64,000 bases of DNA from Anatilimnocola aggregata (GTDB lineage Bacteria; Planctomycetota; Planctomycetia; Pirellulales; Pirellulaceae): positions 8,370,001-8,434,000 of the forward strand of contig NZ_CP036274.1 in assembly GCF_007747655.1 (NCBI RefSeq), in the 5' to 3' direction. The notes beneath the pieces are model-generated. The model saw only the letters and a program-made list of their open reading frames with translations, made no database searches and was not told the DNA's origin. Numbering within the stretch: the stretch's first letter is position 1; the number at the start of each line of letters is the position of its first letter. Of this stretch, positions 1 to 64,000 are shown one piece after another. A program made the position numbers and the translations under genes.

Positions 1-311
1 GGAAAGCCAAACCGCGTCGCCAGAATCACGGTGCAGCCGGCGCCCAGTGCCACCGAGAGGAGGAAATACTCGGAGCCGACAAGTTCGTCCGGCACCAGTC
101 CTTTGCCTTTGAACTTGCTCAGCAGGGCGCTCGCGAGAAAGATCGAGCAGAGCGAGCCAGCTGCGGTGGTGATCGTCGCCCAAGTGAGTGCCGTGCGATA
201 GCTGGTCGTGCGGCTGCCGTAAAGCGATGCAACCCCTTTGAAGTTGTCGTTTGCGCCGTTCGAGTACGCCAGGAAGGCGACGGCAGCGATCAGCAGTAAG
301 GTAATGAACAT
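1..311 (-). CDS. PiT-family inorganic phosphate transporter (N-terminal part)
   Basis: The gene starts with ATG at 311 on the minus strand and runs off the left edge, so only about 103 N-terminal residues are visible. The first helix is followed by the motif SNGANDNFKGVAS at residues 17-29. This NGAND-type signature is diagnostic of PiT/PHO-4 phosphate permeases, which move inorganic phosphate with a cation across the inner membrane. At least two further hydrophobic segments follow (around residues 42-58 and 78-95). The reading frame is clean to the edge. The rest of the gene and any partner, such as a PhoU-like protein, lie outside the window. Substrate specificity is inferred from the family. 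Confidence 0.88.
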   Translation of the reverse strand, partial: MFITLLLIAAVAFLAYSNGANDNFKGVASLYGSRTTSYRTALTWATITTAAGSLCSIFLASALLSKFKGKGLVPDELVGSEYFLLSVALGAGCTVILATRFGF

Positions 312-474
312 GGCAACGGGCCGGGCGAGAGGAATTCGAGGGCAGGAGAATAGTGTAAATCACTCGTTTGGCAATTGCGACCGCTTGCGAAGAAACTCGT
401 TGTTGGGAACCATTAGAGCTTCTCCCGGTTTTTGCCCGTGCGAATTCTATACGACACTTCACTGAAAGCCCGTC

Positions 475-1290
475 ATGCTCCCGCCGATCACCAGCTTGCA
501 GAATCCGCGTGTGAAGCAAGCAGTACGGTTGCGCGATCGCTCGGGGCGCGACGATCAAGGACTGATCATCATCGACGGCCCGCGCGAGATCGAACGAGCT
601 CTCGCCGCAGGTGTGCGACTGCGAGAACTATTCATCCAGGCCGACATACTGCCTCCCGATGTGGAGCAACAGTTGGCCCATCAGGCGCGGGCCTGCGATG
701 CCGACGTGCTCGATGTGACCTCGGCCGTCATGGAAAAGATTTCGTTCGGCGATCGCAAGGCGGGCGTTGTCGCGACCGCAGAGCCGCCGACACCGACGAT
801 GGCCGACTTGCAAGCCAAGTTAGCCAAACTGAAGAAGCCGCCACTGATCCTGGTCCTCGAAGCGGTCGAAAAGCCCGGCAATCTTGGGGCGGTTCTGCGC
901 ACCGCCGATGCTGCCGGCATCAACGGGCTGATTGTTTGCGATGGCCGGACGGATTTGTATAACCCGAACGCGATTCGCGCAAGCCTGGGAGCGATCTTCA
1001 CCGTGCCCCTCGCGACTGCCAGCGCGCCCGAGACGATTGCCTTTCTGCAGCAGCAGAAAATGTCGATCTTCACAGCGCGCGTCGACGGGGCGGTGAACTA
1101 CACGGCCGTCGACTATCGACCGGCCTCAGCCATCGTCCTCGGCAGCGAAATGGCCGGCCTGACATCTGCCTGGCAAGCCACGAACATGCAGGCCATTCGC
1201 CTTCCCATGTTGGGCCAGGTCGATAGCCTCAACGTTTCCGTTACCGCCGCAATTGTCTGTTACGAAGCACTGCGGCAACGCAGTGCGTAA
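475..1290 (+). CDS. TrmH/SpoU-family RNA methyltransferase
   Basis: This 271-residue protein has the SpoU layout: an N-terminal RNA-binding part beginning SLQNPRVKQAVRLRDRSGR and a C-terminal SPOUT domain with the three knot motifs. Motif 1 is EAVEKPGNLGAVLRTADAAG (about residues 126-145), motif 2 is VLGSEMAGL (about 221-229), and motif 3 is LPMLGQVDSLNVSVTAA (about 243-259). Such enzymes transfer a methyl group from SAM to ribose 2'-OH in tRNA or rRNA. The exact target nucleotide cannot be told from sequence, so no symbol is given. The start is the ATG at 475. It converges with the epimerase gene, with only 6 bp between the two stop codons. Confidence 0.9.
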   Translation: MLPPITSLQNPRVKQAVRLRDRSGRDDQGLIIIDGPREIERALAAGVRLRELFIQADILPPDVEQQLAHQARACDADVLDVTSAVMEKISFGDRKAGVVATAEPPTPTMADLQAKLAKLKKPPLILVLEAVEKPGNLGAVLRTADAAGINGLIVCDGRTDLYNPNAIRASLGAIFTVPLATASAPETIAFLQQQKMSIFTARVDGAVNYTAVDYRPASAIVLGSEMAGLTSAWQATNMQAIRLPMLGQVDSLNVSVTAAIVCYEALRQRSA

Positions 1291-1296
1291 CATTTC

Positions 1297-2313
1297 CTAA
1301 GACAGCAGTTGCACACCATTGCCTGGCACATTGGGATAGTGGCAGATGCCCCGTTCGACGCGCACGCCCGTGGCAATATCGCGCGCTAGGAGCACGGCCC
1401 CATCCATATCGACATAATCGAGCAGCGGCAGCAATTGGGCGATGGCAGAAATGCCGACCGTCGATTCGGTCATGCAACCCACCATCACCTTCAAGCCCAG
1501 CTCACGGGCTTTGGCGATCATTCTGCGCGCGGGAGTCAGCCCGCCGCACTTCACAAGTTTGATGTTGATGCCGTGAAACAACCCGGAGCACCGGGGCACA
1601 TCACTTTCGACGATGCAACTTTCGTCAGCCATGATCGGCAAGGCGACGCTCGCTCGAACTCGGCGGATTTCTTCCCACTGATTTGCTGGCAGCGGCTGCT
1701 CGATGAATTCCACACCGAGTTCCCTTAGCTGCGGCGCATATTTCAGCGTTTGGTCAGCTGACCAGCCGCAATTGGCATCGACGCGGAACGCGGCGCTCGT
1801 GTGTGCCCGCAACTCGCGGACAATTTCCAAATCGCGATCGGTGCCGAGTTTGATTTTGTAAATCGGCCAGTCGGGAAACTCCGCCATCTTTTCCAGCATC
1901 TTTGGAATCGTATCGATGCCGATGGTGTAGTTCGAAGCGGGAATCTTCTCGGTCGTTAGTCCCCACAGTTCATACACAGGCTTGTTCAGGCGCTTGCCCC
2001 ACAAATCGTGTGCTGCCTGATCGAGCGCGCAAAGGGCGAAAGGATCATCGGCCAGATGCGGCTGCATTTGCGCCCAGAACTCTTCCGGTGTTTGCCACTT
2101 CGCAGTTTCAATCTCCTGCCGCAGCAATTCGAGTCGTTGCGACATACTCTCGACAGTGAAGCCGTAGTAGCGATTCGACGTCGCTTCGCCGAAGCCGCTC
2201 ACGCCATCGTCTTGCAACTCGACGATGAGAGTCGGCTGCGTGTCGATCGACTCGCGCGAAATGGTGAAGGTGTGACGAAGCGGCAGTTCGTAGGCATGAA
2301 GCTTGAGTTTCAT
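1297..2313 (-). CDS. Enolase-superfamily dipeptide epimerase (L-Ala-D/L-Glu epimerase-like)
   Basis: The 338-residue protein has all catalytic landmarks of the muconate-lactonizing subgroup. They are the KxK acid/base motif at K153-I-K155, metal ligands D179 (in DANCGW), E205 (EQPL) and D230 (ADES), and the second catalytic lysine at K252 (NIKLVKCGG). The MTES segment at 281-284, followed by a C-terminal MDGA-type motif, resembles dipeptide epimerases that convert L-Ala-D-Glu to L-Ala-L-Glu during murein peptide recycling. The reaction class is well supported; the precise dipeptide is inferred. The adjacent genes are not obviously related, although the neighbouring Uma2-like gene is on the same strand 48 bp upstream. 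Confidence 0.85.
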   Translation of the reverse strand: MKLKLHAYELPLRHTFTISRESIDTQPTLIVELQDDGVSGFGEATSNRYYGFTVESMSQRLELLRQEIETAKWQTPEEFWAQMQPHLADDPFALCALDQAAHDLWGKRLNKPVYELWGLTTEKIPASNYTIGIDTIPKMLEKMAEFPDWPIYKIKLGTDRDLEIVRELRAHTSAAFRVDANCGWSADQTLKYAPQLRELGVEFIEQPLPANQWEEIRRVRASVALPIMADESCIVESDVPRCSGLFHGINIKLVKCGGLTPARRMIAKARELGLKVMVGCMTESTVGISAIAQLLPLLDYVDMDGAVLLARDIATGVRVERGICHYPNVPGNGVQLLS

Positions 2314-2361
2314 AGCCAGCGATTATCGCCGCTTGGGCGCTCGGCTAACAGAGCGCGACGA

Positions 2362-3126
2362 CTACAACTTCTTCTCTCGCAAAAGCTGTTCTCGGAAGGC
2401 TGCATGCTCGGCAGTCGCCAGCCCCAGTTGCAGCGTCGCATGAACTCCCTGTGGGTTACCTGCTACCATCGCAGTCACGTTCAACCACAGCCCGGGAAAC
2501 CGCCGGCTCTTGAGAATTCCATCTTCGGCAACTAGCGGAATGTAGCGCCCGTCTTGCAACACGAACCAGTCGATAAGTCGTTCTTCGGTTCGCCAGACAA
2601 TGTACTCGGGCACGCCGCTCGTTTGATACAGCTTTAGTTTGAGATGCAGATCGATACTAGCGCTCGAAGCAGCAATCTCGGCGATCAGATCGGGCGGCCC
2701 TTCCAAGTAGCCAGCGGAGTTCTCTCTCGCCCCGCTCCCCAGTTCAGGCGGCAGCAGCAAATAAGCATCGGGCTGCGGGACGGTAAACTCGTCGAGCCCC
2801 ACGCTGCCGTTGTCGCCAAGGCCGATGCCAGGCGTTGCGAGTCGATAACTCCATAGCCAGCCCATGATGTCGCCATGCGGGGCGGAATGCTGACTATGGC
2901 GTACTGCGGCAGGCATATACACAATTCCTTCCAGCAATTCCGCCCGCTTGAGATTGGGACTGGCCTCCCAACGAAACAGGAATTCCTCGCGCGTCAAATG
3001 GTCGCCATTCTGGAGCGACAATTTCGGGTGCGGCACGGTGGGCAATGCTAAGGCCTGCATTGCAGGCAAGGATTTCGGTGAATTGGCTGTCGACACGGGC
3101 TGGTCTCCTTGCGACGATCGTTCCAT
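2362..3126 (-). CDS. Uma2-family (DUF820) endonuclease-like protein
   Basis: This 254-residue protein matches the Uma2/DUF820 pattern. It has an N-terminal LTREEFLFRWE segment followed by LLEGIVYMP. The core then holds a conserved acidic residue in PQPDAYLLLPPE, with PDLIAEIAASSASIDLHLKLKLYQTSGVPEYIVW spread over about residues 150-185. The fold is a PD-(D/E)xK nuclease core in which the Asp of QPDAYL, the Glu of AEIA and the Lys of LKLKLY would be the active-site residues. The family is greatly expanded in Planctomycetota and Cyanobacteria, with no settled role. The first 30 or so residues look poorly conserved. It is divergent from the DUF1570 gene. Confidence 0.8.
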   Translation of the reverse strand: MERSSQGDQPVSTANSPKSLPAMQALALPTVPHPKLSLQNGDHLTREEFLFRWEASPNLKRAELLEGIVYMPAAVRHSQHSAPHGDIMGWLWSYRLATPGIGLGDNGSVGLDEFTVPQPDAYLLLPPELGSGARENSAGYLEGPPDLIAEIAASSASIDLHLKLKLYQTSGVPEYIVWRTEERLIDWFVLQDGRYIPLVAEDGILKSRRFPGLWLNVTAMVAGNPQGVHATLQLGLATAEHAAFREQLLREKKL

Positions 3127-3251
3127 TCAGTATAGAAGCAACGACTTGCTCAAACCATTCGCAGTGAGGCGATTCCAAGTGGTCTCTTTGGGCAGGGCCG
3201 ATGGTACACTGGATGTGCTGGTGGGGGCCTCCACTTTCTTAGACGTGACCT

Positions 3252-5096
3252 GTGCTTTTTCAGCTCCGATTGACGCTTCTTTTCTTGCTGGCTGCCTGCT
3301 GCTGCGCGGGTAGGGTTTTCGCAGCCACTCCTGCTGAGTCACTGGAATCGCTCGATCGCCACTTTGCCCAGCAGTTGGCCGTGCTGGCCGAGAAGTGCGA
3401 TTCGCTCAAGGTGCCGGAGCAGGCTGCCATTACGCGTGAGTGGCAAGTGCCGCGAACTGCGGGCCGACAAACACTGTTCGTACCGACGGTGGCCGATCTG
3501 CACCAACCGGCGAAGGCCGCGCCCGATCTCGTCAGCAAGTGGTACGGCAAGTTTCGCGAACTCCGCGCGGAGCAGGCCACCAGTCTGTTTGCGATTGCTG
3601 GCGAGTTTCTCAAGGCTGGCGACGCTGCCCGCTGTTATCAATTGCTGCACGAAGTGCTGCGTGAGAATCCAGATCACGAAACAGCGCGCCGAGCGCTCGG
3701 CTACGCGCGTGCGAAGGACAAAAAAGATTGGTCGCCGTACGTTCCCGCGCCGCAATCGACCGCCGCGCGAACCGATCATCCCAAGACGGGCTGGCAGGCG
3801 GGTAAATACTGGCGGATCGAAACGCCCCATTGGCGCGTCGTCACGAATCACTCAGCCACTGAAGGAATTGCCCTCGCCAAAAAGCTGGAGGATTTTCACC
3901 TCCTCTGGCGGCAGATGTTTTTCGACTACTGGTGCACTGCTGCCGATTTGCAAGCGGCGCTCGCTACCGGCGCGCGGCTCCCCGAACCCAAGCAGCCGAT
4001 GAACGTCTACTTGTTTCGCAGACGCGAGGAGTACGTCACGTTTCTCCAACCGGGTCGGCCCAACATCGGCATTACTCAAGGACTTTACGCCGACGATCAA
4101 CAGACCGCCGTCTTCTATGCAGGAGACGATACGATTCATGCCACCTGGTATCACGAGGCGGCCCATCAGTTGTTTCAGCAATGGCACGATAGTCCCGCAG
4201 GAGTTGGCGAGAAGCACAACTTCTGGATCGTCGAAGGTGCAGCGCTGTACGTCGAGTCCCTGGCCAATCAGGGTTCTTATTGGACTGTCGGCGGCTGGCA
4301 AGCAGATCGAGTTCAGTTCGCGCGGTATCGGGCGCTGGCCAACGATTTCAACTTGCCGCTGCAACAACTGGTGGCCCTCAACCGCGGGCAAGTGCAAGCC
4401 AACCCAGAGATTCGTCAGCTGTACGCTCAGTTTGCAGCTGTGTCGCATTTTCTGTTCGATCACCAGGATCCCGCGTTTCGTCAGGCCGGTTGCGCGCTGC
4501 TGCGCGAAGTCTATCGTCACGAAGACAAGCTCACTTCGCTGGCTGCCCTGACGGGAACCAGCTTGAGCGAACTCGATCAGGCCTATTTGAAATCGCTGCA
4601 AGTCACCGACGAAGATCTGCTGCACACGCCGGGTCTCGCGCGCTTGCGCAATCTTTCGCTCGGTCGCACGCAGGTAACCGATCGTGGTCTCGCCGCACTG
4701 GCGGAATGTCGCGAACTCCGCTGGCTCGATCTCACTCAGTTGCCGATTACCGACAACGGCTTTAGCGAACTAAAACAAGCGACCAAACTCGAGCAACTCT
4801 TTCTAGAAGGAACCAAAATCAGCGCTGCGTCGTTGCCCGGCATTTCACAGCTAAGCATGATCGAAGAGCTCGATCTTTCGAATTTGACGCTCAGCGACGA
4901 CTCCCTGGCCCCCCTCGGCAAACTCCGCAAACTGAAGGTTTTGTATCTCACTGGCACCCCGATTGGCGATCCCGCGATCGCGCATCTCAAAACCCTCAGC
5001 GGACTCGAAACGCTCGATGTTTCCCGCACCAAACTCACTCCAGCGGGCTTTAATCGACTGCAGGCGACACTTCCCAAAACGGCCGTCACGCAGTAA
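3252..5096 (+). CDS. Secreted DUF1570 metalloprotease-like protein with C-terminal leucine-rich repeats
   Basis: A GTG start at 3252 gives a 614-residue protein with a signal peptide (hydrophobic residues 5-25, AXA-type cleavage after VFAA). Residues 185-430 fit the DUF1570 domain. They contain HEAAH at 301-305, followed about 26 residues later by FWIVEGAALYVES, which is the HExxH...E arrangement of gluzincin zinc peptidases. From about residue 460 to the end the chain is a run of short leucine-rich repeats with the pattern LxxLxLxxTxIxDxGLxxL, typical of planctomycete LRR proteins. It probably acts outside the cytoplasm. The catalytic role is inferred from the motif only. A 54-bp gap separates it from the creatininase gene. 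Confidence 0.8.
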   Translation: MLFQLRLTLLFLLAACCCAGRVFAATPAESLESLDRHFAQQLAVLAEKCDSLKVPEQAAITREWQVPRTAGRQTLFVPTVADLHQPAKAAPDLVSKWYGKFRELRAEQATSLFAIAGEFLKAGDAARCYQLLHEVLRENPDHETARRALGYARAKDKKDWSPYVPAPQSTAARTDHPKTGWQAGKYWRIETPHWRVVTNHSATEGIALAKKLEDFHLLWRQMFFDYWCTAADLQAALATGARLPEPKQPMNVYLFRRREEYVTFLQPGRPNIGITQGLYADDQQTAVFYAGDDTIHATWYHEAAHQLFQQWHDSPAGVGEKHNFWIVEGAALYVESLANQGSYWTVGGWQADRVQFARYRALANDFNLPLQQLVALNRGQVQANPEIRQLYAQFAAVSHFLFDHQDPAFRQAGCALLREVYRHEDKLTSLAALTGTSLSELDQAYLKSLQVTDEDLLHTPGLARLRNLSLGRTQVTDRGLAALAECRELRWLDLTQLPITDNGFSELKQATKLEQLFLEGTKISAASLPGISQLSMIEELDLSNLTLSDDSLAPLGKLRKLKVLYLTGTPIGDPAIAHLKTLSGLETLDVSRTKLTPAGFNRLQATLPKTAVTQ

Positions 5097-5150
5097 GACA
5101 GGTCTAGTAAATCTTCAACTTGAAAACTACCTCTCAAATCCTTCCTTGCC

Positions 5151-5939
5151 ATGCGCCCCTACATCCTCGCCGAAGCCAATTACGCCTATACAAAGGCCAA
5201 TCCGTATGACGTGGCCGTGTTGCCGCTCGGCGCGACCGAACCGCACAATCTGCACCTCCCTTACGGCACCGACCTGTTCGAAGGAACGATCGTGGGCGAG
5301 CACATCTGTGCAGCCGCTCATGCCAAGGGTGCGAAGGTCGTCCTGCTGCCGACCATTCCCTTCGGCACGGAAACGAACATGCACGCCCTGCCGCTGGCGA
5401 TCAACGTCAATCCGTCGACGCTGTTCCAGTTCGTCACCGATGTCGTCCACTCCTGCATTCGGAGCGGCGTGCGCAAGATCGTGCTGCTGAACAGCCACGG
5501 CGGCAACGAGATGAAACCCCTCCTGCGCGAGCTATGCGACAAAGTCGACGGCCACGTCTTCCTGTGCAACTGGTACCACGCACTGGGCGAAGACTACAAC
5601 CGCCTGTTCGAGCATCGCGAAGACCACGCCGGCGAAATGGAAACTTCCTTCGGGCTGGCCTACTTCCCCACGCTCGTCGCCAAGAATGCCGACGGCACCC
5701 TCGCCGCCGACGATGGCAAAATCCAGCGATCGCGGTTTGACGCAATCAACAAAGGCTGGGTCAGCATCACGCGCCCCTGGCACTTGCTCACCAGCAACAC
5801 GGGCTCGGGCTTTCCTCATGCAGCAACTGCCGAGAAAGGCCAGCAGATGATGCGTTTGCTGGAAGAACGGCTTGGCACGTTCCTCGCAGAATTGGCAGCG
5901 GCGAAATTGGACGACAACTTTCCTTTCGCCAGCAAGTAG
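5151..5939 (+). CDS. Creatininase-family amidohydrolase
   Basis: The 262-residue protein has the creatininase fold signatures. These are VAVLPLGATEPHNLHLPYGTD (about residues 21-41, with the metal-binding E, H and D), TIPFGTETNM, VLLNSHGGNE (about 108-117) and HAGEMETS (about 161-168). Family members are metal-dependent amidohydrolases acting on creatinine, formamidopyrimidines or peptide precursors; the substrate here is unknown. It has no signal peptide and is cytoplasmic. It heads a close run: the next gene begins 9 bp after its stop, and the one after that overlaps by 4 bp, so the three are probably co-transcribed. Confidence 0.87.
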   Translation: MRPYILAEANYAYTKANPYDVAVLPLGATEPHNLHLPYGTDLFEGTIVGEHICAAAHAKGAKVVLLPTIPFGTETNMHALPLAINVNPSTLFQFVTDVVHSCIRSGVRKIVLLNSHGGNEMKPLLRELCDKVDGHVFLCNWYHALGEDYNRLFEHREDHAGEMETSFGLAYFPTLVAKNADGTLAADDGKIQRSRFDAINKGWVSITRPWHLLTSNTGSGFPHAATAEKGQQMMRLLEERLGTFLAELAAAKLDDNFPFASK

Positions 5940-5948
5940 TGCGCGCTA

Positions 5949-7367
5949 ATGGAAGATGACAAACTAAGTGCAAGCACGACGGGACTCAGTTGGGCAACCA
6001 GGCTCACGCTCGGCTGCCTGCTGACTCCGGTGATACTTGGACTGCTAGTAATCATTGGCGGCGTGGTCTGGTATCGATCTTTCGTGGCCGAAGGTCAACG
6101 CGCCGTACAGGCAGAAGTCGCGAAAATCCGGGCGTCGGGAAGCCCTTTGACTTCGGTGGAATTGAATGCCTCCTATCAGCCGCATCCAGACCGTGAGGAT
6201 GTCACCACTGAATTGCTCGCGGCCATCGCCAGCTTGGAACGGCCCGAGATCAAAGCTCAAGCCAAGGTGCTCCCGATTCTCGACAATGGCCCAGAGCCTC
6301 CAACACCTGGTCAAAGTTGGGCGCAGCTAGCCGAGGTCGAAGCCTATCTAACGGCAGCTGCCGATGTCGGTAAATTCTTTGAGAGCCTGCCGGCAAGAAA
6401 TCCCACGGCCCGCTTTCCGGTAGATCTAACGGCCGCGATTGCTGCTAGGTTGGATCACGTCAGTACGATTCGTTCAGCAGCTAGGTTGAACTCACTGCAG
6501 TTTCACGCGGATTTGCACCGCACTAATTTTGATCAGGCAGCAGAACGACCTCTTCAGAGTTTTGCCCTGGCCCAATGCCTGGAGGCCGAGCCCACGACCC
6601 TATCGCAGTTGATTCGAATTGCAATCATTGGGATGGCGGTCAAAGACACCGAGGAATTACTCCGTCATACGTCGCCAACAGACGACCAATTACTCTCTCT
6701 GCAATTGGCTGCCCGCAAGGTTGATATGCTGTCAGGTCTGAAAACCGCGATCGAAGGGGAGCGGGCTTTCGGTTACACCGTTTCAGTCTGTCCGCTTTCG
6801 ATGCTCAAGGGGGGCAAGTTTACTGCCGACGAGATCAACGAGTTTGCCAAAAGTATGCCGAATCGTCCTGCCGATGTAGCTCTGATTTTGAGTTGGTATC
6901 GACGATACCTCGAAGGTGCCAACGATTCCGTTCCGGCAGGGATGAAGGTAGCAGATGAAATCGAACTGGAAGTGAAGGAGTTGGAAAAGTCTCCACTAAA
7001 GATTATGTACGTTCAGTCTCTGTTGCTTCTACCGGCTCTGAAGGCTGCTTTCATCGCCGTTGCCCGCACCGAAGCTCAATGCAAATCTCTCGATGCAACC
7101 CTGGCTGCCCATCGCTATCGCCAGGCTAACGGCAACTGGCCAACGAAATTGGAAGAGCTTGTACCGAAATATCTTTCTGCGATTCCACTCGATCCGTTCA
7201 ACGGGCAACCGCTGCTCGTTTCTCAATCCAATTCGGAATTCAAAGTCTACAGCGTCGGTGAAAACCAGATCGACGACGGTGGCAAATGGTCGAAGACCGA
7301 TCGCTCCGATTACGGCTTTATTGCCACTTGGCACAACCAGGCATCTGAAAACAAAGAACCACAATGA
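5949..7367 (+). CDS. Membrane-anchored protein of unknown function with pseudopilin-like C-terminus
   Basis: This 472-residue protein has one N-terminal membrane helix (about residues 20-42) and a long extracytoplasmic domain. The middle is helical and has no motif I recognise. The last 80 residues contain AHRYRQANGNWPTKLEEL, then YLSAIPLDPFNGQPLLV and FKVYSVGENQIDDGG. That pattern (RY...G.WP..L..L.P.YL..IP.DPF.G.pL) recurs at the C-terminus of many planctomycete membrane proteins and resembles the C-terminal part of GspG-like pseudopilins. The function is unknown. It starts 9 bp after the creatininase and its stop overlaps the start of the downstream methyltransferase by 4 bp (ATGA), suggesting translational coupling. 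Confidence 0.7.
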   Translation: MEDDKLSASTTGLSWATRLTLGCLLTPVILGLLVIIGGVVWYRSFVAEGQRAVQAEVAKIRASGSPLTSVELNASYQPHPDREDVTTELLAAIASLERPEIKAQAKVLPILDNGPEPPTPGQSWAQLAEVEAYLTAAADVGKFFESLPARNPTARFPVDLTAAIAARLDHVSTIRSAARLNSLQFHADLHRTNFDQAAERPLQSFALAQCLEAEPTTLSQLIRIAIIGMAVKDTEELLRHTSPTDDQLLSLQLAARKVDMLSGLKTAIEGERAFGYTVSVCPLSMLKGGKFTADEINEFAKSMPNRPADVALILSWYRRYLEGANDSVPAGMKVADEIELEVKELEKSPLKIMYVQSLLLLPALKAAFIAVARTEAQCKSLDATLAAHRYRQANGNWPTKLEELVPKYLSAIPLDPFNGQPLLVSQSNSEFKVYSVGENQIDDGGKWSKTDRSDYGFIATWHNQASENKEPQ

Positions 7368-8638
7368 ATTCCGCCGAACGTGCTTCCCCGCTGCTGGCTC
7401 CGCGTCCCTTGTGGCCAGAACAGCCTGACCGAATTCCGACCATTGAAGTGAAGTCCGCTGGGCAGCATCCGCTGTTGTTTCGGAAACGGATCGAGTACGT
7501 CGGCCGCGAAGTGAAGCCTGGCGACTACGTCCGCGTGATCGACTCTGATCGCCGCGTGGTGGGTTATGGCCTTTACAATCCCAAGGCTGAGCTGGCCGTG
7601 CGCATGCTCACGTGGGGAGACAAAATTCCCGATAAATCCTTCTGGCAAGAAAAACTAGCGCGGGCCGTGCAATTGCGGCGCGATGTCTTGAAGCTGGATG
7701 AAGTGACCGACAGTTACCGCGTGATTCATGCCGAAGGTGACGGCCTGCCGGGGCTCGTCGTCGATAAACTCGGCGATGTCCTCTCGGCCGAAGTCTTTAG
7801 TCCGGGCATGTATCAGCGGGCTGAGGCAATTCTCAACTTGCTTGAACCGTTTTGCGGCACGAAGCATCGCTTGATTCGCTGCGGGCCGGCGACCATGCCC
7901 CAAGAGGGTTTCGAAGGCCCCGATATCAAGTCCGACGGAACTCCGCCCCGCGTGACGATTCAAGAATTCGGCACTCGCTTTCGGGTCGACTTTGGCGAGG
8001 GGCACAAGACCGGCTTCTTCTGCGACCAGCGCGACAACCGTCGTCAGCTTGCCGCCTATTGCAAGGATCGCACGGTCCTCGATGTCTGTTGCTATACCGG
8101 CGGCTTCGCCATTCAGGCTAAGAAGCTCGGTGGCGCGTCTGAAGTGACCGGCGTCGACCTGGACGAGCATCCCCTGGCGCTGGCCAAGGAAAATGCCAAC
8201 CTCAATAACGTCCGCTGCAAATTTGTGCAGGCCGATGCGTTCATCTACATGCGCGATCTGCTCGCAGCCGGCAAGAAGTTCGATGTGGTCGTGCTCGATC
8301 CTCCCAAGCTGATTCGTACCCGTCTCGAATACGAAGAGGGCCGCCGCAAGCACCTGGATATGAATCGCCTTGCGATGCAACTGGTCGCTCCCGGCGGCCT
8401 GATGCTCACCTGCACCTGCGCGGGACTTCTTCCCGCCGACGACTTCATGACGCTGGTTTGCCTTGCCTCGCGTCAGGCGGGGCCGCAAGTCGAAGCAGCC
8501 ACTGCCGAGCGTGGCGCGAGGAACAGCCCGCGCCCAATGCAGATTCTCAGCAAGTGCGGCGCTTCGCCCGATCATCCAGTCGCCAGCAACTGCCCTGAAG
8601 GAGAGTATCTCAACGGTGTCTGGATGCGCATGCTGTAA
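7364..8638 (+). CDS. Class I SAM-dependent rRNA (cytosine-5) methyltransferase, RlmI-like
   Basis: The 424-residue protein has an N-terminal PUA-like domain (about residues 20-105, including PGDYVRVIDSDRRVVGYGLYN) and the central RlmI linker domain with YRVIHAEGDGLPGLVVDKLGD. A Rossmann methyltransferase domain follows, with VLDVCCYTGGFAIQA (about 238-252), VTGVDLDEHPLALAKENA and the catalytic VVLDPPKL (about 306-313). It is followed by LTCTCAGLL, where the second Cys corresponds to the catalytic position. Family members methylate C5 of a cytosine in 23S rRNA. The assignment to RlmI rather than a close relative is inferred. It overlaps the upstream gene by 4 bp. Confidence 0.86.
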   Translation: MNSAERASPLLAPRPLWPEQPDRIPTIEVKSAGQHPLLFRKRIEYVGREVKPGDYVRVIDSDRRVVGYGLYNPKAELAVRMLTWGDKIPDKSFWQEKLARAVQLRRDVLKLDEVTDSYRVIHAEGDGLPGLVVDKLGDVLSAEVFSPGMYQRAEAILNLLEPFCGTKHRLIRCGPATMPQEGFEGPDIKSDGTPPRVTIQEFGTRFRVDFGEGHKTGFFCDQRDNRRQLAAYCKDRTVLDVCCYTGGFAIQAKKLGGASEVTGVDLDEHPLALAKENANLNNVRCKFVQADAFIYMRDLLAAGKKFDVVVLDPPKLIRTRLEYEEGRRKHLDMNRLAMQLVAPGGLMLTCTCAGLLPADDFMTLVCLASRQAGPQVEAATAERGARNSPRPMQILSKCGASPDHPVASNCPEGEYLNGVWMRML

Positions 8639-8659
8639 GGCAGGGTCCGCACGGCGTCC

Positions 8660-9238
8660 CTACGAGGACAGTTTCTTGAGTAACTCTGCCAGTTGTGCCC
8701 CCACTTGCTTCACGCTGGCCGCTTGCCTGGCGTCTTTCAGCGAACCATCGTCGGCAAAGGCGTCCATGGCTTTGCTAACGGCAACTTGCGTGGGAATCAC
8801 CAGCACGTTGATGTTGCCGAGCAGCGACCGCAAGTGTACGAGCCCACGCAGGCCGCCGAGCGCACCGGGCGACGCGCTCACGAGGGCTGCGGCCTTGCCT
8901 TGAAAGGCAACGAGTCCAGTTTCGCCCGGCGAGCTTCGCGAAACCCAGTCGAGCGTGTTCTTGAGCAGTGGCGTGAACGAACTGTTGTATTCGGGCGAGG
9001 CAATCAACAGCCCCTGATGAGCCACGAACAGCTCTTTTAACTTGAGCGCTGCTGCTGGCAAGCCTTGCTCGGCTTCTAAGTCTTGATTGAATAGCGGCAA
9101 CTCATAGTCGCTCAGTTCCACCACCGTCACTTCGGCCCCCGCTTCGCGCGCACCTGCGACTGCAGTGGTCAGCAATTTGCGGTTGAACGAATCTCGCCGC
9201 GTACTGCCAGCAAACGCCAAAATCTTCGGACTAACCAT
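8660..9238 (-). CDS. NADPH-dependent FMN reductase (flavodoxin-like)
   Basis: I place the start at the ATG at 9238, giving 192 residues. The longer frame to 9298 adds an unrelated 20-residue extension. The protein begins MVSPKILAFAGSTRRDSFNRKLL, whose GSTRxxSxNxxL loop binds the FMN phosphate. It also carries ASPEYNSSFTPLLKNTLDWVSR (about residues 80-101), the characteristic PEYN.S....LKN.lDW motif of the NADPH-dependent FMN reductase/azoreductase/chromate reductase family. The natural substrate (quinone, azo dye or chromate) cannot be told. It converges with the methyltransferase gene (21 bp between stops) and is divergent from lspA. Confidence 0.88.
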   Translation of the reverse strand: MVSPKILAFAGSTRRDSFNRKLLTTAVAGAREAGAEVTVVELSDYELPLFNQDLEAEQGLPAAALKLKELFVAHQGLLIASPEYNSSFTPLLKNTLDWVSRSSPGETGLVAFQGKAAALVSASPGALGGLRGLVHLRSLLGNINVLVIPTQVAVSKAMDAFADDGSLKDARQAASVKQVGAQLAELLKKLSS

Positions 9239-9472
9239 GTTTGCAGTTCCTTCTCGATTCGCAAGAAATGATATCCACCTCAACTGAGCCGCCGCCATGC
9301 TCCAGCAAGCGTCATCGTAGCATCACCGGCCACACCTCACGCTCGGAGGAACGACACCCGCGACCCCAAAATGCCATTCCGCAATCCTGCCCGCTCGTGA
9401 TAATCTGACGCTGCGAACACTCGTGCCAGCAAGCCCAAGAGGTGGCTTGCCGATCGACAGAAGGACTCTCGC

Positions 9473-10012
9473 ATGCATCAGCGCTCCACGAACCGGCTTC
9501 GTTGGCTACTTGCCTTGCTGATTCTCGCCTCGTGCATTGGCTGCGATCAGGCCACCAAGTTTGTCGCAACGAAAGCCTTGCAGCCGCAGGCTCGACATTC
9601 GTTCTGTGCCGACACGGTGCGATTCGAATACTCGCTCAACCCGGGCGGCTTCCTCAGCTTGGGTGCCGATTTGCCCGGTGAAGTGCGGCAAGGTCTCTTT
9701 CTCTGTTGCAATTCGCTGCTGACTCTGGCGCTCTGCACCTATCTGTGGCGCAACCACCAGATCTCGCTCACCTTCTTCGCCTCGCTGGTGCTCGTTGTCG
9801 CTGGCGGCTTGGGGAACATGATCGACCGCGCCTGCAACAACGGGCTAGTGACCGACTTTCTCAACATCGGCATCGGCCCGGTTCGGACCGGCATTTTCAA
9901 TGTGGCCGATATCGCCATCACCGGCGGCGCGCTGGCAGCCATTGTCCTCTCGTGGCGCGATGCGAGACCTTCGCTCCACCACAGCCCGAACAACAACACG
10001 TCTACGCGATGA
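9473..10012 (+). CDS. lspA: Lipoprotein signal peptidase (signal peptidase II)
   Basis: This 179-residue, four-helix membrane protein carries the conserved LspA blocks. They are CDQATKFVA (about residues 24-32), YSLNPGGFLSLG (about 53-64), VVAGGLGNMIDRACNNGLVTDFLNI (about 102-126) and FNVADIAITGG (about 139-149). The two aspartates in NMIDR and NVADI form the aspartyl protease dyad that cleaves prolipoprotein signal peptides after lipidation. The window encodes several lipoproteins with lipoboxes that would be its substrates. The C-terminus overlaps the convergent DUF1501 gene by 11 bp. The usual family length is about 160-180 residues. Confidence 0.94.
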   Translation: MHQRSTNRLRWLLALLILASCIGCDQATKFVATKALQPQARHSFCADTVRFEYSLNPGGFLSLGADLPGEVRQGLFLCCNSLLTLALCTYLWRNHQISLTFFASLVLVVAGGLGNMIDRACNNGLVTDFLNIGIGPVRTGIFNVADIAITGGALAAIVLSWRDARPSLHHSPNNNTSTR

Positions 10013-11420
10013 TGTCTTTGAGCACGTGTCCGCCGATGAAAGTAGCGCGTTCATCGCGGCCGTCGTGCAGAAAGGTGAGGGCCTCTTCGTTCGCACCAAG
10101 CAAGTGCAAGATCGTGGCGTGCAGGTCACGGACGTGAGCGTGGCCGCTGGTGGCCCACAGGCCGATTTCATCGGTGCCGCCAAAGCGGAATCCGGGCTTC
10201 ACGCCGCCGCCAGCCATGAAGCAAGTAAAGCCATAAGGATTGTGGTCGCGGCCGTTGCCACTTTCGCTCATGGGAGTGCGGCCGAATTCACCACCCCACA
10301 CGACCAGCGTACTATCGAGCAGTCCGCGGCGCTTGAGATCGGCCAGCAGCGCGGCGATGGGCTGATCGGTTTCGGCACAGTTGGCTTCGTGATTCGAATC
10401 GAGATTCGCGTGGGCATCCCACTGGGTGCCGGAGCCCATGTAAAGCTGCACGAAGCGAACGCCCCGTTCGACCAACCGACGGGCGAGGAGGCAATTGCGG
10501 GCATTGCGCTGCGTGGTCTCATTGCCAAAGCCATACATCGCCAGGGTCTCGGCCGACTCGCGCGAGAAGTCGGCCACTTCGGGCGCGCTCGACTGCATGC
10601 GAAAGGCCAACTCGTACGAAGCAATGTGGGCGTCGAGTCGATCTTCGCCCGTTCGCTTCTGGGCAAACCGTCGGCTCAGGCCATTGATGAAGTCGATCTT
10701 CCCCCGCTGCTGCGGGTCGCTCACGCCAGGTGGCGGCTCAGCATAAAGGATTGGCGTTTTGCCGGTGGCCAGCCGGGTTCCTTGATAGGTGGCGGGCATG
10801 AAACCGGAGTTCCAGTTCTGATTGCCGCCAGGAGGATCGGTGGAGTAGTCGGTAAGAACGACGAAGCCGGGAAGATCGGCATTCTCGCTGCCGAGACCAT
10901 ACATGGCCCAGGCTCCGAGCGATGGTCGCCCCGCAATCTGGCTGCAGGTGTTCATCTGGCACACGGCATTCACGTGCGTCAGCCCTTCCGACTGGCAGCC
11001 TTGCAGCAGGCACAGTTCGTCGGCATGTTGGGCGATAGCCGGATAGAGATCGCTCACCCAGAGACCGCAATCGCCATGTTGTTTGAATTTGCGCGTCGAG
11101 GCGAGCAGCGGTGTATTCGCGGTGACGCCCATTGCCGTTTGCGGCTTTTTGAACGACGCGGGCAATGGCTTGCCGGCGTACTTCGTCAGTGCGGGCTTGG
11201 GGTCGAACAGGTCGATGTGACTAGGGCCGCCATCCATGAACAGCCAGATCACGCTTTTGGCTTGGGGGGCGTGATGAGGCTTTTTCGCAGCCTGCGAATG
11301 GATCACCTTGCTACCTGCTGCTACGGCCTGATCGGCCAGCAGGCTTGCCAGCGCGAGCGCGCCGAGACCACCGCCGGCCTGGCGGAGAAAATCACGACGG
11401 TTGGTGCTGAAGGTATTCAT
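10002..11420 (-). CDS. DUF1501 protein with Tat signal
   Basis: Starting at the ATG at 11420, the product is 472 residues long. It opens with a twin-arginine signal (NRRDFLRQAGGGLGALALASLLA) and continues into KSVIWLFMDGGPSHIDLFDPKP. It also contains GQANxNW-type, WDAHANLDSNHEANC and VVWGGEFGRTPMSESGNGRDHNP, all hallmarks of DUF1501 proteins. The fold belongs to the alkaline-phosphatase/sulfatase superfamily, but the enzymatic role of these planctomycete proteins is not established. In Planctomycetota, DUF1501 genes regularly sit next to DUF1549/DUF1553 genes. Here the partner lies 150 bp upstream on the same strand, with an inverted repeat in the gap. The protein is predicted to be exported folded. 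Confidence 0.92.
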   Translation of the reverse strand: MNTFSTNRRDFLRQAGGGLGALALASLLADQAVAAGSKVIHSQAAKKPHHAPQAKSVIWLFMDGGPSHIDLFDPKPALTKYAGKPLPASFKKPQTAMGVTANTPLLASTRKFKQHGDCGLWVSDLYPAIAQHADELCLLQGCQSEGLTHVNAVCQMNTCSQIAGRPSLGAWAMYGLGSENADLPGFVVLTDYSTDPPGGNQNWNSGFMPATYQGTRLATGKTPILYAEPPPGVSDPQQRGKIDFINGLSRRFAQKRTGEDRLDAHIASYELAFRMQSSAPEVADFSRESAETLAMYGFGNETTQRNARNCLLARRLVERGVRFVQLYMGSGTQWDAHANLDSNHEANCAETDQPIAALLADLKRRGLLDSTLVVWGGEFGRTPMSESGNGRDHNPYGFTCFMAGGGVKPGFRFGGTDEIGLWATSGHAHVRDLHATILHLLGANEEALTFLHDGRDERATFIGGHVLKDIIA

Positions 11421-11450
11421 GAAAATGGTCAACGATGTTTTGATCTGAAG

Positions 11451-11543
11451 TAGCCCGACGCGTCAGCGAGGGAGCTATGTGATGTGACGTTCCGCTGCCA
11501 TGAATCGTCGTTTTTGGAATCCCCTCGCTGACGCGTCGGGCTA
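11451..11543. repeat. Dispersed inverted repeat, copy A
   Basis: Two perfect 22-bp arms (11451-11472 and 11522-11543; the left arm begins TAGCCCGACGCGTCAGC) flank a 49-bp centre. The same arm sequence occurs at 36048-36122 and 61700-61775. This copy sits between the DUF1549/1553 gene and the DUF1501 gene in the same transcription direction, so it would be transcribed as a hairpin inside the presumed operon. Confidence 0.9.
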
Positions 11544-11570
11544 AATTAGGAATTGAATGGCGATCAGTCA

Positions 11571-13835
11571 CTAATCGACGTAGACGAACTCGGCGGAGTT
11601 CATCAGGGCCTGGCAAAAATCGACAAGGGCGGCTGCCTGGGCGGGTTGAAAACCGGCGGGCAGCGGATCGGGAAGCGAATCGGCATGCGGGCTGCCTGCC
11701 TGAGCAATCCGCTGACTTTGCGTGCGAAGGAACGTTAGCGCCGCTTGCAGTTCGTCCGGTTCGGGCGAGCGGTTGAAGGCGCGGTCATAAGCTTGCTGCA
11801 CGAGTTCTGTTGGCAGGCCCTTCGTTTCGACGATCAAATCGCCCGCCATGCGCCGCGACGTGGTGCGGAGGAACTCGCCATTCAACAACAGTAGCGCCTG
11901 CGGCGCGCCGATGGTGGCGGGGCGCGCGGCGCACGTGGCAACCCGATTGGGATGATCGAAGGCCGTGAACAGGGGATACTGCAGGTTGCGTTTGACGAAC
12001 AAATAAACGCTGCGCCGCACGTGTGCTTGCCTCTCCGGTGTGGGTTGCCAGGCGTAGCGATCTTCGTGCAAAGCGACTGGCAATACGGGCAGCACACTCG
12101 GGCCGAACATTTGCGTATTCAACTCTTCCGCGGCGATGAGGGCGGCGTCGCGGAGCGATTCAGCATCGCGGCGGCGAAGCGGCGCATGCCAGAGAAGTTC
12201 GTTCTCGGGATCGACATCTTCGGCCCGCTCGTGCAGCCGATTCTGATCGCTGATCGATGTCTGGCGATAGACGGCCGAACTGACGATCTCGCGATGGACT
12301 TCTTTCAGCCGCCAGCCTTCGCTGACCAATTCCACGGCCAGAAAATCGAGCAGCGAAGGATTTTGAGCTTCGTCACCCATGACACCGAAGTTGTTCGGCG
12401 TGCCGACAATCCCGCGGCCAAAATAATGTTGCCACAGGCGATTCACCATCACCCGCGCAGTGAGCGGATGCGTGGGCTGCGTAAGCCAACGAGCCAGCGC
12501 GGCGCGGCGACCGGTGCTGTGAGGATGTTCGGCCAGCGGAGTAATTCGTGGCTCCTCCTTGGAAAGAACGGCAAGGTAACCGGGCTGAACTTCCTCGCCG
12601 GGCTTTTGATAGTCGCCACCTTCCAGGCAATGCGTGGCCGGCGCTCGGGGGCCAATATCTGCAGCTGTCATGGCCGTGGGCAACGGCTGCGGGCGGACCT
12701 TGTCGAACTCGGCCAGCTTCTTGGCTAGTTCGTCGTACTGAGCACGCTTATCGTCGGGCAAGCGGCGGAACATGCGCACATAACTGCGTTGTAGTTGCTT
12801 ACCGGCGAGCATTGCCAGTTGCGCGGCCCGCGGATCACGCCGCTCGGGGTCTTGCTTCAGCGCTGCTTGCGTTTCCTCGTCGAAGCCGGGGACCAACTCA
12901 GAAAACACGACTGGGCGAAGCGGATCGACCATCGCATCCATCGAACGGCGAACCGCTTCGGTCGCTGCTTCCCACTTTTCGAGTTGCTCTTCGTACTGCC
13001 GGTCTTGCTCGGTGCCGTCAGGCACAAGCGTCGTCTCGTGTTGCTTCAGCGGCGCAAAGAACGCCTGCAGCTGAAAATACTCACGCTGCGAAATGGGATC
13101 GAACTTGTGATCGTGGCACCGCGCGCAGCCGAACGTGAGCCCCAGAAAGCTCTGACCCACGACATCGGTAATATCGTCGAGCATTTCCTGGCGGATCTGC
13201 CGGTAGTCGCTGCCGTTGATCTCTTCGGGCGAAAGCCGCAAAAAGCCGGTGGCGATTTGAGCCTCGGGATTGCCGGGCTCAAGTTCGTCGCCGGCAATTT
13301 GCTGGCGGAGGAATTCGTCGTAAGGCAAATCGCTGTTGAACGAGCGGATGACGTAGTCACGATAGCGAAAGGCATCGCGCCGCGTCCGGTCGAGCTTGAA
13401 GCCGTCCGTCTCGGCATAGCGCACCACATCGAGCCAATGCTGGGCCCAACGCGCGCCAAACTCCGGGCTGTTGAGGAGCCGGTCGATCAGCTGTTCGTAA
13501 GCGTCCGGCGCGCTATCGGCGAGAAACTCGTCGCACTGCTCGGGAGTGGGCAGTAGTCCAGTCAGATCGAAGGTGGCGCGGCGAATGAGGGTCAGCCGAT
13601 CTGCTTCGGGCGCGAGGTCGATTCCTTGCTTTAATTGTTCGGCCAGCACATAGCCATCGATGCCGGTGTCAGCTTCGGCATGCGAGAAGGCAGCTGGCCG
13701 CGCCGGCGATTGCAGCGGAGTGAAGGGCCAATCCCGAGCGGTGACCATACCGACCGCGCAGCAGCCGATCAGCCCAACCAGGGCGCACGACAACATCAGC
13801 CGGACTAGCCGACTGGAGAGAGAACTTGTTGACAT
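11571..13835 (-). CDS. DUF1549/DUF1553 (PSCyt2-PSD1) secreted protein
   Basis: The 754-residue protein has an N-terminal membrane/signal segment (about residues 10-33) and then DUF1549, starting IDGYVLAEQLKQGI and running RLTLIRRATFDLTGLLPTPEQCDEFL. CARCHDHKFDPIS (about residues 237-249) carries a CXXCH motif that could bind haem covalently. The C-terminal half is DUF1553 with RRAALARWLTQPTHPLTARVMVNRLWQHYFGRGIV, RLKEVHREIVSSAVYRQTS and LLLLNGEF. Many relatives carry an N-terminal PSCyt1 cytochrome domain; it is absent here. The protein is probably periplasmic or intracytoplasmic-membrane associated. The reaction is unknown, and it is expected to work with the DUF1501 partner downstream. Confidence 0.92.
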   Translation of the reverse strand: MSTSSLSSRLVRLMLSCALVGLIGCCAVGMVTARDWPFTPLQSPARPAAFSHAEADTGIDGYVLAEQLKQGIDLAPEADRLTLIRRATFDLTGLLPTPEQCDEFLADSAPDAYEQLIDRLLNSPEFGARWAQHWLDVVRYAETDGFKLDRTRRDAFRYRDYVIRSFNSDLPYDEFLRQQIAGDELEPGNPEAQIATGFLRLSPEEINGSDYRQIRQEMLDDITDVVGQSFLGLTFGCARCHDHKFDPISQREYFQLQAFFAPLKQHETTLVPDGTEQDRQYEEQLEKWEAATEAVRRSMDAMVDPLRPVVFSELVPGFDEETQAALKQDPERRDPRAAQLAMLAGKQLQRSYVRMFRRLPDDKRAQYDELAKKLAEFDKVRPQPLPTAMTAADIGPRAPATHCLEGGDYQKPGEEVQPGYLAVLSKEEPRITPLAEHPHSTGRRAALARWLTQPTHPLTARVMVNRLWQHYFGRGIVGTPNNFGVMGDEAQNPSLLDFLAVELVSEGWRLKEVHREIVSSAVYRQTSISDQNRLHERAEDVDPENELLWHAPLRRRDAESLRDAALIAAEELNTQMFGPSVLPVLPVALHEDRYAWQPTPERQAHVRRSVYLFVKRNLQYPLFTAFDHPNRVATCAARPATIGAPQALLLLNGEFLRTTSRRMAGDLIVETKGLPTELVQQAYDRAFNRSPEPDELQAALTFLRTQSQRIAQAGSPHADSLPDPLPAGFQPAQAAALVDFCQALMNSAEFVYVD

Positions 13836-14313
13836 GGCTAGGAGAGGAAAGGATCGCTAGCACTTCCCTGGCGGGTATGCCGAGCTAACGACCAGGTCCA
13901 GTTGCGTTCAAAATCAAGCGCGCACCCGTAACGCCCGTTGCGAGCAACGCTTGATCAATCCGACCAAAACCCAGCGAACACGATTTCCGTTGCATCGCGG
14001 CGCGCCAAACAATCGCAGGGATTGACCGGGAGGGACTAACCACAAGCGGGAGGTCTGGGTGGGATTCAGGCAGTGGGGAACTCGGCCCGAATTGGGAATT
14101 CGGGCCGGCAGGACTGCAACGGATTAGCCTACTGGGGGCCGGGGTGGTGTCAAGCAGATTTCGCCTGATTAACGCATTTGCAATGTGACTGCAGTTCTCC
14201 GCAACGGTTTCCTGGCCTGCGATTGACCAATTTCAGGTGTCCCGCTATCGTTCGCCCGGTTTTGGCCGGACTGCCGGCCAACAGCCTGCCCCGATTTCTT
14301 GGGAGAGAATTGC
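13836..14313. other. Divergent intergenic region, no gene
   Basis: This 478-bp stretch lies between the divergent DUF1549/1553 and hydrolase genes and should hold both promoters. No convincing coding frame or RNA gene is seen. It contains a perfect palindromic hairpin at 14083-14107, annotated separately. Confidence 0.6.
14083..14107. repeat. Perfect 11-bp inverted repeat
   Basis: CGGCCCGAATT (14083-14093) and AATTCGGGCCG (14097-14107) are exact reverse complements separated by GGG. There is no T-run on either side, so a terminator is unlikely. The position between divergent genes would suit an operator or a stable structured leader. Confidence 0.6.
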
Positions 14314-15213
14314 ATGCCCATCGCCGGTCGACTTGCGCTCCTCGCAGGCGTTGCGCTCGCGCTGATCTCGGTCGCGGGGTGTGCTCCGCTGGGGCGACTA
14401 TCTCCCACGCACTATTGGGAGCGGACGTCGCTCTTTCAACCGAACAAGTACCCGGCCGGCGAATGGAACCAGACCACGGTGCTGGTGGAAGATGCCTACT
14501 TTGGTGCCGCCGATGGAACCAAGTTGCATGGCTGGTACGTGCGCAACCCTCAGCCCAAGGCACATGCGCTGGTAATGCATGGCAATGCGGGTAACGTCAC
14601 GCTGATGGCCGAGACCATCCGGACGCTCAATCATCGGCATCAACTTTCGGTGCTGGCTCTCGACTATCGAGGCTATGGCCGCAGCGAAGGAACGCCCAGT
14701 GAAGCCGGGATTTTGCAAGACGCGCGGGCTGCCCGCCGCTGGCTCGCGAAGAAAGAAGGAATCGCCGAGCAGGACGTGCTGTTAATGGGGCAGTCGCTCG
14801 GTGGCGGAGTCGCCGTCGACCTGGCTGCGAGCGACGGCGCACGCGGGCTGGTCTTGGCTGGCACGTTCACTTCCATTCCGGATGTCGCGCAGCATCACGT
14901 CAGCTGGCTGCCGATGAAGCGGCTCCTCACGACCAAAATGGATTCCATTTCCAAAATCAAAAACTACCGCGGCCCGCTGCTCCTCGCGCACGGCGATGCC
15001 GACGAAGTGATTCCGTATCAACAGGGGCTCGATCTGTTCAACGCCGCAGCCAGCACCGACAAACGGATGATCACCAACTTCGGCGGCAAGCATAACGATC
15101 CGCTCCCCGATGAATATCGTCAGGCGCTCGATCAATTCATCGCTAAACTGCCGCCGCTCAGTACGCAGCAAACGGCAGTCGCCACCGGCGAAGAGATCGT
15201 CACGGAGAGGTAG
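14314..15213 (+). CDS. Alpha/beta-hydrolase lipoprotein
   Basis: The start is the ATG at 14314, seven bases after a good ribosome-binding site (GGGAGAG at 14301-14307), giving 299 residues. The N-terminus is a lipoprotein signal ending LISVAGC, so the mature protein should be lipid-anchored at Cys. The hydrolase fold is shown by VMHGNAGN (oxyanion-side HGNAGN), LALDYRGYGRSEGTPSE, the nucleophile elbow MGQSLGGGVA (G-Q-S-L-G) and LLAHGDADEVIP, which carries the acid. The C-terminal FGGKHND supplies the likely catalytic His. It resembles the BEM46/YfhR-like serine hydrolase group. The substrate is unknown. Confidence 0.87.
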   Translation: MPIAGRLALLAGVALALISVAGCAPLGRLSPTHYWERTSLFQPNKYPAGEWNQTTVLVEDAYFGAADGTKLHGWYVRNPQPKAHALVMHGNAGNVTLMAETIRTLNHRHQLSVLALDYRGYGRSEGTPSEAGILQDARAARRWLAKKEGIAEQDVLLMGQSLGGGVAVDLAASDGARGLVLAGTFTSIPDVAQHHVSWLPMKRLLTTKMDSISKIKNYRGPLLLAHGDADEVIPYQQGLDLFNAAASTDKRMITNFGGKHNDPLPDEYRQALDQFIAKLPPLSTQQTAVATGEEIVTER

Positions 15214-15246
15214 TCCAAGTCCACTCGACTGAGTTAGAATTCTCCG

Positions 15247-15594
15247 ATGGCCACCGACGAACAACCAAACGAACCACCCATTCAAGACCTCGACAACATC
15301 GATATTATCGGCGTGCGCAAAGACGGCGGCGTCGATCTGGCAATCGTTGCTTCGTCCTACATGGACGGCTCCGCCGAACATCAACAGCTGCTGCTCGACA
15401 AACTGCAGAGTTATCTCGCGCAGCTGAACTCCGACGAGTTTCAAGAAGAGTTCGAGCGCCCGGCCCCCGAGAAAACCCGGATCATCGTCAGCTTTGTCGT
15501 CGAGCCCGATCCAATCATGATTGCCCTGCTCGATCGGGCCGTCGCCTGGGTCGAAGATAACAACGCCCGTCTGGTTTACGAGATTAAAAAGTAG
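15247..15594 (+). CDS. Small acidic protein, DUF6572-like
   Basis: This 115-residue acidic soluble protein has no signal peptide. It contains DLDNIDIIGVRKDGGVDLAIVASSYMDG, then EHQQLLLDKLQSYLAQLNSDEF and KTRIIVSFVVEPDPIMIALLDRAVAWVEDNNARL. The layout (a D/I-rich opening strand, EHxxLLxxKLxxYLxxLNS, then a beta-alpha unit) resembles small DUF6572-type proteins of unknown function. That label is from memory of the pattern and is tentative. It starts 33 bp after the hydrolase gene and is probably in its operon. Confidence 0.7.
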   Translation: MATDEQPNEPPIQDLDNIDIIGVRKDGGVDLAIVASSYMDGSAEHQQLLLDKLQSYLAQLNSDEFQEEFERPAPEKTRIIVSFVVEPDPIMIALLDRAVAWVEDNNARLVYEIKK

Positions 15595-15596
15595 AG

Positions 15597-15673
15597 CGTC
15601 CCTCGTCCCTCGTCCCTCGTCCCTCGTCTCCCGTCTCCCGTCTCCCGTCTCCCGTCTCCCGTCTCTCGTCCCT
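15597..15673. repeat. 7-bp tandem repeat array (11 units)
   Basis: Eleven head-to-tail heptamers occupy the gap between two convergent genes: four CGTCCCT, five CGTCTCC, one CGTCTCT and one CGTCCCT. The pyrimidine strand is the plus strand. There are no spacers, so this is not a CRISPR array. It starts 2 bp after one stop codon and ends 4 bp before the other. Confidence 0.95.
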
Positions 15674-15677
15674 CGCC

Positions 15678-18212
15678 TCACACCGGCAGTGCAGCCAGTA
15701 GATCGCGAAGAGCGTCGAAACTAGCGGGTTTCACCAGGTGATAGTCGAAGCCAGCTTCGCGGGCTTGCAGCTTGTCGCTGTCCTGGCCATAGCCGGTGAG
15801 GGCGACGAGGACGACATGGCAAGCCTTGGGATGCTTGCGCAACTTGGCGGCCAATTCGTACCCATCCATCTCGGGCATGCCGATATCCGAGATGATCACG
15901 TCGAACGGTTCACGCTCGACGTGCAGCAGCGCTTCTTTCCCGCTGCTGGCCGTGCGCACATGCTGCCCCATCGTTTCGAGCAGGCGACCCATCGTATAGA
16001 CGGCAGCGCGGGTGTCGTCGATGACCAGAATCCGCCGCCGTGGCAGCGCTTCGCGCAGTTCGTTGCTCACCACCGACGGTGAATGAATGACCGGCAACGA
16101 CCGCAGCGCGAGCGGCAAACGCACCAGGAACTCGCTCCCTTGCCCCACGCCGGCGCTCGTCGCTTCGATGGTGCCGCCGTGCATTTGCACCAGGCTCTTC
16201 GCCAGCGTGAGTCCGATCCCCAGCCCGCCTTGCGCACGACGCGTGGTTCGATCGACCTGCGAGAACATATCGAAGATTTTCGGCAACATCTCGGCCGAAA
16301 TGCCCAGCCCCGCATCGCGCACCGAGATAATCGCAGAATCCCCTTCGCGCCGCGCGGCAAGCCAGATCTGGCCACCTTCTTCGGTGTATTTGGCGGCGTT
16401 GTTGAGCAGATTGGTAATGACCTGCGACAGCCGCACGGCATCCCCTTCTACACACAGCGGATAGCCAGGCAAATCGATATGCAACTGATGGCGAGCCGCT
16501 TCGATCAGCGGGCGACTTGCTTCGACGGCGCTCCCCAGTGCGGTGAGTAGTTCGACCGGTTCTTTGCGGAGGACGATCTTGCCGCGCGTGATTCGTGAGA
16601 CTTCGAGCAAGTCGTCGACTAGGCGGACCATGTGCTGCACCTGGCGCTCCATGATCTCGCGCACGTGATGCGCTGCCGGGCTCAGTTCCTCGCACAAGCG
16701 CAGAGTATGCAGCGAATTGCTGAGTGGCGCGAGAGGATTCCGCAGTTCGTGCGCGAGCATTGCCAGGAACTCGTCCTTGCGGCGATCGGCCTCGCGCAGT
16801 TGGGCATAAAGCTGAGCATTTTCGATGTAATCGACCGCCTGGCGCGTACACAGGTCGACGAGATGCATCTCGCGCGGCGTGGGCACATGGGGAGCGACGA
16901 AGTGGATTGATAAGACGCCAATGAACTTGCCACCACGCGTCAAGAGCGGAGTACTATGCACGCCGCGAAAGCCCGCCTCGCGCGCCAGGTGACGATGTTC
17001 GTCGAACAGCGGCGAGTCTTCCATGTCCTCGACAATCACACGCTCGCGCGTCCGCAGGCATTCACCACACGCACCGCTGCCCGGCGCAATCAGGTCAAAC
17101 GAACGAATGAATTCTTCCGGGAAGCCGAGGCTTGCGCCAACGCGCAGGCAATTGGTTTCTTCATCGAACAGCCATACCACACCCCGGTCGGTCCCTTCGA
17201 ACAAGATGGCTGTCTGCAACATCGCCAGCAGCGTGGGGCGCATCTCCAAAGTGCTGGAAAGATTCACACTCATGTCGTGCAGGCGACCGAGATCCGTCAG
17301 CTGGGCAGCCAACTCGTCCTTGATGAGGGCCATCGTCTTCGAGGCTTCGAGCCGTTCGGTAATATCGATGGCCATCCCCGCGACCCAGGCAGGCTTGCCA
17401 TCGACGCCGGGAATCACGAACTTGCTGACGAGCGAATGATGCAAGCCGTCGGACTGCTGCAACGTCTCGATGGTTTCCAATCGCGTGGTGGCCGTAAGCG
17501 CCTGGCGGTCGTTCTCGCGAAACATGGCCGCCGTGGCCGGAGGAAAGAGTTCGTCGTCGGTGCGGCCGATAATCTCTTCGCGCGAGTGCTGAAAAGCTTG
17601 CGCGGCAGCATCGTTGACGAAGGCATATCGCCCCTTGGTGTCTTTAATCCAAGCGAGCCCGGGCAAGTGCTGCATGAATCGTGTGAAGCGCTGTTCGTGC
17701 TCGAGCCACGGTTCATCGTTCCACGGTTCGCCCGTGCGCGGCACCGCGCCCAAATCGGTCAGCGTGCAGAGGACACCGGTGATCAATTCCGCCGCGCCGG
17801 CGCGGGCACTTCCGTTCTGGCTGCCAGCAATCGGGCCACTATTTCCCCGCAGGGGATTCGCCTGGGCGAGAACTTCGCGGCAGGAGCCATCGCGCAAACT
17901 GAGGGTGACGAGTTGCCCTCGGCAAGCTTCCCCAAAGAAGACCGCGCGAGCTGCCCAACATTCGGTGCTGGGCATTGGAAAGCCGGTAGCCGAAAGGACT
18001 TGGCAAGGGCCGGTCCAGAAGTTGGTCGCTTCGTCGACCGGATCTTGTTGCCAAAGCTGCTCGGCCAGCTGATTCCAGGCGACGATCCGCCCATCGCGAT
18101 CGCAGACATAGGCCGCACTCGGCAAGGCTTCGAGTAACGGGTGCCACACAGCGTCAGAGGCGGGGCTCTGCGCAGCAGGCATTGCGAGCATACCGGCCGA
18201 TTCCTGTCCCAT
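15678..18212 (-). CDS. Hybrid sensor histidine kinase/response regulator (PAS-PAS-GAF-HisKA-HATPase-REC)
   Basis: The 844-residue protein has no clear membrane helix and should be cytoplasmic. In order it carries a PAS domain (about residues 25-155), a second PAS domain (about 173-290, ending VAGMAIDITERLEAS), and a GAF domain (about 310-465). The HisKA box is EFLAMLAHELRNPLAP with phospho-His 488. The HATPase domain has the N-box NLLNNAAKYT and the G-boxes DAGLGIS and GGLGIGLTLA (about 580-700). A C-terminal receiver runs from about 725 to 844 with phospho-acceptor D776 in VIISDIGMPEMDG. It probably senses small ligands or redox state and relays phosphate to an unseen output protein. No partner regulator is adjacent. 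Confidence 0.93.
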   Translation of the reverse strand: MGQESAGMLAMPAAQSPASDAVWHPLLEALPSAAYVCDRDGRIVAWNQLAEQLWQQDPVDEATNFWTGPCQVLSATGFPMPSTECWAARAVFFGEACRGQLVTLSLRDGSCREVLAQANPLRGNSGPIAGSQNGSARAGAAELITGVLCTLTDLGAVPRTGEPWNDEPWLEHEQRFTRFMQHLPGLAWIKDTKGRYAFVNDAAAQAFQHSREEIIGRTDDELFPPATAAMFRENDRQALTATTRLETIETLQQSDGLHHSLVSKFVIPGVDGKPAWVAGMAIDITERLEASKTMALIKDELAAQLTDLGRLHDMSVNLSSTLEMRPTLLAMLQTAILFEGTDRGVVWLFDEETNCLRVGASLGFPEEFIRSFDLIAPGSGACGECLRTRERVIVEDMEDSPLFDEHRHLAREAGFRGVHSTPLLTRGGKFIGVLSIHFVAPHVPTPREMHLVDLCTRQAVDYIENAQLYAQLREADRRKDEFLAMLAHELRNPLAPLSNSLHTLRLCEELSPAAHHVREIMERQVQHMVRLVDDLLEVSRITRGKIVLRKEPVELLTALGSAVEASRPLIEAARHQLHIDLPGYPLCVEGDAVRLSQVITNLLNNAAKYTEEGGQIWLAARREGDSAIISVRDAGLGISAEMLPKIFDMFSQVDRTTRRAQGGLGIGLTLAKSLVQMHGGTIEATSAGVGQGSEFLVRLPLALRSLPVIHSPSVVSNELREALPRRRILVIDDTRAAVYTMGRLLETMGQHVRTASSGKEALLHVEREPFDVIISDIGMPEMDGYELAAKLRKHPKACHVVLVALTGYGQDSDKLQAREAGFDYHLVKPASFDALRDLLAALPV

Positions 18213-18480
18213 GAATCTTCCCGGGGTTCATCACTGGCCAGCGAAGAGATAAGCCGCCGTCCACGTCCCCTCAACTTAGCAAACGAAGGTTCCGCTAGGG
18301 AACCCGCTAAAGGAAGATCGGCACGAAAATGTCACGATTCTCGATGCATGCAGATATCAGCATCGGTGACCGTTTTGAGCACTCATCGCACCATCCGGGG
18401 GGAGTGAACGCCGCGCGTGGGACTTGGTAAGTTGAGGTGGTCGTCTCTTCTTGATTCATTCCGCTGGAAGGTTCCTCTCC

Positions 18481-19512
18481 ATGAAGTCTCTCGCTATTGC
18501 CGCGTTAGCCTTGGTGCTTGGCTCGGCGTCGTTGCTACTCGCCGAAGATCAACGCTATGACCTGAAGGAGCGCGCAAGCACGATCGACGCGCGGGTCAAG
18601 GAGCATCCGGAGATTAACTTCGTCTTCACGAAAGAAGGGAAGCCGGCCGATCTGCAGCATGCCTGCGTCGATACCCGCGCGAAGTCGCAAGGCAAACTGG
18701 TGATCTGGTTGATGGGGCACAGCCAGCCGCTGGCCGAGCGCGTTTCAAGCTATGGCCTGCATTACATTCAGGTCCATTACGCGAATGGCTGGTTCGGCAA
18801 ATTGAACAAAGAGCCCGCACCCGCCGATGAGCAGCACTTGGGTAAGATTCGCCTGGAAGCCGCCACCGGCGAGGACGTCAGCGAGCATATCGACATTCCC
18901 AAGCCCGATAGCATTGCCGAGCGTTCGCTGCAGTTTGTGAAGCACCTGGCGAAGGTCAATCCGCCAGGAAATTGGGAGCGCTTCCTAGCCGCCGATGGCC
19001 AGAGCCTGAAGTGGGACGACGTGATTCTGGCCGGCATCTCGCACGGCAGCACCACGGCTGCCCGCTTTGCCAAACAGCAAAAAGTGGCTCGCGTGGTGAT
19101 GCTCTCGGGCCCGCGCGATCAATACGAAAACTGGCAGGCATTGCCTTCCGCCACGCCCAAGAACCGCTATTTCGGCTTCACCCATGTGCTCGACGGGGGC
19201 TGGACCGGCGACCACTACTGCCGCTCGTGGGAACTCCTCGGGCTGAACGAATTTGGCCCGCTCGTCGACGTCGATGCCGTAAAGCCGCCGTACGGCAACT
19301 CCCGCAGCCTGATCACCAACGCCGATGTGAAAAAAGATGCCGGCCGCGCTCACAACGCCAGCTTGCCCGGCGGCGCTGCCGCCAAAGGTGCCGACGGCAA
19401 GCTCATCCACGAAGAAGTCTGGCGCTACCTCTTCACTCATCCCGTCGACCAGGTCGGCGATGCCGTCCCCCCTTCGCCCGACTGCCGGAAAGATTTGCGC
19501 AAGAAGGGGTGA
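18481..19512 (+). CDS. Secreted alpha/beta-hydrolase-like protein
   Basis: I start at the ATG at 18481 (343 residues), which gives a clean signal peptide (MKSLAIAALALVLGSASLLLAED). The mature protein contains KLVIWLMGHSQP, a possible oxyanion loop, and VILAGISHGSTTAARFAK (about residues 184-201) with a G-x-S-x-G nucleophile elbow. It then has ARVVMLSGPRDQYENW, and FTHVLDGGW followed by HNASLPGGAAAKG near the C-terminus, where H could complete the triad. It therefore looks like an exported serine hydrolase of a family seen in Planctomycetota and some Proteobacteria. The substrate is unknown. It is divergent from the hybrid kinase. Confidence 0.72.
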   Translation: MKSLAIAALALVLGSASLLLAEDQRYDLKERASTIDARVKEHPEINFVFTKEGKPADLQHACVDTRAKSQGKLVIWLMGHSQPLAERVSSYGLHYIQVHYANGWFGKLNKEPAPADEQHLGKIRLEAATGEDVSEHIDIPKPDSIAERSLQFVKHLAKVNPPGNWERFLAADGQSLKWDDVILAGISHGSTTAARFAKQQKVARVVMLSGPRDQYENWQALPSATPKNRYFGFTHVLDGGWTGDHYCRSWELLGLNEFGPLVDVDAVKPPYGNSRSLITNADVKKDAGRAHNASLPGGAAAKGADGKLIHEEVWRYLFTHPVDQVGDAVPPSPDCRKDLRKKG

Positions 19513-20663
19513 GCGGTTCTTCGAGCCTTCACGCTAATACGACCTGGGTCGTATTGGTTTTCGGGCGAGTTCGGGCAGCCTGTTGGCTATTAGTGGTTGG
19601 CCCGAAACACCAAACCTGAAGCGTGATTGCGGGATTCGCACGTTTGGGGTCAGGAGAATTTTCGGGGCGTCGCTGAGCGGCTGAAGACAGGGTCAACTCC
19701 CCCGAAAAACCTCCCGACCCCGGGGCAGATGGATTGCTAACGCGAATGACAACGAAACTCTTCGATTCGTGACCAACCTAGTCCTGGGCAAAGTGTCTAA
19801 TGTCGGGGTGTGTTCCTTGGCAATTCGGTAGACTGTGTTGAATATGTGGCAAGTTATGTGCCACCTATCTGGCAATCGTTGTTTCACAACTCGTGAGTTG
19901 TTGGCAGGTTGTTTAAGGGGGATTACGGAGACGTTAGTTGGCGGGAGTCGCGGCGCAGTTAATGGCGAGGACTTGATCTGAACAGAGCAAATACCTGCGC
20001 AGTGGCTGATTCAAAAGTGAATTTATTCTGGAAACTCAATTTGGAAGGTTTCCAGAAAAAACGACGCTAAGTCGTTGGCCGGCAACAGGCTTTCGAATTC
20101 GCGAAACTTGGAATAATGGAAATTTCTGGCGGGGTCGCGCCGAGCCTGAGGCGCGATCGTAAGCAGGTCGATTCCCTTGGCCAGGCACGGCCAGCCAGAG
20201 ATTAAGGGGGCAATCGCTTCCCTCGGAATAATCGGTAGATTCAGGCGGCTGGCCGTTGGTAGGGCAAAAGCAAATGAACCACCGCCGCGGGGGCGGTGGC
20301 GTTTGGGGAGGGATTTTGTTCTCCCACTCTCCCCCTCGCCTTGTCTCCCCCTCTTCCGCCCGCTGCGCCCGCAAATTTTACCTGGGCGGAATTGCGGCGC
20401 GCGGGGTGTGACCTACGTTTGCACGAACCGTAGTTATCGGCGGACTGCCAGGTGGTGAAGTGGCGGTAGTCGCTGGTTTCAATCGTTAAGTCCAGCAATG
20501 ATTCGCTGGATGGAATAATTGATACGGCAAGAACATTTACGCAAACGCTCAAGAAAATTAAAGAAACGATTGACGAACTGTCGGGAATTCGGTCTAAAGA
20601 ATTCTCGCCAGTGCGCCGCACGGTTCCCAGACAAAACCGTGAACGCCCGGGAGATTGCCCCCT
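19513..20663. other. Long gene-poor region
   Basis: About 1.15 kb without a convincing gene. The short frames here have no recognisable motif or signal. A palindrome at 19536-19555 may terminate the upstream gene. A strong GC hairpin (CCACCGCC-GCGGG-GGCGGTGG) lies at 20279-20299, followed by a C/T-rich stretch to about 20360. The remainder shows nothing I can name; a non-coding RNA cannot be excluded. Confidence 0.5.
19536..19555 (+). terminator. Candidate terminator hairpin
   Basis: AATACGACC and GGTCGTATT form a near-continuous palindrome 24 bp after the hydrolase-like gene, followed by GGTTTTC. The T-run is short, so termination is plausible but not certain. Confidence 0.4.
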
Positions 20664-22145
20664 ATGACCAGCCGAAACCTGTACAACCCGCTTTGCTCGC
20701 TCATGGCCGGCATCATTTGCCTGGTGACGGTGGGGAGCGACGTCGCTGTCGCCCAAAATGTGATTCGGGGCACAGTTCCCGGCTGGCCCGGTAATACCGC
20801 TTATTACGCGCCGCAGAACGTGTATCAATTCGCGCCGGCGGCTCCGGTCGTGCAAGCTCAGTACGCTCCGCAGGCGGGTCAGCCCACTCGCGCTTACTAT
20901 GCTCCGGCGTCTGCTTCGCGCATTGCCTACGCAGTTCCGGCCGTCGGCTCGTACCAGATTTCGTATGCCGGGGCCGCTCAGCCCGGCGTCTCGACCACTG
21001 CTTTCTACGGCGGCTACTCGGCTCCGGTTCAGCGAGTCGCTTACATGGCTCCGCAGGTTTATTACCGCCCGGTGCCCGTCCAAGTGCCGGTGACTTACTA
21101 TCGCCCCGTGACGGTTTATCAGCCCGGCATGGCGGCACCGACCACGTGCCAATTTGCTACTAGTTGCACCACTACCACCTGCGGCACGAGCAGAAGCAGT
21201 TGCTGGCGTCCGTTTGCCTGGCTGTGGGGCGGCTCGAACAACAGTTGCTGCAAACCACAACAGACGTGCAATTCTAGTGGCTGTGCTTCGCAAGGCTGCG
21301 GAGCTGCTCCTTATTACACCGTGCCGCCGACAATTCCGATGGTGCCAGTGAATCCAGCTCCCGCGCCCGGTGGCTTCGGTTTGCCCAGCGGAGTTTCGCC
21401 CGGCACGATCATCACTTCGCCCCCCACACGTTCGCCAGGCACGATCATCAACTCCGGTCCAGCTGCCAATACACAGCCGCGGTTGGCACCCGGTACGGTC
21501 ATCACGCCTGCCCCGAGCAACCCGAACTTCAACTCGGGTACGCCAGCTCCGTTCAATTCGGGATCGGGAAATTTCGGTGCCCCGGTGAATCCTCCTGCTC
21601 CCGTGGATCCAGGCTTTAATGATCGATTTCGTCCGACGCTGAGCGACCCTTATTCGCAACCAGCGCCGCTGCAATCGGCACCGAATAGCGTGACACCGCC
21701 CGTCATGATGACGCCCCCCGCCAGTTCGAGTCCGTCGATCATCGGCAGTGGCTATCGGAACGAAGCTCCCGCCACATTCAACGACCGCACCACGCTCACC
21801 CAGCCCGAGAATCACCGCATTGGCGAACCGGGTTTGACGCCGAGCAACACTCCGAGCCTGATTACTCCGCCCCCGAGCGTGCAACCATTGGCCGACCCAC
21901 ATGCCGACGAACGTCTGCAGCCGAATCGTGCTCCGCAGTTGATCACTCCTGGCGATCGGACTGCAAAGGCTGACGGCCGCTGGGCAGTGGTGCCTGCGGT
22001 GTGGCCAATGAATGCGAATCGCCTGCAGCCGGTTCGCTCGACGACTATCGAACCGACGCACCTGCAACCAGTGACTGCCACGACCGAAACACTCGTGCCT
22101 GTCAGCTCGCAGGTTGACGATGGTGGTTGGAAGTCGGCCCGGTAA
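20664..22145 (+). CDS. Secreted Tyr/Pro-rich repeat protein, planctomycete-type
   Basis: The start is the ATG at 20664 (493 residues). A signal peptide ends at VAVAQ. Residues 35-170 are rich in Tyr, Ala, Pro and Val, with repeats such as YYAPQ, YYAPA, YYRPV and APVQ. A Cys-rich segment follows (about 165-220, including TCQFATSCTTTTC, CCKPQQTC and SGCASQGC). The rest is a proline-rich low-complexity tail with a recurring PGTxI(T/N) motif: SPGTIITSPP, SPGTIINSGP, APGTVITPAP. There is no enzymatic domain. It looks like a cell-envelope or surface component; the many cysteines could cross-link it. The function is unknown. Confidence 0.7.
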   Translation: MTSRNLYNPLCSLMAGIICLVTVGSDVAVAQNVIRGTVPGWPGNTAYYAPQNVYQFAPAAPVVQAQYAPQAGQPTRAYYAPASASRIAYAVPAVGSYQISYAGAAQPGVSTTAFYGGYSAPVQRVAYMAPQVYYRPVPVQVPVTYYRPVTVYQPGMAAPTTCQFATSCTTTTCGTSRSSCWRPFAWLWGGSNNSCCKPQQTCNSSGCASQGCGAAPYYTVPPTIPMVPVNPAPAPGGFGLPSGVSPGTIITSPPTRSPGTIINSGPAANTQPRLAPGTVITPAPSNPNFNSGTPAPFNSGSGNFGAPVNPPAPVDPGFNDRFRPTLSDPYSQPAPLQSAPNSVTPPVMMTPPASSSPSIIGSGYRNEAPATFNDRTTLTQPENHRIGEPGLTPSNTPSLITPPPSVQPLADPHADERLQPNRAPQLITPGDRTAKADGRWAVVPAVWPMNANRLQPVRSTTIEPTHLQPVTATTETLVPVSSQVDDGGWKSAR

Positions 22146-22161
22146 GTTTGATGAGTCGGTC

Positions 22162-23586
22162 TTAGTCAATCAGACCAAGACTGCGACGAAGTGCCCGTTG
22201 TTGTGAATCAGCACCGCGAGTGGCCGTAATTTTCTGCCACTCGTCCCCAGCCGTGGTGAGCGCGTCAGTCGGTGAAGTCTCTTTCATCACCGCGGCCAAC
22301 ACAGCACGATCGAGCGCGGCCAGATATTCTTTTCGCCCGGGAATTCGGGGCGAAATCAAGCGCCGAGGCTGCGACTGTTCGGCCAAAAGGAGTTCGCCAT
22401 ATTGCGGCAAGAGCGCCACGGGCTGAGGTGGTTGCCAAGGGCCGGCATCACGAAAATGAGAAGTGCGGAAGGGAGTTGTCTCGGCACTATGCGCGGCAAT
22501 CCGCCCGCTCATTCTTGGGCCGCTGAGCCAAAGCAGGAACTGGGTCGCTGCCCGCGGTTGTGGACTGGCGCGCGTGACCGAAGCGAGTTTGCCACTGCTA
22601 CCCAAGACTGGCACGTGCAGCGACTCGCCATCGCGCAGTGACTCCCAGGCTTGAGACTCGGGGTTGAACATCTCGCGCGAGCCGGGCAAGAGTGCAAGGC
22701 CAATCTGCTCGGGCTTGAGCATGGAAGGAGGAGCCTCGGTGAGCAGCATGGGCCAGGTGATGGCGAGCGCACATTCGCCGGCTTGGAACTTGGCGTAGCA
22801 GTCGGCAGGGGTCAGCAGTGTGTCGCCTGCCTTGCTGTGCGCGGCGACCAGTTGTTCGCAAGCGCGAACCCAGGGCGGACCAGTGATGAGCGGGTCGCAG
22901 TTTTCTAAGGTGAAGAGGGGCGAGAGTTGATCGCGATGCACGGCTGCCGAGGCAGCGCGAGCCAGTAGTAACTCCGCGGCCCAACCCGCGGCCAGAGGCT
23001 CGGCGGTGGCTTGCCAGTTGTCATCTGCGGTGGTGACCTCGGCGGGCTTCGCTTGGAACTTGTCGACGAGCGCTTGATACTCTTCCCAGGTTTGCGGAGG
23101 CTCGAGCTTGTGCTGGGCCAGCAGATCGGCCCGATAGAAGAGAACCAGTTGAGGTGAGCCGAGGGGGACGGCGACGGTGCGGCGGCCCCAGGTGGTAAGC
23201 TGCGAACGAAGGAGGGGATCGATATCGTCGCGGGCGAATTCGGGCGTGCTGAGTTGCTGCTCATCGAGCGGCAAGATCAAGTCGCTGGCCGCGAACTGCC
23301 CGACGAGCCCAGGTGGATAGATCACCACATCGGCGGGCAACTGCTGAGCGGTGGCTGCTTGTTCGGCGGTGACGGAGGCCACCTCGAGTTGATTCTCGGT
23401 ATGGGCCAGCCATTCGCGCTGCATGGTGGCGGCGAGTGGGGCATCGTCCACGACGATGACTCGCAGGGGCACTTGGGCGGTGCTATTGGGGGGCTGTACC
23501 GGGTCCGGTTTGCGGCAGCCCCAGATCGCTAAGAGCGAAAGCAAACCACAGGCTGCGAGCCGATAATGGTGAACGACGTTTTGCAT
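22162..23586 (-). CDS. Family 1 extracellular solute-binding lipoprotein
   Basis: This 474-residue protein has a lipoprotein signal (LLSLLAIWGC, lipidated Cys at about 24). It has the type I/II periplasmic binding protein layout: a first lobe with LRVIVVDDAPLAATMQREWL, then ADVVIYPPGLVGQFAASDLILPLDE and VAVPLGSPQLVLFYRADLL, and PQTWEEYQALVDKFQ, the characteristic hinge region of sugar-binding proteins. No ABC permease or ATPase gene lies near it, so it is an orphan. It may serve a transporter encoded elsewhere or act in sensing. The ligand is not predictable. It converges with the repeat protein gene (16 bp between the stops). Confidence 0.83.
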   Translation of the reverse strand: MQNVVHHYRLAACGLLSLLAIWGCRKPDPVQPPNSTAQVPLRVIVVDDAPLAATMQREWLAHTENQLEVASVTAEQAATAQQLPADVVIYPPGLVGQFAASDLILPLDEQQLSTPEFARDDIDPLLRSQLTTWGRRTVAVPLGSPQLVLFYRADLLAQHKLEPPQTWEEYQALVDKFQAKPAEVTTADDNWQATAEPLAAGWAAELLLARAASAAVHRDQLSPLFTLENCDPLITGPPWVRACEQLVAAHSKAGDTLLTPADCYAKFQAGECALAITWPMLLTEAPPSMLKPEQIGLALLPGSREMFNPESQAWESLRDGESLHVPVLGSSGKLASVTRASPQPRAATQFLLWLSGPRMSGRIAAHSAETTPFRTSHFRDAGPWQPPQPVALLPQYGELLLAEQSQPRRLISPRIPGRKEYLAALDRAVLAAVMKETSPTDALTTAGDEWQKITATRGADSQQRALRRSLGLID

Positions 23587-23642
23587 GCTGCAACTACGCT
23601 AGGAGTGCCAGCATGGTTCGCGCGGCGGCAACGGCCCCGCGA

Positions 23643-23897
23643 CTAATAACTGCTCCACTGGCGATACAGCCCATAGTAGCCGGATTGACGCTCTGCCTGG
23701 GGGCGGGGGGCGGCTCCAAACCAGCCGTAGGCATAGCCTTGCGGATGGAGGGGCTGCACGGCACCGGAGGGATGATGCCGGCCGATGGTCCAATAGCTGG
23801 GATGTCCCGCGTTGGCCACGTCGGCCACGAACAGGCCGAAGCTAAGACAGCACATGATGAATAGCAGGCGGTGCCAGCGGGCAATTGGTCGCTTCAT
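23643..23897 (-). CDS. Small secreted protein of unknown function
   Basis: Starting at the ATG at 23897, the product is 84 residues: a basic N-terminus, a hydrophobic signal (LLFIMCCLSFGLFVADVANA) and a mature part of about 54 residues. The mature part is rich in His, Gly and aromatic residues (GHPSYWTIGRHHPSGAVQ, then YAYGWFGAAPRPQ and YYGLYRQW). The short aromatic/glycine motif resembles other small planctomycete envelope proteins, including the one at 30279. No function is known. The same-strand gene at 23960-24607 lies just upstream and the solute-binding gene downstream. Confidence 0.6.
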   Translation of the reverse strand: MKRPIARWHRLLFIMCCLSFGLFVADVANAGHPSYWTIGRHHPSGAVQPLHPQGYAYGWFGAAPRPQAERQSGYYGLYRQWSSY

Positions 23898-23959
23898 TTT
23901 CAGTCCCCCTCGTTGGCTCATCGGCTGACGGCTTGTCGGGGAATGAGAAAAACAACGAT

Positions 23960-24607
23960 TCAACTCGGCGGTAGCAAGTCGGGCAGGCGCTCGCGGACCT
24001 GACGGCGGGCACTAGGAAGGAGCGACAGGAAGGAATCGGGGAGTGCGGGCAAGGTGGCGCGACGCATAACCTGATTCAGGCGATGGAGAAGCCGGTCGTC
24101 GTGTTTGTAGTCGGCGAGGAAGTGCTCGGCCTGAAAGCGCGGCAGGAACTTGGTCAGCAAGTCGGATTGCTTTGTCGCCAGGCTGTTGATGTGCAGCGAG
24201 ACCAGTTCGCAATCGATCTGCTGAATCGCTGCGTAATAGCTGGGGAGCAACTGCGGGTCGTCTTCGTCGAGACAGGAGTCAATCAGCAGTTCGACCAGGA
24301 TGTGGCCGACAAAGCTGGGACGAAAGCCATCGTCCGGTTCAAGCAGGTCACGAATCTGCAGGGTGAACTGCAGGCTCAGTTCGACAAAGGCCCGCTGTTG
24401 ATGGAACCAATCGTCGTCGGCATGGTGCTGCATCACCCCGCGGGCAAACGACGACCGAATGGGATCGGCCGAATCAATATGATGGACCACCGTCTTCGAC
24501 CGGAGCCGCATGCGCCGGTCGATGACGCTTAGCCAATCGGGCGCAGCAGTTCCTGCGAGGTAGTACGGGTCGTGAATGAAGAGCCGGCCGTGGGCGAGAT
24601 AGTTCAT
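23960..24607 (-). CDS. MNYLAH-type protein, possibly acyl-carrier-protein phosphodiesterase-like
   Basis: I start at the ATG at 24607 (215 residues); the upstream extension to 24730 overlaps the carboxyltransferase gene and looks non-coding. The protein begins MNYLAHGRLF and contains HHADDDWFHQQRAF (about residues 63-76) and GHILVELLIDSCL (about 104-116). These match in style the MNxLAH, His/Asp and DxxxDxxL blocks of AcpH (ACP phosphodiesterase) and related metal-dependent proteins, but similarity is weak. Its start lies 6 bp after the stop of an acyl-CoA carboxylase subunit, so the two are probably co-translated, which is consistent with a lipid-related role. This remains a tentative assignment. 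Confidence 0.55.
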   Translation of the reverse strand: MNYLAHGRLFIHDPYYLAGTAAPDWLSVIDRRMRLRSKTVVHHIDSADPIRSSFARGVMQHHADDDWFHQQRAFVELSLQFTLQIRDLLEPDDGFRPSFVGHILVELLIDSCLDEDDPQLLPSYYAAIQQIDCELVSLHINSLATKQSDLLTKFLPRFQAEHFLADYKHDDRLLHRLNQVMRRATLPALPDSFLSLLPSARRQVRERLPDLLPPS

Positions 24608-24612
24608 CGTAC

Positions 24613-26232
24613 TTAAACTTGGAAAACGCCCAGGCGGTAGGGTTCGTCGCTGGCATGGCGGGTAACGACTTCGAGCGACTGAATAAGGACGTCGCGAGTT
24701 TCGCTCGGCTTGATGATGGCATCGACCCACAACCGGGCAGCGGCGTAGTGGACGTCCATTTGCCGCTCATAGTCGCCGGCAACCTTCGCGCGGAGCTGAT
24801 CGAGTTCCTCACCGTCCGTCGCATGCCCTTGTTTCTTCAAGCTGGCGATCATGACATCGAGGAGTGTGTTCGTGGCCTGCGCGGCACCCATCACGGCGCA
24901 GCGAGAATTTGGCCAGGCAAAAATGAAGCGTGGATCGAAGGCTTTGCCACAGAGTGCATAGTTGCCGGCGCCAAACGAACCGCCGGTAATCAGAGTTAAC
25001 TTGGGCGAACGGCTATTGCTGACGGCCGAGACCAGCTTGGCACCAGCCTTGATGATTCCTTCGCGCTCGCTGTCGCGGCCGACCATAAAGCCGTTGACGT
25101 CCTGCAGGAAGAGGAGCGGAATAAAGTCCTGATTGCAGTTCATTACAAAGCGGGCCGCTTTCTCGGCCGAGTCGACGTAGACGACGCCGCCGAACTGAAA
25201 TTCGCCGCGAGCCGTTTTAATGCGATGGAGTTGATTCGCGACGATCCCCACGGGAAAGCCACCGATGCGGGCGGTGCCGCAGACGAGCGTTTGACCGTAG
25301 TCGGCTTTGTATTCGTCAAAGCTATCAGCATCGACCAGGGCTGCGAGCAGATCGCGCACGTCAGATTGGGCGCGATTCTCGCCAGCAGCAAAGGCGCTGA
25401 GTGTTTCCGCGGGCTGGGCTGGCTCTTGGCTTGGCTTGCGACCGAACGGCGGAGCAGGAATCGCCGGGTCGGCGGGCAACAAACCAACCAAGTCGCGCAG
25501 GCGCTGCAAGCAGGTGGGCTCGTCCTTCTCGCGATAGTCGATCGTGCCGCTGACTGCGGCATGCATTAGCGCGCCGCCTAGTTCTTCGCTGTTGACATCC
25601 TGCCCAATGGCAGATTTCACCAGCGCTGGCCCAGCCAGATAGAGCCCGGAGCCTTCGGTCATGAGTAACTTGTCGCAGAGGACGGGAAGGTACCCGCCCC
25701 CCGCGACGCAGTTGCCGAGGATGGCTGCGTACTGCGGAATGCCCGCGGCCGAGATCACCGCGTTGTTGCGAAAGATGCGACCGAAGTCGTCTTCATCGGG
25801 AAAGACATCTTCTTGCAGGGGCAGAAACACACCGGCGGAATCGACGAGGTAAATCAGAGGCAGGCGATTGAGAAAGGCAATCTTCTGCGCGCGGAGCACC
25901 TTCTTGGCTGTCATGGGAAAGAACGCGCCAGCTTTGACCGTGGCGTCGTTGGCAATGATCATGTGCCGCCGCCCGTTCACCTGGCCAATTCCGCACACCA
26001 CGCCAGCGGCGGGCGCACCTCCCCAGTCGGCGTACATCTCGAAGGCGGCCCAGAGTCCAATCTCAAGCCACGGAGAAGCCTGGTCGAGCAGCTGAGCGAT
26101 TCGCTCGCGGGCAGTCCCGCGGTTCTTGCTGTGTTGTCGCTCGATCGCTGCGGACCCTCCACCTTCTCGCAGGCGCGTCTCTTGCGCTTCCAGATGCTGT
26201 GGATCTGACGAGGCTGCGTTAGCAAGTGACAT
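24613..26232 (-). CDS. Acyl-CoA carboxylase carboxyltransferase subunit
   Basis: The 539-residue protein has the two-lobed crotonase-type carboxyltransferase layout. The N-lobe contains KNRGTARERIAQLLDQASPWLEIG and HMIIANDATVKAGAFFPMTAKKVLRAQKIA, followed by LPLIYLVDSAGVFLPLQEDVFPDEDDFGRIF (about residues 125-155). The C-lobe has FNxQDFIPLLFLQDVNGFMVGRDSEREGIIKAGAKL and ITGGSFGAGNYALCGKAFDPRFIFAWPNSRCAVMGAAQA. The overall pattern is closest to methylcrotonyl/geranyl/propionyl-CoA carboxylase beta subunits, which transfer CO2 from biotin to an acyl-CoA. The biotin carboxylase/carrier partner is not in the window. The last part of the N-lobe shows a Pro/Ala-rich insertion (about residues 245-270). 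Confidence 0.88.
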   Translation of the reverse strand: MSLANAASSDPQHLEAQETRLREGGGSAAIERQHSKNRGTARERIAQLLDQASPWLEIGLWAAFEMYADWGGAPAAGVVCGIGQVNGRRHMIIANDATVKAGAFFPMTAKKVLRAQKIAFLNRLPLIYLVDSAGVFLPLQEDVFPDEDDFGRIFRNNAVISAAGIPQYAAILGNCVAGGGYLPVLCDKLLMTEGSGLYLAGPALVKSAIGQDVNSEELGGALMHAAVSGTIDYREKDEPTCLQRLRDLVGLLPADPAIPAPPFGRKPSQEPAQPAETLSAFAAGENRAQSDVRDLLAALVDADSFDEYKADYGQTLVCGTARIGGFPVGIVANQLHRIKTARGEFQFGGVVYVDSAEKAARFVMNCNQDFIPLLFLQDVNGFMVGRDSEREGIIKAGAKLVSAVSNSRSPKLTLITGGSFGAGNYALCGKAFDPRFIFAWPNSRCAVMGAAQATNTLLDVMIASLKKQGHATDGEELDQLRAKVAGDYERQMDVHYAAARLWVDAIIKPSETRDVLIQSLEVVTRHASDEPYRLGVFQV

Positions 26233-26564
26233 TCGATACCCAATCTATTTGCGGGGTGCTTTGCGGGCCCTTGTTTTTAGCAGCTGAGTTGGCCGCTTGG
26301 GCAGCTAGTTCGTCACGATGCTCGTTTGCCGGCCAGGCGTTCGCGTCCCCAGCAAGGCAAGAGCGAGTTTCAGCGGGCAAAATTGCCCCGCAGCTTACCA
26401 ACATAGTTTAGCGGGATTTCGTACGAACGGCCCTAAGAGTAGTGCGCTGCAACGATTAACTGAATTGTGGCATCGAGCTTCGCCGGATTGCGGCATAGAG
26501 CTTGCATTACTTTGATTTAAGAAGATTTCAATAAATCTGCCGAACAATTTCACGGGGAATAGTC
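26233..26564. other. Divergent intergenic region, no gene
   Basis: This 332-bp stretch separates the carboxyltransferase gene from the first secreted paralogue. It has no coding frame of merit. Its notable content is the duplicated sigma-54-like motif near 26464-26506. Confidence 0.6.
26464..26506 (+). promoter_or_regulatory. Duplicated sigma-54-like promoter motif
   Basis: CGGCATAGAGCTTGCA at 26491-26506 has GG and GC at the exact -24/-12 spacing, with TTGC intact and a partial -24 box (GGCAT against GGCAC). A copy 23 bp upstream (ATTGTGGCATCGAGCTTCGC from 26464) differs at three positions and keeps the -24 box but has TTCG in place of TTGC. The proximal site would start transcription about 48 bases before the ATG at 26565. 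Confidence 0.5.
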
Positions 26565-27677
26565 ATGAAGTGTTGCTGGAAGTTCGCGGTTGCCATGTTG
26601 CTCGGAGTAGCCTCGCTATCTCCGATTTACGCCCAAGGGAATGCCCAAGGTAACAATGGCGGCCAAGGTAACAATGGCGGGCAAAATGTTGGTCAAGGCC
26701 AAGCCAACGTCGCGGCCCAAGGAGCTAACCGACAGCCTGCAAACACGGCTGGCCGGCGGCCCGACGTCGCGGCCCAAGGTCCAAACGCCCAGCCCGCTAA
26801 TACCGCTGGGCGGCGGTTTGATGTCGAACCGCAAAATCCGCAGCCTGGCGACCAACAACAAGGTGTGTTGCAAGCACAGGGCGTGAACCGACAAGTCGGC
26901 CAGGGGCAGAATAACCAGAATGGCAACAATCAGGCCCAGGGTGTCAATCGTCAAGTCGGCCAAGATAGCGCTCAGCAACTGAATGGCAATCGGAATGGCA
27001 ACAACCAAAACACCAGTGGCATGCTTGACCAACCGCTTGGGTCGGATCAGGTCTTCGACTCGGGCGGCGGTTATACTCCTGCTAACCTGTCTGGGTTCAG
27101 CAATGCCTCCAGCATCGACGAAAGCATTGCCAATGGCAGTGCGCGAATCTTGCAGGGGGCCGGCGAGTACAACCGTAATTCGGCCGACGCTGTGAAAGCC
27201 CTGCAACAAGCCCGCACGCTGGCAATTCATAATGAACGACTTGCACTGAAGACCTACTACGAGCTGAAGGAATTGAATGGGGGCAATCGGTCCGACACGC
27301 TAACTATTCCGAAGGAAAAGCTCGATCAATGGAATCGCGAAGATCAGCCGAACCGTTTGACGCAGCGGGAATACAACTCCGATGCTGGGACCTTGAAATG
27401 GCCAGCCATTCTGCGGGCCGAAATCTTCGACGCTCAGCGTCTGGCACTCGAGAACATGTTTGCTCGCCGCACCGCCAGCGAGTTCGGCGTGAGTTCTAAC
27501 TTCTACCGCGAAGTAAATCACAACACCGTCCTCATCCAGGACCAGTTGAAGGCCTACTTGCGGAGTGAAGAGAAGTGGTTCACCGACCAGGAATACATCG
27601 CCGCCCAGAACTTTCTTAGCAGTCTTAGTCACGAAGCACGGTTAGCTCCGGATTTAGACGGACTGGCTGATAAATAG
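26565..27677 (+). CDS. Secreted protein with Asn/Gln/Gly-rich N-terminus (paralogue 1)
   Basis: The 370-residue protein has a signal peptide (cleavage after IYAQ) and a low-complexity segment to about residue 160. That segment is built from NNGGQG units and two copies of a VAAQG-N-QPANTAGRR-DV unit, followed by two copies of AQGVNRQVGQ. From about residue 180 the chain is homologous to the protein at 27998-28723 along its whole length. Shared blocks include ARILQGAGEYN, KEKLDQWN-EDQP-RL-REYNSD, LFARRTA-EFGV, DQLKxYLRSE, QEYIAAQNFL-SL and ARLAPDLDGLA. I do not recognise the domain. It is helical and extracytoplasmic. It has its own promoter-like motif and terminator. Confidence 0.75.
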   Translation: MKCCWKFAVAMLLGVASLSPIYAQGNAQGNNGGQGNNGGQNVGQGQANVAAQGANRQPANTAGRRPDVAAQGPNAQPANTAGRRFDVEPQNPQPGDQQQGVLQAQGVNRQVGQGQNNQNGNNQAQGVNRQVGQDSAQQLNGNRNGNNQNTSGMLDQPLGSDQVFDSGGGYTPANLSGFSNASSIDESIANGSARILQGAGEYNRNSADAVKALQQARTLAIHNERLALKTYYELKELNGGNRSDTLTIPKEKLDQWNREDQPNRLTQREYNSDAGTLKWPAILRAEIFDAQRLALENMFARRTASEFGVSSNFYREVNHNTVLIQDQLKAYLRSEEKWFTDQEYIAAQNFLSSLSHEARLAPDLDGLADK

Positions 27678-27700
27678 CCAACCCGACAATTCATCACAGC

Positions 27701-27750
27701 ACCCGCTGGATGGGTGCGGCTCGCCTGGAAGGTTGGCCGCACCCTGTTTT
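27701..27750 (+). terminator. Terminator T1
   Basis: GGGTGCGGC (27712-27720) pairs perfectly with GCCGCACCC (27736-27744) and is followed by TGTTTTGCTTT, 34 bp after the stop of paralogue 1. The loop contains CCTGGAAGGTT, which is shared with terminator T2. Confidence 0.8.
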
Positions 27751-27909
27751 GCTTTCTTGCAGGTGGTTCAGCTCGGCTCAAAATGAGATGAGTGACACCG
27801 GAATGAGACAGGTAGGAGCGTTGTGAGCTGATTCTAGATTTGCCCAAAAGATGCGGAACTTCCGCACTCAATGACACTTATGGCATTCCACTCCCGTCGC
27901 CACACGAGT

Positions 27910-27926
27910 TTGGCACGGTGATTGCA
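27910..27926 (+). promoter_or_regulatory. Sigma-54 (-24/-12) promoter
   Basis: TTGGCACG-GTGA-TTGCA matches the known sigma-54 consensus (YTGGCACG-N4-TTGCW) at every conserved position. The expected start of transcription is near 27937, giving a leader of about 60 bases before the ATG at 27998. Activation would require an enhancer-binding protein; none is encoded in the window. Confidence 0.78.
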
Positions 27927-27997
27927 ATTGATCTCTACCAGAGAAAGTCAAACTTACAACGAATGGACTCGAATTCGTTTACACGGGGAACATAGCC

Positions 27998-28723
27998 ATG
28001 ACTCGGTTCTGGAAATTTGCGTCAGCTGTTGTGTTGGGTCTTGTTTCCGTCTCGGCTGCCAGCGCTCAAACATATGGACCGATGGCCGGCGGATACAGCA
28101 CGGGAACCTTTTTTGGCGGTGCTCCCATGCTCGCCAATCACCACTCGTCGACCATCGACGAAGGTTACATGACAGGTTACTCGCGCGTGCTGCAAGGGGC
28201 GGGAATTTACAACGCTTTGTCGGCCGAAGCATACAACCGCATGCAAGACGGTTATGCCAAGGAACTCGACAACAAGCAGCGATATGTGAAGACATACTTC
28301 GAAACGAAGCGGCTCAACGCCAGCTATCGGGCGGAGACGATGCCGGCTCCTTTGTCGAAAGAAAAGCTCGATCAATGGAACCTGCAGGATCAGCCCGAGC
28401 GTCTCAGCCGTCGGGAATACAACTCGGATACGGGTTCGGTGCAATGGCCGGCCGTGTTGCAAGCTCAGGTCTTCGATGGTAACCGCCTGTTGCTTGAGGA
28501 CCTGTTTGCTCGCCGGACAGCCAATGAATTTGGTGTGAACAGCCCGTTCTATCGCCAGGTGAATGCCAGCACTGCTCAGATCAAAGATCAGCTGAAGAAT
28601 TACCTTCGCAGCGAAGACCGGTTCTTCAGCCATCAAGAATATGTGGCCGCTCAGAACTTTTTGAACAGCCTGACGCAAGAAGCCCGTCTGGCTCCCGATC
28701 TTGATGGGCTGGCCGCGAACTAA
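27998..28723 (+). CDS. Secreted helical protein (paralogue 2)
   Basis: The 241-residue protein has a signal peptide (MTRFWKFASAVVLGLVSVSAASAQ) and directly enters the domain shared with paralogue 1, lacking the Asn/Gln/Gly-rich segment. The best conserved stretch is the C-terminal half, from SKEKLDQWNLQDQPERL to EARLAPDLDGLA at the very end. No catalytic motif, cysteine pair or membrane anchor is seen. The arrangement (own sigma-54-like promoter upstream, own terminator downstream) means each paralogue can be transcribed alone. The function is unknown; a secreted, condition-dependent envelope or extracellular protein is inferred. Confidence 0.78.
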   Translation: MTRFWKFASAVVLGLVSVSAASAQTYGPMAGGYSTGTFFGGAPMLANHHSSTIDEGYMTGYSRVLQGAGIYNALSAEAYNRMQDGYAKELDNKQRYVKTYFETKRLNASYRAETMPAPLSKEKLDQWNLQDQPERLSRREYNSDTGSVQWPAVLQAQVFDGNRLLLEDLFARRTANEFGVNSPFYRQVNASTAQIKDQLKNYLRSEDRFFSHQEYVAAQNFLNSLTQEARLAPDLDGLAAN

Positions 28724-28750
28724 CGGTCGCCTTTAATCATACGGGTGGAT

Positions 28751-28806
28751 ACCCGCTGGGAGGGCACGGTAAGCCTGGAAGGTTTGCCGTGCCCTCATTT
28801 TTTTTC
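28751..28806 (+). terminator. Terminator T2
   Basis: GAGGGCACGG (28760-28769) pairs with CCGTGCCCTC (28787-28796), followed by ATTTTTTTTC. The element aligns without gaps to T1: the loop is nearly the same while stem bases change in compensating pairs. Its right arm overlaps the stop codon of the convergent Nudix gene. Confidence 0.88.
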
Positions 28807-29226
28807 TTGACCGAGGAACTCTTCGACTGCGGTTAAGAGTTGATCGATCGTCTGATGCTGGATGTGGTGCGGCGGATTCCACTTCACCCATTCGTAGTCT
28901 GGGTGCTCGGTGGTCTTGATTTTCACCGGCTTGAGTAGCTTGGCCAGGTAAATGACGACGGTCTTGTGGCAGCGTTCGCGAAAGCGCTTGGAGTTCACTT
29001 CGTACTGCGTGATCCAGCGAAAGCCATCGATCAGCTGAATCTCTTTGGCCTTGATGCCCGTTTCTTCGCGCAGCTCGCGCAGGGCGCATTCTTCGTCGGT
29101 CTCGCCTTCGTCCAGGTGCCCCTTGGGCAAATCCCAGCGGTGAGCATGCTTCATTAATAGAAACGAGAGCTCGGGCTCATCTCGCATCACCAATACGCCG
29201 CAAGCGCGAATCTCTTTGAGCTTCAT
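28795..29226 (-). CDS. Nudix hydrolase
   Basis: This 143-residue cytoplasmic protein has a complete Nudix box. GHLDEGE is followed by TDEECAL and RELREETGI (about residues 36-58), matching G-x5-E-x7-REUXEEXGU, the magnesium-binding site for cleaving nucleoside diphosphate-X compounds. Length and surrounding motifs (KHAHRWDLPKGHLDEGE, then W-x-Q-Y-x-V) resemble bis(5'-nucleosyl)-tetraphosphatase-type members, which degrade Ap4A. The specific substrate is inferred. The end of the gene overlaps the right arm of terminator T2. It may share transcription with bioD, whose stop lies 48 bp upstream. Confidence 0.9.
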   Translation of the reverse strand: MKLKEIRACGVLVMRDEPELSFLLMKHAHRWDLPKGHLDEGETDEECALRELREETGIKAKEIQLIDGFRWITQYEVNSKRFRERCHKTVVIYLAKLLKPVKIKTTEHPDYEWVKWNPPHHIQHQTIDQLLTAVEEFLGQEKK

Positions 29227-29273
29227 CGTTCCTTCGAATTTTGCCTGATGGCGTCTTGGCTAATTAGTTTGGG

Positions 29274-30053
29274 CTATTTGAATTGAGAAGATTCAAGGCG
29301 CGCGGGCTGAGCGAGGCGCATCCAGTCGATGACGCGGTCGAACGTGGGCTCGGCATAGCCGATTTGCAACACCGGCGGCACGCAGCGAAGTTCAAGTTCG
29401 CAGCGATTGAAACGGATGCTGGGGTCCCCCGCGCCGGGTGGAAGGACATCGTTAAGGACAATACCCGCCACGGGCAAGCCACTGCCGAAGGCTTGAGCCG
29501 CGATCAGGGTTTGCAGCGTGTGATTGATGGTCCCAATACGATTGGCAGCCACGACGACGAGCGGAAAGCCGAAATCGCGCGCCAGGTCGGCGACGTAGTC
29601 CTGTTCGCCCACCGGAGACATCAGCCCACCGGCACCTTCGACCACGACGACGTCGCTGCGCTTCAGCCAATATTGCAGACCGCGGCGCAAACGGGCGGAG
29701 TCAATTTCTTTGCGTTCTTCTTTGGCAGCCAGATGCGGGGCCAGCGGTGCGGCAAATCGCTGCGGGCAGACGGCGGATAATTTGCCCGGCCGCCCGGCAG
29801 CTTCCCACAGAGCAACGGCATCGTCCGAGACGAGATTTTTGCCCGACCGGCGGCAGCCACTGGCGGCCGGTTTATAAACGCCAACTCGCCAGCCCGTTTC
29901 GGCCAGAGCCTGGGCGATCTTGGCGGCCACGTAGGTTTTGCCCACGCCCGTATCGGTTCCCGCAATGAACAACCCGCGGCAGCGCGCGGCTTGACCGTGT
30001 GCCGCTTGAACCGCAGCTGGCTTGCGAACCGCGATGGTTGCACTCCGTCTCAT
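29274..30053 (-). CDS. bioD: Dethiobiotin synthetase
   Basis: I place the start at the ATG at 30053 (259 residues). The open frame continues to 30500, but that part overlaps the divergent gene and has no homology to BioD. The protein has the P-loop FIAGTDTGVGKTYVAAKIA, then VGVYKPAASGC (substrate-binding Lys), VVVEGAGGLMSPVGEQDYVADLA and VVVAANRIGTINHTLQTL. These are the standard BioD blocks. The enzyme closes the ureido ring of biotin from diaminopelargonate, CO2 and ATP. Other bio genes are not adjacent. The extreme N-terminus (about 20 residues before the P-loop) is longer than usual. Confidence 0.9.
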   Translation of the reverse strand: MRRSATIAVRKPAAVQAAHGQAARCRGLFIAGTDTGVGKTYVAAKIAQALAETGWRVGVYKPAASGCRRSGKNLVSDDAVALWEAAGRPGKLSAVCPQRFAAPLAPHLAAKEERKEIDSARLRRGLQYWLKRSDVVVVEGAGGLMSPVGEQDYVADLARDFGFPLVVVAANRIGTINHTLQTLIAAQAFGSGLPVAGIVLNDVLPPGAGDPSIRFNRCELELRCVPPVLQIGYAEPTFDRVIDWMRLAQPARLESSQFK

Positions 30054-30278
30054 CGTTGCGTCTCGCCCACAGTGTCCTGGTCGCTCGTCCCTCTGGCCGA
30101 AGTCGACTCTCCTGTCACCGTAGCAACTCTTGGCTGCGTGCAACAGCGGGTACGGAAAAGTGCCGACTGCGGGGGTCTTGACTCGCCGGGAGTTGTTTCT
30201 GCCCAGGGCGGTAATTAGTGTGAATTGAAGCAGAATTCGTTTCTCGTTTCGCACCTTGCTTGTCAGCTGAGCCGCACC

Positions 30279-30683
30279 ATGATTCGCACTTTCACTTTTG
30301 TGTTCACCGTTCTCGCCCTGGCGACTCTCAGCAGTGGCGTTGCCCAGGCCCAGTACCCCTACGCCGGCGATGTGGCCACCTGGAACGGCTGGGGCGGTTA
30401 TGGTTACGGCGGTGGCTGGGGCTATCTCGGCACTCGCGTGGGCTTTGCGCCGCAGCCGCCCTACTTCGCCATCCATCCTCCGGTGTATTACAGTTCGCAA
30501 ATCATTCGCCGCCCTTACGGCACCAGCCCGTTTGCCTGGCCGGCTACTTACAATCCTTCGTTTGGCACCGCACCGGTTGCCAGCCAGGAAGTCGCTAAGT
30601 CAGATCCAGTGTTCGTGATTAACCCCTATGTGCAACAAGGCGAACCCGACAACGGTGGTGGTCAGCTGCCACCGCCGAAGTAA
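30279..30683 (+). CDS. Small secreted Gly/Tyr-rich protein
   Basis: Using the ATG at 30279, the product is 134 residues with a signal peptide (IRTFTFVFTVLALATLSSGVAQAQ). The mature part starts YPYAGDVATWNGWGGYGYGGG and continues AIHPPVYYSSQIIRRPYGTSPFAWP and ends GGGQLPPPK. The VYYS...RRPYG.SPFAWP motif recurs in small secreted planctomycete proteins of unknown function. There are no cysteines in the mature part and no enzymatic motif. It is divergent from bioD. A structural envelope role is a guess. Confidence 0.68.
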   Translation: MIRTFTFVFTVLALATLSSGVAQAQYPYAGDVATWNGWGGYGYGGGWGYLGTRVGFAPQPPYFAIHPPVYYSSQIIRRPYGTSPFAWPATYNPSFGTAPVASQEVAKSDPVFVINPYVQQGEPDNGGGQLPPPK

Positions 30684-30787
30684 CTTGACGCGATTGGGCG
30701 CTCGCCTTTGCTACTGACCAGCAACCTGCGACAATCCGCTCGTTGTGGGACGAGTTGCCGTTGCTCCTTTGGTCTGCCGTTGATTGC

Positions 30788-32011
30788 ATGGATGTTTCGC
30801 TGCTGTTCTCGCCGCTGGCCCAGGCCACGCGGCGAATTGTGATTGAAGAACCACCTATCTCGCCCGAGACAATGTGGTGGATCGGGGCAGCGCTCTTCGG
30901 CCTCTGGATGTTTTCGGTTGGCGCTTCGGTCGGCAGCTTTCTGAACGTGGTGGTCTATCGCGTTCCGGCGAAACTGAACCTCGTCTCTCCCGGCTCGCGC
31001 TGCCCCCGTTGTTTGTCGCCCATTCGGCTGCGGCATAACATTCCAATCCTTGGCTGGCTGATGCTGCGGGGCCGTTGTGCCGATTGCCATCTGCCGATTG
31101 CCGCCCGCTATCCGTTTGTCGAAACCTGGCTGGCGCTCGTGTTCTTAGTCGTCGGCTGCGTAGAACTGCTTGGCAACGGAATGAACCTGCCCCTACCCTC
31201 GGTGGGCTCATCGCGACCGCCATTAACCCTGCAGGACACGCGATCCTTGGCGGTGGCCACATTGATGCACCTGTCGCTCCTCACCACGCTCGTGGGCGCC
31301 GCGCTCATCGACTATGACGGCCACCGAATCCCGCGCCGACTGTTCGTGCCGATCCTTCTTTACGCAATAATAGCTGCTCTCCTGTGGCCTGCGATTCACC
31401 CGATCGCAGCGGTCGACTCTCGGCTCTGGTTGCCGCCGCGCGATCCCAATTGGCGCTGGTTGGCGGGCCTGGTCGATGTCTCCATAGGTGCACTCGCGGG
31501 ATTGATAACCAGCGGTTTGATTTACGCGGCCACTCCCTTTCGTCCGCTACTCGTGCAGCGTTACGCCGGCCCGGTGATGCTGATGTGGGTTATGGTCGGC
31601 GTAACCTTTGGTTGGCAATTTATTCCGCTGGCACTGGCAGGCTGGTCGATCACGTTGCTATTCAATGGTCAGCGCTCGGATGGGACCACGCGTTGGCTTC
31701 CGCCTGCCGGATCGCTCTTCGCGGTCTTGCTGGCTGCCCTACTTAGCTGGCGATGGTGGCATCCCTATTTACGCACGACGCCACCCGCCGCGGCCACCTC
31801 CATGATGTTGATGGGCATGCTTGTCCTGTTCAGCGGCATCGTACTCGCGATGGCGGCACGCTTGATACCCGCTGACTACCGTGGCCCCGAGCCACCGCGC
31901 TTGCCGCCTCCTGAACCTGAGCTAACACCTGCCGAGCAAACGCCAGCAGAACTTACTGCGCCCTCTGGCGACGAAACTCCTCTCCCCTCCGAGCCCCCGG
32001 AATCGCCATGA
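30788..32011 (+). CDS. Prepilin peptidase-like (A24) membrane protein, second catalytic Asp not evident
   Basis: I prefer the ATG at 30788 (407 residues); a TTG at 30743 is possible. The N-terminal domain is a good match to the bacterial prepilin peptidase methyltransferase domain: SVGSFLNVVVYRVP, then SRCPRCLSPIRLRHNIPILGW and GRCADCHLPIAARYPFVE, with the two CxxC pairs for zinc. Multiple membrane helices follow. The first catalytic aspartate is in ALIDYDGHRIP. The second, normally in GxGD, is not found: the corresponding stretch reads AGPVMLMWVMVG. The C-terminal 60 residues are Pro/Glu-rich. It may be inactive as a protease or divergent. It overlaps the LOG gene by 4 bp. Confidence 0.78.
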   Translation: MDVSLLFSPLAQATRRIVIEEPPISPETMWWIGAALFGLWMFSVGASVGSFLNVVVYRVPAKLNLVSPGSRCPRCLSPIRLRHNIPILGWLMLRGRCADCHLPIAARYPFVETWLALVFLVVGCVELLGNGMNLPLPSVGSSRPPLTLQDTRSLAVATLMHLSLLTTLVGAALIDYDGHRIPRRLFVPILLYAIIAALLWPAIHPIAAVDSRLWLPPRDPNWRWLAGLVDVSIGALAGLITSGLIYAATPFRPLLVQRYAGPVMLMWVMVGVTFGWQFIPLALAGWSITLLFNGQRSDGTTRWLPPAGSLFAVLLAALLSWRWWHPYLRTTPPAAATSMMLMGMLVLFSGIVLAMAARLIPADYRGPEPPRLPPPEPELTPAEQTPAELTAPSGDETPLPSEPPESP

Positions 32012-32856
32012 CCGAATTGCCCCTCGATGCCATCCTGAGCAGTCCCAGTTATCGCCTGGCCAACGAAGATTTGGAGTTTCTCGAACGGCCCGAACTCCGG
32101 CCCGTCCGCATGCAGCTTGAACTCCTCAAGCCCGAGATGCTGCTCGGCGAGAACCACATCGACTCGACGGTGGTTGTCTTCGGCGGGACCGCCATCGTCG
32201 AACAGCATGAGGCCGACCGTCGCCTGCTGGAAGCTGAGAACGCGCTGAAAGAATCGCCGCACGACGCGCAGCGGCAGCGCGACGTGGTGCGGGCGAAAAG
32301 CGTTGTGGCGAAGGCGCGTTACTACGAACTAGCACGCGAGTTCGCCAGCCTGGTTTCGTCGACTTGTCAGCTGGGGGGTCGCTGCGACTATGTCGTCGTC
32401 ACCGGTGGCGGGCCCGGCATCATGGAAGCTGCCAATCGAGGTGCGCACGATGTGGGCTGCAAGAGCGTGGGCCTCAACATCACGTTGCCGCAAGAGCAAG
32501 ATCCCAATCCGTACATCACTCCCGAACTCTGTTTTCAGTTTCGCTATTTCGCGCTGCGAAAAATGCACTTTCTCATGCGGGCCAAAGCGCTCGTCGTGTT
32601 CCCTGGCGGCTTCGGCACGCTCGACGAAATGCTGGAAGTCCTCACGCTCAAGCAAACGGGCCGCATGCAGGATATTCCGGTTATTCTGTTTGGCCGCCAG
32701 TTCTGGGACCAGGTCATCAATTTTCAATTCCTGGCCGATGAAGGCGTGATTGCCGACCATCACCTCAAACTGATTCAATATGCAGAAACCCCGGCCGAAG
32801 CCTGGGAACTGATCATGCGGTTTCATCGGCTGCGAGAAGAAAGCCACATGGATTGA
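32008..32856 (+). CDS. LOG-family protein (nucleoside 5'-monophosphate phosphoribohydrolase-like)
   Basis: The 282-residue protein has both signature motifs of the LOG/lysine-decarboxylase-like family. VVVTGGGPGIMEAANRGA (about residues 131-148) is the first; PGGFGTLDEMLEVLTLKQTG (about 198-217) holds the PGGxGTxxE active site. Members cleave the N-glycosidic bond of nucleoside monophosphates such as cytokinin riboside phosphates or, in the PpnN type, AMP/GMP. The long N-terminal region (residues 1-125) with several helices is more like the larger bacterial subgroup. Its start overlaps the stop of the prepilin-peptidase-like gene (ATGA), implying translational coupling of apparently unrelated functions. 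Confidence 0.9.
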   Translation: MTELPLDAILSSPSYRLANEDLEFLERPELRPVRMQLELLKPEMLLGENHIDSTVVVFGGTAIVEQHEADRRLLEAENALKESPHDAQRQRDVVRAKSVVAKARYYELAREFASLVSSTCQLGGRCDYVVVTGGGPGIMEAANRGAHDVGCKSVGLNITLPQEQDPNPYITPELCFQFRYFALRKMHFLMRAKALVVFPGGFGTLDEMLEVLTLKQTGRMQDIPVILFGRQFWDQVINFQFLADEGVIADHHLKLIQYAETPAEAWELIMRFHRLREESHMD

Positions 32857-32899
32857 CCCAGCGATAAGATTACTTCAGCGGCAGCGAATACCTAACACC

Positions 32900-33619
32900 A
32901 TGAAACTCACCTGCCCCGACTGTCATCAGCACATCTCCGCGGCCGACGTGAATCTGAAGCTCGGCATCGGCAAGTGCCTCGCCTGCGATGCCGTCTTCAG
33001 TGTGCTCGACCAGGTCGGTAGCCCGCTGCAGATGTCGCGGCGCAACATGCCCGTCGCCCCGCCCAAGCATTATGTCGTCGATGACTTTGGTCCCGATCTG
33101 GCCATTCGTTGGCGCTGGTACACGCATGCCATTTGGATCCTCGTCTTCTTCGCCATCTTTTGGGATGGCTTTCTCCTCGTTTGGTATTCTATGGCCTTCG
33201 GCCATATGGCGGGTGCCAATCGGTGGGAATGGGGCAACTTGATTTTCTTGTTGTTCCCGCTGCTGCATGTGGCCGTGGGCGTGGGAATCACTTACGCCTG
33301 CCTCTGCTGCTTCGTCAATCGCACCGAGATCAAACTGGCCGGCGGCGAGTTGGCCGTCTGGCATGGTCCGCTCCCTTCGTTCGGCAAGCGCCGCGTCCCA
33401 ACGATGGATGTTCGGCAACTCTTCTGCACCGAGCGCTTCCAGCGGAGCAAGCATGGCGGCTCGTATGTCTATACCCTCAGCGTGCTGCTACAGAACGGCG
33501 AACGGCTCGTGTTGATCGACAACATTCGCGAACCGCAAGAGACGCTCTATCTCGAACGTGCGTTGGAAGAACGCTTGAAGCTGGTCGACGAACGAGTCCC
33601 CGGCGATTGGATCGGCTAA
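32900..33619 (+). CDS. Zinc-ribbon membrane protein of unknown function
   Basis: The 239-residue protein begins MKLTCPDCHQHI and has a second CxxC at CLACDAVF (about residues 30-37), forming an N-terminal zinc ribbon of the kind used as a cytoplasmic zinc-binding module. Two membrane segments follow, at about residues 75-97 (IWILVFFAIFWDGFLLVW) and 113-136. The C-terminal part reads like a pleckstrin-like beta domain (IKLAGGELAVWHGPLPSFGKRRV, then LLQNGERLVLIDNI). No function can be assigned. It follows the LOG gene by 43 bp and converges with the PSCyt1 gene (6 bp between the stops). Confidence 0.72.
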   Translation: MKLTCPDCHQHISAADVNLKLGIGKCLACDAVFSVLDQVGSPLQMSRRNMPVAPPKHYVVDDFGPDLAIRWRWYTHAIWILVFFAIFWDGFLLVWYSMAFGHMAGANRWEWGNLIFLLFPLLHVAVGVGITYACLCCFVNRTEIKLAGGELAVWHGPLPSFGKRRVPTMDVRQLFCTERFQRSKHGGSYVYTLSVLLQNGERLVLIDNIREPQETLYLERALEERLKLVDERVPGDWIG

Positions 33620-33625
33620 CGCCGT

Positions 33626-34000
33626 TTACTTGGCATCTTTCAGGACACGCACCCACTGTTCGACGGCCCGAATGTCTTCGTCGCTCAATTTGCCCGCGGG
33701 GGGCATTTGATAGTCGGCCTCCTCGTAACGAATGGCCCGCAGCAGAAAGCTGTTCTCCAGATCGCCCGGCACAATCGCCGGCCCATTCGGTCCACCCTTC
33801 AGCATCTCCTCGAGCGTATCGAGCTTAAGGCCCCCCTTCACTTCTTCGGCCTTTGCCGAATGACAGTCGTAGCACTTCCGCTCCAGCAGCGGGCGAATCT
33901 TCTTCGCGTACAACTGGCCCGCCTCATCGCCGCGCACATGGGCACCCATTGCCACCACGGCAAGTAAGGCGATCAACGCACGGGAAACAATTCGCGACAT
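33626..34000 (-). CDS. Stand-alone planctomycete cytochrome c (PSCyt1) domain protein
   Basis: From the ATG at 34000, the 124-residue product has a signal peptide (RALIALLAVVAMGAHVRGD). It then matches PSCyt1: LYAKKIRPLLERKCYDCHSAKAEEVKGGLKLDT, with the haem c motif CYDCH, and PNGPAIVPGDLENSFLLRAIRYEEADYQMPPAGKLSDEDIRAVEQWV, whose Met in YQMPP is the likely sixth haem ligand. In most relatives this domain is fused to DUF1549/DUF1553; here it is separate. It is extracytoplasmic and redox-active. It is downstream of, and on the same strand as, the haem-containing sensor kinase. Confidence 0.9.
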   Translation of the reverse strand: MSRIVSRALIALLAVVAMGAHVRGDEAGQLYAKKIRPLLERKCYDCHSAKAEEVKGGLKLDTLEEMLKGGPNGPAIVPGDLENSFLLRAIRYEEADYQMPPAGKLSDEDIRAVEQWVRVLKDAK

Positions 34001-34099
34001 GGGGCCACTTGGAGAGCAAAGCAACAACAGGAGACCAACGGACTTAGCCATTAGAACCAGCACCCAGGACAATTGCAAAACCGCGAAGCTCTGCGCCGT

Positions 34100-35962
34100 C
34101 TACTTACTAATCACGACCGTATCGGTCGAAAGCTGTTCAGCATCGCCACGGCGGGGGCGGGTGATTTCGTCGAGGCGGGCGTTCAACTTCGACGCATGCT
34201 GAGGCTGTTCGGCGCGCATCCACGGAATGAGGACGCGGAAGGTGCTTCCCTTGCCGAGTTCGCTTTCGACGTGGACTTCGCCGCCGAGCAATTTGCACAA
34301 CTCTTTGACGATCGAGAGCCCCAGCCCGGTGCCGCTGTACTCGCGCGTGAGAATGTCGCGGCCGAGAACAGCAGTCCCTTGGCGGAACTTCTCGAAGATG
34401 ATTTCGCGATCCGATTCGGCAATCCCCACGCCAGTATCTTCGACAGACAGTTCGATGAAGCCGCGCGAGTTCCCTTTCGCGCCGACGGTAATGCGCCCCC
34501 CTTCGGGCGTGAACTTGATCGCGTTCGAGAGAAGGTTCGTGAGAATCTGCTGCACTTTGGCCTGATCCTGAAACAGCGTCGGCAGGTCGGGCTCGATTTC
34601 GATGGCGAGGTCGATGTTTTTGTCTTCGGCCAGCGGGCGAACGATATCGCACTGCGAGTGAATGATCGCGTCGATGCGGAATTCGCTCAGTCGCAGGTCC
34701 ATCCGCCCCGCTTCGAGCTTCGACAGATCGAGAATGTCGTTGATCATTTCGAGCAGGTCGCGCCCGGATTTCTGAATGTTGTTCGCGTAACGCTTCTGCT
34801 TGTCGGAGAGGGAATCGATGCCGCCGAGGACTTCCGAAAAACCGATGATGCTGTTGAGCGGCGTGCGGAGTTCGTGGCTCATGTTGGCCAGAAATTCACC
34901 TTTCAGCCGGTTCATTTCGTGCAGTTGCATGTTGAGCTGGGCCAATTCGTCGACCTTGCCGTCCAGGTCTTTATTGGCGGTTTGCAATTGCCCCTGCGCT
35001 TCGATCAAGTGGCGCAACATCTTGTTGAACGACGCGGCCAGCTCTTCGAACTCGTCGTTGGTATTGATCTCGGCCCGTTGATCGAGATCGCCACGGGTCA
35101 CCGAATCGCTCACTTCGCGCAAGTGGGCCAGCGGCTTTAGGACGACGTAGCGCACGACCATCCAGAGGGCGACCATCGAGAGGAACACGGTCAGAATACC
35201 GACGGTGAGGAGGACCGCGCGAATCCAGTTCACTGCGGAGCGCGTCTTGCCATAAGGAAGATCGACGCGAGTCACGAGAAACGGCAGTTGGCTGGTGCCG
35301 GTGGCGGCAGCATCGCTGGCCGAGATCGAGAACTTGCCGTAACTCCCCTCGTGACACGAGAGACATAATTGCCGGTCCCAATAGACGGGCTGGTAGTAGT
35401 AATATTTGTCGGCCTCGTGATCGATGCGGCGGGCAAAGACTGATTCAAACCGTTCATGCGCCAGGTTGCGCTGTTCGTCGTCGCCGGCATTCGGTGCGGG
35501 CTGGCTGGCCACCACTTGCTCGAAGTCGGCCTGCAACTGCCGGAGCAATTGCACTTCGTCCGCATTCTCGGGGGCCCACAGACGTTGTTGCTCGGCAGCG
35601 TTCTTGCCGCTCGGGCGCAAATTAAAGCCGCTATCGTTCAGGCGCTTCACCAGGTCGCGATCGGTCGAAATGGTCCGCGCGTTATAACCTTCGGGGAGAA
35701 GGCGCTTGCTGAACTCAGCGCGAAACGGCTTGCGATCGACGTCGGTTTCCCAGACTTCCCAGTGTTTATCGAAAATGTGATAGCGGACCCACTCGCGGCC
35801 GTTGCGGTGAATGTTGCGCATCACCAGGTCTTCGCCGATCCAGTCGACGAGCCAGAAAGCGATGAGCACGAGCCCGAATAGACAGACCCCGAACAGCCAG
35901 CGCAGCTTGCGCCCCAAATGCGTTTCGCCCAGCACGCGTTTCAGGGACTTGTAACCGCCCAT
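34100..35962 (-). CDS. Sensor histidine kinase with haem-binding (Tll0287/DUF3365-type) sensor
   Basis: The 620-residue protein has a membrane helix at residues 22-43 and an extracytoplasmic sensor at about 44-245. The sensor contains YYYYQPVYWDRQLCLSCHEGSYGKF; the CLSCH motif at 200-204 should bind haem c, as in Tll0287-like domains. A second helix (about 248-273) leads to a HAMP domain (about 274-330) and a coiled coil. HisKA follows with MSHELRTPLN (phospho-His 363), and a HATPase domain with NLLSNAIKFTPEGG, DTGVGI and SGTGLGLSIV. It probably senses redox or a gas. No response regulator is adjacent. The PSCyt1 cytochrome gene is 99 bp downstream on the same strand. Confidence 0.9.
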   Translation of the reverse strand: MGGYKSLKRVLGETHLGRKLRWLFGVCLFGLVLIAFWLVDWIGEDLVMRNIHRNGREWVRYHIFDKHWEVWETDVDRKPFRAEFSKRLLPEGYNARTISTDRDLVKRLNDSGFNLRPSGKNAAEQQRLWAPENADEVQLLRQLQADFEQVVASQPAPNAGDDEQRNLAHERFESVFARRIDHEADKYYYYQPVYWDRQLCLSCHEGSYGKFSISASDAAATGTSQLPFLVTRVDLPYGKTRSAVNWIRAVLLTVGILTVFLSMVALWMVVRYVVLKPLAHLREVSDSVTRGDLDQRAEINTNDEFEELAASFNKMLRHLIEAQGQLQTANKDLDGKVDELAQLNMQLHEMNRLKGEFLANMSHELRTPLNSIIGFSEVLGGIDSLSDKQKRYANNIQKSGRDLLEMINDILDLSKLEAGRMDLRLSEFRIDAIIHSQCDIVRPLAEDKNIDLAIEIEPDLPTLFQDQAKVQQILTNLLSNAIKFTPEGGRITVGAKGNSRGFIELSVEDTGVGIAESDREIIFEKFRQGTAVLGRDILTREYSGTGLGLSIVKELCKLLGGEVHVESELGKGSTFRVLIPWMRAEQPQHASKLNARLDEITRPRRGDAEQLSTDTVVISK

Positions 35963-36020
35963 ACCTGCCGACTTTGTTGGGGACGAGATTGCTTAAACTA
36001 GACGAGAGCCCGCTATGCCC

Positions 36021-36057
36021 GATTTACTTAGCCCGACGTGATTTACTTAGCCCGACG
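36021..36057. repeat. 18-bp direct duplication next to copy B
   Basis: GATTTACTTAGCCCGACG occurs at 36021-36038 and again at 36040-36057. The second copy forms the outer flank and start of the left arm of inverted-repeat copy B, so the left end of the element appears partly duplicated. Confidence 0.9.
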
Positions 36058-36122
36058 CGTCAGCGAGGGAGAACTGTAAAATCACGTTCCGTTCAGTTCT
36101 CTCTCGCTGACCCGTCGGGCTA
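36048..36122. repeat. Dispersed inverted repeat, copy B
   Basis: The 29-bp arms (36048-36076 and 36094-36122) match with two differences and enclose a 17-bp loop. The arm starts TAGCCCGACGCGTCAGC as in copy A. The centre shares ACGTTCCG with copy A. Confidence 0.9.
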
Positions 36123-36368
36123 TGTGGGATTGGCTGCGGGTGAAGGGAGTAAACGAGTCTCCCTATTTTACGCAGCCCGCGCGATTCGCAGCCAGGGCAA
36201 TCGGGGCGGGGAAGCGGAGGATGCAGCGAGCCAACAGAAAAACAGTTGACTGTTATTTAACAATTACATACAATATAGAGCGAGTTCATTGACAACCTGG
36301 TGGCCGGTTCGCGTGGGCAGCACGCTACGTTTACAGCGGTGATTCTGCTGACCGCACGCAAAGGGGGG

Positions 36369-36396
36369 TGTTGAAAAACCCGGTGATTTTTCAACA
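36369..36396. repeat. Perfect 10-bp hairpin
   Basis: TGTTGAAAAA (36369-36378) and TTTTTCAACA (36387-36396) are exact reverse complements around CCCGGTGA. Such TGTTGAAAAA ends are seen at the edges of some insertion sequences, so this may mark a decayed element. A terminator is also possible. Confidence 0.5.
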
Positions 36397-36687
36397 GATT
36401 GGCTGATCTCAAAGATGCAAGATTGGGACGCAAGTGGTTGGCTGCGAAATACTTCCACGCATATCGCCAAGAGTGGACGAGTTGCAAAACTTTGGGATTA
36501 AATCAACAAATAGGGTGCTAATCGGGAGAACGCCCTGAGTTGCTGCCAGTGGCGCACTTCTGGAGGAGTGGGAACGCTGGCAAAAGTTGTAGGCAGAATC
36601 GAGTCGAGAACTCTACTCTCACTAGTGACGTATTCTTCCCAGTGAGGTGAATGCTTGCAGTTACGAGCCGAGATTGCCGACCTTGTA

Positions 36688-36702
36688 TGGCACGGAAATT
36701 AC
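36688..36702 (+). promoter_or_regulatory. Weak sigma-54-like motif
   Basis: TGGCACG-GAAA-TTAC has a perfect -24 box and correct spacing but A in place of G at the -12 GC. It lies about 190 bp before the small cytochrome gene. The mismatch falls in a normally essential base, so activity is doubtful. Confidence 0.25.
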
Positions 36703-36894
36703 GGCTTGACTGCGACTTTCGAACCGCGGGCACCGAGCACCCTCAAAGTTCACTCGACTTGACATTGCCTATCTTGCCGAGTTAACTACGTGTGCTGCCC
36801 CCTGGTTCCTACCTTCACAAATTTCGCTGCGAATGGTCGTAGCGGTTGGCTTTGTGCCTGCTGTGGCAGTTCCAAAATTCTGCGGAGAAAACGG

Positions 36895-37278
36895 ATGAAG
36901 AAAGTTTGTCTGACGCTGCTCCTCGGCGCGTTTGTAGTCTCGCTGACCGCTGGCTCGGCTTTGGCCCTGCCTCCGTTCGCGAAGGAATGGACTGCAAAGT
37001 ACGTCGAAGGCAACGAGAACAAGGCTTTTGTCGAAGCGGCTGGCACTGCCAAGTGCAATGTCTGCCACGAAGGCACAAGCAAGAAGATGAAGAACGAGTA
37101 CGGCAAGGCTGTCGGCAAGTTCTTGACCAAGGCCGACTTCGAAGCTGTGAAGGCCGATGCCGCTGCTGCCAAGAAGTACATTGTCGACGGTTTGACCAAG
37201 GCCGAAGCTGAAAAGTCTTCGGGCGGCATGACCTTCGGCGAATTGATCAAGGCAGGCAAGCTCCCCGGCGGAGCCTAG
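36895..37278 (+). CDS. Small secreted c-type cytochrome-like protein
   Basis: Starting at the ATG at 36895, the product is 127 residues. It has a signal peptide (KKVCLTLLLGAFVVSLTAGSALA) and a lysine/alanine-rich mature part with a single CNVCH haem motif (about residues 53-57) in GTAKCNVCHEGTSKKMKNEYGKAVGKFL. The remainder, TKADFEAVKADAAAAKKYIVDGLTKAEAEKSSGG, is helical. It does not match a standard cytochrome c fold, being short and lacking an obvious distal Met. A single-haem electron carrier outside the cytoplasm is the most likely reading. It ends before a hairpin that could terminate both this and the convergent gene. Confidence 0.75.
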   Translation: MKKVCLTLLLGAFVVSLTAGSALALPPFAKEWTAKYVEGNENKAFVEAAGTAKCNVCHEGTSKKMKNEYGKAVGKFLTKADFEAVKADAAAAKKYIVDGLTKAEAEKSSGGMTFGELIKAGKLPGGA

Positions 37279-37328
37279 TCCAGAGTTGGACCAGGTCACG
37301 CATTGAGCTGATGCTAGTGAACGATCGC

Positions 37329-37364
37329 CAGGGCTGAGGCACTAACCGGTGTTTTTCAGCCCTG
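37329..37364. terminator. Bidirectional terminator hairpin
   Basis: CAGGGCTGA (37329-37337) and TCAGCCCTG (37356-37364) pair perfectly over an 18-base loop between two convergent genes. The right arm includes the stop codon of the minus-strand gene. A GTTTTT run lies in the loop before the right arm rather than after it. Confidence 0.45.
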
Positions 37365-37673
37365 CTCGTTTCTTGGTTTGCTGTTGCCCGATTCGTCAAC
37401 TTGCGTGCTCTTCGCGCGAGTCCATTCTTCGTCGCTGGGTAGTTTGCTTGGTCCCAGCTTCTTCGGTCCGCCCATGTACCGCCGGGTCATACGAGCCCCG
37501 AGCCAGGCGAGCGTCATCAGCAGAAAGCCCAACAGGATGAGCGCGGCCAGGGCAGCCAAGACTCGGGCCCGCGTGGCGCCATCGAGCCGCATGAGCAGGG
37601 GCTGCGGTTGTTGGACTTGCTCCTGAGCGAGCAACCAGAACCCCACAGCGGCAGCGGCTAGCGGCGGCAACAT
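37356..37673 (-). CDS. Small two-helix membrane protein coupled to DnaJ
   Basis: From the ATG at 37673, the product is 105 residues. It has a hydrophobic stretch at residues 3-17 (PPLAAAAVGFWLLA) and a membrane helix at about 39-64 (RVLAALAALILLGFLLMTLAWLGARM), followed by a polar, charged tail (KLPSDEEWTRAKSTQVDESG). The ATG shares a base with the dnaJ stop (TGATG), so translation is likely coupled. Small membrane proteins of this sort are found after DnaJ-like genes in some planctomycetes, but the role is unknown. It may tether or modulate the chaperone at the membrane. Confidence 0.68.
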   Translation of the reverse strand: MLPPLAAAAVGFWLLAQEQVQQPQPLLMRLDGATRARVLAALAALILLGFLLMTLAWLGARMTRRYMGGPKKLGPSKLPSDEEWTRAKSTQVDESGNSKPRNEQG

Positions 37674-38674
37674 CAAAACCGCAGCTCGGCGCGAGGAGCT
37701 TCGTCCAGTTCGTCCGACAATTGCTTCACCAACTCGGCAGCCTTGGTGCTCAGCTTCTTCGGCACGGTAATCATCATCTCGGCGTACAGGTCGCCTTGCT
37801 TGCCGTCCTTGGTATGCACCCCTTGTCCCTTGGCGCGAATTCGCTTGCCGCTCGAAGTGCCCGGCGGCACAGTGAGGGTGAGGGTGCCGTGCGGCGAAGG
37901 AACTTCGATCTTTCCACCCAGGCAAGCTTCGGCCACGGTGATGGGAACCCTGACGGTCAGGTCGAGACCCTGGCGCGAGAAGGCTTCGTGTTCTTTGGTG
38001 CGGACGGTGATTAGCAGGTCGCCAGCGGTGCCGCCCGATTGCGAAGGTTCGCCCAGGCCGCGAAGGCGAATGGTTTTGCCCGATTCGATCCCCTGCGGAA
38101 TGCTGACGTCGACCGTGTCGATCTTGCCCGACGGGCGTTGCAGGCGAAGGCTCATCTTGCCGCCGAGAACAGCGGTCTGAAACGGGATGTCGAGTTCGTG
38201 ACGGACGTCGTCGCCCGGGAGCTGTTGTTGCTTGCGCGACTTACGTTTCGGCGGGCCACCTTCAAAGCCACCACCCCCAAAGCCGCCGCCGAACTGTCGC
38301 ATCAATTCTTCGAGCGAAATGCCCCCGGCACCGCCGAAAGGATTGCCGCCCCCACCAGCTCCACCGCCGCCGAACATCTGATCGAAACCCGGGGGAACTT
38401 GTCCGCCGCCGAATGGATTTCCACCACCGCCACCGGGCGGCGCACCACCCATCTGCTCGTAGGCGGAGCCGAACTGGTCGTACATCTGCCGCTTCTTCTC
38501 GTCGCTCAGCGTTTCGTAAGCGGTCTGCACTTCCTGAAACTTTTGCTTGGCCGTTTTATCGTCGGGGTTCAGGTCAGGATGATACTTGCGCGCGAGCTTG
38601 CGATAAGCCTTCTGAATCTCTTCGTTGCTCGCCCCTCGGGCGACACCCAGCGTCTCGTAATAATCTTTGCTCAT
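37673..38674 (-). CDS. DnaJ/CbpA-type co-chaperone without zinc finger
   Basis: The 333-residue protein has an N-terminal J domain ([40 protein letters not shown] motif at residues 32-34). A Gly/Phe-rich linker at about 75-135 contains many GGG and NPFGG units. The peptide-binding C-terminal domain follows, with [25 protein letters not shown] and [45 protein letters not shown]. The CxxCxGxG zinc repeats of canonical DnaJ are absent, so it is the CbpA type. It stimulates Hsp70 ATPase; an Hsp70 paralogue is encoded at 55904-57625. A small membrane protein is coupled downstream. Confidence 0.93.
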
Positions 38675-38754
38675 GGGACAATTTTACGATGCCAGTTGCC
38701 GAGCGGACAGGGACGGTTCGCAGAAGATGCCGGCGGTACACCCGACGTACTTAT

Positions 38755-39429
38755 TTAATCGCGCGGGTTGCCGATGCGGCGCAGGTATTCCGACAAGCGA
38801 CCTTGTAGGTCGATCAGTCCTTGCCATTGGCGGAGGTCGAGCGAGATCTTGCTCGACTTGTTGTCGACCGTAGCGGACTGAATGAGGTTGCGCAGGCGGA
38901 CGTACAGGAACTCCAGCATCTCGGCTAGCTGGGCCGCTTGTCCGGGCGTCAGACGGTCGGGCAGTTCGGGGGGCTCAAGCGCGTGTAGCGTGGCCTGCAT
39001 ATCGCACTCTTCGTTCCAGTTAAGTTCGAAGTCGAGCGACGAGAAGTTCGCGGCCTTTTGCACTTGCTCTTGATCGGCGGCGCTGGCGGCTTCGCCGTTA
39101 TCGTCACGCAGGCGAGCCAAACGACCGGCGATCTGCTCGCGCGAGCCAAATAGGAGCACACTGCGACCCACGGCGATCATGTCGCCGAACTTCAGAATTC
39201 GGAGCTGGATGTCTTCGCCGTTGACCTTGGTACCGTTGGTACTATCGAGATCGGTAAGAACGAGCCGACTGTTGTCTTCCTGAATCTTGATGTGATACCG
39301 GCTGACGCGTTCGTCGTTCAGTTGGATCGTATTCCCCTCTTCACGACCAATGGTGATGGGGGGACCGACGTTTTGATAGATGCGCCCGCGGTCAGCGCCG
39401 TCAAGAACTCGGATGGTAATGCCGGACAT
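38755..39429 (-). CDS. FHA-domain protein
   Basis: I start at the ATG at 39429 (224 residues), as the longer frame to 39543 adds a non-conserved stretch. The N-terminal forkhead-associated domain (residues 1-100) shows PITIGREEGNTIQLNDERVSRYHIKI (with GR, S and H of the phosphothreonine site), then LVLTDLDSTNGTKVNGEDI and LKFGDMIAVGRSVLLFG. The C-terminal half is helical, rich in Leu/Glu, with no motif. FHA domains bind phosphothreonine peptides and often act with Ser/Thr kinases; none is in the window. It is cytoplasmic. Planctomycetes encode many such regulators. Confidence 0.9.
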   Translation of the reverse strand: MSGITIRVLDGADRGRIYQNVGPPITIGREEGNTIQLNDERVSRYHIKIQEDNSRLVLTDLDSTNGTKVNGEDIQLRILKFGDMIAVGRSVLLFGSREQIAGRLARLRDDNGEAASAADQEQVQKAANFSSLDFELNWNEECDMQATLHALEPPELPDRLTPGQAAQLAEMLEFLYVRLRNLIQSATVDNKSSKISLDLRQWQGLIDLQGRLSEYLRRIGNPRD

Positions 39430-39555
39430 CGCGTGCGTGCCAACGTACCCGAATCGGGCAGTGAGAGAAGTTCTGTTCCTATGTCGCTTATAGCATCCCG
39501 ATAAAAGCGGGGTCAAGCGCCCGCCCCTCGCGACACCCCGCAAAAACGTGGTGGT

Positions 39556-41907
39556 TTACCGCTCGACGGGCGTGGGAGGGGTCGCAGCCGCCGGGGTCTC
39601 TGCCTCCTTCGGCTTAGGCTGAAATCGCTCTCGGAGCGAGCGAACCCAGTCGGATTTCAGGATCGGCAGCAGGCTGCTGTGGGTATCGGTCCAGAGGACT
39701 TCGTCCTCGCGGGCAATCGCCAACGGCGTCGAAAGATTGGCCACCAGGTCGGCATTCACAAACTGTTCGTTTTGGGTGAGGAGGATCCAGTCGCTGCCGG
39801 TGAAAGCGTCGGGCTCGTAAGGACTTTCGTCGGCCGAGACTTGGATCGCGAGCAGGTCATTGCGACGGGCCAGCGCAGCGACCACCGGAGCCAGGTCCAA
39901 GTGCTTGTTGCTGATATGCACGGCCAGCACGCCCATGATTTTGCCGTCGGCATCTTTGCGGAGGTGCCGCTTGTAGAGCTCGAGCGACTCGACGGTGAGG
40001 AGGTGCGCTGGAATCGCATCGCCACTGAAGGCGTCGAGGATTATTACGTCGTACTTCTGATCTGCTTCTTTTTCCATCCGGATGCGGGCATCGCCGAGAA
40101 TCACCTCGGTCTTCGCTCCCCGTTCTTCAGCATCGCGACGGAAGGTAAAGAACCGGTCGGAAATGACGATCACCTTGGGATCGATTTCGTAAAAGCGATA
40201 AACGTCGCCCTGCTGGGCATGGGCTGCCATGGTGCCAGAACCGAGCCCCACCACGGCCACTCGCATCCCTTGTCCCGCCGTACGCGGGTATTGCAACACG
40301 GCGACGCCGGCCCCACTCTCGTTCACGTAGTAGGTAGTGGCTTCCAACCGGCGGATGGGATCGATGAATTGATAGCCGTGCAAAATGCCGCCATGCACGA
40401 GTCTGTGGGCAACGGTTTCGTCGTCGACTTCGTGTTTTTTTACTGTCAGTGTGCCGTAGAAGTTACGCATCACCGCTTCGGTCTCCGGCGACAGTGGCTC
40501 ATAGGTGCTGGTGATGACAAACAACACACCCCCCATGATCATCACTGCGGCAATCCACTGCAGCCATTGCCGCCGTTCGAGCCACGACTCGCGGCCGTCG
40601 TTGACTAGGGCGATCCAGGCGACGACATATCCCAGCACAATGCCCAGCGATAATTCAAACTGCATTTTGAAGATGAACGGACAGATCAGTGCGACGAACA
40701 GACCACCGAGCGCACCACCGGCGGAGATCATTAAATAGTAGAGCGTTAGGTGCTGAGGCTGCGGCTTCTGCTTCACCAGTTCGCCGTGGCAAAGCATGCA
40801 GATGATGAACAGCAGCACGACATATACCAGGGCTTGAAAGGCGAGGTTCGATTCGAACTCGCTGGCCCAACTGTTCGATTGCAGCGTCGCCTGATGGAGC
40901 GCGTGCAGTGGCAAGTGCTTGATCGTTTGGAACAGCGATTCGGCTTTGCCCGGGTGCGGCCAATTCCCCCACTCGTCACCTTTCACCAGCACGCAGAGGA
41001 CGAGAATTCCGATCACACCCAGCGGGCCCCAGAAGCGGCGCTGATACCAGAATTCGCTATCGAAGCAGAGGATGAAGGAGATTAAGTACAAGCTGAGCGG
41101 AACGATCCACATGAACGGGACGACCGCGATGTCCTGGCACAAGTGATTGGTCGTTGCCAGCAGCAGCATCGAGGCGAGCGCGGGGAGCGATATCCAGATG
41201 AGTAAGCTGCTGGTGGCTGGGGGGGCATCTCCCTTTCCATCTGCTGATTCGGCAGCATTTGCCGGTGAATCGGCCGTTGATGTGCTTTCTGGTTCCGGCG
41301 GCAATCGATTGATCATCCAGGCCAGCGAGCCAGCCAGCAAGGCGAAGCCGATGAACGCACCGGACCACATCAGCCCTTGATGATTGACCGCGAAGATCGG
41401 CTCGAAAACAACCGGGTAAGTCAGTAGGGCCAGGAGCGAACCGATATTTGAGAGTGCATACAGGCGGTAGGGCGAAGCTCCCGGATATGCGCGGCTGAAC
41501 CAGGCTTGCACCAGCGGCCCGCTCGATGAGAGCAGGAAGTACGGCAGGCCCACCTTCACCAGCAGCAGCACCAGAATTCGCAGGGCCGGCAGCGAGCCGT
41601 CGTTAGGCTTCCAGAACTCTGTTGGCGTGATCGGTAGCGTCAATACCGACAGGACCAACAGCACGCCGTGGACGATTCCCTGCCGTCCCGGCGACACATA
41701 ACGAATCAGGGCGTGAGCGTAGGCATATCCGCCGAGCAGTACGAGTTGGAAGAAAAGTACGCACGTCGTCCAGACAGCTGGGCTGCCACCGAACCACGGC
41801 AGAATCGTCTTGCTGATGACGGGTTGAACCTGAAACAGCAGAAACGCGCTCACCAGAATCGTCACTGCCGCCCACCAGCCAATTGCAGGGTTGCGGGCGG
41901 TAGTCAT
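39556..41907 (-). CDS. Polytopic membrane protein fused to spermidine synthase-like domain
   Basis: From the ATG at 41907, the protein is 783 residues; the upstream extension lacks homology. The first 450 residues are membrane-spanning with some 12 helices (for example VTILVSAFLLFQVQPVISKTILPWFGG and LPALASMLLLATTNHLCQDIAVVPFMWI). The C-terminal part is a methyltransferase-fold domain of the spermidine synthase type, with RVAVVGLGSGTMAAHAQ, YRFYEIDPKVIVISDR and KYDVIILDAFSGDAIPAHLLTVESL. The fusion is a known class of bacterial membrane proteins of uncertain substrate; polyamine synthesis has not been shown for it. Cytoplasmic domain placement is inferred. Confidence 0.83.
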   Translation of the reverse strand: MTTARNPAIGWWAAVTILVSAFLLFQVQPVISKTILPWFGGSPAVWTTCVLFFQLVLLGGYAYAHALIRYVSPGRQGIVHGVLLVLSVLTLPITPTEFWKPNDGSLPALRILVLLLVKVGLPYFLLSSSGPLVQAWFSRAYPGASPYRLYALSNIGSLLALLTYPVVFEPIFAVNHQGLMWSGAFIGFALLAGSLAWMINRLPPEPESTSTADSPANAAESADGKGDAPPATSSLLIWISLPALASMLLLATTNHLCQDIAVVPFMWIVPLSLYLISFILCFDSEFWYQRRFWGPLGVIGILVLCVLVKGDEWGNWPHPGKAESLFQTIKHLPLHALHQATLQSNSWASEFESNLAFQALVYVVLLFIICMLCHGELVKQKPQPQHLTLYYLMISAGGALGGLFVALICPFIFKMQFELSLGIVLGYVVAWIALVNDGRESWLERRQWLQWIAAVMIMGGVLFVITSTYEPLSPETEAVMRNFYGTLTVKKHEVDDETVAHRLVHGGILHGYQFIDPIRRLEATTYYVNESGAGVAVLQYPRTAGQGMRVAVVGLGSGTMAAHAQQGDVYRFYEIDPKVIVISDRFFTFRRDAEERGAKTEVILGDARIRMEKEADQKYDVIILDAFSGDAIPAHLLTVESLELYKRHLRKDADGKIMGVLAVHISNKHLDLAPVVAALARRNDLLAIQVSADESPYEPDAFTGSDWILLTQNEQFVNADLVANLSTPLAIAREDEVLWTDTHSSLLPILKSDWVRSLRERFQPKPKEAETPAAATPPTPVER

Positions 41908-42206
41908 TGGGCGAATCCTTGGCGGGTCAGCGGGGGCGCATGTCAGAGCCATCAGCCTATCGGATATTCCCGGGGGCAGACCACTGGCTCGATCCAAATC
42001 ATTCAGGCTAGATAGCAAACGTCCAGCAACCCTGGGCAAGAATAGGGCGAGAAAGCTGGCCGAGTTGCCACCGGTGCCCGAAGATGCGTGCCATGACGGT
42101 TGTGGCGGCAGAATGCTTCGTGCTCTTTTCGGCGCAAGTAGTGATTTTGCCCGCGCGAGCCAGTACACTGCCCGCTACCACGACTTTCCCGCCCAGGATC
42201 CCCGCC

Positions 42207-44159
42207 ATGCGCAAGCTGATTGTTTTGTCTTGGAGTTTGCTGATTCTTTCGGCCGCAGCAGTCGCTCAAGAGACCGATCGCAACAGCCCGGTGCCACTCC
42301 CTGCTGACGTGCAGGAGAAGTGCCTACGCGTGCTACGGGCTGGCCTTGCCAGTGATGAATTTTGGCCGGCCATGCATTCCGCCGAGGCACTCACACTGGC
42401 CGGCAAAGGCGAGGAAGTTCGCGCCGCTCTCAAGCCTCGATTGCCCAAAGAAGAGGATGATCAAAAACGCTGCGGACTGGCCCGCGAAATTGCCCGTACC
42501 GGCGATCGCAGCACTCTCGGTGCTATGTGGAAGATCCTGGCCGACGAAAAATCGAACGGTCGCGTTCATGCCGCCGAAAGTTTGTACAAAGTCGCTGAAC
42601 TGGGCGACGGGAAGGTGATGCGCAGCGCCTTCGCAAACAGTGATAATCCCAAACTGCAAATGATGGCCGCCGCTGCCTTGGCTCGCGGAGGTAGCCCTGC
42701 TGCCTATCAACTGCTCCGCGAACGGCTGCACGATCCCGATCGGGATATCCGCAAGATCTGTGGCTGGGTCTTGGGCCTGCTCGGCGACCAGCGCGACATT
42801 GCTCCGCTGCAGAAAGTGCTCGCGGCCGAAACCGATCCGCTGGCAAAAGCCTATTTCGTCAATGGACTCGCCTGCTTGCGCGACCCCGGCGGCCGTGCGG
42901 CAATCATCAAAAATCTCTCCGACAACGATCCCGCGATTCGAACCTACTCGGCCGACTTCGCCGGCTATGCCCGCGCTGTCGAAGCCCAGCCCCGTTTGAT
43001 TGAAATGCTCGACGACACGACCCTCGATGTGCGCGTTCGTGCAGCCCAGTCGCTCATTGCGTTTTCGTTGCCGCCAGCTGCTTTGAAAGTGCCGATCGCG
43101 GTCGTTTCGGACGACATCAAGGTTGATGTCTATCAAGCGACGAAAGGCAAGCCGCGCTATAGCGAAGGCTCGATCATTCCGCTGCAGGACGATTCACTGC
43201 TTTACGCAACGACCGAATTCGTCGGCGGCGGAGCCGATCACACCTCGGCGACCATCGTGGGCCGGGTATCGAACGATGGCGGTCGCACCTGGGGCGAACA
43301 ACGGACCCTGCAAGAGAACATCGGCAAGCAAAACGTGATGTCCGTCACGCTCCGTCGCTTGCCAGGCGAAGATCACCAACCCAGCGACCTGCTCGGCATG
43401 TTTGTGCTGGTGAAAAACAGTTCTGCGGACTTGTTTCCGATCCTGCGTATTTCGAACAACGACGGAAGTACGTTTGGGGAACCGATCCGCGTTACCTCGG
43501 AACAGCAGCCCGGCTATCACGTTATGAATAACGACCGGGTCACGATTACTTCCAAAGGACGCATGATTTGTCCCATCGCCACAACGGAAGATGTCTTCAA
43601 GAAAAGTGGGAGCCATTTCACCTGCTTCTGTCAACTCTCTGACGACGGCGGCAAGACGTGGCGACCGAGCGCGGATCGTGTCGATCAGCCCAAACGGGGC
43701 GCGATGGAACCCGAGGTGGTCGAACTTGCCGACGGCAAACTGCTGATGATTGTTCGCACTCAACTCGGCTACATCGGCACCAGCACTTCCACCGACGGTG
43801 GCGACCATTGGTCGGAACCCGCGAAGTTGTCGGTCCCCGCTCCCGAAGCTCCCGCGACCATTCGCACCATTCCCTCGACGGGAGATTTACTGCTGGTGTG
43901 GAATAACAACTTCGTCGCCGGTCAAGGTCACGGCGGCAAGCGCACGCCGCTATCGACGGCCATTTCGAGCGATGGTGGCAAGACCTGGACGAACACGCGC
44001 AATCTCGAATCCGATTCCGACCAGGGATTTGCCTATACTAGCGTGCTGTTTCACAAAGATCGCGTGCTGCTCAGTTATTATGTCGGCAAGATTGGCGCGG
44101 GGCCCCTGTCCTCACGCTTTCGTTCGTTGCCAGTGAGGTGGTTGTATGAGAAGCCTTAG
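42207..44159 (+). CDS. Secreted sialidase-like protein with N-terminal HEAT-like repeats
   Basis: From the ATG at 42207, the protein is 650 residues with a signal peptide (cleavage after AAAVAQ). Residues 30-290 are helical repeats of the HEAT/PBS-lyase type, as shown by RVHAAESLYKVAELGD, then LLRERLHDPDRDIRKICGWVLGLLGD and TYSADFAGYARAV. Residues 310-640 form a six-bladed propeller of the sialidase superfamily with four Asp boxes: SNDGGRTWGE, SDDGGKTWRP, STDGGDHWSE and SSDGGKTWTN. Arg residues typical of the sialidase triad cannot be assigned with certainty. It heads a four-gene run and its end overlaps the next gene by 14 bp. Confidence 0.85.
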   Translation: MRKLIVLSWSLLILSAAAVAQETDRNSPVPLPADVQEKCLRVLRAGLASDEFWPAMHSAEALTLAGKGEEVRAALKPRLPKEEDDQKRCGLAREIARTGDRSTLGAMWKILADEKSNGRVHAAESLYKVAELGDGKVMRSAFANSDNPKLQMMAAAALARGGSPAAYQLLRERLHDPDRDIRKICGWVLGLLGDQRDIAPLQKVLAAETDPLAKAYFVNGLACLRDPGGRAAIIKNLSDNDPAIRTYSADFAGYARAVEAQPRLIEMLDDTTLDVRVRAAQSLIAFSLPPAALKVPIAVVSDDIKVDVYQATKGKPRYSEGSIIPLQDDSLLYATTEFVGGGADHTSATIVGRVSNDGGRTWGEQRTLQENIGKQNVMSVTLRRLPGEDHQPSDLLGMFVLVKNSSADLFPILRISNNDGSTFGEPIRVTSEQQPGYHVMNNDRVTITSKGRMICPIATTEDVFKKSGSHFTCFCQLSDDGGKTWRPSADRVDQPKRGAMEPEVVELADGKLLMIVRTQLGYIGTSTSTDGGDHWSEPAKLSVPAPEAPATIRTIPSTGDLLLVWNNNFVAGQGHGGKRTPLSTAISSDGGKTWTNTRNLESDSDQGFAYTSVLFHKDRVLLSYYVGKIGAGPLSSRFRSLPVRWLYEKP

Positions 44160-45573
44160 TTTGTTGCTCGTTTCTCTGCTCTGCGCGACGGTCGCGACTG
44201 CCGAAGATTGGCCGCAGTTTCGCGGCGTCAACAGCAGCGGAGTATCAACGGCCGCTAAGCCGCTGCCGACGACGTTCTCGACAACCGAGAACCAACTTTG
44301 GTCCGCCAAGCTGGGTGATGGCATCGGGTCGCCAATCATCGTCGACGGCAAGTTGTACGTCACCGGCATGACTGGCGACCAAAAGCTCGGTGTCTTCTCG
44401 CTCGATGCCGTCACTGGCAAAGAGTTGTGGAAGCGCGAGTTCGACACTGGTAAGTTGCCGCGAATCACGCCGCCGAACAGCCACGCTTCGTCAACGCCAG
44501 CCTGCGATGGCAAACGAGTCTACGTTCACTTCAGCACGCTGGGCCTCTTCGCCCTCGATGCGGCGACCGGGGCCGATATCTGGAAGTATCCATTGCCCCT
44601 CCCGGCTTATCTCATGGACTGGGGTTCAGGAGCTTCGCCGATCGTTTATCAAGATTTGGTCATCTTCAATCAGGACGACGATCTTGCCTCCGCCCTCTTT
44701 GCCATCGACGCCAGCACCGGCAAGCTTCGCTGGAAAACCGACCGTTCCGAGATGCTGGCTGGCTATGCGGTCCCGGTAATCTGCCAGGCTGGTGGACGGG
44801 CCGATCTGGTTGTGGCTGGCAGCGGCAAATTGAAGGGATACGATCCGGCGACCGGCAAAGAGTTGTGGACCTGCAATACGCTGCTGCGGACGATCATGAC
44901 GTCGCCCGTCGTACGCAATGACAAAATCTATATCGCCGTGCAAAGCTACGGCGACGAAACCCGCACGCTGAAGTACGCCCTGCTCGAATGGCTCGATACG
45001 AATCAAGACGGCCAGCTGGCCCGCAATGAAGTGCCGAAGGAGTTCCAAGAACGCTTCGACAAATCGGATAAGGATAAGAGCGGCCACCTCAACGGCGGTG
45101 AGCTCGATACCGCGTTTCAATCGGCCGAAAATCAGTCCGGTGGTGGCAACACCATTCAAGCGGTTCGTGGTGGCGGCACCGGCGACGTGACCGAAACGCA
45201 CGTCGTCTTCAATTTGCACAACCGCTCCCCCTCGAATCTCTGTTCGCCCCTGGTCGTCGGCGAGCAGATTCTCGTCGTCAAGAAAGGTGGCCTCACCAGC
45301 TCGTTCGATGCGGAGACCGGCACCACGCATTGGGAACTGTCGCGCATTCGCAACATTGGCGACTATTACGGCTCGCCTGTCGCCGGCGACGGCAAAATCT
45401 ATGTTCCCGGCGAGAACGGCTTTATTGTCGTCCTCGAACAAGGACCCAAGCTCAAGATTCTGAGCAAGAACGATATTGGCGAATCATGCCTCGCCACTCC
45501 TGCCATCGCCGATGGCCGGCTCTACATTCGCGGCCGCAATTCGCTCTTTTGTTTTGCTGCGGAAGGGAAGTAA
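44146..45573 (+). CDS. Secreted PQQ-binding-like beta-propeller protein with EF-hands
   Basis: The 475-residue protein has a signal peptide (RSLSLLLVSLLCATVATA) and propeller repeats of the PQQ type: DWPQFRGVNSSGVS, VFSLDAVTGKELWKREF, LFALDAATGADIWKYPL, LFAIDASTGKLRWKT and LKGYDPATGKELWTC. Between blades, at about residues 283-325, two calcium-binding EF-hand loops are inserted (DTNQDGQLARNE and DKDKSGHLNGGE). The propeller resumes at SSFDAETGTTHWELSR. Its start overlaps the sialidase-like gene by 14 bp and the next gene starts 3 bp after its stop, so co-expression is very likely. The function is probably structural or ligand-binding outside the cell. Confidence 0.85.
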   Translation: MRSLSLLLVSLLCATVATAEDWPQFRGVNSSGVSTAAKPLPTTFSTTENQLWSAKLGDGIGSPIIVDGKLYVTGMTGDQKLGVFSLDAVTGKELWKREFDTGKLPRITPPNSHASSTPACDGKRVYVHFSTLGLFALDAATGADIWKYPLPLPAYLMDWGSGASPIVYQDLVIFNQDDDLASALFAIDASTGKLRWKTDRSEMLAGYAVPVICQAGGRADLVVAGSGKLKGYDPATGKELWTCNTLLRTIMTSPVVRNDKIYIAVQSYGDETRTLKYALLEWLDTNQDGQLARNEVPKEFQERFDKSDKDKSGHLNGGELDTAFQSAENQSGGGNTIQAVRGGGTGDVTETHVVFNLHNRSPSNLCSPLVVGEQILVVKKGGLTSSFDAETGTTHWELSRIRNIGDYYGSPVAGDGKIYVPGENGFIVVLEQGPKLKILSKNDIGESCLATPAIADGRLYIRGRNSLFCFAAEGK

Positions 45574-45576
45574 TCG

Positions 45577-47397
45577 ATGCGCACGTTCCGGCACCTGCTA
45601 CTGATTGGACTTGCCCTTTGCTTTGCTAGTTTTGCGGCAGCTGAGCAGAAAATCGAAGTCATCGTCGGCGAGTTGGCTCCTCCCTTGGAGCAGCAAGCAG
45701 CGGAGGAAGTTGCGGCTGGCCTCCGCCGAATCTACCAAGCTGACGTATCTGTTCTGCCCAAGCCAACCGGCAAATTACCGGTCATATTTGTCGGCAGCCC
45801 GGCTACGAATAAGTCACTCGAGTTCTTCGTCAAGAGTTGGCCCAAGCTGAACGCGCAAGGTCACCTTGTCAAAAGCACAACCTTTCGCGAACAGCCAGCC
45901 TTGGTGATCGGCGGCGACAACCCGCGAACAACTTACTGGGCAGCTGCCGAATATCTGCATGCGCTGGGGGTGCGCTCGCTGCTTTACGGCGATCTCGACC
46001 CCATCGCCCCGCCCGAGTTCAGTCTGGCTGGCTTCGATCTCAAACTGGAGCCGCCGCAGTCCTCCTGTCGCGGCTGGCAGCTGGGCGGCAATTCGCCATT
46101 CAGTTCCCTCAGCTGGGGAAAAAGCGACCTGCAACAGCTGATTGGTCAACTCGCGAAGTTGAAGTTCAACAAGATCATTTTTGACGTTCATCCGAATCAG
46201 CCGTTTGTTTCGGTGGACGTTGATGGTGTCCATCAGACCAAGGCTCAACTATGGGACGCTCCGCCACTGTCCGTAAGTGGCGACACGGCGGGCCGGGCAG
46301 CGTTTAAGGGAGCGAAGACTTTCGAGAATCCGGATTTTACCGGGAAAGAAAAGTACGAAGATCAATTGGCCGCCGGTAAAGCGCTGCTGCAAACCGTGAT
46401 TGAGACAGCTCATCTGTATGGAATGACGGTTGGCTTGCGGAGCGATCGGGCACCAGCCCCCGCAGAATTCGCGCAGGCCTATCAGACCGCTTATCCTCAG
46501 CTCGACCAGATTTATCAAGGAATCGACAACCGGTTTTTCCCGAGAATGCGCGGCCCGAACATACAGCAGTCGGAGCAGGAAGCGCTGCGCGACTTGGGCG
46601 GCAGCATCCGCCAGCTCACGGACGACGCCAATAAAATTACGGTGGTAGCAAGCGACAAAGGGGCAACCTTCCTTCGGCTGAATGGTGATCCAGGCGGAAT
46701 CCTCCCGCAGTTTTCCCCTGCCAGTTTGGCCGGTGCCTTGCAGAACCTTCCGCACTTGCGCACGGTGGGATTCATCGCCGAAAGCCCGGCCGTTGGCGAC
46801 TTGGACTTTGCCGCGTATTTTCTCTCGCGCCAGGCCAGCAACGAAAATTTGACTTTGGCGGAAGCTTGCGAACAGTTGCTGACACCCGTCTGCGGCGAGG
46901 AAGTTCACACGCGGGTCACGACGGCGATGCAACTCGTGGAGCTTGCCGCCCTGAGCATCGATTTGAATGATCCTCAGTTCGCGATCGTCGAGCCCCAAAT
47001 GATGCTGAAGCAGTACCAGTCAGCTGAGCCCGCCCCAGCCTGGTGGGGCAAAGTTCGCGAGTCCTATCTGAATGCCATGAACGAAATGTATCGGGCGAAT
47101 ACACGGGCCCGCGAAGGGAGCCGTTCATACACGCTGCATCTGGCGCGGCGTTATGAGTTCGGTTTCGAATACATGAACTGCGTGCAAGCGGTTCGTGCAG
47201 CGGGGCTGGCGAAGAAAAAGGGTGACAAGGAGATGCAAATCGCCGAACTCGAAAAGGCGATCGACTCGATTAACGGTGCCTGCAACGCGCTGGCGGCCGT
47301 CGCCCGCAACAATAGCGACCGCGGTACCATCGCGGTACTTAATGCCTACGTCTATCGCCCGCTGGTGAAAGAACTCGAAGCCGCGGATGCAGAGTAG
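45577..47397 (+). CDS. Secreted protein with glycoside-hydrolase-like (GH20/GH67-type) N-terminal and barrel domains
   Basis: The 606-residue protein has a signal peptide ending SFAAAE. Residues 24-150 look like the alpha/beta GH20/GH67 N-terminal domain: a strand-rich start, then EQQAAEEVAAGLRRIY, PVIFVGSPATNKSLEFF and PALVIGGDNPRTTYWAAAEYLHALGVRSLLYGD. The middle (about 180-440) fits a TIM-barrel, with LAKLKFNKIIFDVHPNQPF and then AHLYGMTVGLRSDRAPAP. The C-terminus is helical. A catalytic acid pair cannot be assigned. It lies in the four-gene secreted run, with a glycan-degrading role inferred from context. Confidence 0.65.
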   Translation: MRTFRHLLLIGLALCFASFAAAEQKIEVIVGELAPPLEQQAAEEVAAGLRRIYQADVSVLPKPTGKLPVIFVGSPATNKSLEFFVKSWPKLNAQGHLVKSTTFREQPALVIGGDNPRTTYWAAAEYLHALGVRSLLYGDLDPIAPPEFSLAGFDLKLEPPQSSCRGWQLGGNSPFSSLSWGKSDLQQLIGQLAKLKFNKIIFDVHPNQPFVSVDVDGVHQTKAQLWDAPPLSVSGDTAGRAAFKGAKTFENPDFTGKEKYEDQLAAGKALLQTVIETAHLYGMTVGLRSDRAPAPAEFAQAYQTAYPQLDQIYQGIDNRFFPRMRGPNIQQSEQEALRDLGGSIRQLTDDANKITVVASDKGATFLRLNGDPGGILPQFSPASLAGALQNLPHLRTVGFIAESPAVGDLDFAAYFLSRQASNENLTLAEACEQLLTPVCGEEVHTRVTTAMQLVELAALSIDLNDPQFAIVEPQMMLKQYQSAEPAPAWWGKVRESYLNAMNEMYRANTRAREGSRSYTLHLARRYEFGFEYMNCVQAVRAAGLAKKKGDKEMQIAELEKAIDSINGACNALAAVARNNSDRGTIAVLNAYVYRPLVKELEAADAE

Positions 47398-47433
47398 TTA
47401 TTTGATATTCCTCCCTCGCCTGAAGCCAAGATC

Positions 47434-49521
47434 ATGAAGCTCTCTGCTGCGGTCGTTCTGACTCTCGTCTCACTAGCTTGCACGACCAACGTCCGCGCAG
47501 ATGAAATCACTCTCACTGCCAAAGAAATGTTCAGCCGAGCAACTCCTCTCAATCTGAGGCTCTCAGCGGATGGCGAAGCGATTGGGCGGCTAACTGGTGA
47601 GTTGATCGAAACTGATGGAAATGCAGCCGGATATTCGTACAAACCCAACGAAGAAGTGCTGGCCGATGGAATCGTGATTGAAAAGGAATTGCGTGTCCGA
47701 CTGACAATTCACAACAAGGCATTAGTCCAAGTTGCACCAACGGATGTTCGGCCATCTCGCGCGTATCTCCTTGTCGGGCATACGGGCAAATCTATGTCAG
47801 CAGAGATCAACGGTCAACAAGTTCCCTTGGGCGAACCTGCCAAGGCTGGTAACTACTGGAAGCGGTTCGAAGTGCCAGTCTCTGCCTTGAAAGACGGACT
47901 CAATAGCATCAAGCTGCGTGGAGACGGCAAGATCTGGATTGCCCGTAATGACGATCACGCTGCCGACGACGTATGGAAGCAGTTTGTTGAGCCGTCCAGC
48001 TTTAAGTTCAGCAGCGGCGGATCGCCAAGATCAACCAAGCTGGGAAAGAACAACGACATCGAGGGCGAATACTACGTTCGCCTTTACCTCGAAGGGACCG
48101 CGCATGTTTCGTCGGGACTTTTCCTGCTGCCGATGCTGGACGCAGCCAACTTGGCCGGGAAGCCGACGGCATCTCCGAATGCAAAGGTGAAGAGCATCCG
48201 TATCAAAGTTACAGGCGATTGGGGCGGCCTCGGATCGCCAGCAATCATCCTCAGGGCACCGCCGCAGACAGGACATAGTAAGGAGTTCGAGTTTCGAGCA
48301 GACGAGTCCGAAATGAATCTTTTGGCAACATCAAGTAAGCCGTTACCGCAGTACTTTCGAATCCAGTTGCAAATGCCGTCTGCCGATGCGACTCATCATC
48401 CTCAACTCAAGTCCATCACCATCGCGACCGAAATCGAAGCCGCAGGCAACTGGAGCGATAAGCTGACGCTCGCCGCGGCCCATAATCCTGAGTTGCCCGA
48501 GTCATTGCTGCCAGTGGCGCCGCATGAGTTTCAATTCGAACGCCTCGATCATCCCCGCCTTCAGCAGTTGCGAAAGGAATACCAACTCGACGAAGTCGTG
48601 AAGGGCTGCACGACCGATTTGCAGCGGATGGAAAAGCTGGCGGCGTGGAGTTCGCAGCTATGGGCGAAGGGGCACTTGAGCGAGATTTATCCCAAGTGGG
48701 ACGCGCTGGAGATTTTGAAGAATCACAGCGATGGCACGCCAATCGGCGGGTTTTGTCAGCAGTACAACATCGTGTTTTTGCAGGCCTGCGAAAGCTTGGG
48801 AATGGTCGGCCGCTGCGTATCGATCGGGGCCGGCGATCACGGGCTGAAGATTCGTAGCGGGCACGAGGTCGTTGAAATCTGGTCAAACGAGTTGAGTAAG
48901 TGGATTTATGTCGATGGTCAGGCTGCGTGGTACCTGGTCGACAAAGAAACTCGCGAGCCTCTCGATCTGCTCGAACTACGTGCTCGGCAGGTCGCCCATT
49001 TTCAAGAGAAGCCTTATCGAGCAGCCGAGGTCGTCGTTCTGGCCAAGAGCCCGTACGAGTGGAAGGGCTTTGGCGAGTTCCCCGCGTTCACCGAACTTCG
49101 CATGATTCCGCACACGCAGTTCCTCGATGGCAAGTTGCCCATGCCGCTCAACCAAGGCATGCGAGGCTGGTTCTGGACGGGACATCGCGTGTGGACCGAC
49201 GACCTGTATCCTGCCTCGGTCCTCTATTCCCATCGCATCACGAGTCCCCGCGATTGGAACTTCCCCATCAATCAAACGCACCTCTGGCTAGAGCAGAAAG
49301 AGAAGCCCGGCGAAGTGGATGTGCGGCTGACGCACAATATGCCCAGCTTTGAACACTTCGTGGTGCAGATCGATGGCGAGGCTGAGCGGTCGCTAAAGGG
49401 CAACGACCTGACCTGGTCGCTCAAGCCCGGCGAGAATCGCGTACAGGTGCGGGCCGTGAATAAGCTCGGCATCGCTGGCCCGCCCAGTTGGATCAAGGTG
49501 GCGTTTAAACCTGGAAGTTAG
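47434..49521 (+). CDS. Secreted transglutaminase-like protein
   Basis: The 695-residue protein has a signal peptide (KLSAAVVLTLVSLACTTNVRA). Residues 30-370 are beta-rich with a carbohydrate-binding-like appearance (for example WKRFEVPVSALKDGLNSIKLRGDG). Residues about 395-510 carry the transglutaminase-like triad: C441 in GGFCQQYNIVFLQACESLGM, H477 in RSGHEVVEIW and D494 in WIYVDGQ. Spacing agrees with bacterial transglutaminase-like proteases and protein-modifying enzymes. The C-terminal part has further beta domains. It is the last gene of the secreted run, 36 bp after the previous one. The substrate is unknown; peptide or amide cleavage is inferred. Confidence 0.8.
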   Translation: MKLSAAVVLTLVSLACTTNVRADEITLTAKEMFSRATPLNLRLSADGEAIGRLTGELIETDGNAAGYSYKPNEEVLADGIVIEKELRVRLTIHNKALVQVAPTDVRPSRAYLLVGHTGKSMSAEINGQQVPLGEPAKAGNYWKRFEVPVSALKDGLNSIKLRGDGKIWIARNDDHAADDVWKQFVEPSSFKFSSGGSPRSTKLGKNNDIEGEYYVRLYLEGTAHVSSGLFLLPMLDAANLAGKPTASPNAKVKSIRIKVTGDWGGLGSPAIILRAPPQTGHSKEFEFRADESEMNLLATSSKPLPQYFRIQLQMPSADATHHPQLKSITIATEIEAAGNWSDKLTLAAAHNPELPESLLPVAPHEFQFERLDHPRLQQLRKEYQLDEVVKGCTTDLQRMEKLAAWSSQLWAKGHLSEIYPKWDALEILKNHSDGTPIGGFCQQYNIVFLQACESLGMVGRCVSIGAGDHGLKIRSGHEVVEIWSNELSKWIYVDGQAAWYLVDKETREPLDLLELRARQVAHFQEKPYRAAEVVVLAKSPYEWKGFGEFPAFTELRMIPHTQFLDGKLPMPLNQGMRGWFWTGHRVWTDDLYPASVLYSHRITSPRDWNFPINQTHLWLEQKEKPGEVDVRLTHNMPSFEHFVVQIDGEAERSLKGNDLTWSLKPGENRVQVRAVNKLGIAGPPSWIKVAFKPGS

Positions 49522-49763
49522 TTTTTTGTTGGCTGTGGGAGAGGTATTTGCCAAGCGGCCGCGCGAACCAAAGCTGATTGCTCCTTGTCACCCTTGTTTG
49601 CAGGTCGCCTGGCACCAGCCACAACCTGCCCTGGAAACATCGGCGCGGTCGGTCTACCATCAGAGGCTTCCCAAAATCGGGGAAATCTCCGGTCGCTGAC
49701 GCTTCCGGCTCAGAATACGCTTTTCGATTCAAATACCTACCCCCTAATCCGCACCAGCCAGTC
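49522..49763. other. Intergenic region before ilvD
   Basis: This 242-bp stretch holds no gene. It includes CGCTGACGCTTCCGGCT at about 49694-49710, which resembles one arm of the dispersed inverted repeat with two differences, but no second arm is present. An attenuator or riboswitch for ilvD was looked for and not seen. Confidence 0.45.
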
Positions 49764-51446
49764 ATGAGCAGCCCGCTTAACAAGATCAGCAGTCGCATCA
49801 CGCAGCCCAAGAGCCAGGGAGCGTCGCAAGCGATGCTCTACGGCACCGGCATGACCCCCGAGGATATGAACAAGGCTCAGGTCGGCATCGGGGCGGTCTG
49901 GTACGAAGGGAATACCTGCAACATGCACCTGCACGAACTGGGCGGGCAGGTGAAGAAGGGTGTGCAAGCGGTCGGGCTGGTCGGCATGCAGTTCAACACC
50001 ATCGGTGTCAGCGACGGCATCTCGATGGGGACCGAAGGGATGAGCTATTCGCTGCAGTCACGCGACCTCATCGCCGACAGCATGGAAACAATCATGGGCG
50101 CGCAGTGGTACGACGCACTGATCGCCATTCCGGGTTGCGATAAGAACATGCCGGGCTGCCTCATGGCGATGGGTCGGCTGAATCGCCCGTCGCTCATGGT
50201 CTATGGTGGCACCATTCGCGCGGGTTGCACTCCCCGCCATCCCAAGCTCGACGTGGTCTCGGCCTTCCAAGCGTATGGTGAATACATCAGCGGTCGCATC
50301 ACCGAGGAAGAGCGGGCCGATATCATCCGCTGCAGCATTCCCGGCGCCGGCGCTTGCGGCGGTATGTACACGGCGAACACCATGTCGAGCGCTATCGAAG
50401 CCCTCGGCATGTCTCTGCCTTACAGCTCTTCAATCCCCGCTGTTGATCCGCTCAAAGCGGCCGAATGCCAGGCTGCAGGCAAAGCCATTTTGAAGCTGCT
50501 GGAAATGGATTTGAAGCCGCGCGACATCATGACCCGTGCTGCCTTCGAAAATGCCATGGTCGTTATCATGGCCACCGGTGGTTCCACGAATGCCGTGCTC
50601 CACCTGATTGCGATGGCCCGCGCGGTCGACGTGCCACTGACGATTGACGACTTCCAAACGGTCAGCGATCGCATTCCGTTCATCGCCGACCTGAAGCCCA
50701 GCGGTAAGTACGTAATGGAAGACCTGCATCACGTCGGCGGTACCCCCGGCCTGATGAAGTACCTGCTCGGCAAAGGCCTGCTCAACGGCGATTGCATGAC
50801 GGTGACCGGCAAGACCATCGCCGAGAACCTAAAAGACCTGCCTGGCCTGGCCGAAGGTCAGCGCGTAATCGTGCAGGTCGAAACGCCGATCAAGGCGAGT
50901 GGCCACATTCAGATTCTTCGCGGCAATCTGGCCCCCGAAGGTTCCGTCGCCAAGATCACCGGCAAAGAAGGGATGGTCTTCACCGGACCAGCGCTCGTCT
51001 ATGACAGTGAAGAAGACATGCTGCACGGGCTGGAGAAAAAAGAGATCACTGGTGGCGAAGTGATCGTCATTCGTTACGAAGGTCCGCAAGGTGGACCGGG
51101 CATGCCCGAAATGCTCACACCTACCAGTGCCATCATGGGCGCGGGGCTCGGCGACAAGGTGGCGCTGATGACCGACGGCCGCTTCTCGGGCGGTTCGCAC
51201 GGCTTCATCATCGGCCACGTCACGCCTGAAGCTCAGCTGGGCGGACCCATCGCGCTCATCAAGAGTGGCGACATTGTCACGATCGATGCCAACAAGAAGC
51301 GGATCGACGTAGCCATCAGCGACGCCGAGATGACCGCTCGCAAAAAGGCCTGGAAAGCTCCGCCCTTCAAGGCCACCCGCGGCACGCTCTACAAGTACAT
51401 CAAGAACGTGAAGACCGCCAGCGAAGGCTGCGTGACGGACGAGTAG
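49764..51446 (+). CDS. ilvD: Dihydroxy-acid dehydratase
   Basis: I start at the ATG at 49764 (560 residues, [19 protein letters not shown]), which is the family's usual length for the shorter class; the open frame upstream to 49578 is not conserved. The [2Fe-2S] cluster cysteines sit in [17 protein letters not shown] and [16 protein letters not shown]. Other blocks include [29 protein letters not shown] and [22 protein letters not shown]. The enzyme dehydrates 2,3-dihydroxy acids to 2-keto acids in valine, leucine and isoleucine synthesis. It stands alone, without other ilv genes, which is common in this phylum. Confidence 0.96.
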
Positions 51447-51536
51447 GGGAAATGCAGAATCGAGAATGCAGAGCGCAGAATGAAAACAAAGCGCTTATGC
51501 ATTTGTCCTGTATTCATTCTGCATTCTGCCTTGGAA
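51447..51536. repeat. Degenerate GCAGAAT repeats with inverted copy
   Basis: Three GCAGAAT-like units (around 51454-51481) are followed by the reverse complement near 51514-51528. GCAGAATGA (51475-51483) and TCATTCTGC (51514-51522) pair exactly. The element fills the whole gap between the convergent ilvD and WD40 genes and may end both transcripts. Confidence 0.7.
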
Positions 51537-52544
51537 TCACTTCTTCGTTTCGGCGGCCGCTGGAGCCGGAAACACTTCCGAGCGATCAGCTGTTTTGAAA
51601 AGCCGCAGTTCGCTGTGGCCGCCGACGGCGAGCAGGGTGCCGTCAGGTGAGAAGGCGACGGCCCAGGCGGTGCTCTTGCCGGGGATTGAGTGGGCTTCTT
51701 TCTTTTCTTTCAGATCCCAGAGTTTGCAGCTCTTGTCGTGGCTGCAACTGGCAAGGGTGTTGCCGTCGGGCGAGAACGCGAGCGAAGTAATCCAGTCCTT
51801 GTGACCCTCGAGCGCAAATTGCTCTTTCCCTTCCTTGTCGCGAATCTTGATCTTGCGATCGGCACCCGCCGTCGCCAGTTGGTTCCCATCAGCTGACCAG
51901 GCGAGGGCCCAGACGGCGTCGTCGTGGCCATCTAGCTTGGCTTTTTCTTTTCCTTCGGCCGCATCCCAAAGCTTTGTGGCTTTGTCGGTCGATGCGCTGG
52001 CAAGTGTACCGTCGGGGGCGAAGGCCAGGGCATAGACGGCCTGCTCGTGGGCCTTGAACGATTTCACTTCCTTCGCGCCGTCGACTTCCCAAAGGACAAC
52101 GGTCCCATCTTCGCCACCGGTGGCAAAGCGCTTTTCATCTTTGGTTAGTGCGATTGCACGGACCCAGCCTTTATGCTTATCGAGTGTGGTCTTCGGCTTT
52201 TTGGCGTCGACATCCCAGACGATTACCTTGCCGTCGTAGCCGGTCGTAATCAGCGTTTTGCCATCGTTCGACGCAGCCACAGCCCAGACGTTGGTGGGAT
52301 GTCCTTCCAGCGAAGAGACCGACGCGCCGCTCGTCGCATCCCAGATTTTCACATCGCCTGGGCGATACTGCAGACTCTCGCCGCCGACGGTGACCAGCTG
52401 CTTACCACCATTGATGAACGATAGCGAAGTAATCCAGCGGGAATTTTTGCCAATGCTCGCGGGCTCTTGAGCAGGCGCAGTTGGAATCAAGAGGCTGCCG
52501 ATTACGGTTACCAAGAGAGTAGTCAAAACCAGGTTGCGCGTCAT
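51537..52544 (-). CDS. Secreted WD40-repeat protein
   Basis: From the ATG at 52544, the protein is 335 residues with a signal peptide (TRNLVLTTLLVTVIGSLLIPTAPAQ). Seven WD40 repeats make up nearly all the rest, recognisable by GH/SxDG...xxLWD units such as WDVDAKKPKTTLDKHKGW, FATGGEDGTVVLWEVDG, LASASTDKATKLWDAAEG, LATAGADRKIKIRDKEG and LASCSHDKSCKLWDLKE. A seven-bladed propeller would act as a protein-binding scaffold outside the cytoplasm. The export of WD40 proteins is common in Planctomycetota. Partners are unknown. It is downstream of the AroD-AroE gene on the same strand. Confidence 0.88.
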   Translation of the reverse strand: MTRNLVLTTLLVTVIGSLLIPTAPAQEPASIGKNSRWITSLSFINGGKQLVTVGGESLQYRPGDVKIWDATSGASVSSLEGHPTNVWAVAASNDGKTLITTGYDGKVIVWDVDAKKPKTTLDKHKGWVRAIALTKDEKRFATGGEDGTVVLWEVDGAKEVKSFKAHEQAVYALAFAPDGTLASASTDKATKLWDAAEGKEKAKLDGHDDAVWALAWSADGNQLATAGADRKIKIRDKEGKEQFALEGHKDWITSLAFSPDGNTLASCSHDKSCKLWDLKEKKEAHSIPGKSTAWAVAFSPDGTLLAVGGHSELRLFKTADRSEVFPAPAAAETKK

Positions 52545-52626
52545 GACGTGCTCCACAGAAGATTTACGGGGAAGTCGCTCGTAGCTGCAGCAGCATGATA
52601 ACCGGAAACCGGATGACATTGCAGAT

Positions 52627-52684
52627 TGGGGATTGCTGATTGCGAATTGAAATCGGCAACTCTATCAGCAATTAGCAATTCCCA
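52627..52684. repeat. Imperfect 21-bp inverted repeat
   Basis: Arms 52627-52647 and 52664-52684 match at 17 of 21 positions, and two of the differences would be G-U pairs in RNA. Located just after the AroD-AroE stop and before the WD40 gene on the same strand, it may end the first transcript. Confidence 0.6.
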
Positions 52685-52690
52685 GATGCC

Positions 52691-54175
52691 TTATGTCTTC
52701 GCCGCACTGATCGCACGGCGAACAACCTGCCGCATGAGTTCGAGCGGCGCTTTTTGGCCGGTGAAGAGTTGGAATTGCAGGGCGGCCTGACCGACGAACA
52801 TCTCGATGCCGGTGATGGTGTGGGAGCCTGTTTCGCGGGCTTGCTTGATGAGCAGCGTTTGTTCGGGATTGTAGACGGTGTCGAAGATCGTCATGTCGTG
52901 CAGCAAATGACGATGGTCGTAAGGGGTTTCGTCGACCGATGGATGCATGCCGACAGGAGTGCCGTTGACGATCAGGATTGGGCGCACAGTATGCCGCGCA
53001 TTCCACGACACTGCCCGCGCGCCGAACATCGTGGCCAGCTCTTCTGCTTTGGAATCGGTACGGGAAGCAATCACCACATCGGCTCCGCGCCGCCGCAGGC
53101 CATACACGAGTGCTCGTGAGACGCCGCCGGCACCCAGCACGAGGACTGTCTTGCCATCGAGCGCGCGATTATTTTCATCGCTTCCCAAGGCCTGGTCGAT
53201 GCCCGCCATCGCAGCCTGGTAGTCGGTGTTGAAACCCTTCATGCCGTCGGGCTTAAAGACGACGGTGTTGCAGGCACCGATGCGCTGCGTGGCTTCATCG
53301 CACTTGCTGATGTGCTTGATGATTTCTTCTTTGTGCGGAATCGTAACGCTCAGCCCCTTCACGCCCAGTTCGGGGCAATCAGCCAGGAACGAGCCCAGCT
53401 GATCGCTCGAAACGCGAAAGGGGAGATAGACTTTGTTCATCTTCGCCTGGGCGAAGCCGGCGTTATGAATCAGCGGGCTCAGGCTCTGGGCAACCGGATC
53501 GGCAACGACGCCGTAGAATTCGGTTTCGGCATTGATCTGGTCGTAGTGATAGACCTCTTTCATTTGCTGAAAGCTCAGCTGGCCAGGAGCGAGTGCCCGC
53601 TCGGCCTGAAAGGTCGCATAGGTGAACGGCGCGCCAAATCGCTTGGCAAGTACGCGCGAGGGCGTACCGACTTCGCCCATGCCAATGGCGACAGTGGGAA
53701 CTTTGCTATCGCGACAAAGCCGCAGCAGCCGCAGGTTATCGTGCGGGTGATTCACCATGGTGGCGATCTTCACCACATCGGGATCGTGCTTGGCCAGTCG
53801 CGCGTGCAGCCCCTCGAGATCTTCCGGGGTCTCTTGAAAATCGTGATAGCTGATGATCCGCTTGGTCTTGCCGAAGCGGGGAATCTTGGCGGCGACATCT
53901 TCTTCCAGGTCGACATAATCGCAGCCGGCGACGATGGCTTGCCGCAGTAGCAATTGCCGTTGCTCTTCGCTGCGCGCCCATTTACCACCGTCGCGTTCGC
54001 GGCGACACGTGATGACCACCGGGCAGGGTCGCTCGGGAAGTAGCCGATTCAGGTTCACGGCGCTCTGCACATAGTCGAGCCGCAGCTCGACCAGCTGGGC
54101 CCCCTGTTCAGCCAAGTGCTTGTGCTCGGCAATCAAATAGCGATGGCGACCGCGACCGATACTAACGCAAATCAT
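52691..54175 (-). CDS. aroDE: Bifunctional 3-dehydroquinate dehydratase (type I)/shikimate dehydrogenase
   Basis: The 494-residue protein fuses two shikimate-pathway enzymes. Residues 1-210 are type I dehydroquinate dehydratase: catalytic H111 in ISYHDFQET and Schiff-base K136 in VVKIATM. Residues 216-494 are shikimate dehydrogenase: FYGVVADPVAQSLSPLIHNAGF, the catalytic Lys (K282) in LSVTIPHKE, NTDYQAAMAGI, and the NADP-binding loop VLGAGGVSRALVYGL. Thus it performs steps three and four, from dehydroquinate to shikimate. This fusion is the plant/Chlamydia arrangement. The domain junction has a linker of about 10 residues. The symbol is descriptive. Confidence 0.94.
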   Translation of the reverse strand: MICVSIGRGRHRYLIAEHKHLAEQGAQLVELRLDYVQSAVNLNRLLPERPCPVVITCRRERDGGKWARSEEQRQLLLRQAIVAGCDYVDLEEDVAAKIPRFGKTKRIISYHDFQETPEDLEGLHARLAKHDPDVVKIATMVNHPHDNLRLLRLCRDSKVPTVAIGMGEVGTPSRVLAKRFGAPFTYATFQAERALAPGQLSFQQMKEVYHYDQINAETEFYGVVADPVAQSLSPLIHNAGFAQAKMNKVYLPFRVSSDQLGSFLADCPELGVKGLSVTIPHKEEIIKHISKCDEATQRIGACNTVVFKPDGMKGFNTDYQAAMAGIDQALGSDENNRALDGKTVLVLGAGGVSRALVYGLRRRGADVVIASRTDSKAEELATMFGARAVSWNARHTVRPILIVNGTPVGMHPSVDETPYDHRHLLHDMTIFDTVYNPEQTLLIKQARETGSHTITGIEMFVGQAALQFQLFTGQKAPLELMRQVVRRAISAAKT

Positions 54176-54275
54176 GTGCTGGAATCACAACTGACGAGAC
54201 GAGAGAAGAGACAATCCACCCGGTGTAAGTGTAGCATGCGAAATATCTTTCATCAGGGCGGGAAAAATCGCGAAA

Positions 54276-55355
54276 TCAGCGCTCGGCGAAGTACCAAAAG
54301 TTCATCGGGTCGTGCGCCAAGGTTTCGACCCGCACCCGGCCGAGTCCCGCTTCGCCCAGCATTTGCAGGGCAAGTTCTTTACCCCACATGGCCCCCAGTC
54401 CGGGCCCATTCATCGCCAGCGAAACCGACATGCAGTGCATGCACGAGATGGTGTAGAGAAACGGGCCGACCGGATGACTGCAATCGGTGTGAACGTGCCC
54501 AGTGCCAGAAATATCCTGCATGAGGAACAGCCCTTCTGGCCGCAACGCCCGGGCGATGTTGCCGAGCACGGCCGCGGGACGAGCCTGGTCGTGAATGGCA
54601 TCGAAGGCGGTGACCAAGTCGAATTGCTCTACAGCAGTCATCGCAGCAGCGTCTTGCACGCGGAAAGTGATGTTCGTCAGTCCACGCCGCCTGGCTTCGG
54701 CACGGGCGGTGGAGATTGCTTCTTCGGAGAAATCTTCGCCCACAAACCGACTGTGAGGAAACTTCTCGGCCAGGTGCATCATCGCCCGCCCACTGCCGCA
54801 GCCGATATCGAGCACGTCGATTCCCATGGTCAAACGCTCACTAAGGCCCGGTGCCAGGGGCAGAATTTGCTCGACCAGACCAGAGACCACACTCTGCTGA
54901 CTCTCTTCAGCCATCACCTGGTGAAAGCGCGGATAAGAAGAGTAGGGAACCCCTTGGCCATGCTGGAAGGCCGCGACAATCTCGTCTTCGACGATTCCCA
55001 AAATCGCCACGAACTGCGTCGAGACGGCCAGGTTATTCGGGCTCGCCGCCCGAGTGAGCCAGGCTGCATGTTCGGCAGGGAGCCGATGCGTCTTATCCTG
55101 TTCGCGATACTCCACGATTCCGCCGGTGACCATTGCCCCCAGCCATTCTCGCACATATCGCTCATTCAGCCCGGCGGCCTCCGCCAACTGATGGCTGGTG
55201 ACCCACTCCAGCCCTGCGAGAGTATCGAATAACTTCGTCCGATGCCCGATCGAGATCATCAGCGCAAGCCCCGCGTGATTGATCACCTCCAGCATCTTCC
55301 CCGCAAACACATCCGCTTTGTTCTGATCTAACTGCTGACCAATCGACGTACACAT
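54276..55355 (-). CDS. SAM-dependent methyltransferase with winged-helix N-terminus
   Basis: From the ATG at 55355, the protein is 359 residues. Residues 15-95 form a winged-helix dimerisation/DNA-like domain (KLFDTLAGLEWVTSHQLAEAAGLNERYVREWLGAMVTGGIVEY). Residues 170-300 are a class I methyltransferase with VLDIGCGSGRAMMHLAEKF (motif I), FVGEDFSEEAISTARAEA (the acidic end of beta 2) and FDLVTAFDAIHDQARPAAVLGNIARALRPEGLFLMQD. The C-terminus contains conserved CMHCMSVSL and AHDPMNFWYFAE. It resembles the Rv2258c-type methyltransferases. The substrate is unknown. A pair of operator-like inverted repeats lies upstream. Confidence 0.85.
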   Translation of the reverse strand: MCTSIGQQLDQNKADVFAGKMLEVINHAGLALMISIGHRTKLFDTLAGLEWVTSHQLAEAAGLNERYVREWLGAMVTGGIVEYREQDKTHRLPAEHAAWLTRAASPNNLAVSTQFVAILGIVEDEIVAAFQHGQGVPYSSYPRFHQVMAEESQQSVVSGLVEQILPLAPGLSERLTMGIDVLDIGCGSGRAMMHLAEKFPHSRFVGEDFSEEAISTARAEARRRGLTNITFRVQDAAAMTAVEQFDLVTAFDAIHDQARPAAVLGNIARALRPEGLFLMQDISGTGHVHTDCSHPVGPFLYTISCMHCMSVSLAMNGPGLGAMWGKELALQMLGEAGLGRVRVETLAHDPMNFWYFAER

Positions 55356-55550
55356 GTCTTGCCTGCACCTTGTTCTGTTCCGGCGATGGGCGCACAACTA
55401 GCGCCGCAAAGGTAGCTAAGCGCAGTTGGTGGTGAAATGTTACAAGCAGCGGAGCGTGTCTGACTCAATTCTGTCGATTTCTTCCGCCACCTGGAACAGT
55501 GCCCGACGGAGTCGAACAGGCGAGATCTCGTCGCCCAAATTCATCCTATC

Positions 55551-55579
55551 TGTTCAACCTTCACCCTCATTGTTGAACA
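55551..55579. promoter_or_regulatory. Operator-like inverted repeat 1
   Basis: TGTTCAAC (55551-55558) and GTTGAACA (55572-55579) are exact reverse complements with a 13-bp spacer, the same arrangement as at 55616-55644. The two sites are 65 bp apart centre to centre. Confidence 0.65.
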
Positions 55580-55615
55580 CCAATCGCTCGGAAACCCGAG
55601 AGTTACGCAGGTCAC

Positions 55616-55644
55616 TGTTCAACTATTGACCCGATAGTTGAACA
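55616..55644. promoter_or_regulatory. Operator-like inverted repeat 2
   Basis: TGTTCAAC (55616-55623) and GTTGAACA (55637-55644) with a 13-bp spacer. Here the symmetry extends to 11 bp per arm (TGTTCAACTAT and ATAGTTGAACA) around TGACCCG. No T-run follows on either strand, so a terminator is unlikely. Confidence 0.68.
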
Positions 55645-55903
55645 CCCCCCGCTTTAGTGGCTTGCGCGTCAAACTAACATTCCGAGATCGTTTGTTTTCG
55701 ATGCTGATACCAGTCCACTACCAGAATGCGGCGGTCGTTGTTCAATTTGCCCGTAGTTGATAGATTAGACTTGCTAGGATGTTCGTTTGTTTAGGTACCT
55801 GCAGCAGAAGGTTCCGGCGGTCAGCATCCGCTGATCGGGTTAGGCCGGTTCGTGGTGGCGGCCGCGAAGACGACGCCCAGTGCCGCGGAATCCAGAGGAT
55901 CTA

Positions 55904-57625
55904 ATGAGTCGCCCGAAGAAAAAGCACCCCGCCGTCGGCATCGACCTGGGGACGACGTTCTCTGTGATTTCGATGCTCGATGACCTGGGCCGTCCCACCA
56001 CGCTCAGCAATAGCGAAGGGGACAAGATCACGCCCAGCGTGGTGTTCTTCGAAGGCGAGAACATCGTCGTGGGCAAAGAGGCCGCCAAGGCTTTGGCCAC
56101 CGATGCCGAACTGGTGGCCGAATGTGCCAAGCGCGACCTGGGAAATCGCTTCTATCACAGGCTGATCGCCGGCCGGCATTATCCGCCCGAGGCGATGCAA
56201 GCGTGGGTGCTCAACAAGCTGCGGCTCGATGCCGTTCAGCAGATTGGCAACTTCAGCAAGGCCGTCGTCACCGTCCCGGCTTACTTCGACGAAGTCCGCC
56301 GCAAGGCCACGCAAGATGCGGGCTATATCGCCGGCCTCGAAGTGATCGACATCATTAACGAGCCAACCGCAGCCGCCGTGGCGTTTGGTTTTCAACAAGG
56401 GTTCATGAATCCCGATCGACCCGACCAGGAACGGAAGAAGATTCTGGTCTATGACCTGGGTGGCGGTACGTTCGACGTGACGGTAATGGAAATTGGTGGG
56501 CGCGAGTTCAATGCACTGGCCACCGACGGCGACGTACAACTCGGTGGTAAAGACTGGGATCAGCGAATTGTCGACTTCGTGGCCGAAGAGTTCATTCGCA
56601 AGTTCGGCATCGACCCGCGCGAAGATCCTAACGTGCTCGGTCGACTGGGGCGCGATTGCGAAGATGCGAAGCGAACCCTCTCGGCACGACAGAAGGCGAA
56701 CATCGCTTGCGACTTCCAAGGCAAAGCCATGCGGCTGGAATTGACGCGGCAGACCTTTCAAGAGATTACGCAAGACTTGCTCGACAGGACCGCGTTCACG
56801 ACGCGCCAAACGTTGCAAGCCGCGGGCCTGGGCTGGGAAGACATCGACCGCGTGTTGCTCGTCGGCGGCAGCAGCCGCATGCCCGCCGTCGTGCAAAAAC
56901 TGAAGGAACTGAGTGGCAAAGAGCCCGACTGCAGCGTGTCGCCCGATGAGGCGATTGCTCACGGCGCTGCCCTGCACGCCGGCATCTTACTGGCCTATCA
57001 CGATGGCAAGTCGCCTTCGTTCCATATTCGCAACGTCAACTCGCACAGCTTGGGTGTGGTGGCCATGGATGCCAAAACCAAGCGACCGCGGAATGCCATT
57101 CTCATTCCCCGCAACACGCCGCTGCCAGTGGTGGCCCGCCGCATCTTTAAGACGCAACGGGCCGCACAGAAGTCGATCCTGGTGCAAATAGTCGAAGGGG
57201 AAAGCCTGTCGCCCGACGACTGCTCACCGCTGGGCAAATGCTCGGTGCGTGACCTGCCCGTGAACCTTCCTGCGCAGACACCGATTGAAGTCCGCTTTCG
57301 CTACGAAGAAAACGGTCGTTTGACCGTGCTCGTCGGCGTCGAAGGAACCGGCAATAAACTGCGGCACGACCTGACTCGCGAAAACACGCTCACGCAGGAA
57401 CAGCTCGATAGCTGGCGGAAGTATGTGTCTAGTCTCGATCCGGCTGCTGAGCCCGAGCCGGCGAATCTCTCGGGTGAAGCACTGCAAGTACAGCCGCAGG
57501 CCAAGCAGATCGCCGAGACGATCGATCTCAGCGAAGCTGACGAGAAAGTGACCGACAAGACCAGTTCCGCCGAGCGTCAGCCCGATGACAACTCGGCCTC
57601 TGGAATTCGCAAACGCTGGTCTTAG
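55904..57625 (+). CDS. Hsp70/DnaK-family chaperone paralogue, short C-terminus
   Basis: From the ATG at 55904, the protein is 573 residues against about 640 for canonical DnaK. The ATPase domain is complete: AVGIDLGTTFSVISML, VTVPAYFDEVRRKATQDAGYIAGLEV, INEPTAAAVAFGF, KKILVYDLGGGTFDVTVMEIGG and RVLLVGGSSRMPAVVQKLKEL. The beta substrate-binding domain follows (about 380-490), including HSLGVVAMDAKTKRPRNAILIPRNTPLP. The helical lid is missing; the end is a low-complexity, charged tail. It is thus probably a specialised chaperone rather than the housekeeping one. It may use the DnaJ-like protein at 37673-38674. Operator-like repeats lie upstream. Confidence 0.9.
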   Translation: MSRPKKKHPAVGIDLGTTFSVISMLDDLGRPTTLSNSEGDKITPSVVFFEGENIVVGKEAAKALATDAELVAECAKRDLGNRFYHRLIAGRHYPPEAMQAWVLNKLRLDAVQQIGNFSKAVVTVPAYFDEVRRKATQDAGYIAGLEVIDIINEPTAAAVAFGFQQGFMNPDRPDQERKKILVYDLGGGTFDVTVMEIGGREFNALATDGDVQLGGKDWDQRIVDFVAEEFIRKFGIDPREDPNVLGRLGRDCEDAKRTLSARQKANIACDFQGKAMRLELTRQTFQEITQDLLDRTAFTTRQTLQAAGLGWEDIDRVLLVGGSSRMPAVVQKLKELSGKEPDCSVSPDEAIAHGAALHAGILLAYHDGKSPSFHIRNVNSHSLGVVAMDAKTKRPRNAILIPRNTPLPVVARRIFKTQRAAQKSILVQIVEGESLSPDDCSPLGKCSVRDLPVNLPAQTPIEVRFRYEENGRLTVLVGVEGTGNKLRHDLTRENTLTQEQLDSWRKYVSSLDPAAEPEPANLSGEALQVQPQAKQIAETIDLSEADEKVTDKTSSAERQPDDNSASGIRKRWS

Positions 57626-57737
57626 TAGGGCACTTCGGCCCGATGTGCCCAGAAGTGTGGATGCGACCTACTTCGCAGCACTTGATTGCATCTCGGCGCG
57701 CGATCGCTAAGCTACAGCAAACCCTGGGAGCCTGGCG

Positions 57738-59327
57738 ATGAATGGTTACGCGCGTTTCGTCCCTTGTCTTTGCTTCTCGATCTTCTGCGGCGTCGCGCTG
57801 ATTGGCACGAATCTGCTGCGCGCCGCAGAGCCCCCAGAAGAACCCATTGGCAAGCGGCGGCCGCCGAATATCCTGCTGATCTATACCGACGATCAATCGT
57901 ACAAAACGGTGGGCTGCTACCCCGAGTCGTTCTCGTGGGTGCGCACTCCGCACATCGATAAGCTGGCCGCGAGCGGCATTCGCTTTTCGGGTTGTTACAT
58001 CGGCTCGTGGTGCATGCCTTCGCGCGCGACCATGCTGACTGGTCGCCTGCCGCACGGCATCGAATCGATGCGAATGGAAGGGGCTTATCCCGGCGCGACT
58101 TACGATCCGCAGCAGACGCCCTTCTGGCCCAAGGTGTTTCGCGAGCGCGGCTATCAGACGGCCCAGATTGGCAAATGGCACACGGGCGTCGATGCGGGCT
58201 TTGGTCGCGACTGGGACTATCAGATTGTTTGGAACCGGCCAAAGTACACGGAGAATGCCGGTAACTACTACGAAGATCAGACGTTGGAGTTCAATGGCGA
58301 GAAGCGCCAGACCGCTGGATACTCGACCGACAATTACACGAAGTGGGCCTGCGACTACATTCGGGGCGACATTCGCGCGGCAGACAAGCCGTGGTACCTG
58401 TGGCTCTGCTATGGCGGCGTGCATGGGCCGTCGCATCCAGCCAAACGACACAAAGGTCAATACAAAGCAGCGGAAGTAAAGCAGCCCGCCGATATCTTCC
58501 CGCCAAGGCCGGGCAAGCCCGCCTATTTGGAGAAGACACAAGCTTGGGCCAAGGGACCGAACGGCCAGGCCGTGATGGGCAAGAGCGGTGAGAAGTTCGG
58601 CGACGAGAGCAAAAAGAACGCCAAGACGCACGCCGCCTGGGTGCAGCAAGTGAACGAGTGTGTGCTGTCGCTCGACGAAGGGGTCGGACAGGTGATCGAC
58701 GCGCTGCGCGAATCGGGGCAACTCGAGAATACACTCGTCGTCTTCACCGCCGACCAAGGTTTCTCGATGGGCGAGCATGGCTTTCGTACCAAGCTGGCGC
58801 CTTACGACGCCAACTATCGTTCGCCACTCATCATCAGCCAGCCGGGCACAATTCCCGCGGGCAAGTCTTGCGAGCAACCGATCGGTGGACAGGACTTAGT
58901 CGTGACGTTTTTTCAACAGGCAGGAATGCAACTGCCGTGGAAGATGCATGGCCGCGACCTCTCGCCGCTGTTGAAGGATCCGCAGACCAAAGAGTGGAAT
59001 CATCCGGTCCTGTACGAACACATGGGACACGACTTCGGCAGCGATACGACGAAAGTCCTCTCGACCGGTGGCGATGCCACGCACAGCAACGTGCCTTGGT
59101 ACGTTGCCCTGCGCAGCGGCAAGTTGAAGTACGTCCGCACGCTGAAAGCGGGCGAGACCGAAGAGTTGTACGATCTGGCCACTGATCCGGAAGAACTGAC
59201 GAACGTCATTGGCAGCGACAAGTATCAAACGCAGTTGAGCGAACTGCGCACACTAATGACGGCCGAGCTCAAGCGAACCGAAGCAGGGTTCATCGAGCAC
59301 ATGCCCAAGACGGCCAGCGGAAAGTAA
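57738..59327 (+). CDS. Secreted sulfatase (formylglycine type)
   Basis: The 529-residue protein has an N-terminal signal (residues 10-30). It starts PPNILLIYTDDQSYKTVGCYP, where the DD pair binds calcium, and carries the sulfatase signature C92-M-P-S-R-ATMLTGRLPHG; Cys92 should be converted to formylglycine. Other residues are in KWHTGVD, VFTADQGFSMGEHGFRTK and YRSPLIISQPG. It is a type I sulfatase likely acting on sulfated polysaccharides or sugars outside the cytoplasm, as expected for marine-type planctomycetes. No adjacent activating enzyme was found. The target sulfate ester is not predictable. Confidence 0.94.
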   Translation: MNGYARFVPCLCFSIFCGVALIGTNLLRAAEPPEEPIGKRRPPNILLIYTDDQSYKTVGCYPESFSWVRTPHIDKLAASGIRFSGCYIGSWCMPSRATMLTGRLPHGIESMRMEGAYPGATYDPQQTPFWPKVFRERGYQTAQIGKWHTGVDAGFGRDWDYQIVWNRPKYTENAGNYYEDQTLEFNGEKRQTAGYSTDNYTKWACDYIRGDIRAADKPWYLWLCYGGVHGPSHPAKRHKGQYKAAEVKQPADIFPPRPGKPAYLEKTQAWAKGPNGQAVMGKSGEKFGDESKKNAKTHAAWVQQVNECVLSLDEGVGQVIDALRESGQLENTLVVFTADQGFSMGEHGFRTKLAPYDANYRSPLIISQPGTIPAGKSCEQPIGGQDLVVTFFQQAGMQLPWKMHGRDLSPLLKDPQTKEWNHPVLYEHMGHDFGSDTTKVLSTGGDATHSNVPWYVALRSGKLKYVRTLKAGETEELYDLATDPEELTNVIGSDKYQTQLSELRTLMTAELKRTEAGFIEHMPKTASGK

Positions 59328-59334
59328 GCAGCAA

Positions 59335-59781
59335 TTACTTTCCCTGCTGACGGTTTTCCATTTCGTCGATGTAGCGGCGGAGGCGTTCCAGCTCATCGAC
59401 GACGTCTTTGTGCTTGAGCATGAACTCGACACGTTTAAGAAGCTCAGTCTTATTGACCGGCTTCGAAACGAAGTCGTCGGTGCCCGCCTTCACTGCCCGC
59501 TCGATATCGCCGGCCTCGTTTAGGGCCGTGACCATCAGGATCATGATCTTCTTGGTCGCGCTATCGGCCCGCAGCTTGGCACAGACTTCAAACCCGTTGA
59601 GCTTGGGCATCATCACGTCGAGCAGGATCAAGTCGGGATTGAACGACTTGACCTTGGCGAGAGTGTCTTGGCCATCGACGGCGATTTCGGTATCGCAGTC
59701 GTAGGTGGCCAGATAGGCTTCCAGGAGTTCGCGGTTGGCCTGATTGTCGTCGGCAATCAGGATTCGACTTTTAGCTGGCAT
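59335..59781 (-). CDS. Single-domain response regulator (receiver)
   Basis: The 148-residue protein is a receiver domain: RILIADDNQANRELLEAYL (acidic pocket DD), PDLILLDVMMPKLNGFEVCAKLR with the phospho-acceptor Asp in LLDVMMP, MVTALNEAGDIERAVKAGTDDFVSKPVNKTELLKRV with the conserved Thr and Lys. A short C-terminal helix (about residues 125-145, rich in Glu/Arg) follows without an output domain. It may act through protein contacts or pass phosphate on. It may accept phosphate from one of the orphan kinases in the window, though this is inference. It converges with the sulfatase gene (7 bp between the stops). Confidence 0.93.
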   Translation of the reverse strand: MPAKSRILIADDNQANRELLEAYLATYDCDTEIAVDGQDTLAKVKSFNPDLILLDVMMPKLNGFEVCAKLRADSATKKIMILMVTALNEAGDIERAVKAGTDDFVSKPVNKTELLKRVEFMLKHKDVVDELERLRRYIDEMENRQQGK

Positions 59782-59985
59782 GACACCGCTGATCTATGGG
59801 GACTGTGAGACTTCGGGGAGTGACTTCGAGGACCGGTACTTCGCTGGGCAAGCCATCATTCTAGTGCGTGGCTTGCTGGGCGAAAACGGCCCCCAGCCCG
59901 CTCGATCGACATTGATGCCCCGGCGGAGGGTGACGCAAGATAGGTTGGTCGACCGATTCGACGCGTAGTTTAGCGAGACCAAGAG

Positions 59986-60372
59986 ATGATTCAGCCAAGT
60001 CCAATCGAAACTACTCTGGCAAGTTCCGAACAATTGCGATTCCGCGTGCAACGACTGGAAGAGGAAGTTTCCGAGTTGAAAGAAAGAGGCAGCGGGCGAA
60101 ATGAGTACATTTATCGCCTTGCCGACATCTTCACAATTGTCCAAGCGACCGAACTGGTTCGGAAGTTCACTGAGGAACTAATTCCAGGGAAAGTGACTGT
60201 CGATATCTACACTTTTCCCGACTACGGCGATCAACGAATCCAAATCCAAGTGGATGTCAGTGGCACTGTCGACGAAATCGTAAACTATAGCGAACTTTGG
60301 CAGCGAGGGATTACTAAAATCGTCCCCGAGCACTCTCTTTTCTTCGTGCTCATGATTAATCCAGACGAATGA
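59986..60372 (+). CDS. Small protein of unknown function, partner of HEPN protein
   Basis: The 128-residue protein has an N-terminal coiled coil (about residues 14-36, EQLRFRVQRLEEEVSELKERG). The compact domain after it contains IFTIVQATELVRKFTEELIPGKVTVDIYTFPDYGDQRIQIQVDVSG and WQRGITKIVPEHSLFFVLMINPDE. No family is recognised. There is no signal peptide or membrane segment. Its stop overlaps the start of the HEPN gene by 4 bp (ATGA), so the two are translated together. By analogy with two-gene HEPN modules it might neutralise or direct the partner; that is inference only. Confidence 0.7.
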   Translation: MIQPSPIETTLASSEQLRFRVQRLEEEVSELKERGSGRNEYIYRLADIFTIVQATELVRKFTEELIPGKVTVDIYTFPDYGDQRIQIQVDVSGTVDEIVNYSELWQRGITKIVPEHSLFFVLMINPDE

Positions 60373-60809
60373 ACCCGCGCGACTTTTTAAGCTTAGCTGG
60401 CCGCCTGGCAACGGACACCGTCGAGGCCTCGCAGCGCACGGCAATCAGCCGAGCCAATTATGCGGCCTTTCATCAATCGAGAACCCTCGTTGAAGCATGT
60501 GGATTCAAGTTTGCAAACTCAGGCGAATGCCACACGAAACTTCCGTATTGCCTACAAGCATCCAACGACACTGAACAGATCGTAGTCGCGCAAAAACTGG
60601 ATAGCCTGCGACGTGCCCGCAACGACGCAGACTACAACCTGACGACGGCAAGGTTTCTCCCGCCCGCGTCCGTCACTCGTTTTGTGCAGACGGCTCATGA
60701 AATCTCCGTTGCAGTGCAAGCTGCCCAATCTCGCCTTCTGACCTTCCGCCCGCTGGTTCGCCAATACGCGGCCAGCGTGCTGAAGAAAGTGCTGGAAGGG
60801 GATGAGTGA
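60369..60809 (+). CDS. HEPN-like domain protein
   Basis: The 146-residue helical protein shows the HEPN fingerprint: TAISRANYAAFHQSRTLVE (about residues 24-42, the SRAxYAAFHxxRxL helix) and LDSLRRARNDADYNL (about 78-92, the RxxRNxADY variant of the RX4-6H ribonuclease motif). The catalytic His is replaced by Tyr, as in many stand-alone HEPN proteins. The C-terminal helix is VAVQAAQSRLLTFRPLVRQYAASVL. It forms a two-gene module with the overlapping upstream gene. HEPN proteins are RNases in toxin-antitoxin and defence systems, or nucleotide-binding partners. Activity is not certain here. Confidence 0.72.
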   Translation: MNPRDFLSLAGRLATDTVEASQRTAISRANYAAFHQSRTLVEACGFKFANSGECHTKLPYCLQASNDTEQIVVAQKLDSLRRARNDADYNLTTARFLPPASVTRFVQTAHEISVAVQAAQSRLLTFRPLVRQYAASVLKKVLEGDE

Positions 60810-60832
60810 AAATACTGGCAACTGCCGCTGAG

Positions 60833-61648
60833 CTAAACCGCTTCGTCAACGACGGGGTTCGTCAGCTGGCCGATTTTCTCGATCTCGACCGTGATACTAT
60901 CGCCATGTTTGAGGAAGACCTTGGGATCGCGAGCCACGCCGACACCGTGGGGAGTGCCAGTCATGATGACGGTGCCAGGCAATAGCGTGGTGCTGCCGCT
61001 GAGGAACTCGATGAGTGTCGGCACATCGAAAATCATGTCGTTGGTGCTCCAGTCCTGCATCGTCTCGCCATTGAGGATGGTCTTGATGTTAAGTGCGTTC
61101 GGATTGGGGATTTCGTCCTTCAGCACCAGCACCGGCCCGAGGGGGGCGAAGGTATCGAAGGTTTTGCCGCGGCACCATTGCGAGCCGCCGAAGTCTTTTT
61201 GCCAATCGCGGGCACTCACGTCGTTGCCGCAGGTATAGCCAAGCACATAGTCGAGTGCGTTGGCCTTTGCGACGTTCTTGCACTGCTTGCCAATGATCAC
61301 GGCCAGTTCGCATTCGTAATCGACCTGCGTGCTCAGCAGTTTTTTGGGCAGGACGATTGGATCGCCCGGGTTTTGCACCGCACCCGGCGACTTCATAAAG
61401 AGCACCGGGAACTTCGGAATTGGTGCCTTCCCCTCTTCGGCATGCTTGCGGTAGTTGAGGCCGATGCAGAGGATGGCTCGCGGATCGACCGGAGCCAGCA
61501 GCTTGGCAACGTCGGCAACCTTATCCGTCACGCGATACTCGCCGTAAATATCTCCCTCAATCAGCAAGTCCTTCGTGCTACCCCCGGCCGTTTGGCGGGA
61601 AGCATAGTGAACAGCACCTTGCGAGTCGGCGAAGCGAATAATTTTCAT
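60833..61648 (-). CDS. Fumarylacetoacetate hydrolase-family protein
   Basis: This 271-residue protein matches the FAH family. It has ILCIGLNYRKHAEEGKAPIPKFPVLFMKSPGAVQNPGDPIVLP, then VDYECELAVIIGKQCKNV, whose E-x-E (ECELA) is a metal-binding pair, and GYTCGNDVSARDWQ with the conserved Asp. SQWCRGKTFDTFAPLGP and GTVIMTGTPHGVG follow. Bacterial homologues include acylpyruvases and 2-hydroxyhepta-2,4-diene-dioate isomerases that cleave or isomerise C-C bonds in aromatic or keto-acid degradation. The specific substrate is unclear. The gene is followed by the HEPN module on the opposite strand. Inverted repeat copy C lies upstream. Confidence 0.88.
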   Translation of the reverse strand: MKIIRFADSQGAVHYASRQTAGGSTKDLLIEGDIYGEYRVTDKVADVAKLLAPVDPRAILCIGLNYRKHAEEGKAPIPKFPVLFMKSPGAVQNPGDPIVLPKKLLSTQVDYECELAVIIGKQCKNVAKANALDYVLGYTCGNDVSARDWQKDFGGSQWCRGKTFDTFAPLGPVLVLKDEIPNPNALNIKTILNGETMQDWSTNDMIFDVPTLIEFLSGSTTLLPGTVIMTGTPHGVGVARDPKVFLKHGDSITVEIEKIGQLTNPVVDEAV

Positions 61649-61699
61649 GTTGGTAGAGTTGGGAGAAAGGATTTGGCAGAGTGATATTCCGACTTTACT

Positions 61700-61775
61700 T
61701 AGCCCGACGCGTCGGCGAGGGAGAAGCGTGAACCAATATCGACTGGCGCTTCTCGCTCGCTGACGCGTCGGGTTA
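61700..61775. repeat. Dispersed inverted repeat, copy C
   Basis: The 29-bp arms (61700-61728 and 61747-61775) match with three differences around an 18-bp loop. Left-hand flank TTTACT is shared with copy B. It lies upstream of the FAH-family gene and downstream of the DUF2721 gene on the same strand. Confidence 0.88.
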
Positions 61776-61834
61776 CGCGCAGCAGAAGGATGCGAAAACG
61801 GATTGTACTAAAGTCGCGCTGCGTTCACAGGCTG

Positions 61835-62335
61835 TTACAACCGCGACTTCCGCTTGGCCAACAGTTGCTTGATGAAGCGCATTTCGACCTGCGTGCTGAG
61901 GACGGCGAGCGTCGCTTCGCGCAGCAGTTGCAACACGCTAAAGAGAAACGCGATTGCGCCCGTGAAACCTGTGAGTAGCGGGATCCAACCCGCATCGCCG
62001 CGAAACAGAATCAACACGCCAATCAGCAGGCTAGTCATCACCAGCAGCGACATCGAGGTATAGAGCCCCGCGAGCGCCGACCGGAGCAGATACATCCGCT
62101 GCGAAAGATAGTCGAGCTGCTCCAAAATGAAGTCGTGCTGGGCCTTTTCGGCCGGGGTTTCTTCCTGGCCCGTTAACTTGTCGAGCCGCTGGGCATCTTG
62201 CAGCAGCCCGCGCGTCCGGTCGACCACTCGCCCCAGTCGATTGGAGGTCGACAGCACCACCGAACCGGCCGCTGCCATCAGCACCGCAGGACTGATCATC
62301 GCAGCGAGGATTTCGATAGCGTTGATATTGGGCAA
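61835..62335 (-). CDS. DUF2721 membrane protein
   Basis: I suggest a TTG start at 62335 (166 residues, beginning PNINAIEILAAMISPAVLMAAAGSVVLSTSNRLGRVVDRTRGL). The open frame to 62470 would overlap the divergent DUF1501 gene and is unlikely. The first helix with ISPAVLMAAAGSVVLSTSNRLGRVVDRTR is the DUF2721 motif. A polar stretch with QDAQRLDKLTGQEETPAEKAQHDFILEQLDYLSQRMYLLRSAL follows, then two helices (about 110-150). The family is a small bacterial membrane protein of unknown function. An ATG at 62299 is an alternative start. Confidence 0.72.
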   Translation of the reverse strand: MPNINAIEILAAMISPAVLMAAAGSVVLSTSNRLGRVVDRTRGLLQDAQRLDKLTGQEETPAEKAQHDFILEQLDYLSQRMYLLRSALAGLYTSMSLLVMTSLLIGVLILFRGDAGWIPLLTGFTGAIAFLFSVLQLLREATLAVLSTQVEMRFIKQLLAKRKSRL

Positions 62336-62453
62336 GGGGCACTTGGCGGCAAAAACGGGGGGCGAAATTCGCGAACAGATGTTATCATGAAGGCTGGCCG
62401 CCTGATCGAAAAGGCGGCTTCGCCAGCCAACTACCTCGTCCAGGTTCTCTCCG

Positions 62454-63767
62454 ATGCCCGTAAATCTCAATCGTCGTCAAGCCTTGGCCGCTGGTGCCCT
62501 CACCGCGGGCGCGTTGGCTGCTTCGTCGTTCGGTTCGTCACGACCGCTCTTTGCCAACGAAGGGGCCGCGATCAAGTTGCCCAAGGGCAAGGCCGAGCAT
62601 TGCATCTTTCTGTGGCTTGGTGGCGGCGCGGGACAAATCGATACCTGGGATCCGAAAGCGCAGGGCGACCCCACGGCCAAGAAGGCCGGCAGCATGTACA
62701 AGGCCATCGATACTGCTGTGGCCGGCACGCAGGTGTGCGAATTTCTGTCACGCTCTGCGACCGTGCTCGACCGGATGAACATCGTCCGTTCGGTGCATCA
62801 CGAAGTGATCGACGAACATGCTGCCGCGACCAATCGCGTGCACACGGGCCGCCCAACCGCGGGGACGGTCGTCTATCCGTCGATTGGCTCCATCGTCGCG
62901 CACGAGCGCGGTGCCGCTGGCGAAGGTGTGCCCGCGTATGTGCTGATCGGCTATCCGAACGTCACCCGCGGCCCAGGCTTCTTGGGAGCGAAGCACAGCT
63001 ATATCTATTTGACCGATACCAAGAGCGGACCCGTCGGCCTGTCTCGTCCGCCAGAGATTACTTCCGAGCGACAAGCCCGACGCGAGAAGCTGCTGGCCGA
63101 AGTTCGGCAGCATTACTCGGCGGCTAAGACCGACGAAACAATCAAAAACTACGATGCCACCATCGAGGAAATGCTCAAGCTGGCGGGACCGAATTTCGGC
63201 AAGGTGTTCGCACTGGAAAACGAGGCCGATACGCTGCGAAATCGCTACGGCGGCGAGTTCGGTCAACGCTGCTTGCTCGCGCGACGCCTCTGTCAGTCGG
63301 GCGTGCGGTTCGTCGAAGTTTCTCACAATCTCAACTTTCTCAACGGCACCGGGTGGGACGTTCATAACGACGGCATGCTCAAGCAGCATGACCTGATTAC
63401 CGAACTCGATCACGCCTTGGCGACTCTCGTCGAAGATCTCGAACAGCAGAAGATGCTCGACAAGACGCTGATCGTCGTAGCCACCGAATTTGGTCGTCCG
63501 GCCGGCTTCGATGGAGGCGGTGGTCGCGGCCATCACAGCAAGAGCTACAGCATGGTTCTCGCTGGCGGTGGTTTGAAAAACGGCCTCACCATCGGCAGCA
63601 CCGACGAACTGGCAATGAAGATTGTCGATCGTCCGGTTTCGATTCCCGATTTTCACGCGACGATCTGCTGGTCGCTGGGGATCGATCCGCACAAAGAACT
63701 CTATGCGGGCGACCGTCCCGTGCCTATCACCGATGGCGGCCATCCCATCGCGGAATTGTTTGCCTAG
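62454..63767 (+). CDS. DUF1501 protein with Tat signal (second copy)
   Basis: The 437-residue protein has a Tat-type signal ([24 protein letters not shown]) and the DUF1501 pattern: [86 protein letters not shown] and [35 protein letters not shown]. Unlike the copy at 10002-11420, no DUF1549/1553 gene is adjacent in the window. The protein is exported; the biochemical role is not known. It is divergent from the DUF2721 gene. Confidence 0.9.
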
Positions 63768-63784
63768 AGTCTGCTCAAGAGTCG

Positions 63785-64000
63785 CTATTTGCTCGCTTCT
63801 TCAGCGGGCACAGCTTCCGCGGCCGCAGGTGCCGGCTTGACGCTCTCTGGTTTCGGCTTGGGATTGTACTTCGCTTCAGGCCGGCGTTCGTGCGGCTCCA
63901 GCACGCTGGCGAAGGAGCCGGTGTAATTCGCGCCGGAACTACTTTGCCCCGCGAATTCGTTCCCCGTCTCGGCAATCACAATGCGATCGCGGTTAGCCGA
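63785..64000 (-). CDS. C-terminal part of an unidentified protein
   Basis: An open minus-strand frame enters from the right edge and ends at a TAG at 63785-63787. The visible 71 or so residues contain RIVIAETGNEFAGQ and NYTGSFASVLEPHERRPEAKYNP, then a Pro/Ala/Glu/Lys-rich tail ending AVPAEEASK. The tail is typical of a disordered end of a secreted or envelope protein. I do not recognise the family and its start is outside the window. The stop lies 17 bp from the convergent DUF1501 stop. Confidence 0.55.
   Translation of the reverse strand, partial: SANRDRIVIAETGNEFAGQSSSGANYTGSFASVLEPHERRPEAKYNPKPKPESVKPAPAAAEAVPAEEASK

Follow-up and report, generated by a model that had tools for sequence, protein, structure and literature searches.

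What do two adjacent genes for secreted proteins of no recognisable family do, and what switches them on? The question is raised by a tandem pair, P1 and P2, in the window, the 64,000-nt stretch of DNA analysed here (G000:C1:8370001-8434000), which belongs to a genome assembled as a single contig of 9.0 Mb. The pair lies on the + strand between two genes of the - strand, one for a carboxyltransferase and one for a Nudix protein. Its coding features are as follows.

26565..27677, + strand: P1, predicted exported protein of 370 residues; an ORF homologous to P2 and a row of family alignment A1.
26634..27020, + strand: Asn/Gln/Gly-rich low-complexity segment of mature P1, containing short tandem repeats (18 nt and 57 nt).
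27105..27674, + strand: conserved helical domain of P1, about residues 181-370, from the match to P2 and alignments A1 and A3.
27998..28723, + strand: P2, predicted exported protein of 241 residues; an ORF, with family alignment A1 and an AlphaFold2 model.
28151..28720, + strand: conserved helical domain of P2, with a long helix, a beta hairpin, the conserved Trp-Pro and a C-terminal helical bundle, from alignment A1 and models.

The two proteins were 57% identical over P2 residues 31-239 (E 4e-70), a shared domain of about 200 residues, which confirmed a preliminary description of the locus as adjacent genes with a common helical domain. The sequence blocks quoted there were present, except that P1 has QREYNSD where P2 has RREYNSD. 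A signal peptide, claimed for each protein, could be read by eye in both (ending ..IYAQ in P1 and ..ASAQ in P2), and the additional Asn/Gln/Gly-rich repeat segment reported for P1 was indeed there, with 18-nt and 57-nt tandem repeats; it would serve as a linker inserted between signal peptide and domain. P1 and P2 were the only two family copies found in a search of the genome. A third match (E 0.1) was rejected as a copy, as it is a different Gly-rich protein.

The history of the pair was not simple. In the only other genome searched from this genus, the sister genome, one copy lies beside the same carboxylase gene, and neither of the two copies has the Asn/Gln/Gly-rich stretch. In the tree, P2 grouped not with P1 but with the sister-genome copy from another locus, and therefore the duplication seems, from this branching, to predate the divergence of the two species. 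We abandoned the idea of a recent tandem duplication in place in view of this grouping, of the sister copy at the same carboxylase gene and of the lack of the Asn/Gln/Gly segment in that copy. The sister copy at the shared locus branched outside P1 and P2, which counts against a simple duplication story.

Of 60 related genomes searched with P2, 33 gave matches (56 in all, of which 55, P1 and P2 included, were kept and one short match, G040:C86, was omitted). With a family profile, 131 of 198 genomes drawn from the same class gave a match, some of them over half the domain only, and in a phylum-wide draw the four genomes matched, out of 149, were all of that class. In a scan of named genomes, 33 of 33 named loci were planctomycete, from Rhodopirellula, Stieleria, Roseiconus, Aporhodopirellula and many MAGs. 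As judged from these matches, the family is confined in our finds to the class Planctomycetia, and it is undescribed in the libraries searched. Within the 55-row alignment A1, W150 was invariant and M1, G69, A78, N92, P151, R163 and F221 were nearly so. Both P1 and P2 have W150-P151, G69, A78, N92 and R163 together with the roughly 200-residue homology, and they matched the profile, of which both are rows, at E 6e-56 (P1) and 4e-71 (P2). A hydrophobic signal region was seen in 87 of 88 family proteins, with start codons picked by a score that favours one. In genomes of another family of the class, f23 (G174:C11:77212-78093 and G156:C229:12254-13081), the N- and C-terminal halves of the domain matched separately within one ORF of about 400 residues, as if an insert had divided the domain.

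No credible match to the 55 members was found in Pfam (best single-member E 0.0021, to an unrelated family), nor in NCBIfam for the 34 members of alignment A4 together with P1 and P2 (best E 0.0053); these weak rows, nearly all to single members, were judged to be chance. The P2 sequence matched no solved structure, and four profile matches to solved structures (E 1.4-5.5) were likewise put down to chance. AlphaFold2 models of P2 (mean pLDDT 82, pTM 0.54; core domain 85 and 0.58) comprised a long helix, a short helix, a small beta hairpin right before Trp-Pro, and a helical bundle, for which Foldseek gave no match at E <=0.001. A profile of the four-row alignment A3 found no relative in viral contigs, and neither the family nor its pairing with a HEAT gene (below) was described in the open-licence literature, as far as titles, abstract openings and excerpts of PMC3482391 and PMC5394234 go. 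The absence of a recognisable family, as first suspected, was thus upheld by the profile and structure checks (Pfam, NCBIfam and solved structures), which found no characterised domain. The accompanying idea of an undescribed system in the window held for the unrecognised secreted family; the family is class-wide, and the system is clearer in relatives, beside a HEAT gene.

That gene emerged from clustering the neighbours of the family, 305 ORFs from 83 family loci (four duplicate loci, and L004, which is covered by L034, were omitted). The dominant neighbour group was a HEAT-type family, present at 47 of the 83 loci (for example L065:3625-5388), a figure biased upward because 33 loci came from a query of HEAT-linked members; 29 of 55 is fairer. 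The HEAT gene was downstream on the same strand in 33 cases (gaps of 0-163 nt) and divergent in 14. Pfam HEAT_2 (PF13646) matched all five neighbours scanned, at E 2.5e-49 to 1.2e-65, and a hydrophobic N-terminal segment was present in 41 of the 41 examined of the 47.

The pairing was also evident in the reverse direction. Among 60 relatives, 29 of the 30 strongest HEAT matches lay at most 2 kb from a family gene, and the thirtieth (G043) lay near a partial family match (E 2e-14); these 30 were taken from 41 HEAT rows, the other 11 being weaker, partial matches (E 1e-47 to 1e-31) with no listed family gene nearby. Class-wide, all 50 HEAT matches at E 1e-60 or better were within 2 kb of a family gene, in 26 cases sharing its strand and in 24 lying on the other one. 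The profile used was itself built from family-gene neighbours, the top six first-look candidates per genome were scored, most half-length family matches were left out of this count, and 13 of the 50 genes are also among the 30 from relatives.

P1 and P2 are not of this kind. Instead of an exported HEAT gene, their neighbours are the carboxyltransferase and Nudix genes, and no HEAT partner was found at E 1e-30 in the window's genome or the sister genome; the best match in the former was a fragment (E 5e-19, 88 of 573 positions). Together with both sister copies, they fall in a 22-row clade of orphans, that is, copies without a HEAT neighbour (support 94/94, with the bootstrap not settled). On a tree of 54 family proteins (G054:C123 omitted), the HEAT label changed three times, compared to 18.3 times in shuffles. 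Among 33 genomes, 16 had HEAT-linked copies only, nine had orphans only and eight had both.

HEAT-linked family proteins and their neighbours probably bind each other. The pairing across the class suggests that one early role of the family was to bind an exported solenoid, and that orphans then lost this role or took other partners; the role of the pair may not carry over to P1 and P2, which have no HEAT partner. When the two classes were compared (five long-branch or truncated rows left out), the residues kept in both included few polar ones (T52, N92, Y100, R163 and R173), and P1 and P2 are probably non-enzymatic, for which this pattern is weak evidence. Other residues were characteristic of one class: R93, L141, P143 and T145 of the HEAT-linked proteins, and F159, G179 and E214 of the orphans. 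These class-specific residues may mark a contact surface.

Tight linkage of two genes in many genomes is also what a conflict module would give, with the helical protein as effector, the HEAT protein as immunity protein, and P1 and P2 as effectors or remnants without an immunity gene. HEAT repeats do appear as an immunity type, planctomycetes included, in the portion of PMC3482391 that lists such types. We give this idea hardly any credence, as the family is spread class-wide with a similar make-up, its kept residues do not make up a set that looks catalytic, and a quarter or so of the genomes (the nine of 33) hold orphan copies only.

To ask how P1 and P2 are expressed, we turn to the DNA around them, where the following elements were located.

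26491..26506, + strand: sigma54-type -24/-12 motif of P1, CGGCATAGAGCTTGCA, beginning 74 nt before the ATG; 14.4 bits.
27911..27926, + strand: sigma54-type -24/-12 motif of P2, TGGCACGGTGATTGCA, beginning 87 nt before the ATG; 19.6 bits, perfect.
27712..27758, + strand: terminator-like hairpin of P1, stem 27712-27744, with an interrupted T-rich tail; from the fold and a conserved element.
28760..28806, + strand: terminator of P2, 17-pair stem 28760-28796 and T run; from a terminator scanner, the fold and a conserved element.

Motifs were scored with a matrix whose weights were set from the sigma54 consensus, with a site threshold of 13 bits. The claim that each gene has a -24/-12-type promoter motif of its own was borne out, since both have an element at promoter distance, perfect for P2 and of 14.4 bits for P1. 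The P1 site is imperfect, with GG-N10-GC intact, and the runner-up within 250 nt upstream scored 3.9 bits. Six sites reached 13 bits on the two strands of the window, the P1 and P2 motifs being two of them, and all four members of the P1/P2 clade had a sigma54-type site. The perfect pattern TGGCACG-N4-TTGCW occurred four times in the 9.0-Mb genome, P2 motif included, and a reversed control pattern also occurred four times, so the number alone is uninformative and it is the placement of sites that counts. No sigma70-type site was found on the + strand of 26230-28860. The genome has rpoN, with one match (PF04552, 221 bits). This gene (L095, L179; G000:C1:8364836-8365309) lies shortly beyond the edge of the window, some 31 kb away from P1.

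Downstream, the terminator described for each gene was clear for P2, with its 17-pair stem and T run. The P1 hairpin, of similar shape and with a poorer T tail, is only terminator-like and was absent from the scanner's list. Similar hairpins occur 3' of both copies in the sister genome, where the stem sequence differs and the pairing is kept. A conserved element, CCCGCTGG..GGG..CCTGGAAGG, surrounds the hairpins (window 27702-27732 and 28752-28782), and genome-wide it was found only after P1 and P2 (<=3 mismatches). Rfam had no match in 26230-28860. As each gene has its own motif and its own hairpin, each looks like a separate transcription unit.

Sites of the same type recurred upstream of other family genes. 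At 13 bits or more they preceded 15 of 55 genes in a first set and three of 27 in a second, or 18 of 82 together, compared to one of 201 other ORFs from the same loci and the window (Fisher p 7e-10, which is too small a value, as the family rows are related and the 201 ORFs were called mechanically, some of them lacking their own promoter or not being genuine genes). The lone background site is inside the preceding ORF, and the opposite strand of family upstream regions had none (0/55 and 0/33). Excluded from the 82 were L067, L077, L079, L080, L085 and L086 (duplicates, a truncated ORF or a short upstream region), and the clade analysis was also done without G054:C123. Sites were found before 13 of 26 orphan genes and two of 29 HEAT-linked genes (p 6e-4), an excess that stems from few independent events and for which a paired tree test had no power. 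A third set, drawn from additional genera and orders and comprising 21 family genes (four of 25 loci, already counted, were left out), had no site of at least 13 bits, giving 18 of 103 for the three sets pooled. We therefore dropped sigma54 control as a mark of the whole family; as far as predicted sites tell, it is a trait of some lineages, mainly orphan ones.

The result for the third set also fits another account, in which the -24/-12 motifs are chance and P1 and P2 are housekeeping secreted proteins with ordinary promoters. The imperfect P1 site agrees with it, as do genome-wide motif totals that about equal those of the control. Yet chance would not readily produce the excess over background ORFs, the strand asymmetry, sites in every member of the P1/P2 clade with that of P2 perfect, or the lack of a sigma70-type site in the region searched, and we consider this account very unlikely.

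If sigma54 does act here, what would it respond to? Sites with at most one mismatch numbered 90 genome-wide, compared to 84 for the reversed control pattern, so that single targets may be chance. Of 89 such sites, 42 were inside long ORFs, and 21 were followed, 35-130 nt further on, by a likely gene start that has a ribosome-binding-like sequence; in the reverse direction this held for four. Nine of ten downstream proteins scanned had a Pfam match: CsrA, Cpn10, HSP20, DUF2383, Transgly_assoc, DUF1328, short-chain dehydrogenase, KaiC and alpha-amylase. Further downstream proteins we take to be GroEL, trigger factor, HflX and a YqjD-like protein. Sites before CsrA, GroES, Hsp20 and small general-stress proteins were those at L161, L137, L060, L106, L118, L128 and L059. 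Two more sigma54-like sites, at L127 and L175, lie about 72 nt upstream of the starts of small exported proteins rich in Gly/Tyr or Gly/His.

From the genes behind its sites, it is as if sigma54 runs a general stress programme in this organism. Such company is to be expected, because csrA and chaperone genes are named among the sigma54 targets of planctomycetes in PMC12316311, as excerpted. In an excerpt of PMC2754498, no regulation of R. baltica rpoN was observed under heat shock and its expression fell in high salt, and a sigma54 promoter was proposed before a thioredoxin gene of the common stress response. The trigger suggested in the preliminary description, nitrogen limitation or biofilm conditions, found no support, as the genes behind similar sites point to general stress.

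A putative stress regulon makes it natural to ask if P1 and P2 are chaperones of the envelope that bind unfolded exported proteins under stress, with the HEAT protein of other loci as a co-chaperone or docking platform. Spy and Skp bind unfolded exported proteins under stress in this way. The family proteins are exported by prediction and mostly helical in the models, and the same kind of site precedes chaperone genes; however, none of the 55 members gave a credible Pfam match to a periplasmic chaperone family such as Spy/CpxP, and the strictly kept Trp with its preceding beta hairpin suggests a specific rather than a general surface. We regard a chaperone role as unlikely. A role at the cell surface or in a matrix, in which the Asn/Gln/Gly segment of P1 and the Gly/Tyr-rich N-termini of others would make cells adhere to one another or to a surface, seems improbable as well. 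Low-complexity N-terminal stretches are present in P1 and many relatives, some of them Gly/Tyr-rich, and work on other phyla connects sigma54 with the bacterial exterior (PMC3162934, whose text does not name planctomycetes). The low-complexity part is variable, though, and missing in both sister copies, it is the helical domain that has been conserved, and no known adhesin domain was matched in Pfam.

The reading that we favour, tentatively, is that P1 and P2 are helical proteins which are produced on demand through sigma54, exported, and used as scaffolds or adaptors. The family, export signals, motifs, hairpins and neighbour pairing can be read in the DNA; promoter use, the stress trigger, binding and the scaffold role are what we infer from them. 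Each gene would respond to the firing of an NtrC-type activator through a sigma54 promoter of its own, and be co-induced with stress genes for CsrA, GroES, Hsp20 and small membrane stress proteins. Outside the cytoplasm, P1 and P2 would then act as a scaffold or adaptor that keeps the envelope in order. In the HEAT-linked class, the family protein and the exported HEAT solenoid would bind each other, either on the cell surface or in the periplasm. Fold searches gave no match that points to a scaffold; the top VIA rows, with Z of 7.7 and 7.8, lie where chance may place helical models.

More speculatively, and with some doubt, we can imagine that Planctomycetia have an undescribed two-protein envelope module, in which a small helical protein and a HEAT solenoid, both exported, bind each other and shape or guard the atypical periplasm of planctomycetes. 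The sigma54 orphans, P1 and P2 among them, would be a stress-time version without the solenoid or with other partners. A class-wide family with a steady HEAT neighbour and a sigma54 branch offers specific genes for testing what builds or protects the planctomycete compartment, and gives a handle on an uncharted part of the planctomycete cell envelope.

How do these proteins compare to known systems? The C-terminal part of the models aligned with four-helix bundles of the Avd/S23 type (8ub8, 4dwl and 2rld) over 90-94 residues with Z of 7.0 to 7.8, a range that helical bundles may give by chance, and the P1/P2 family has no sequence match to them. HEAT-repeat (alpha-solenoid) proteins are matched by the HEAT-linked neighbour through HEAT_2, as above, and this neighbour differs from them in its export signal and its pairing with a gene for a helical protein; P1 and P2 have neither such a neighbour nor a strong homologue of it in their genome. 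With the sigma54 (RpoN) regulons of Planctomycetota and relatives, the locus has in common the -24/-12 motif, rpoN and the csrA and chaperone targets (PMC12316311, as excerpted). The secreted family of P1 and P2 was not found named as a target in the excerpts of PMC12316311 and PMC7482065, and it provides sigma54 in this phylum with a candidate extracytoplasmic target. In Chlamydia, which belongs to the same superphylum, sigma54 has been proposed to control membrane remodelling (PMC7482065, as excerpted).
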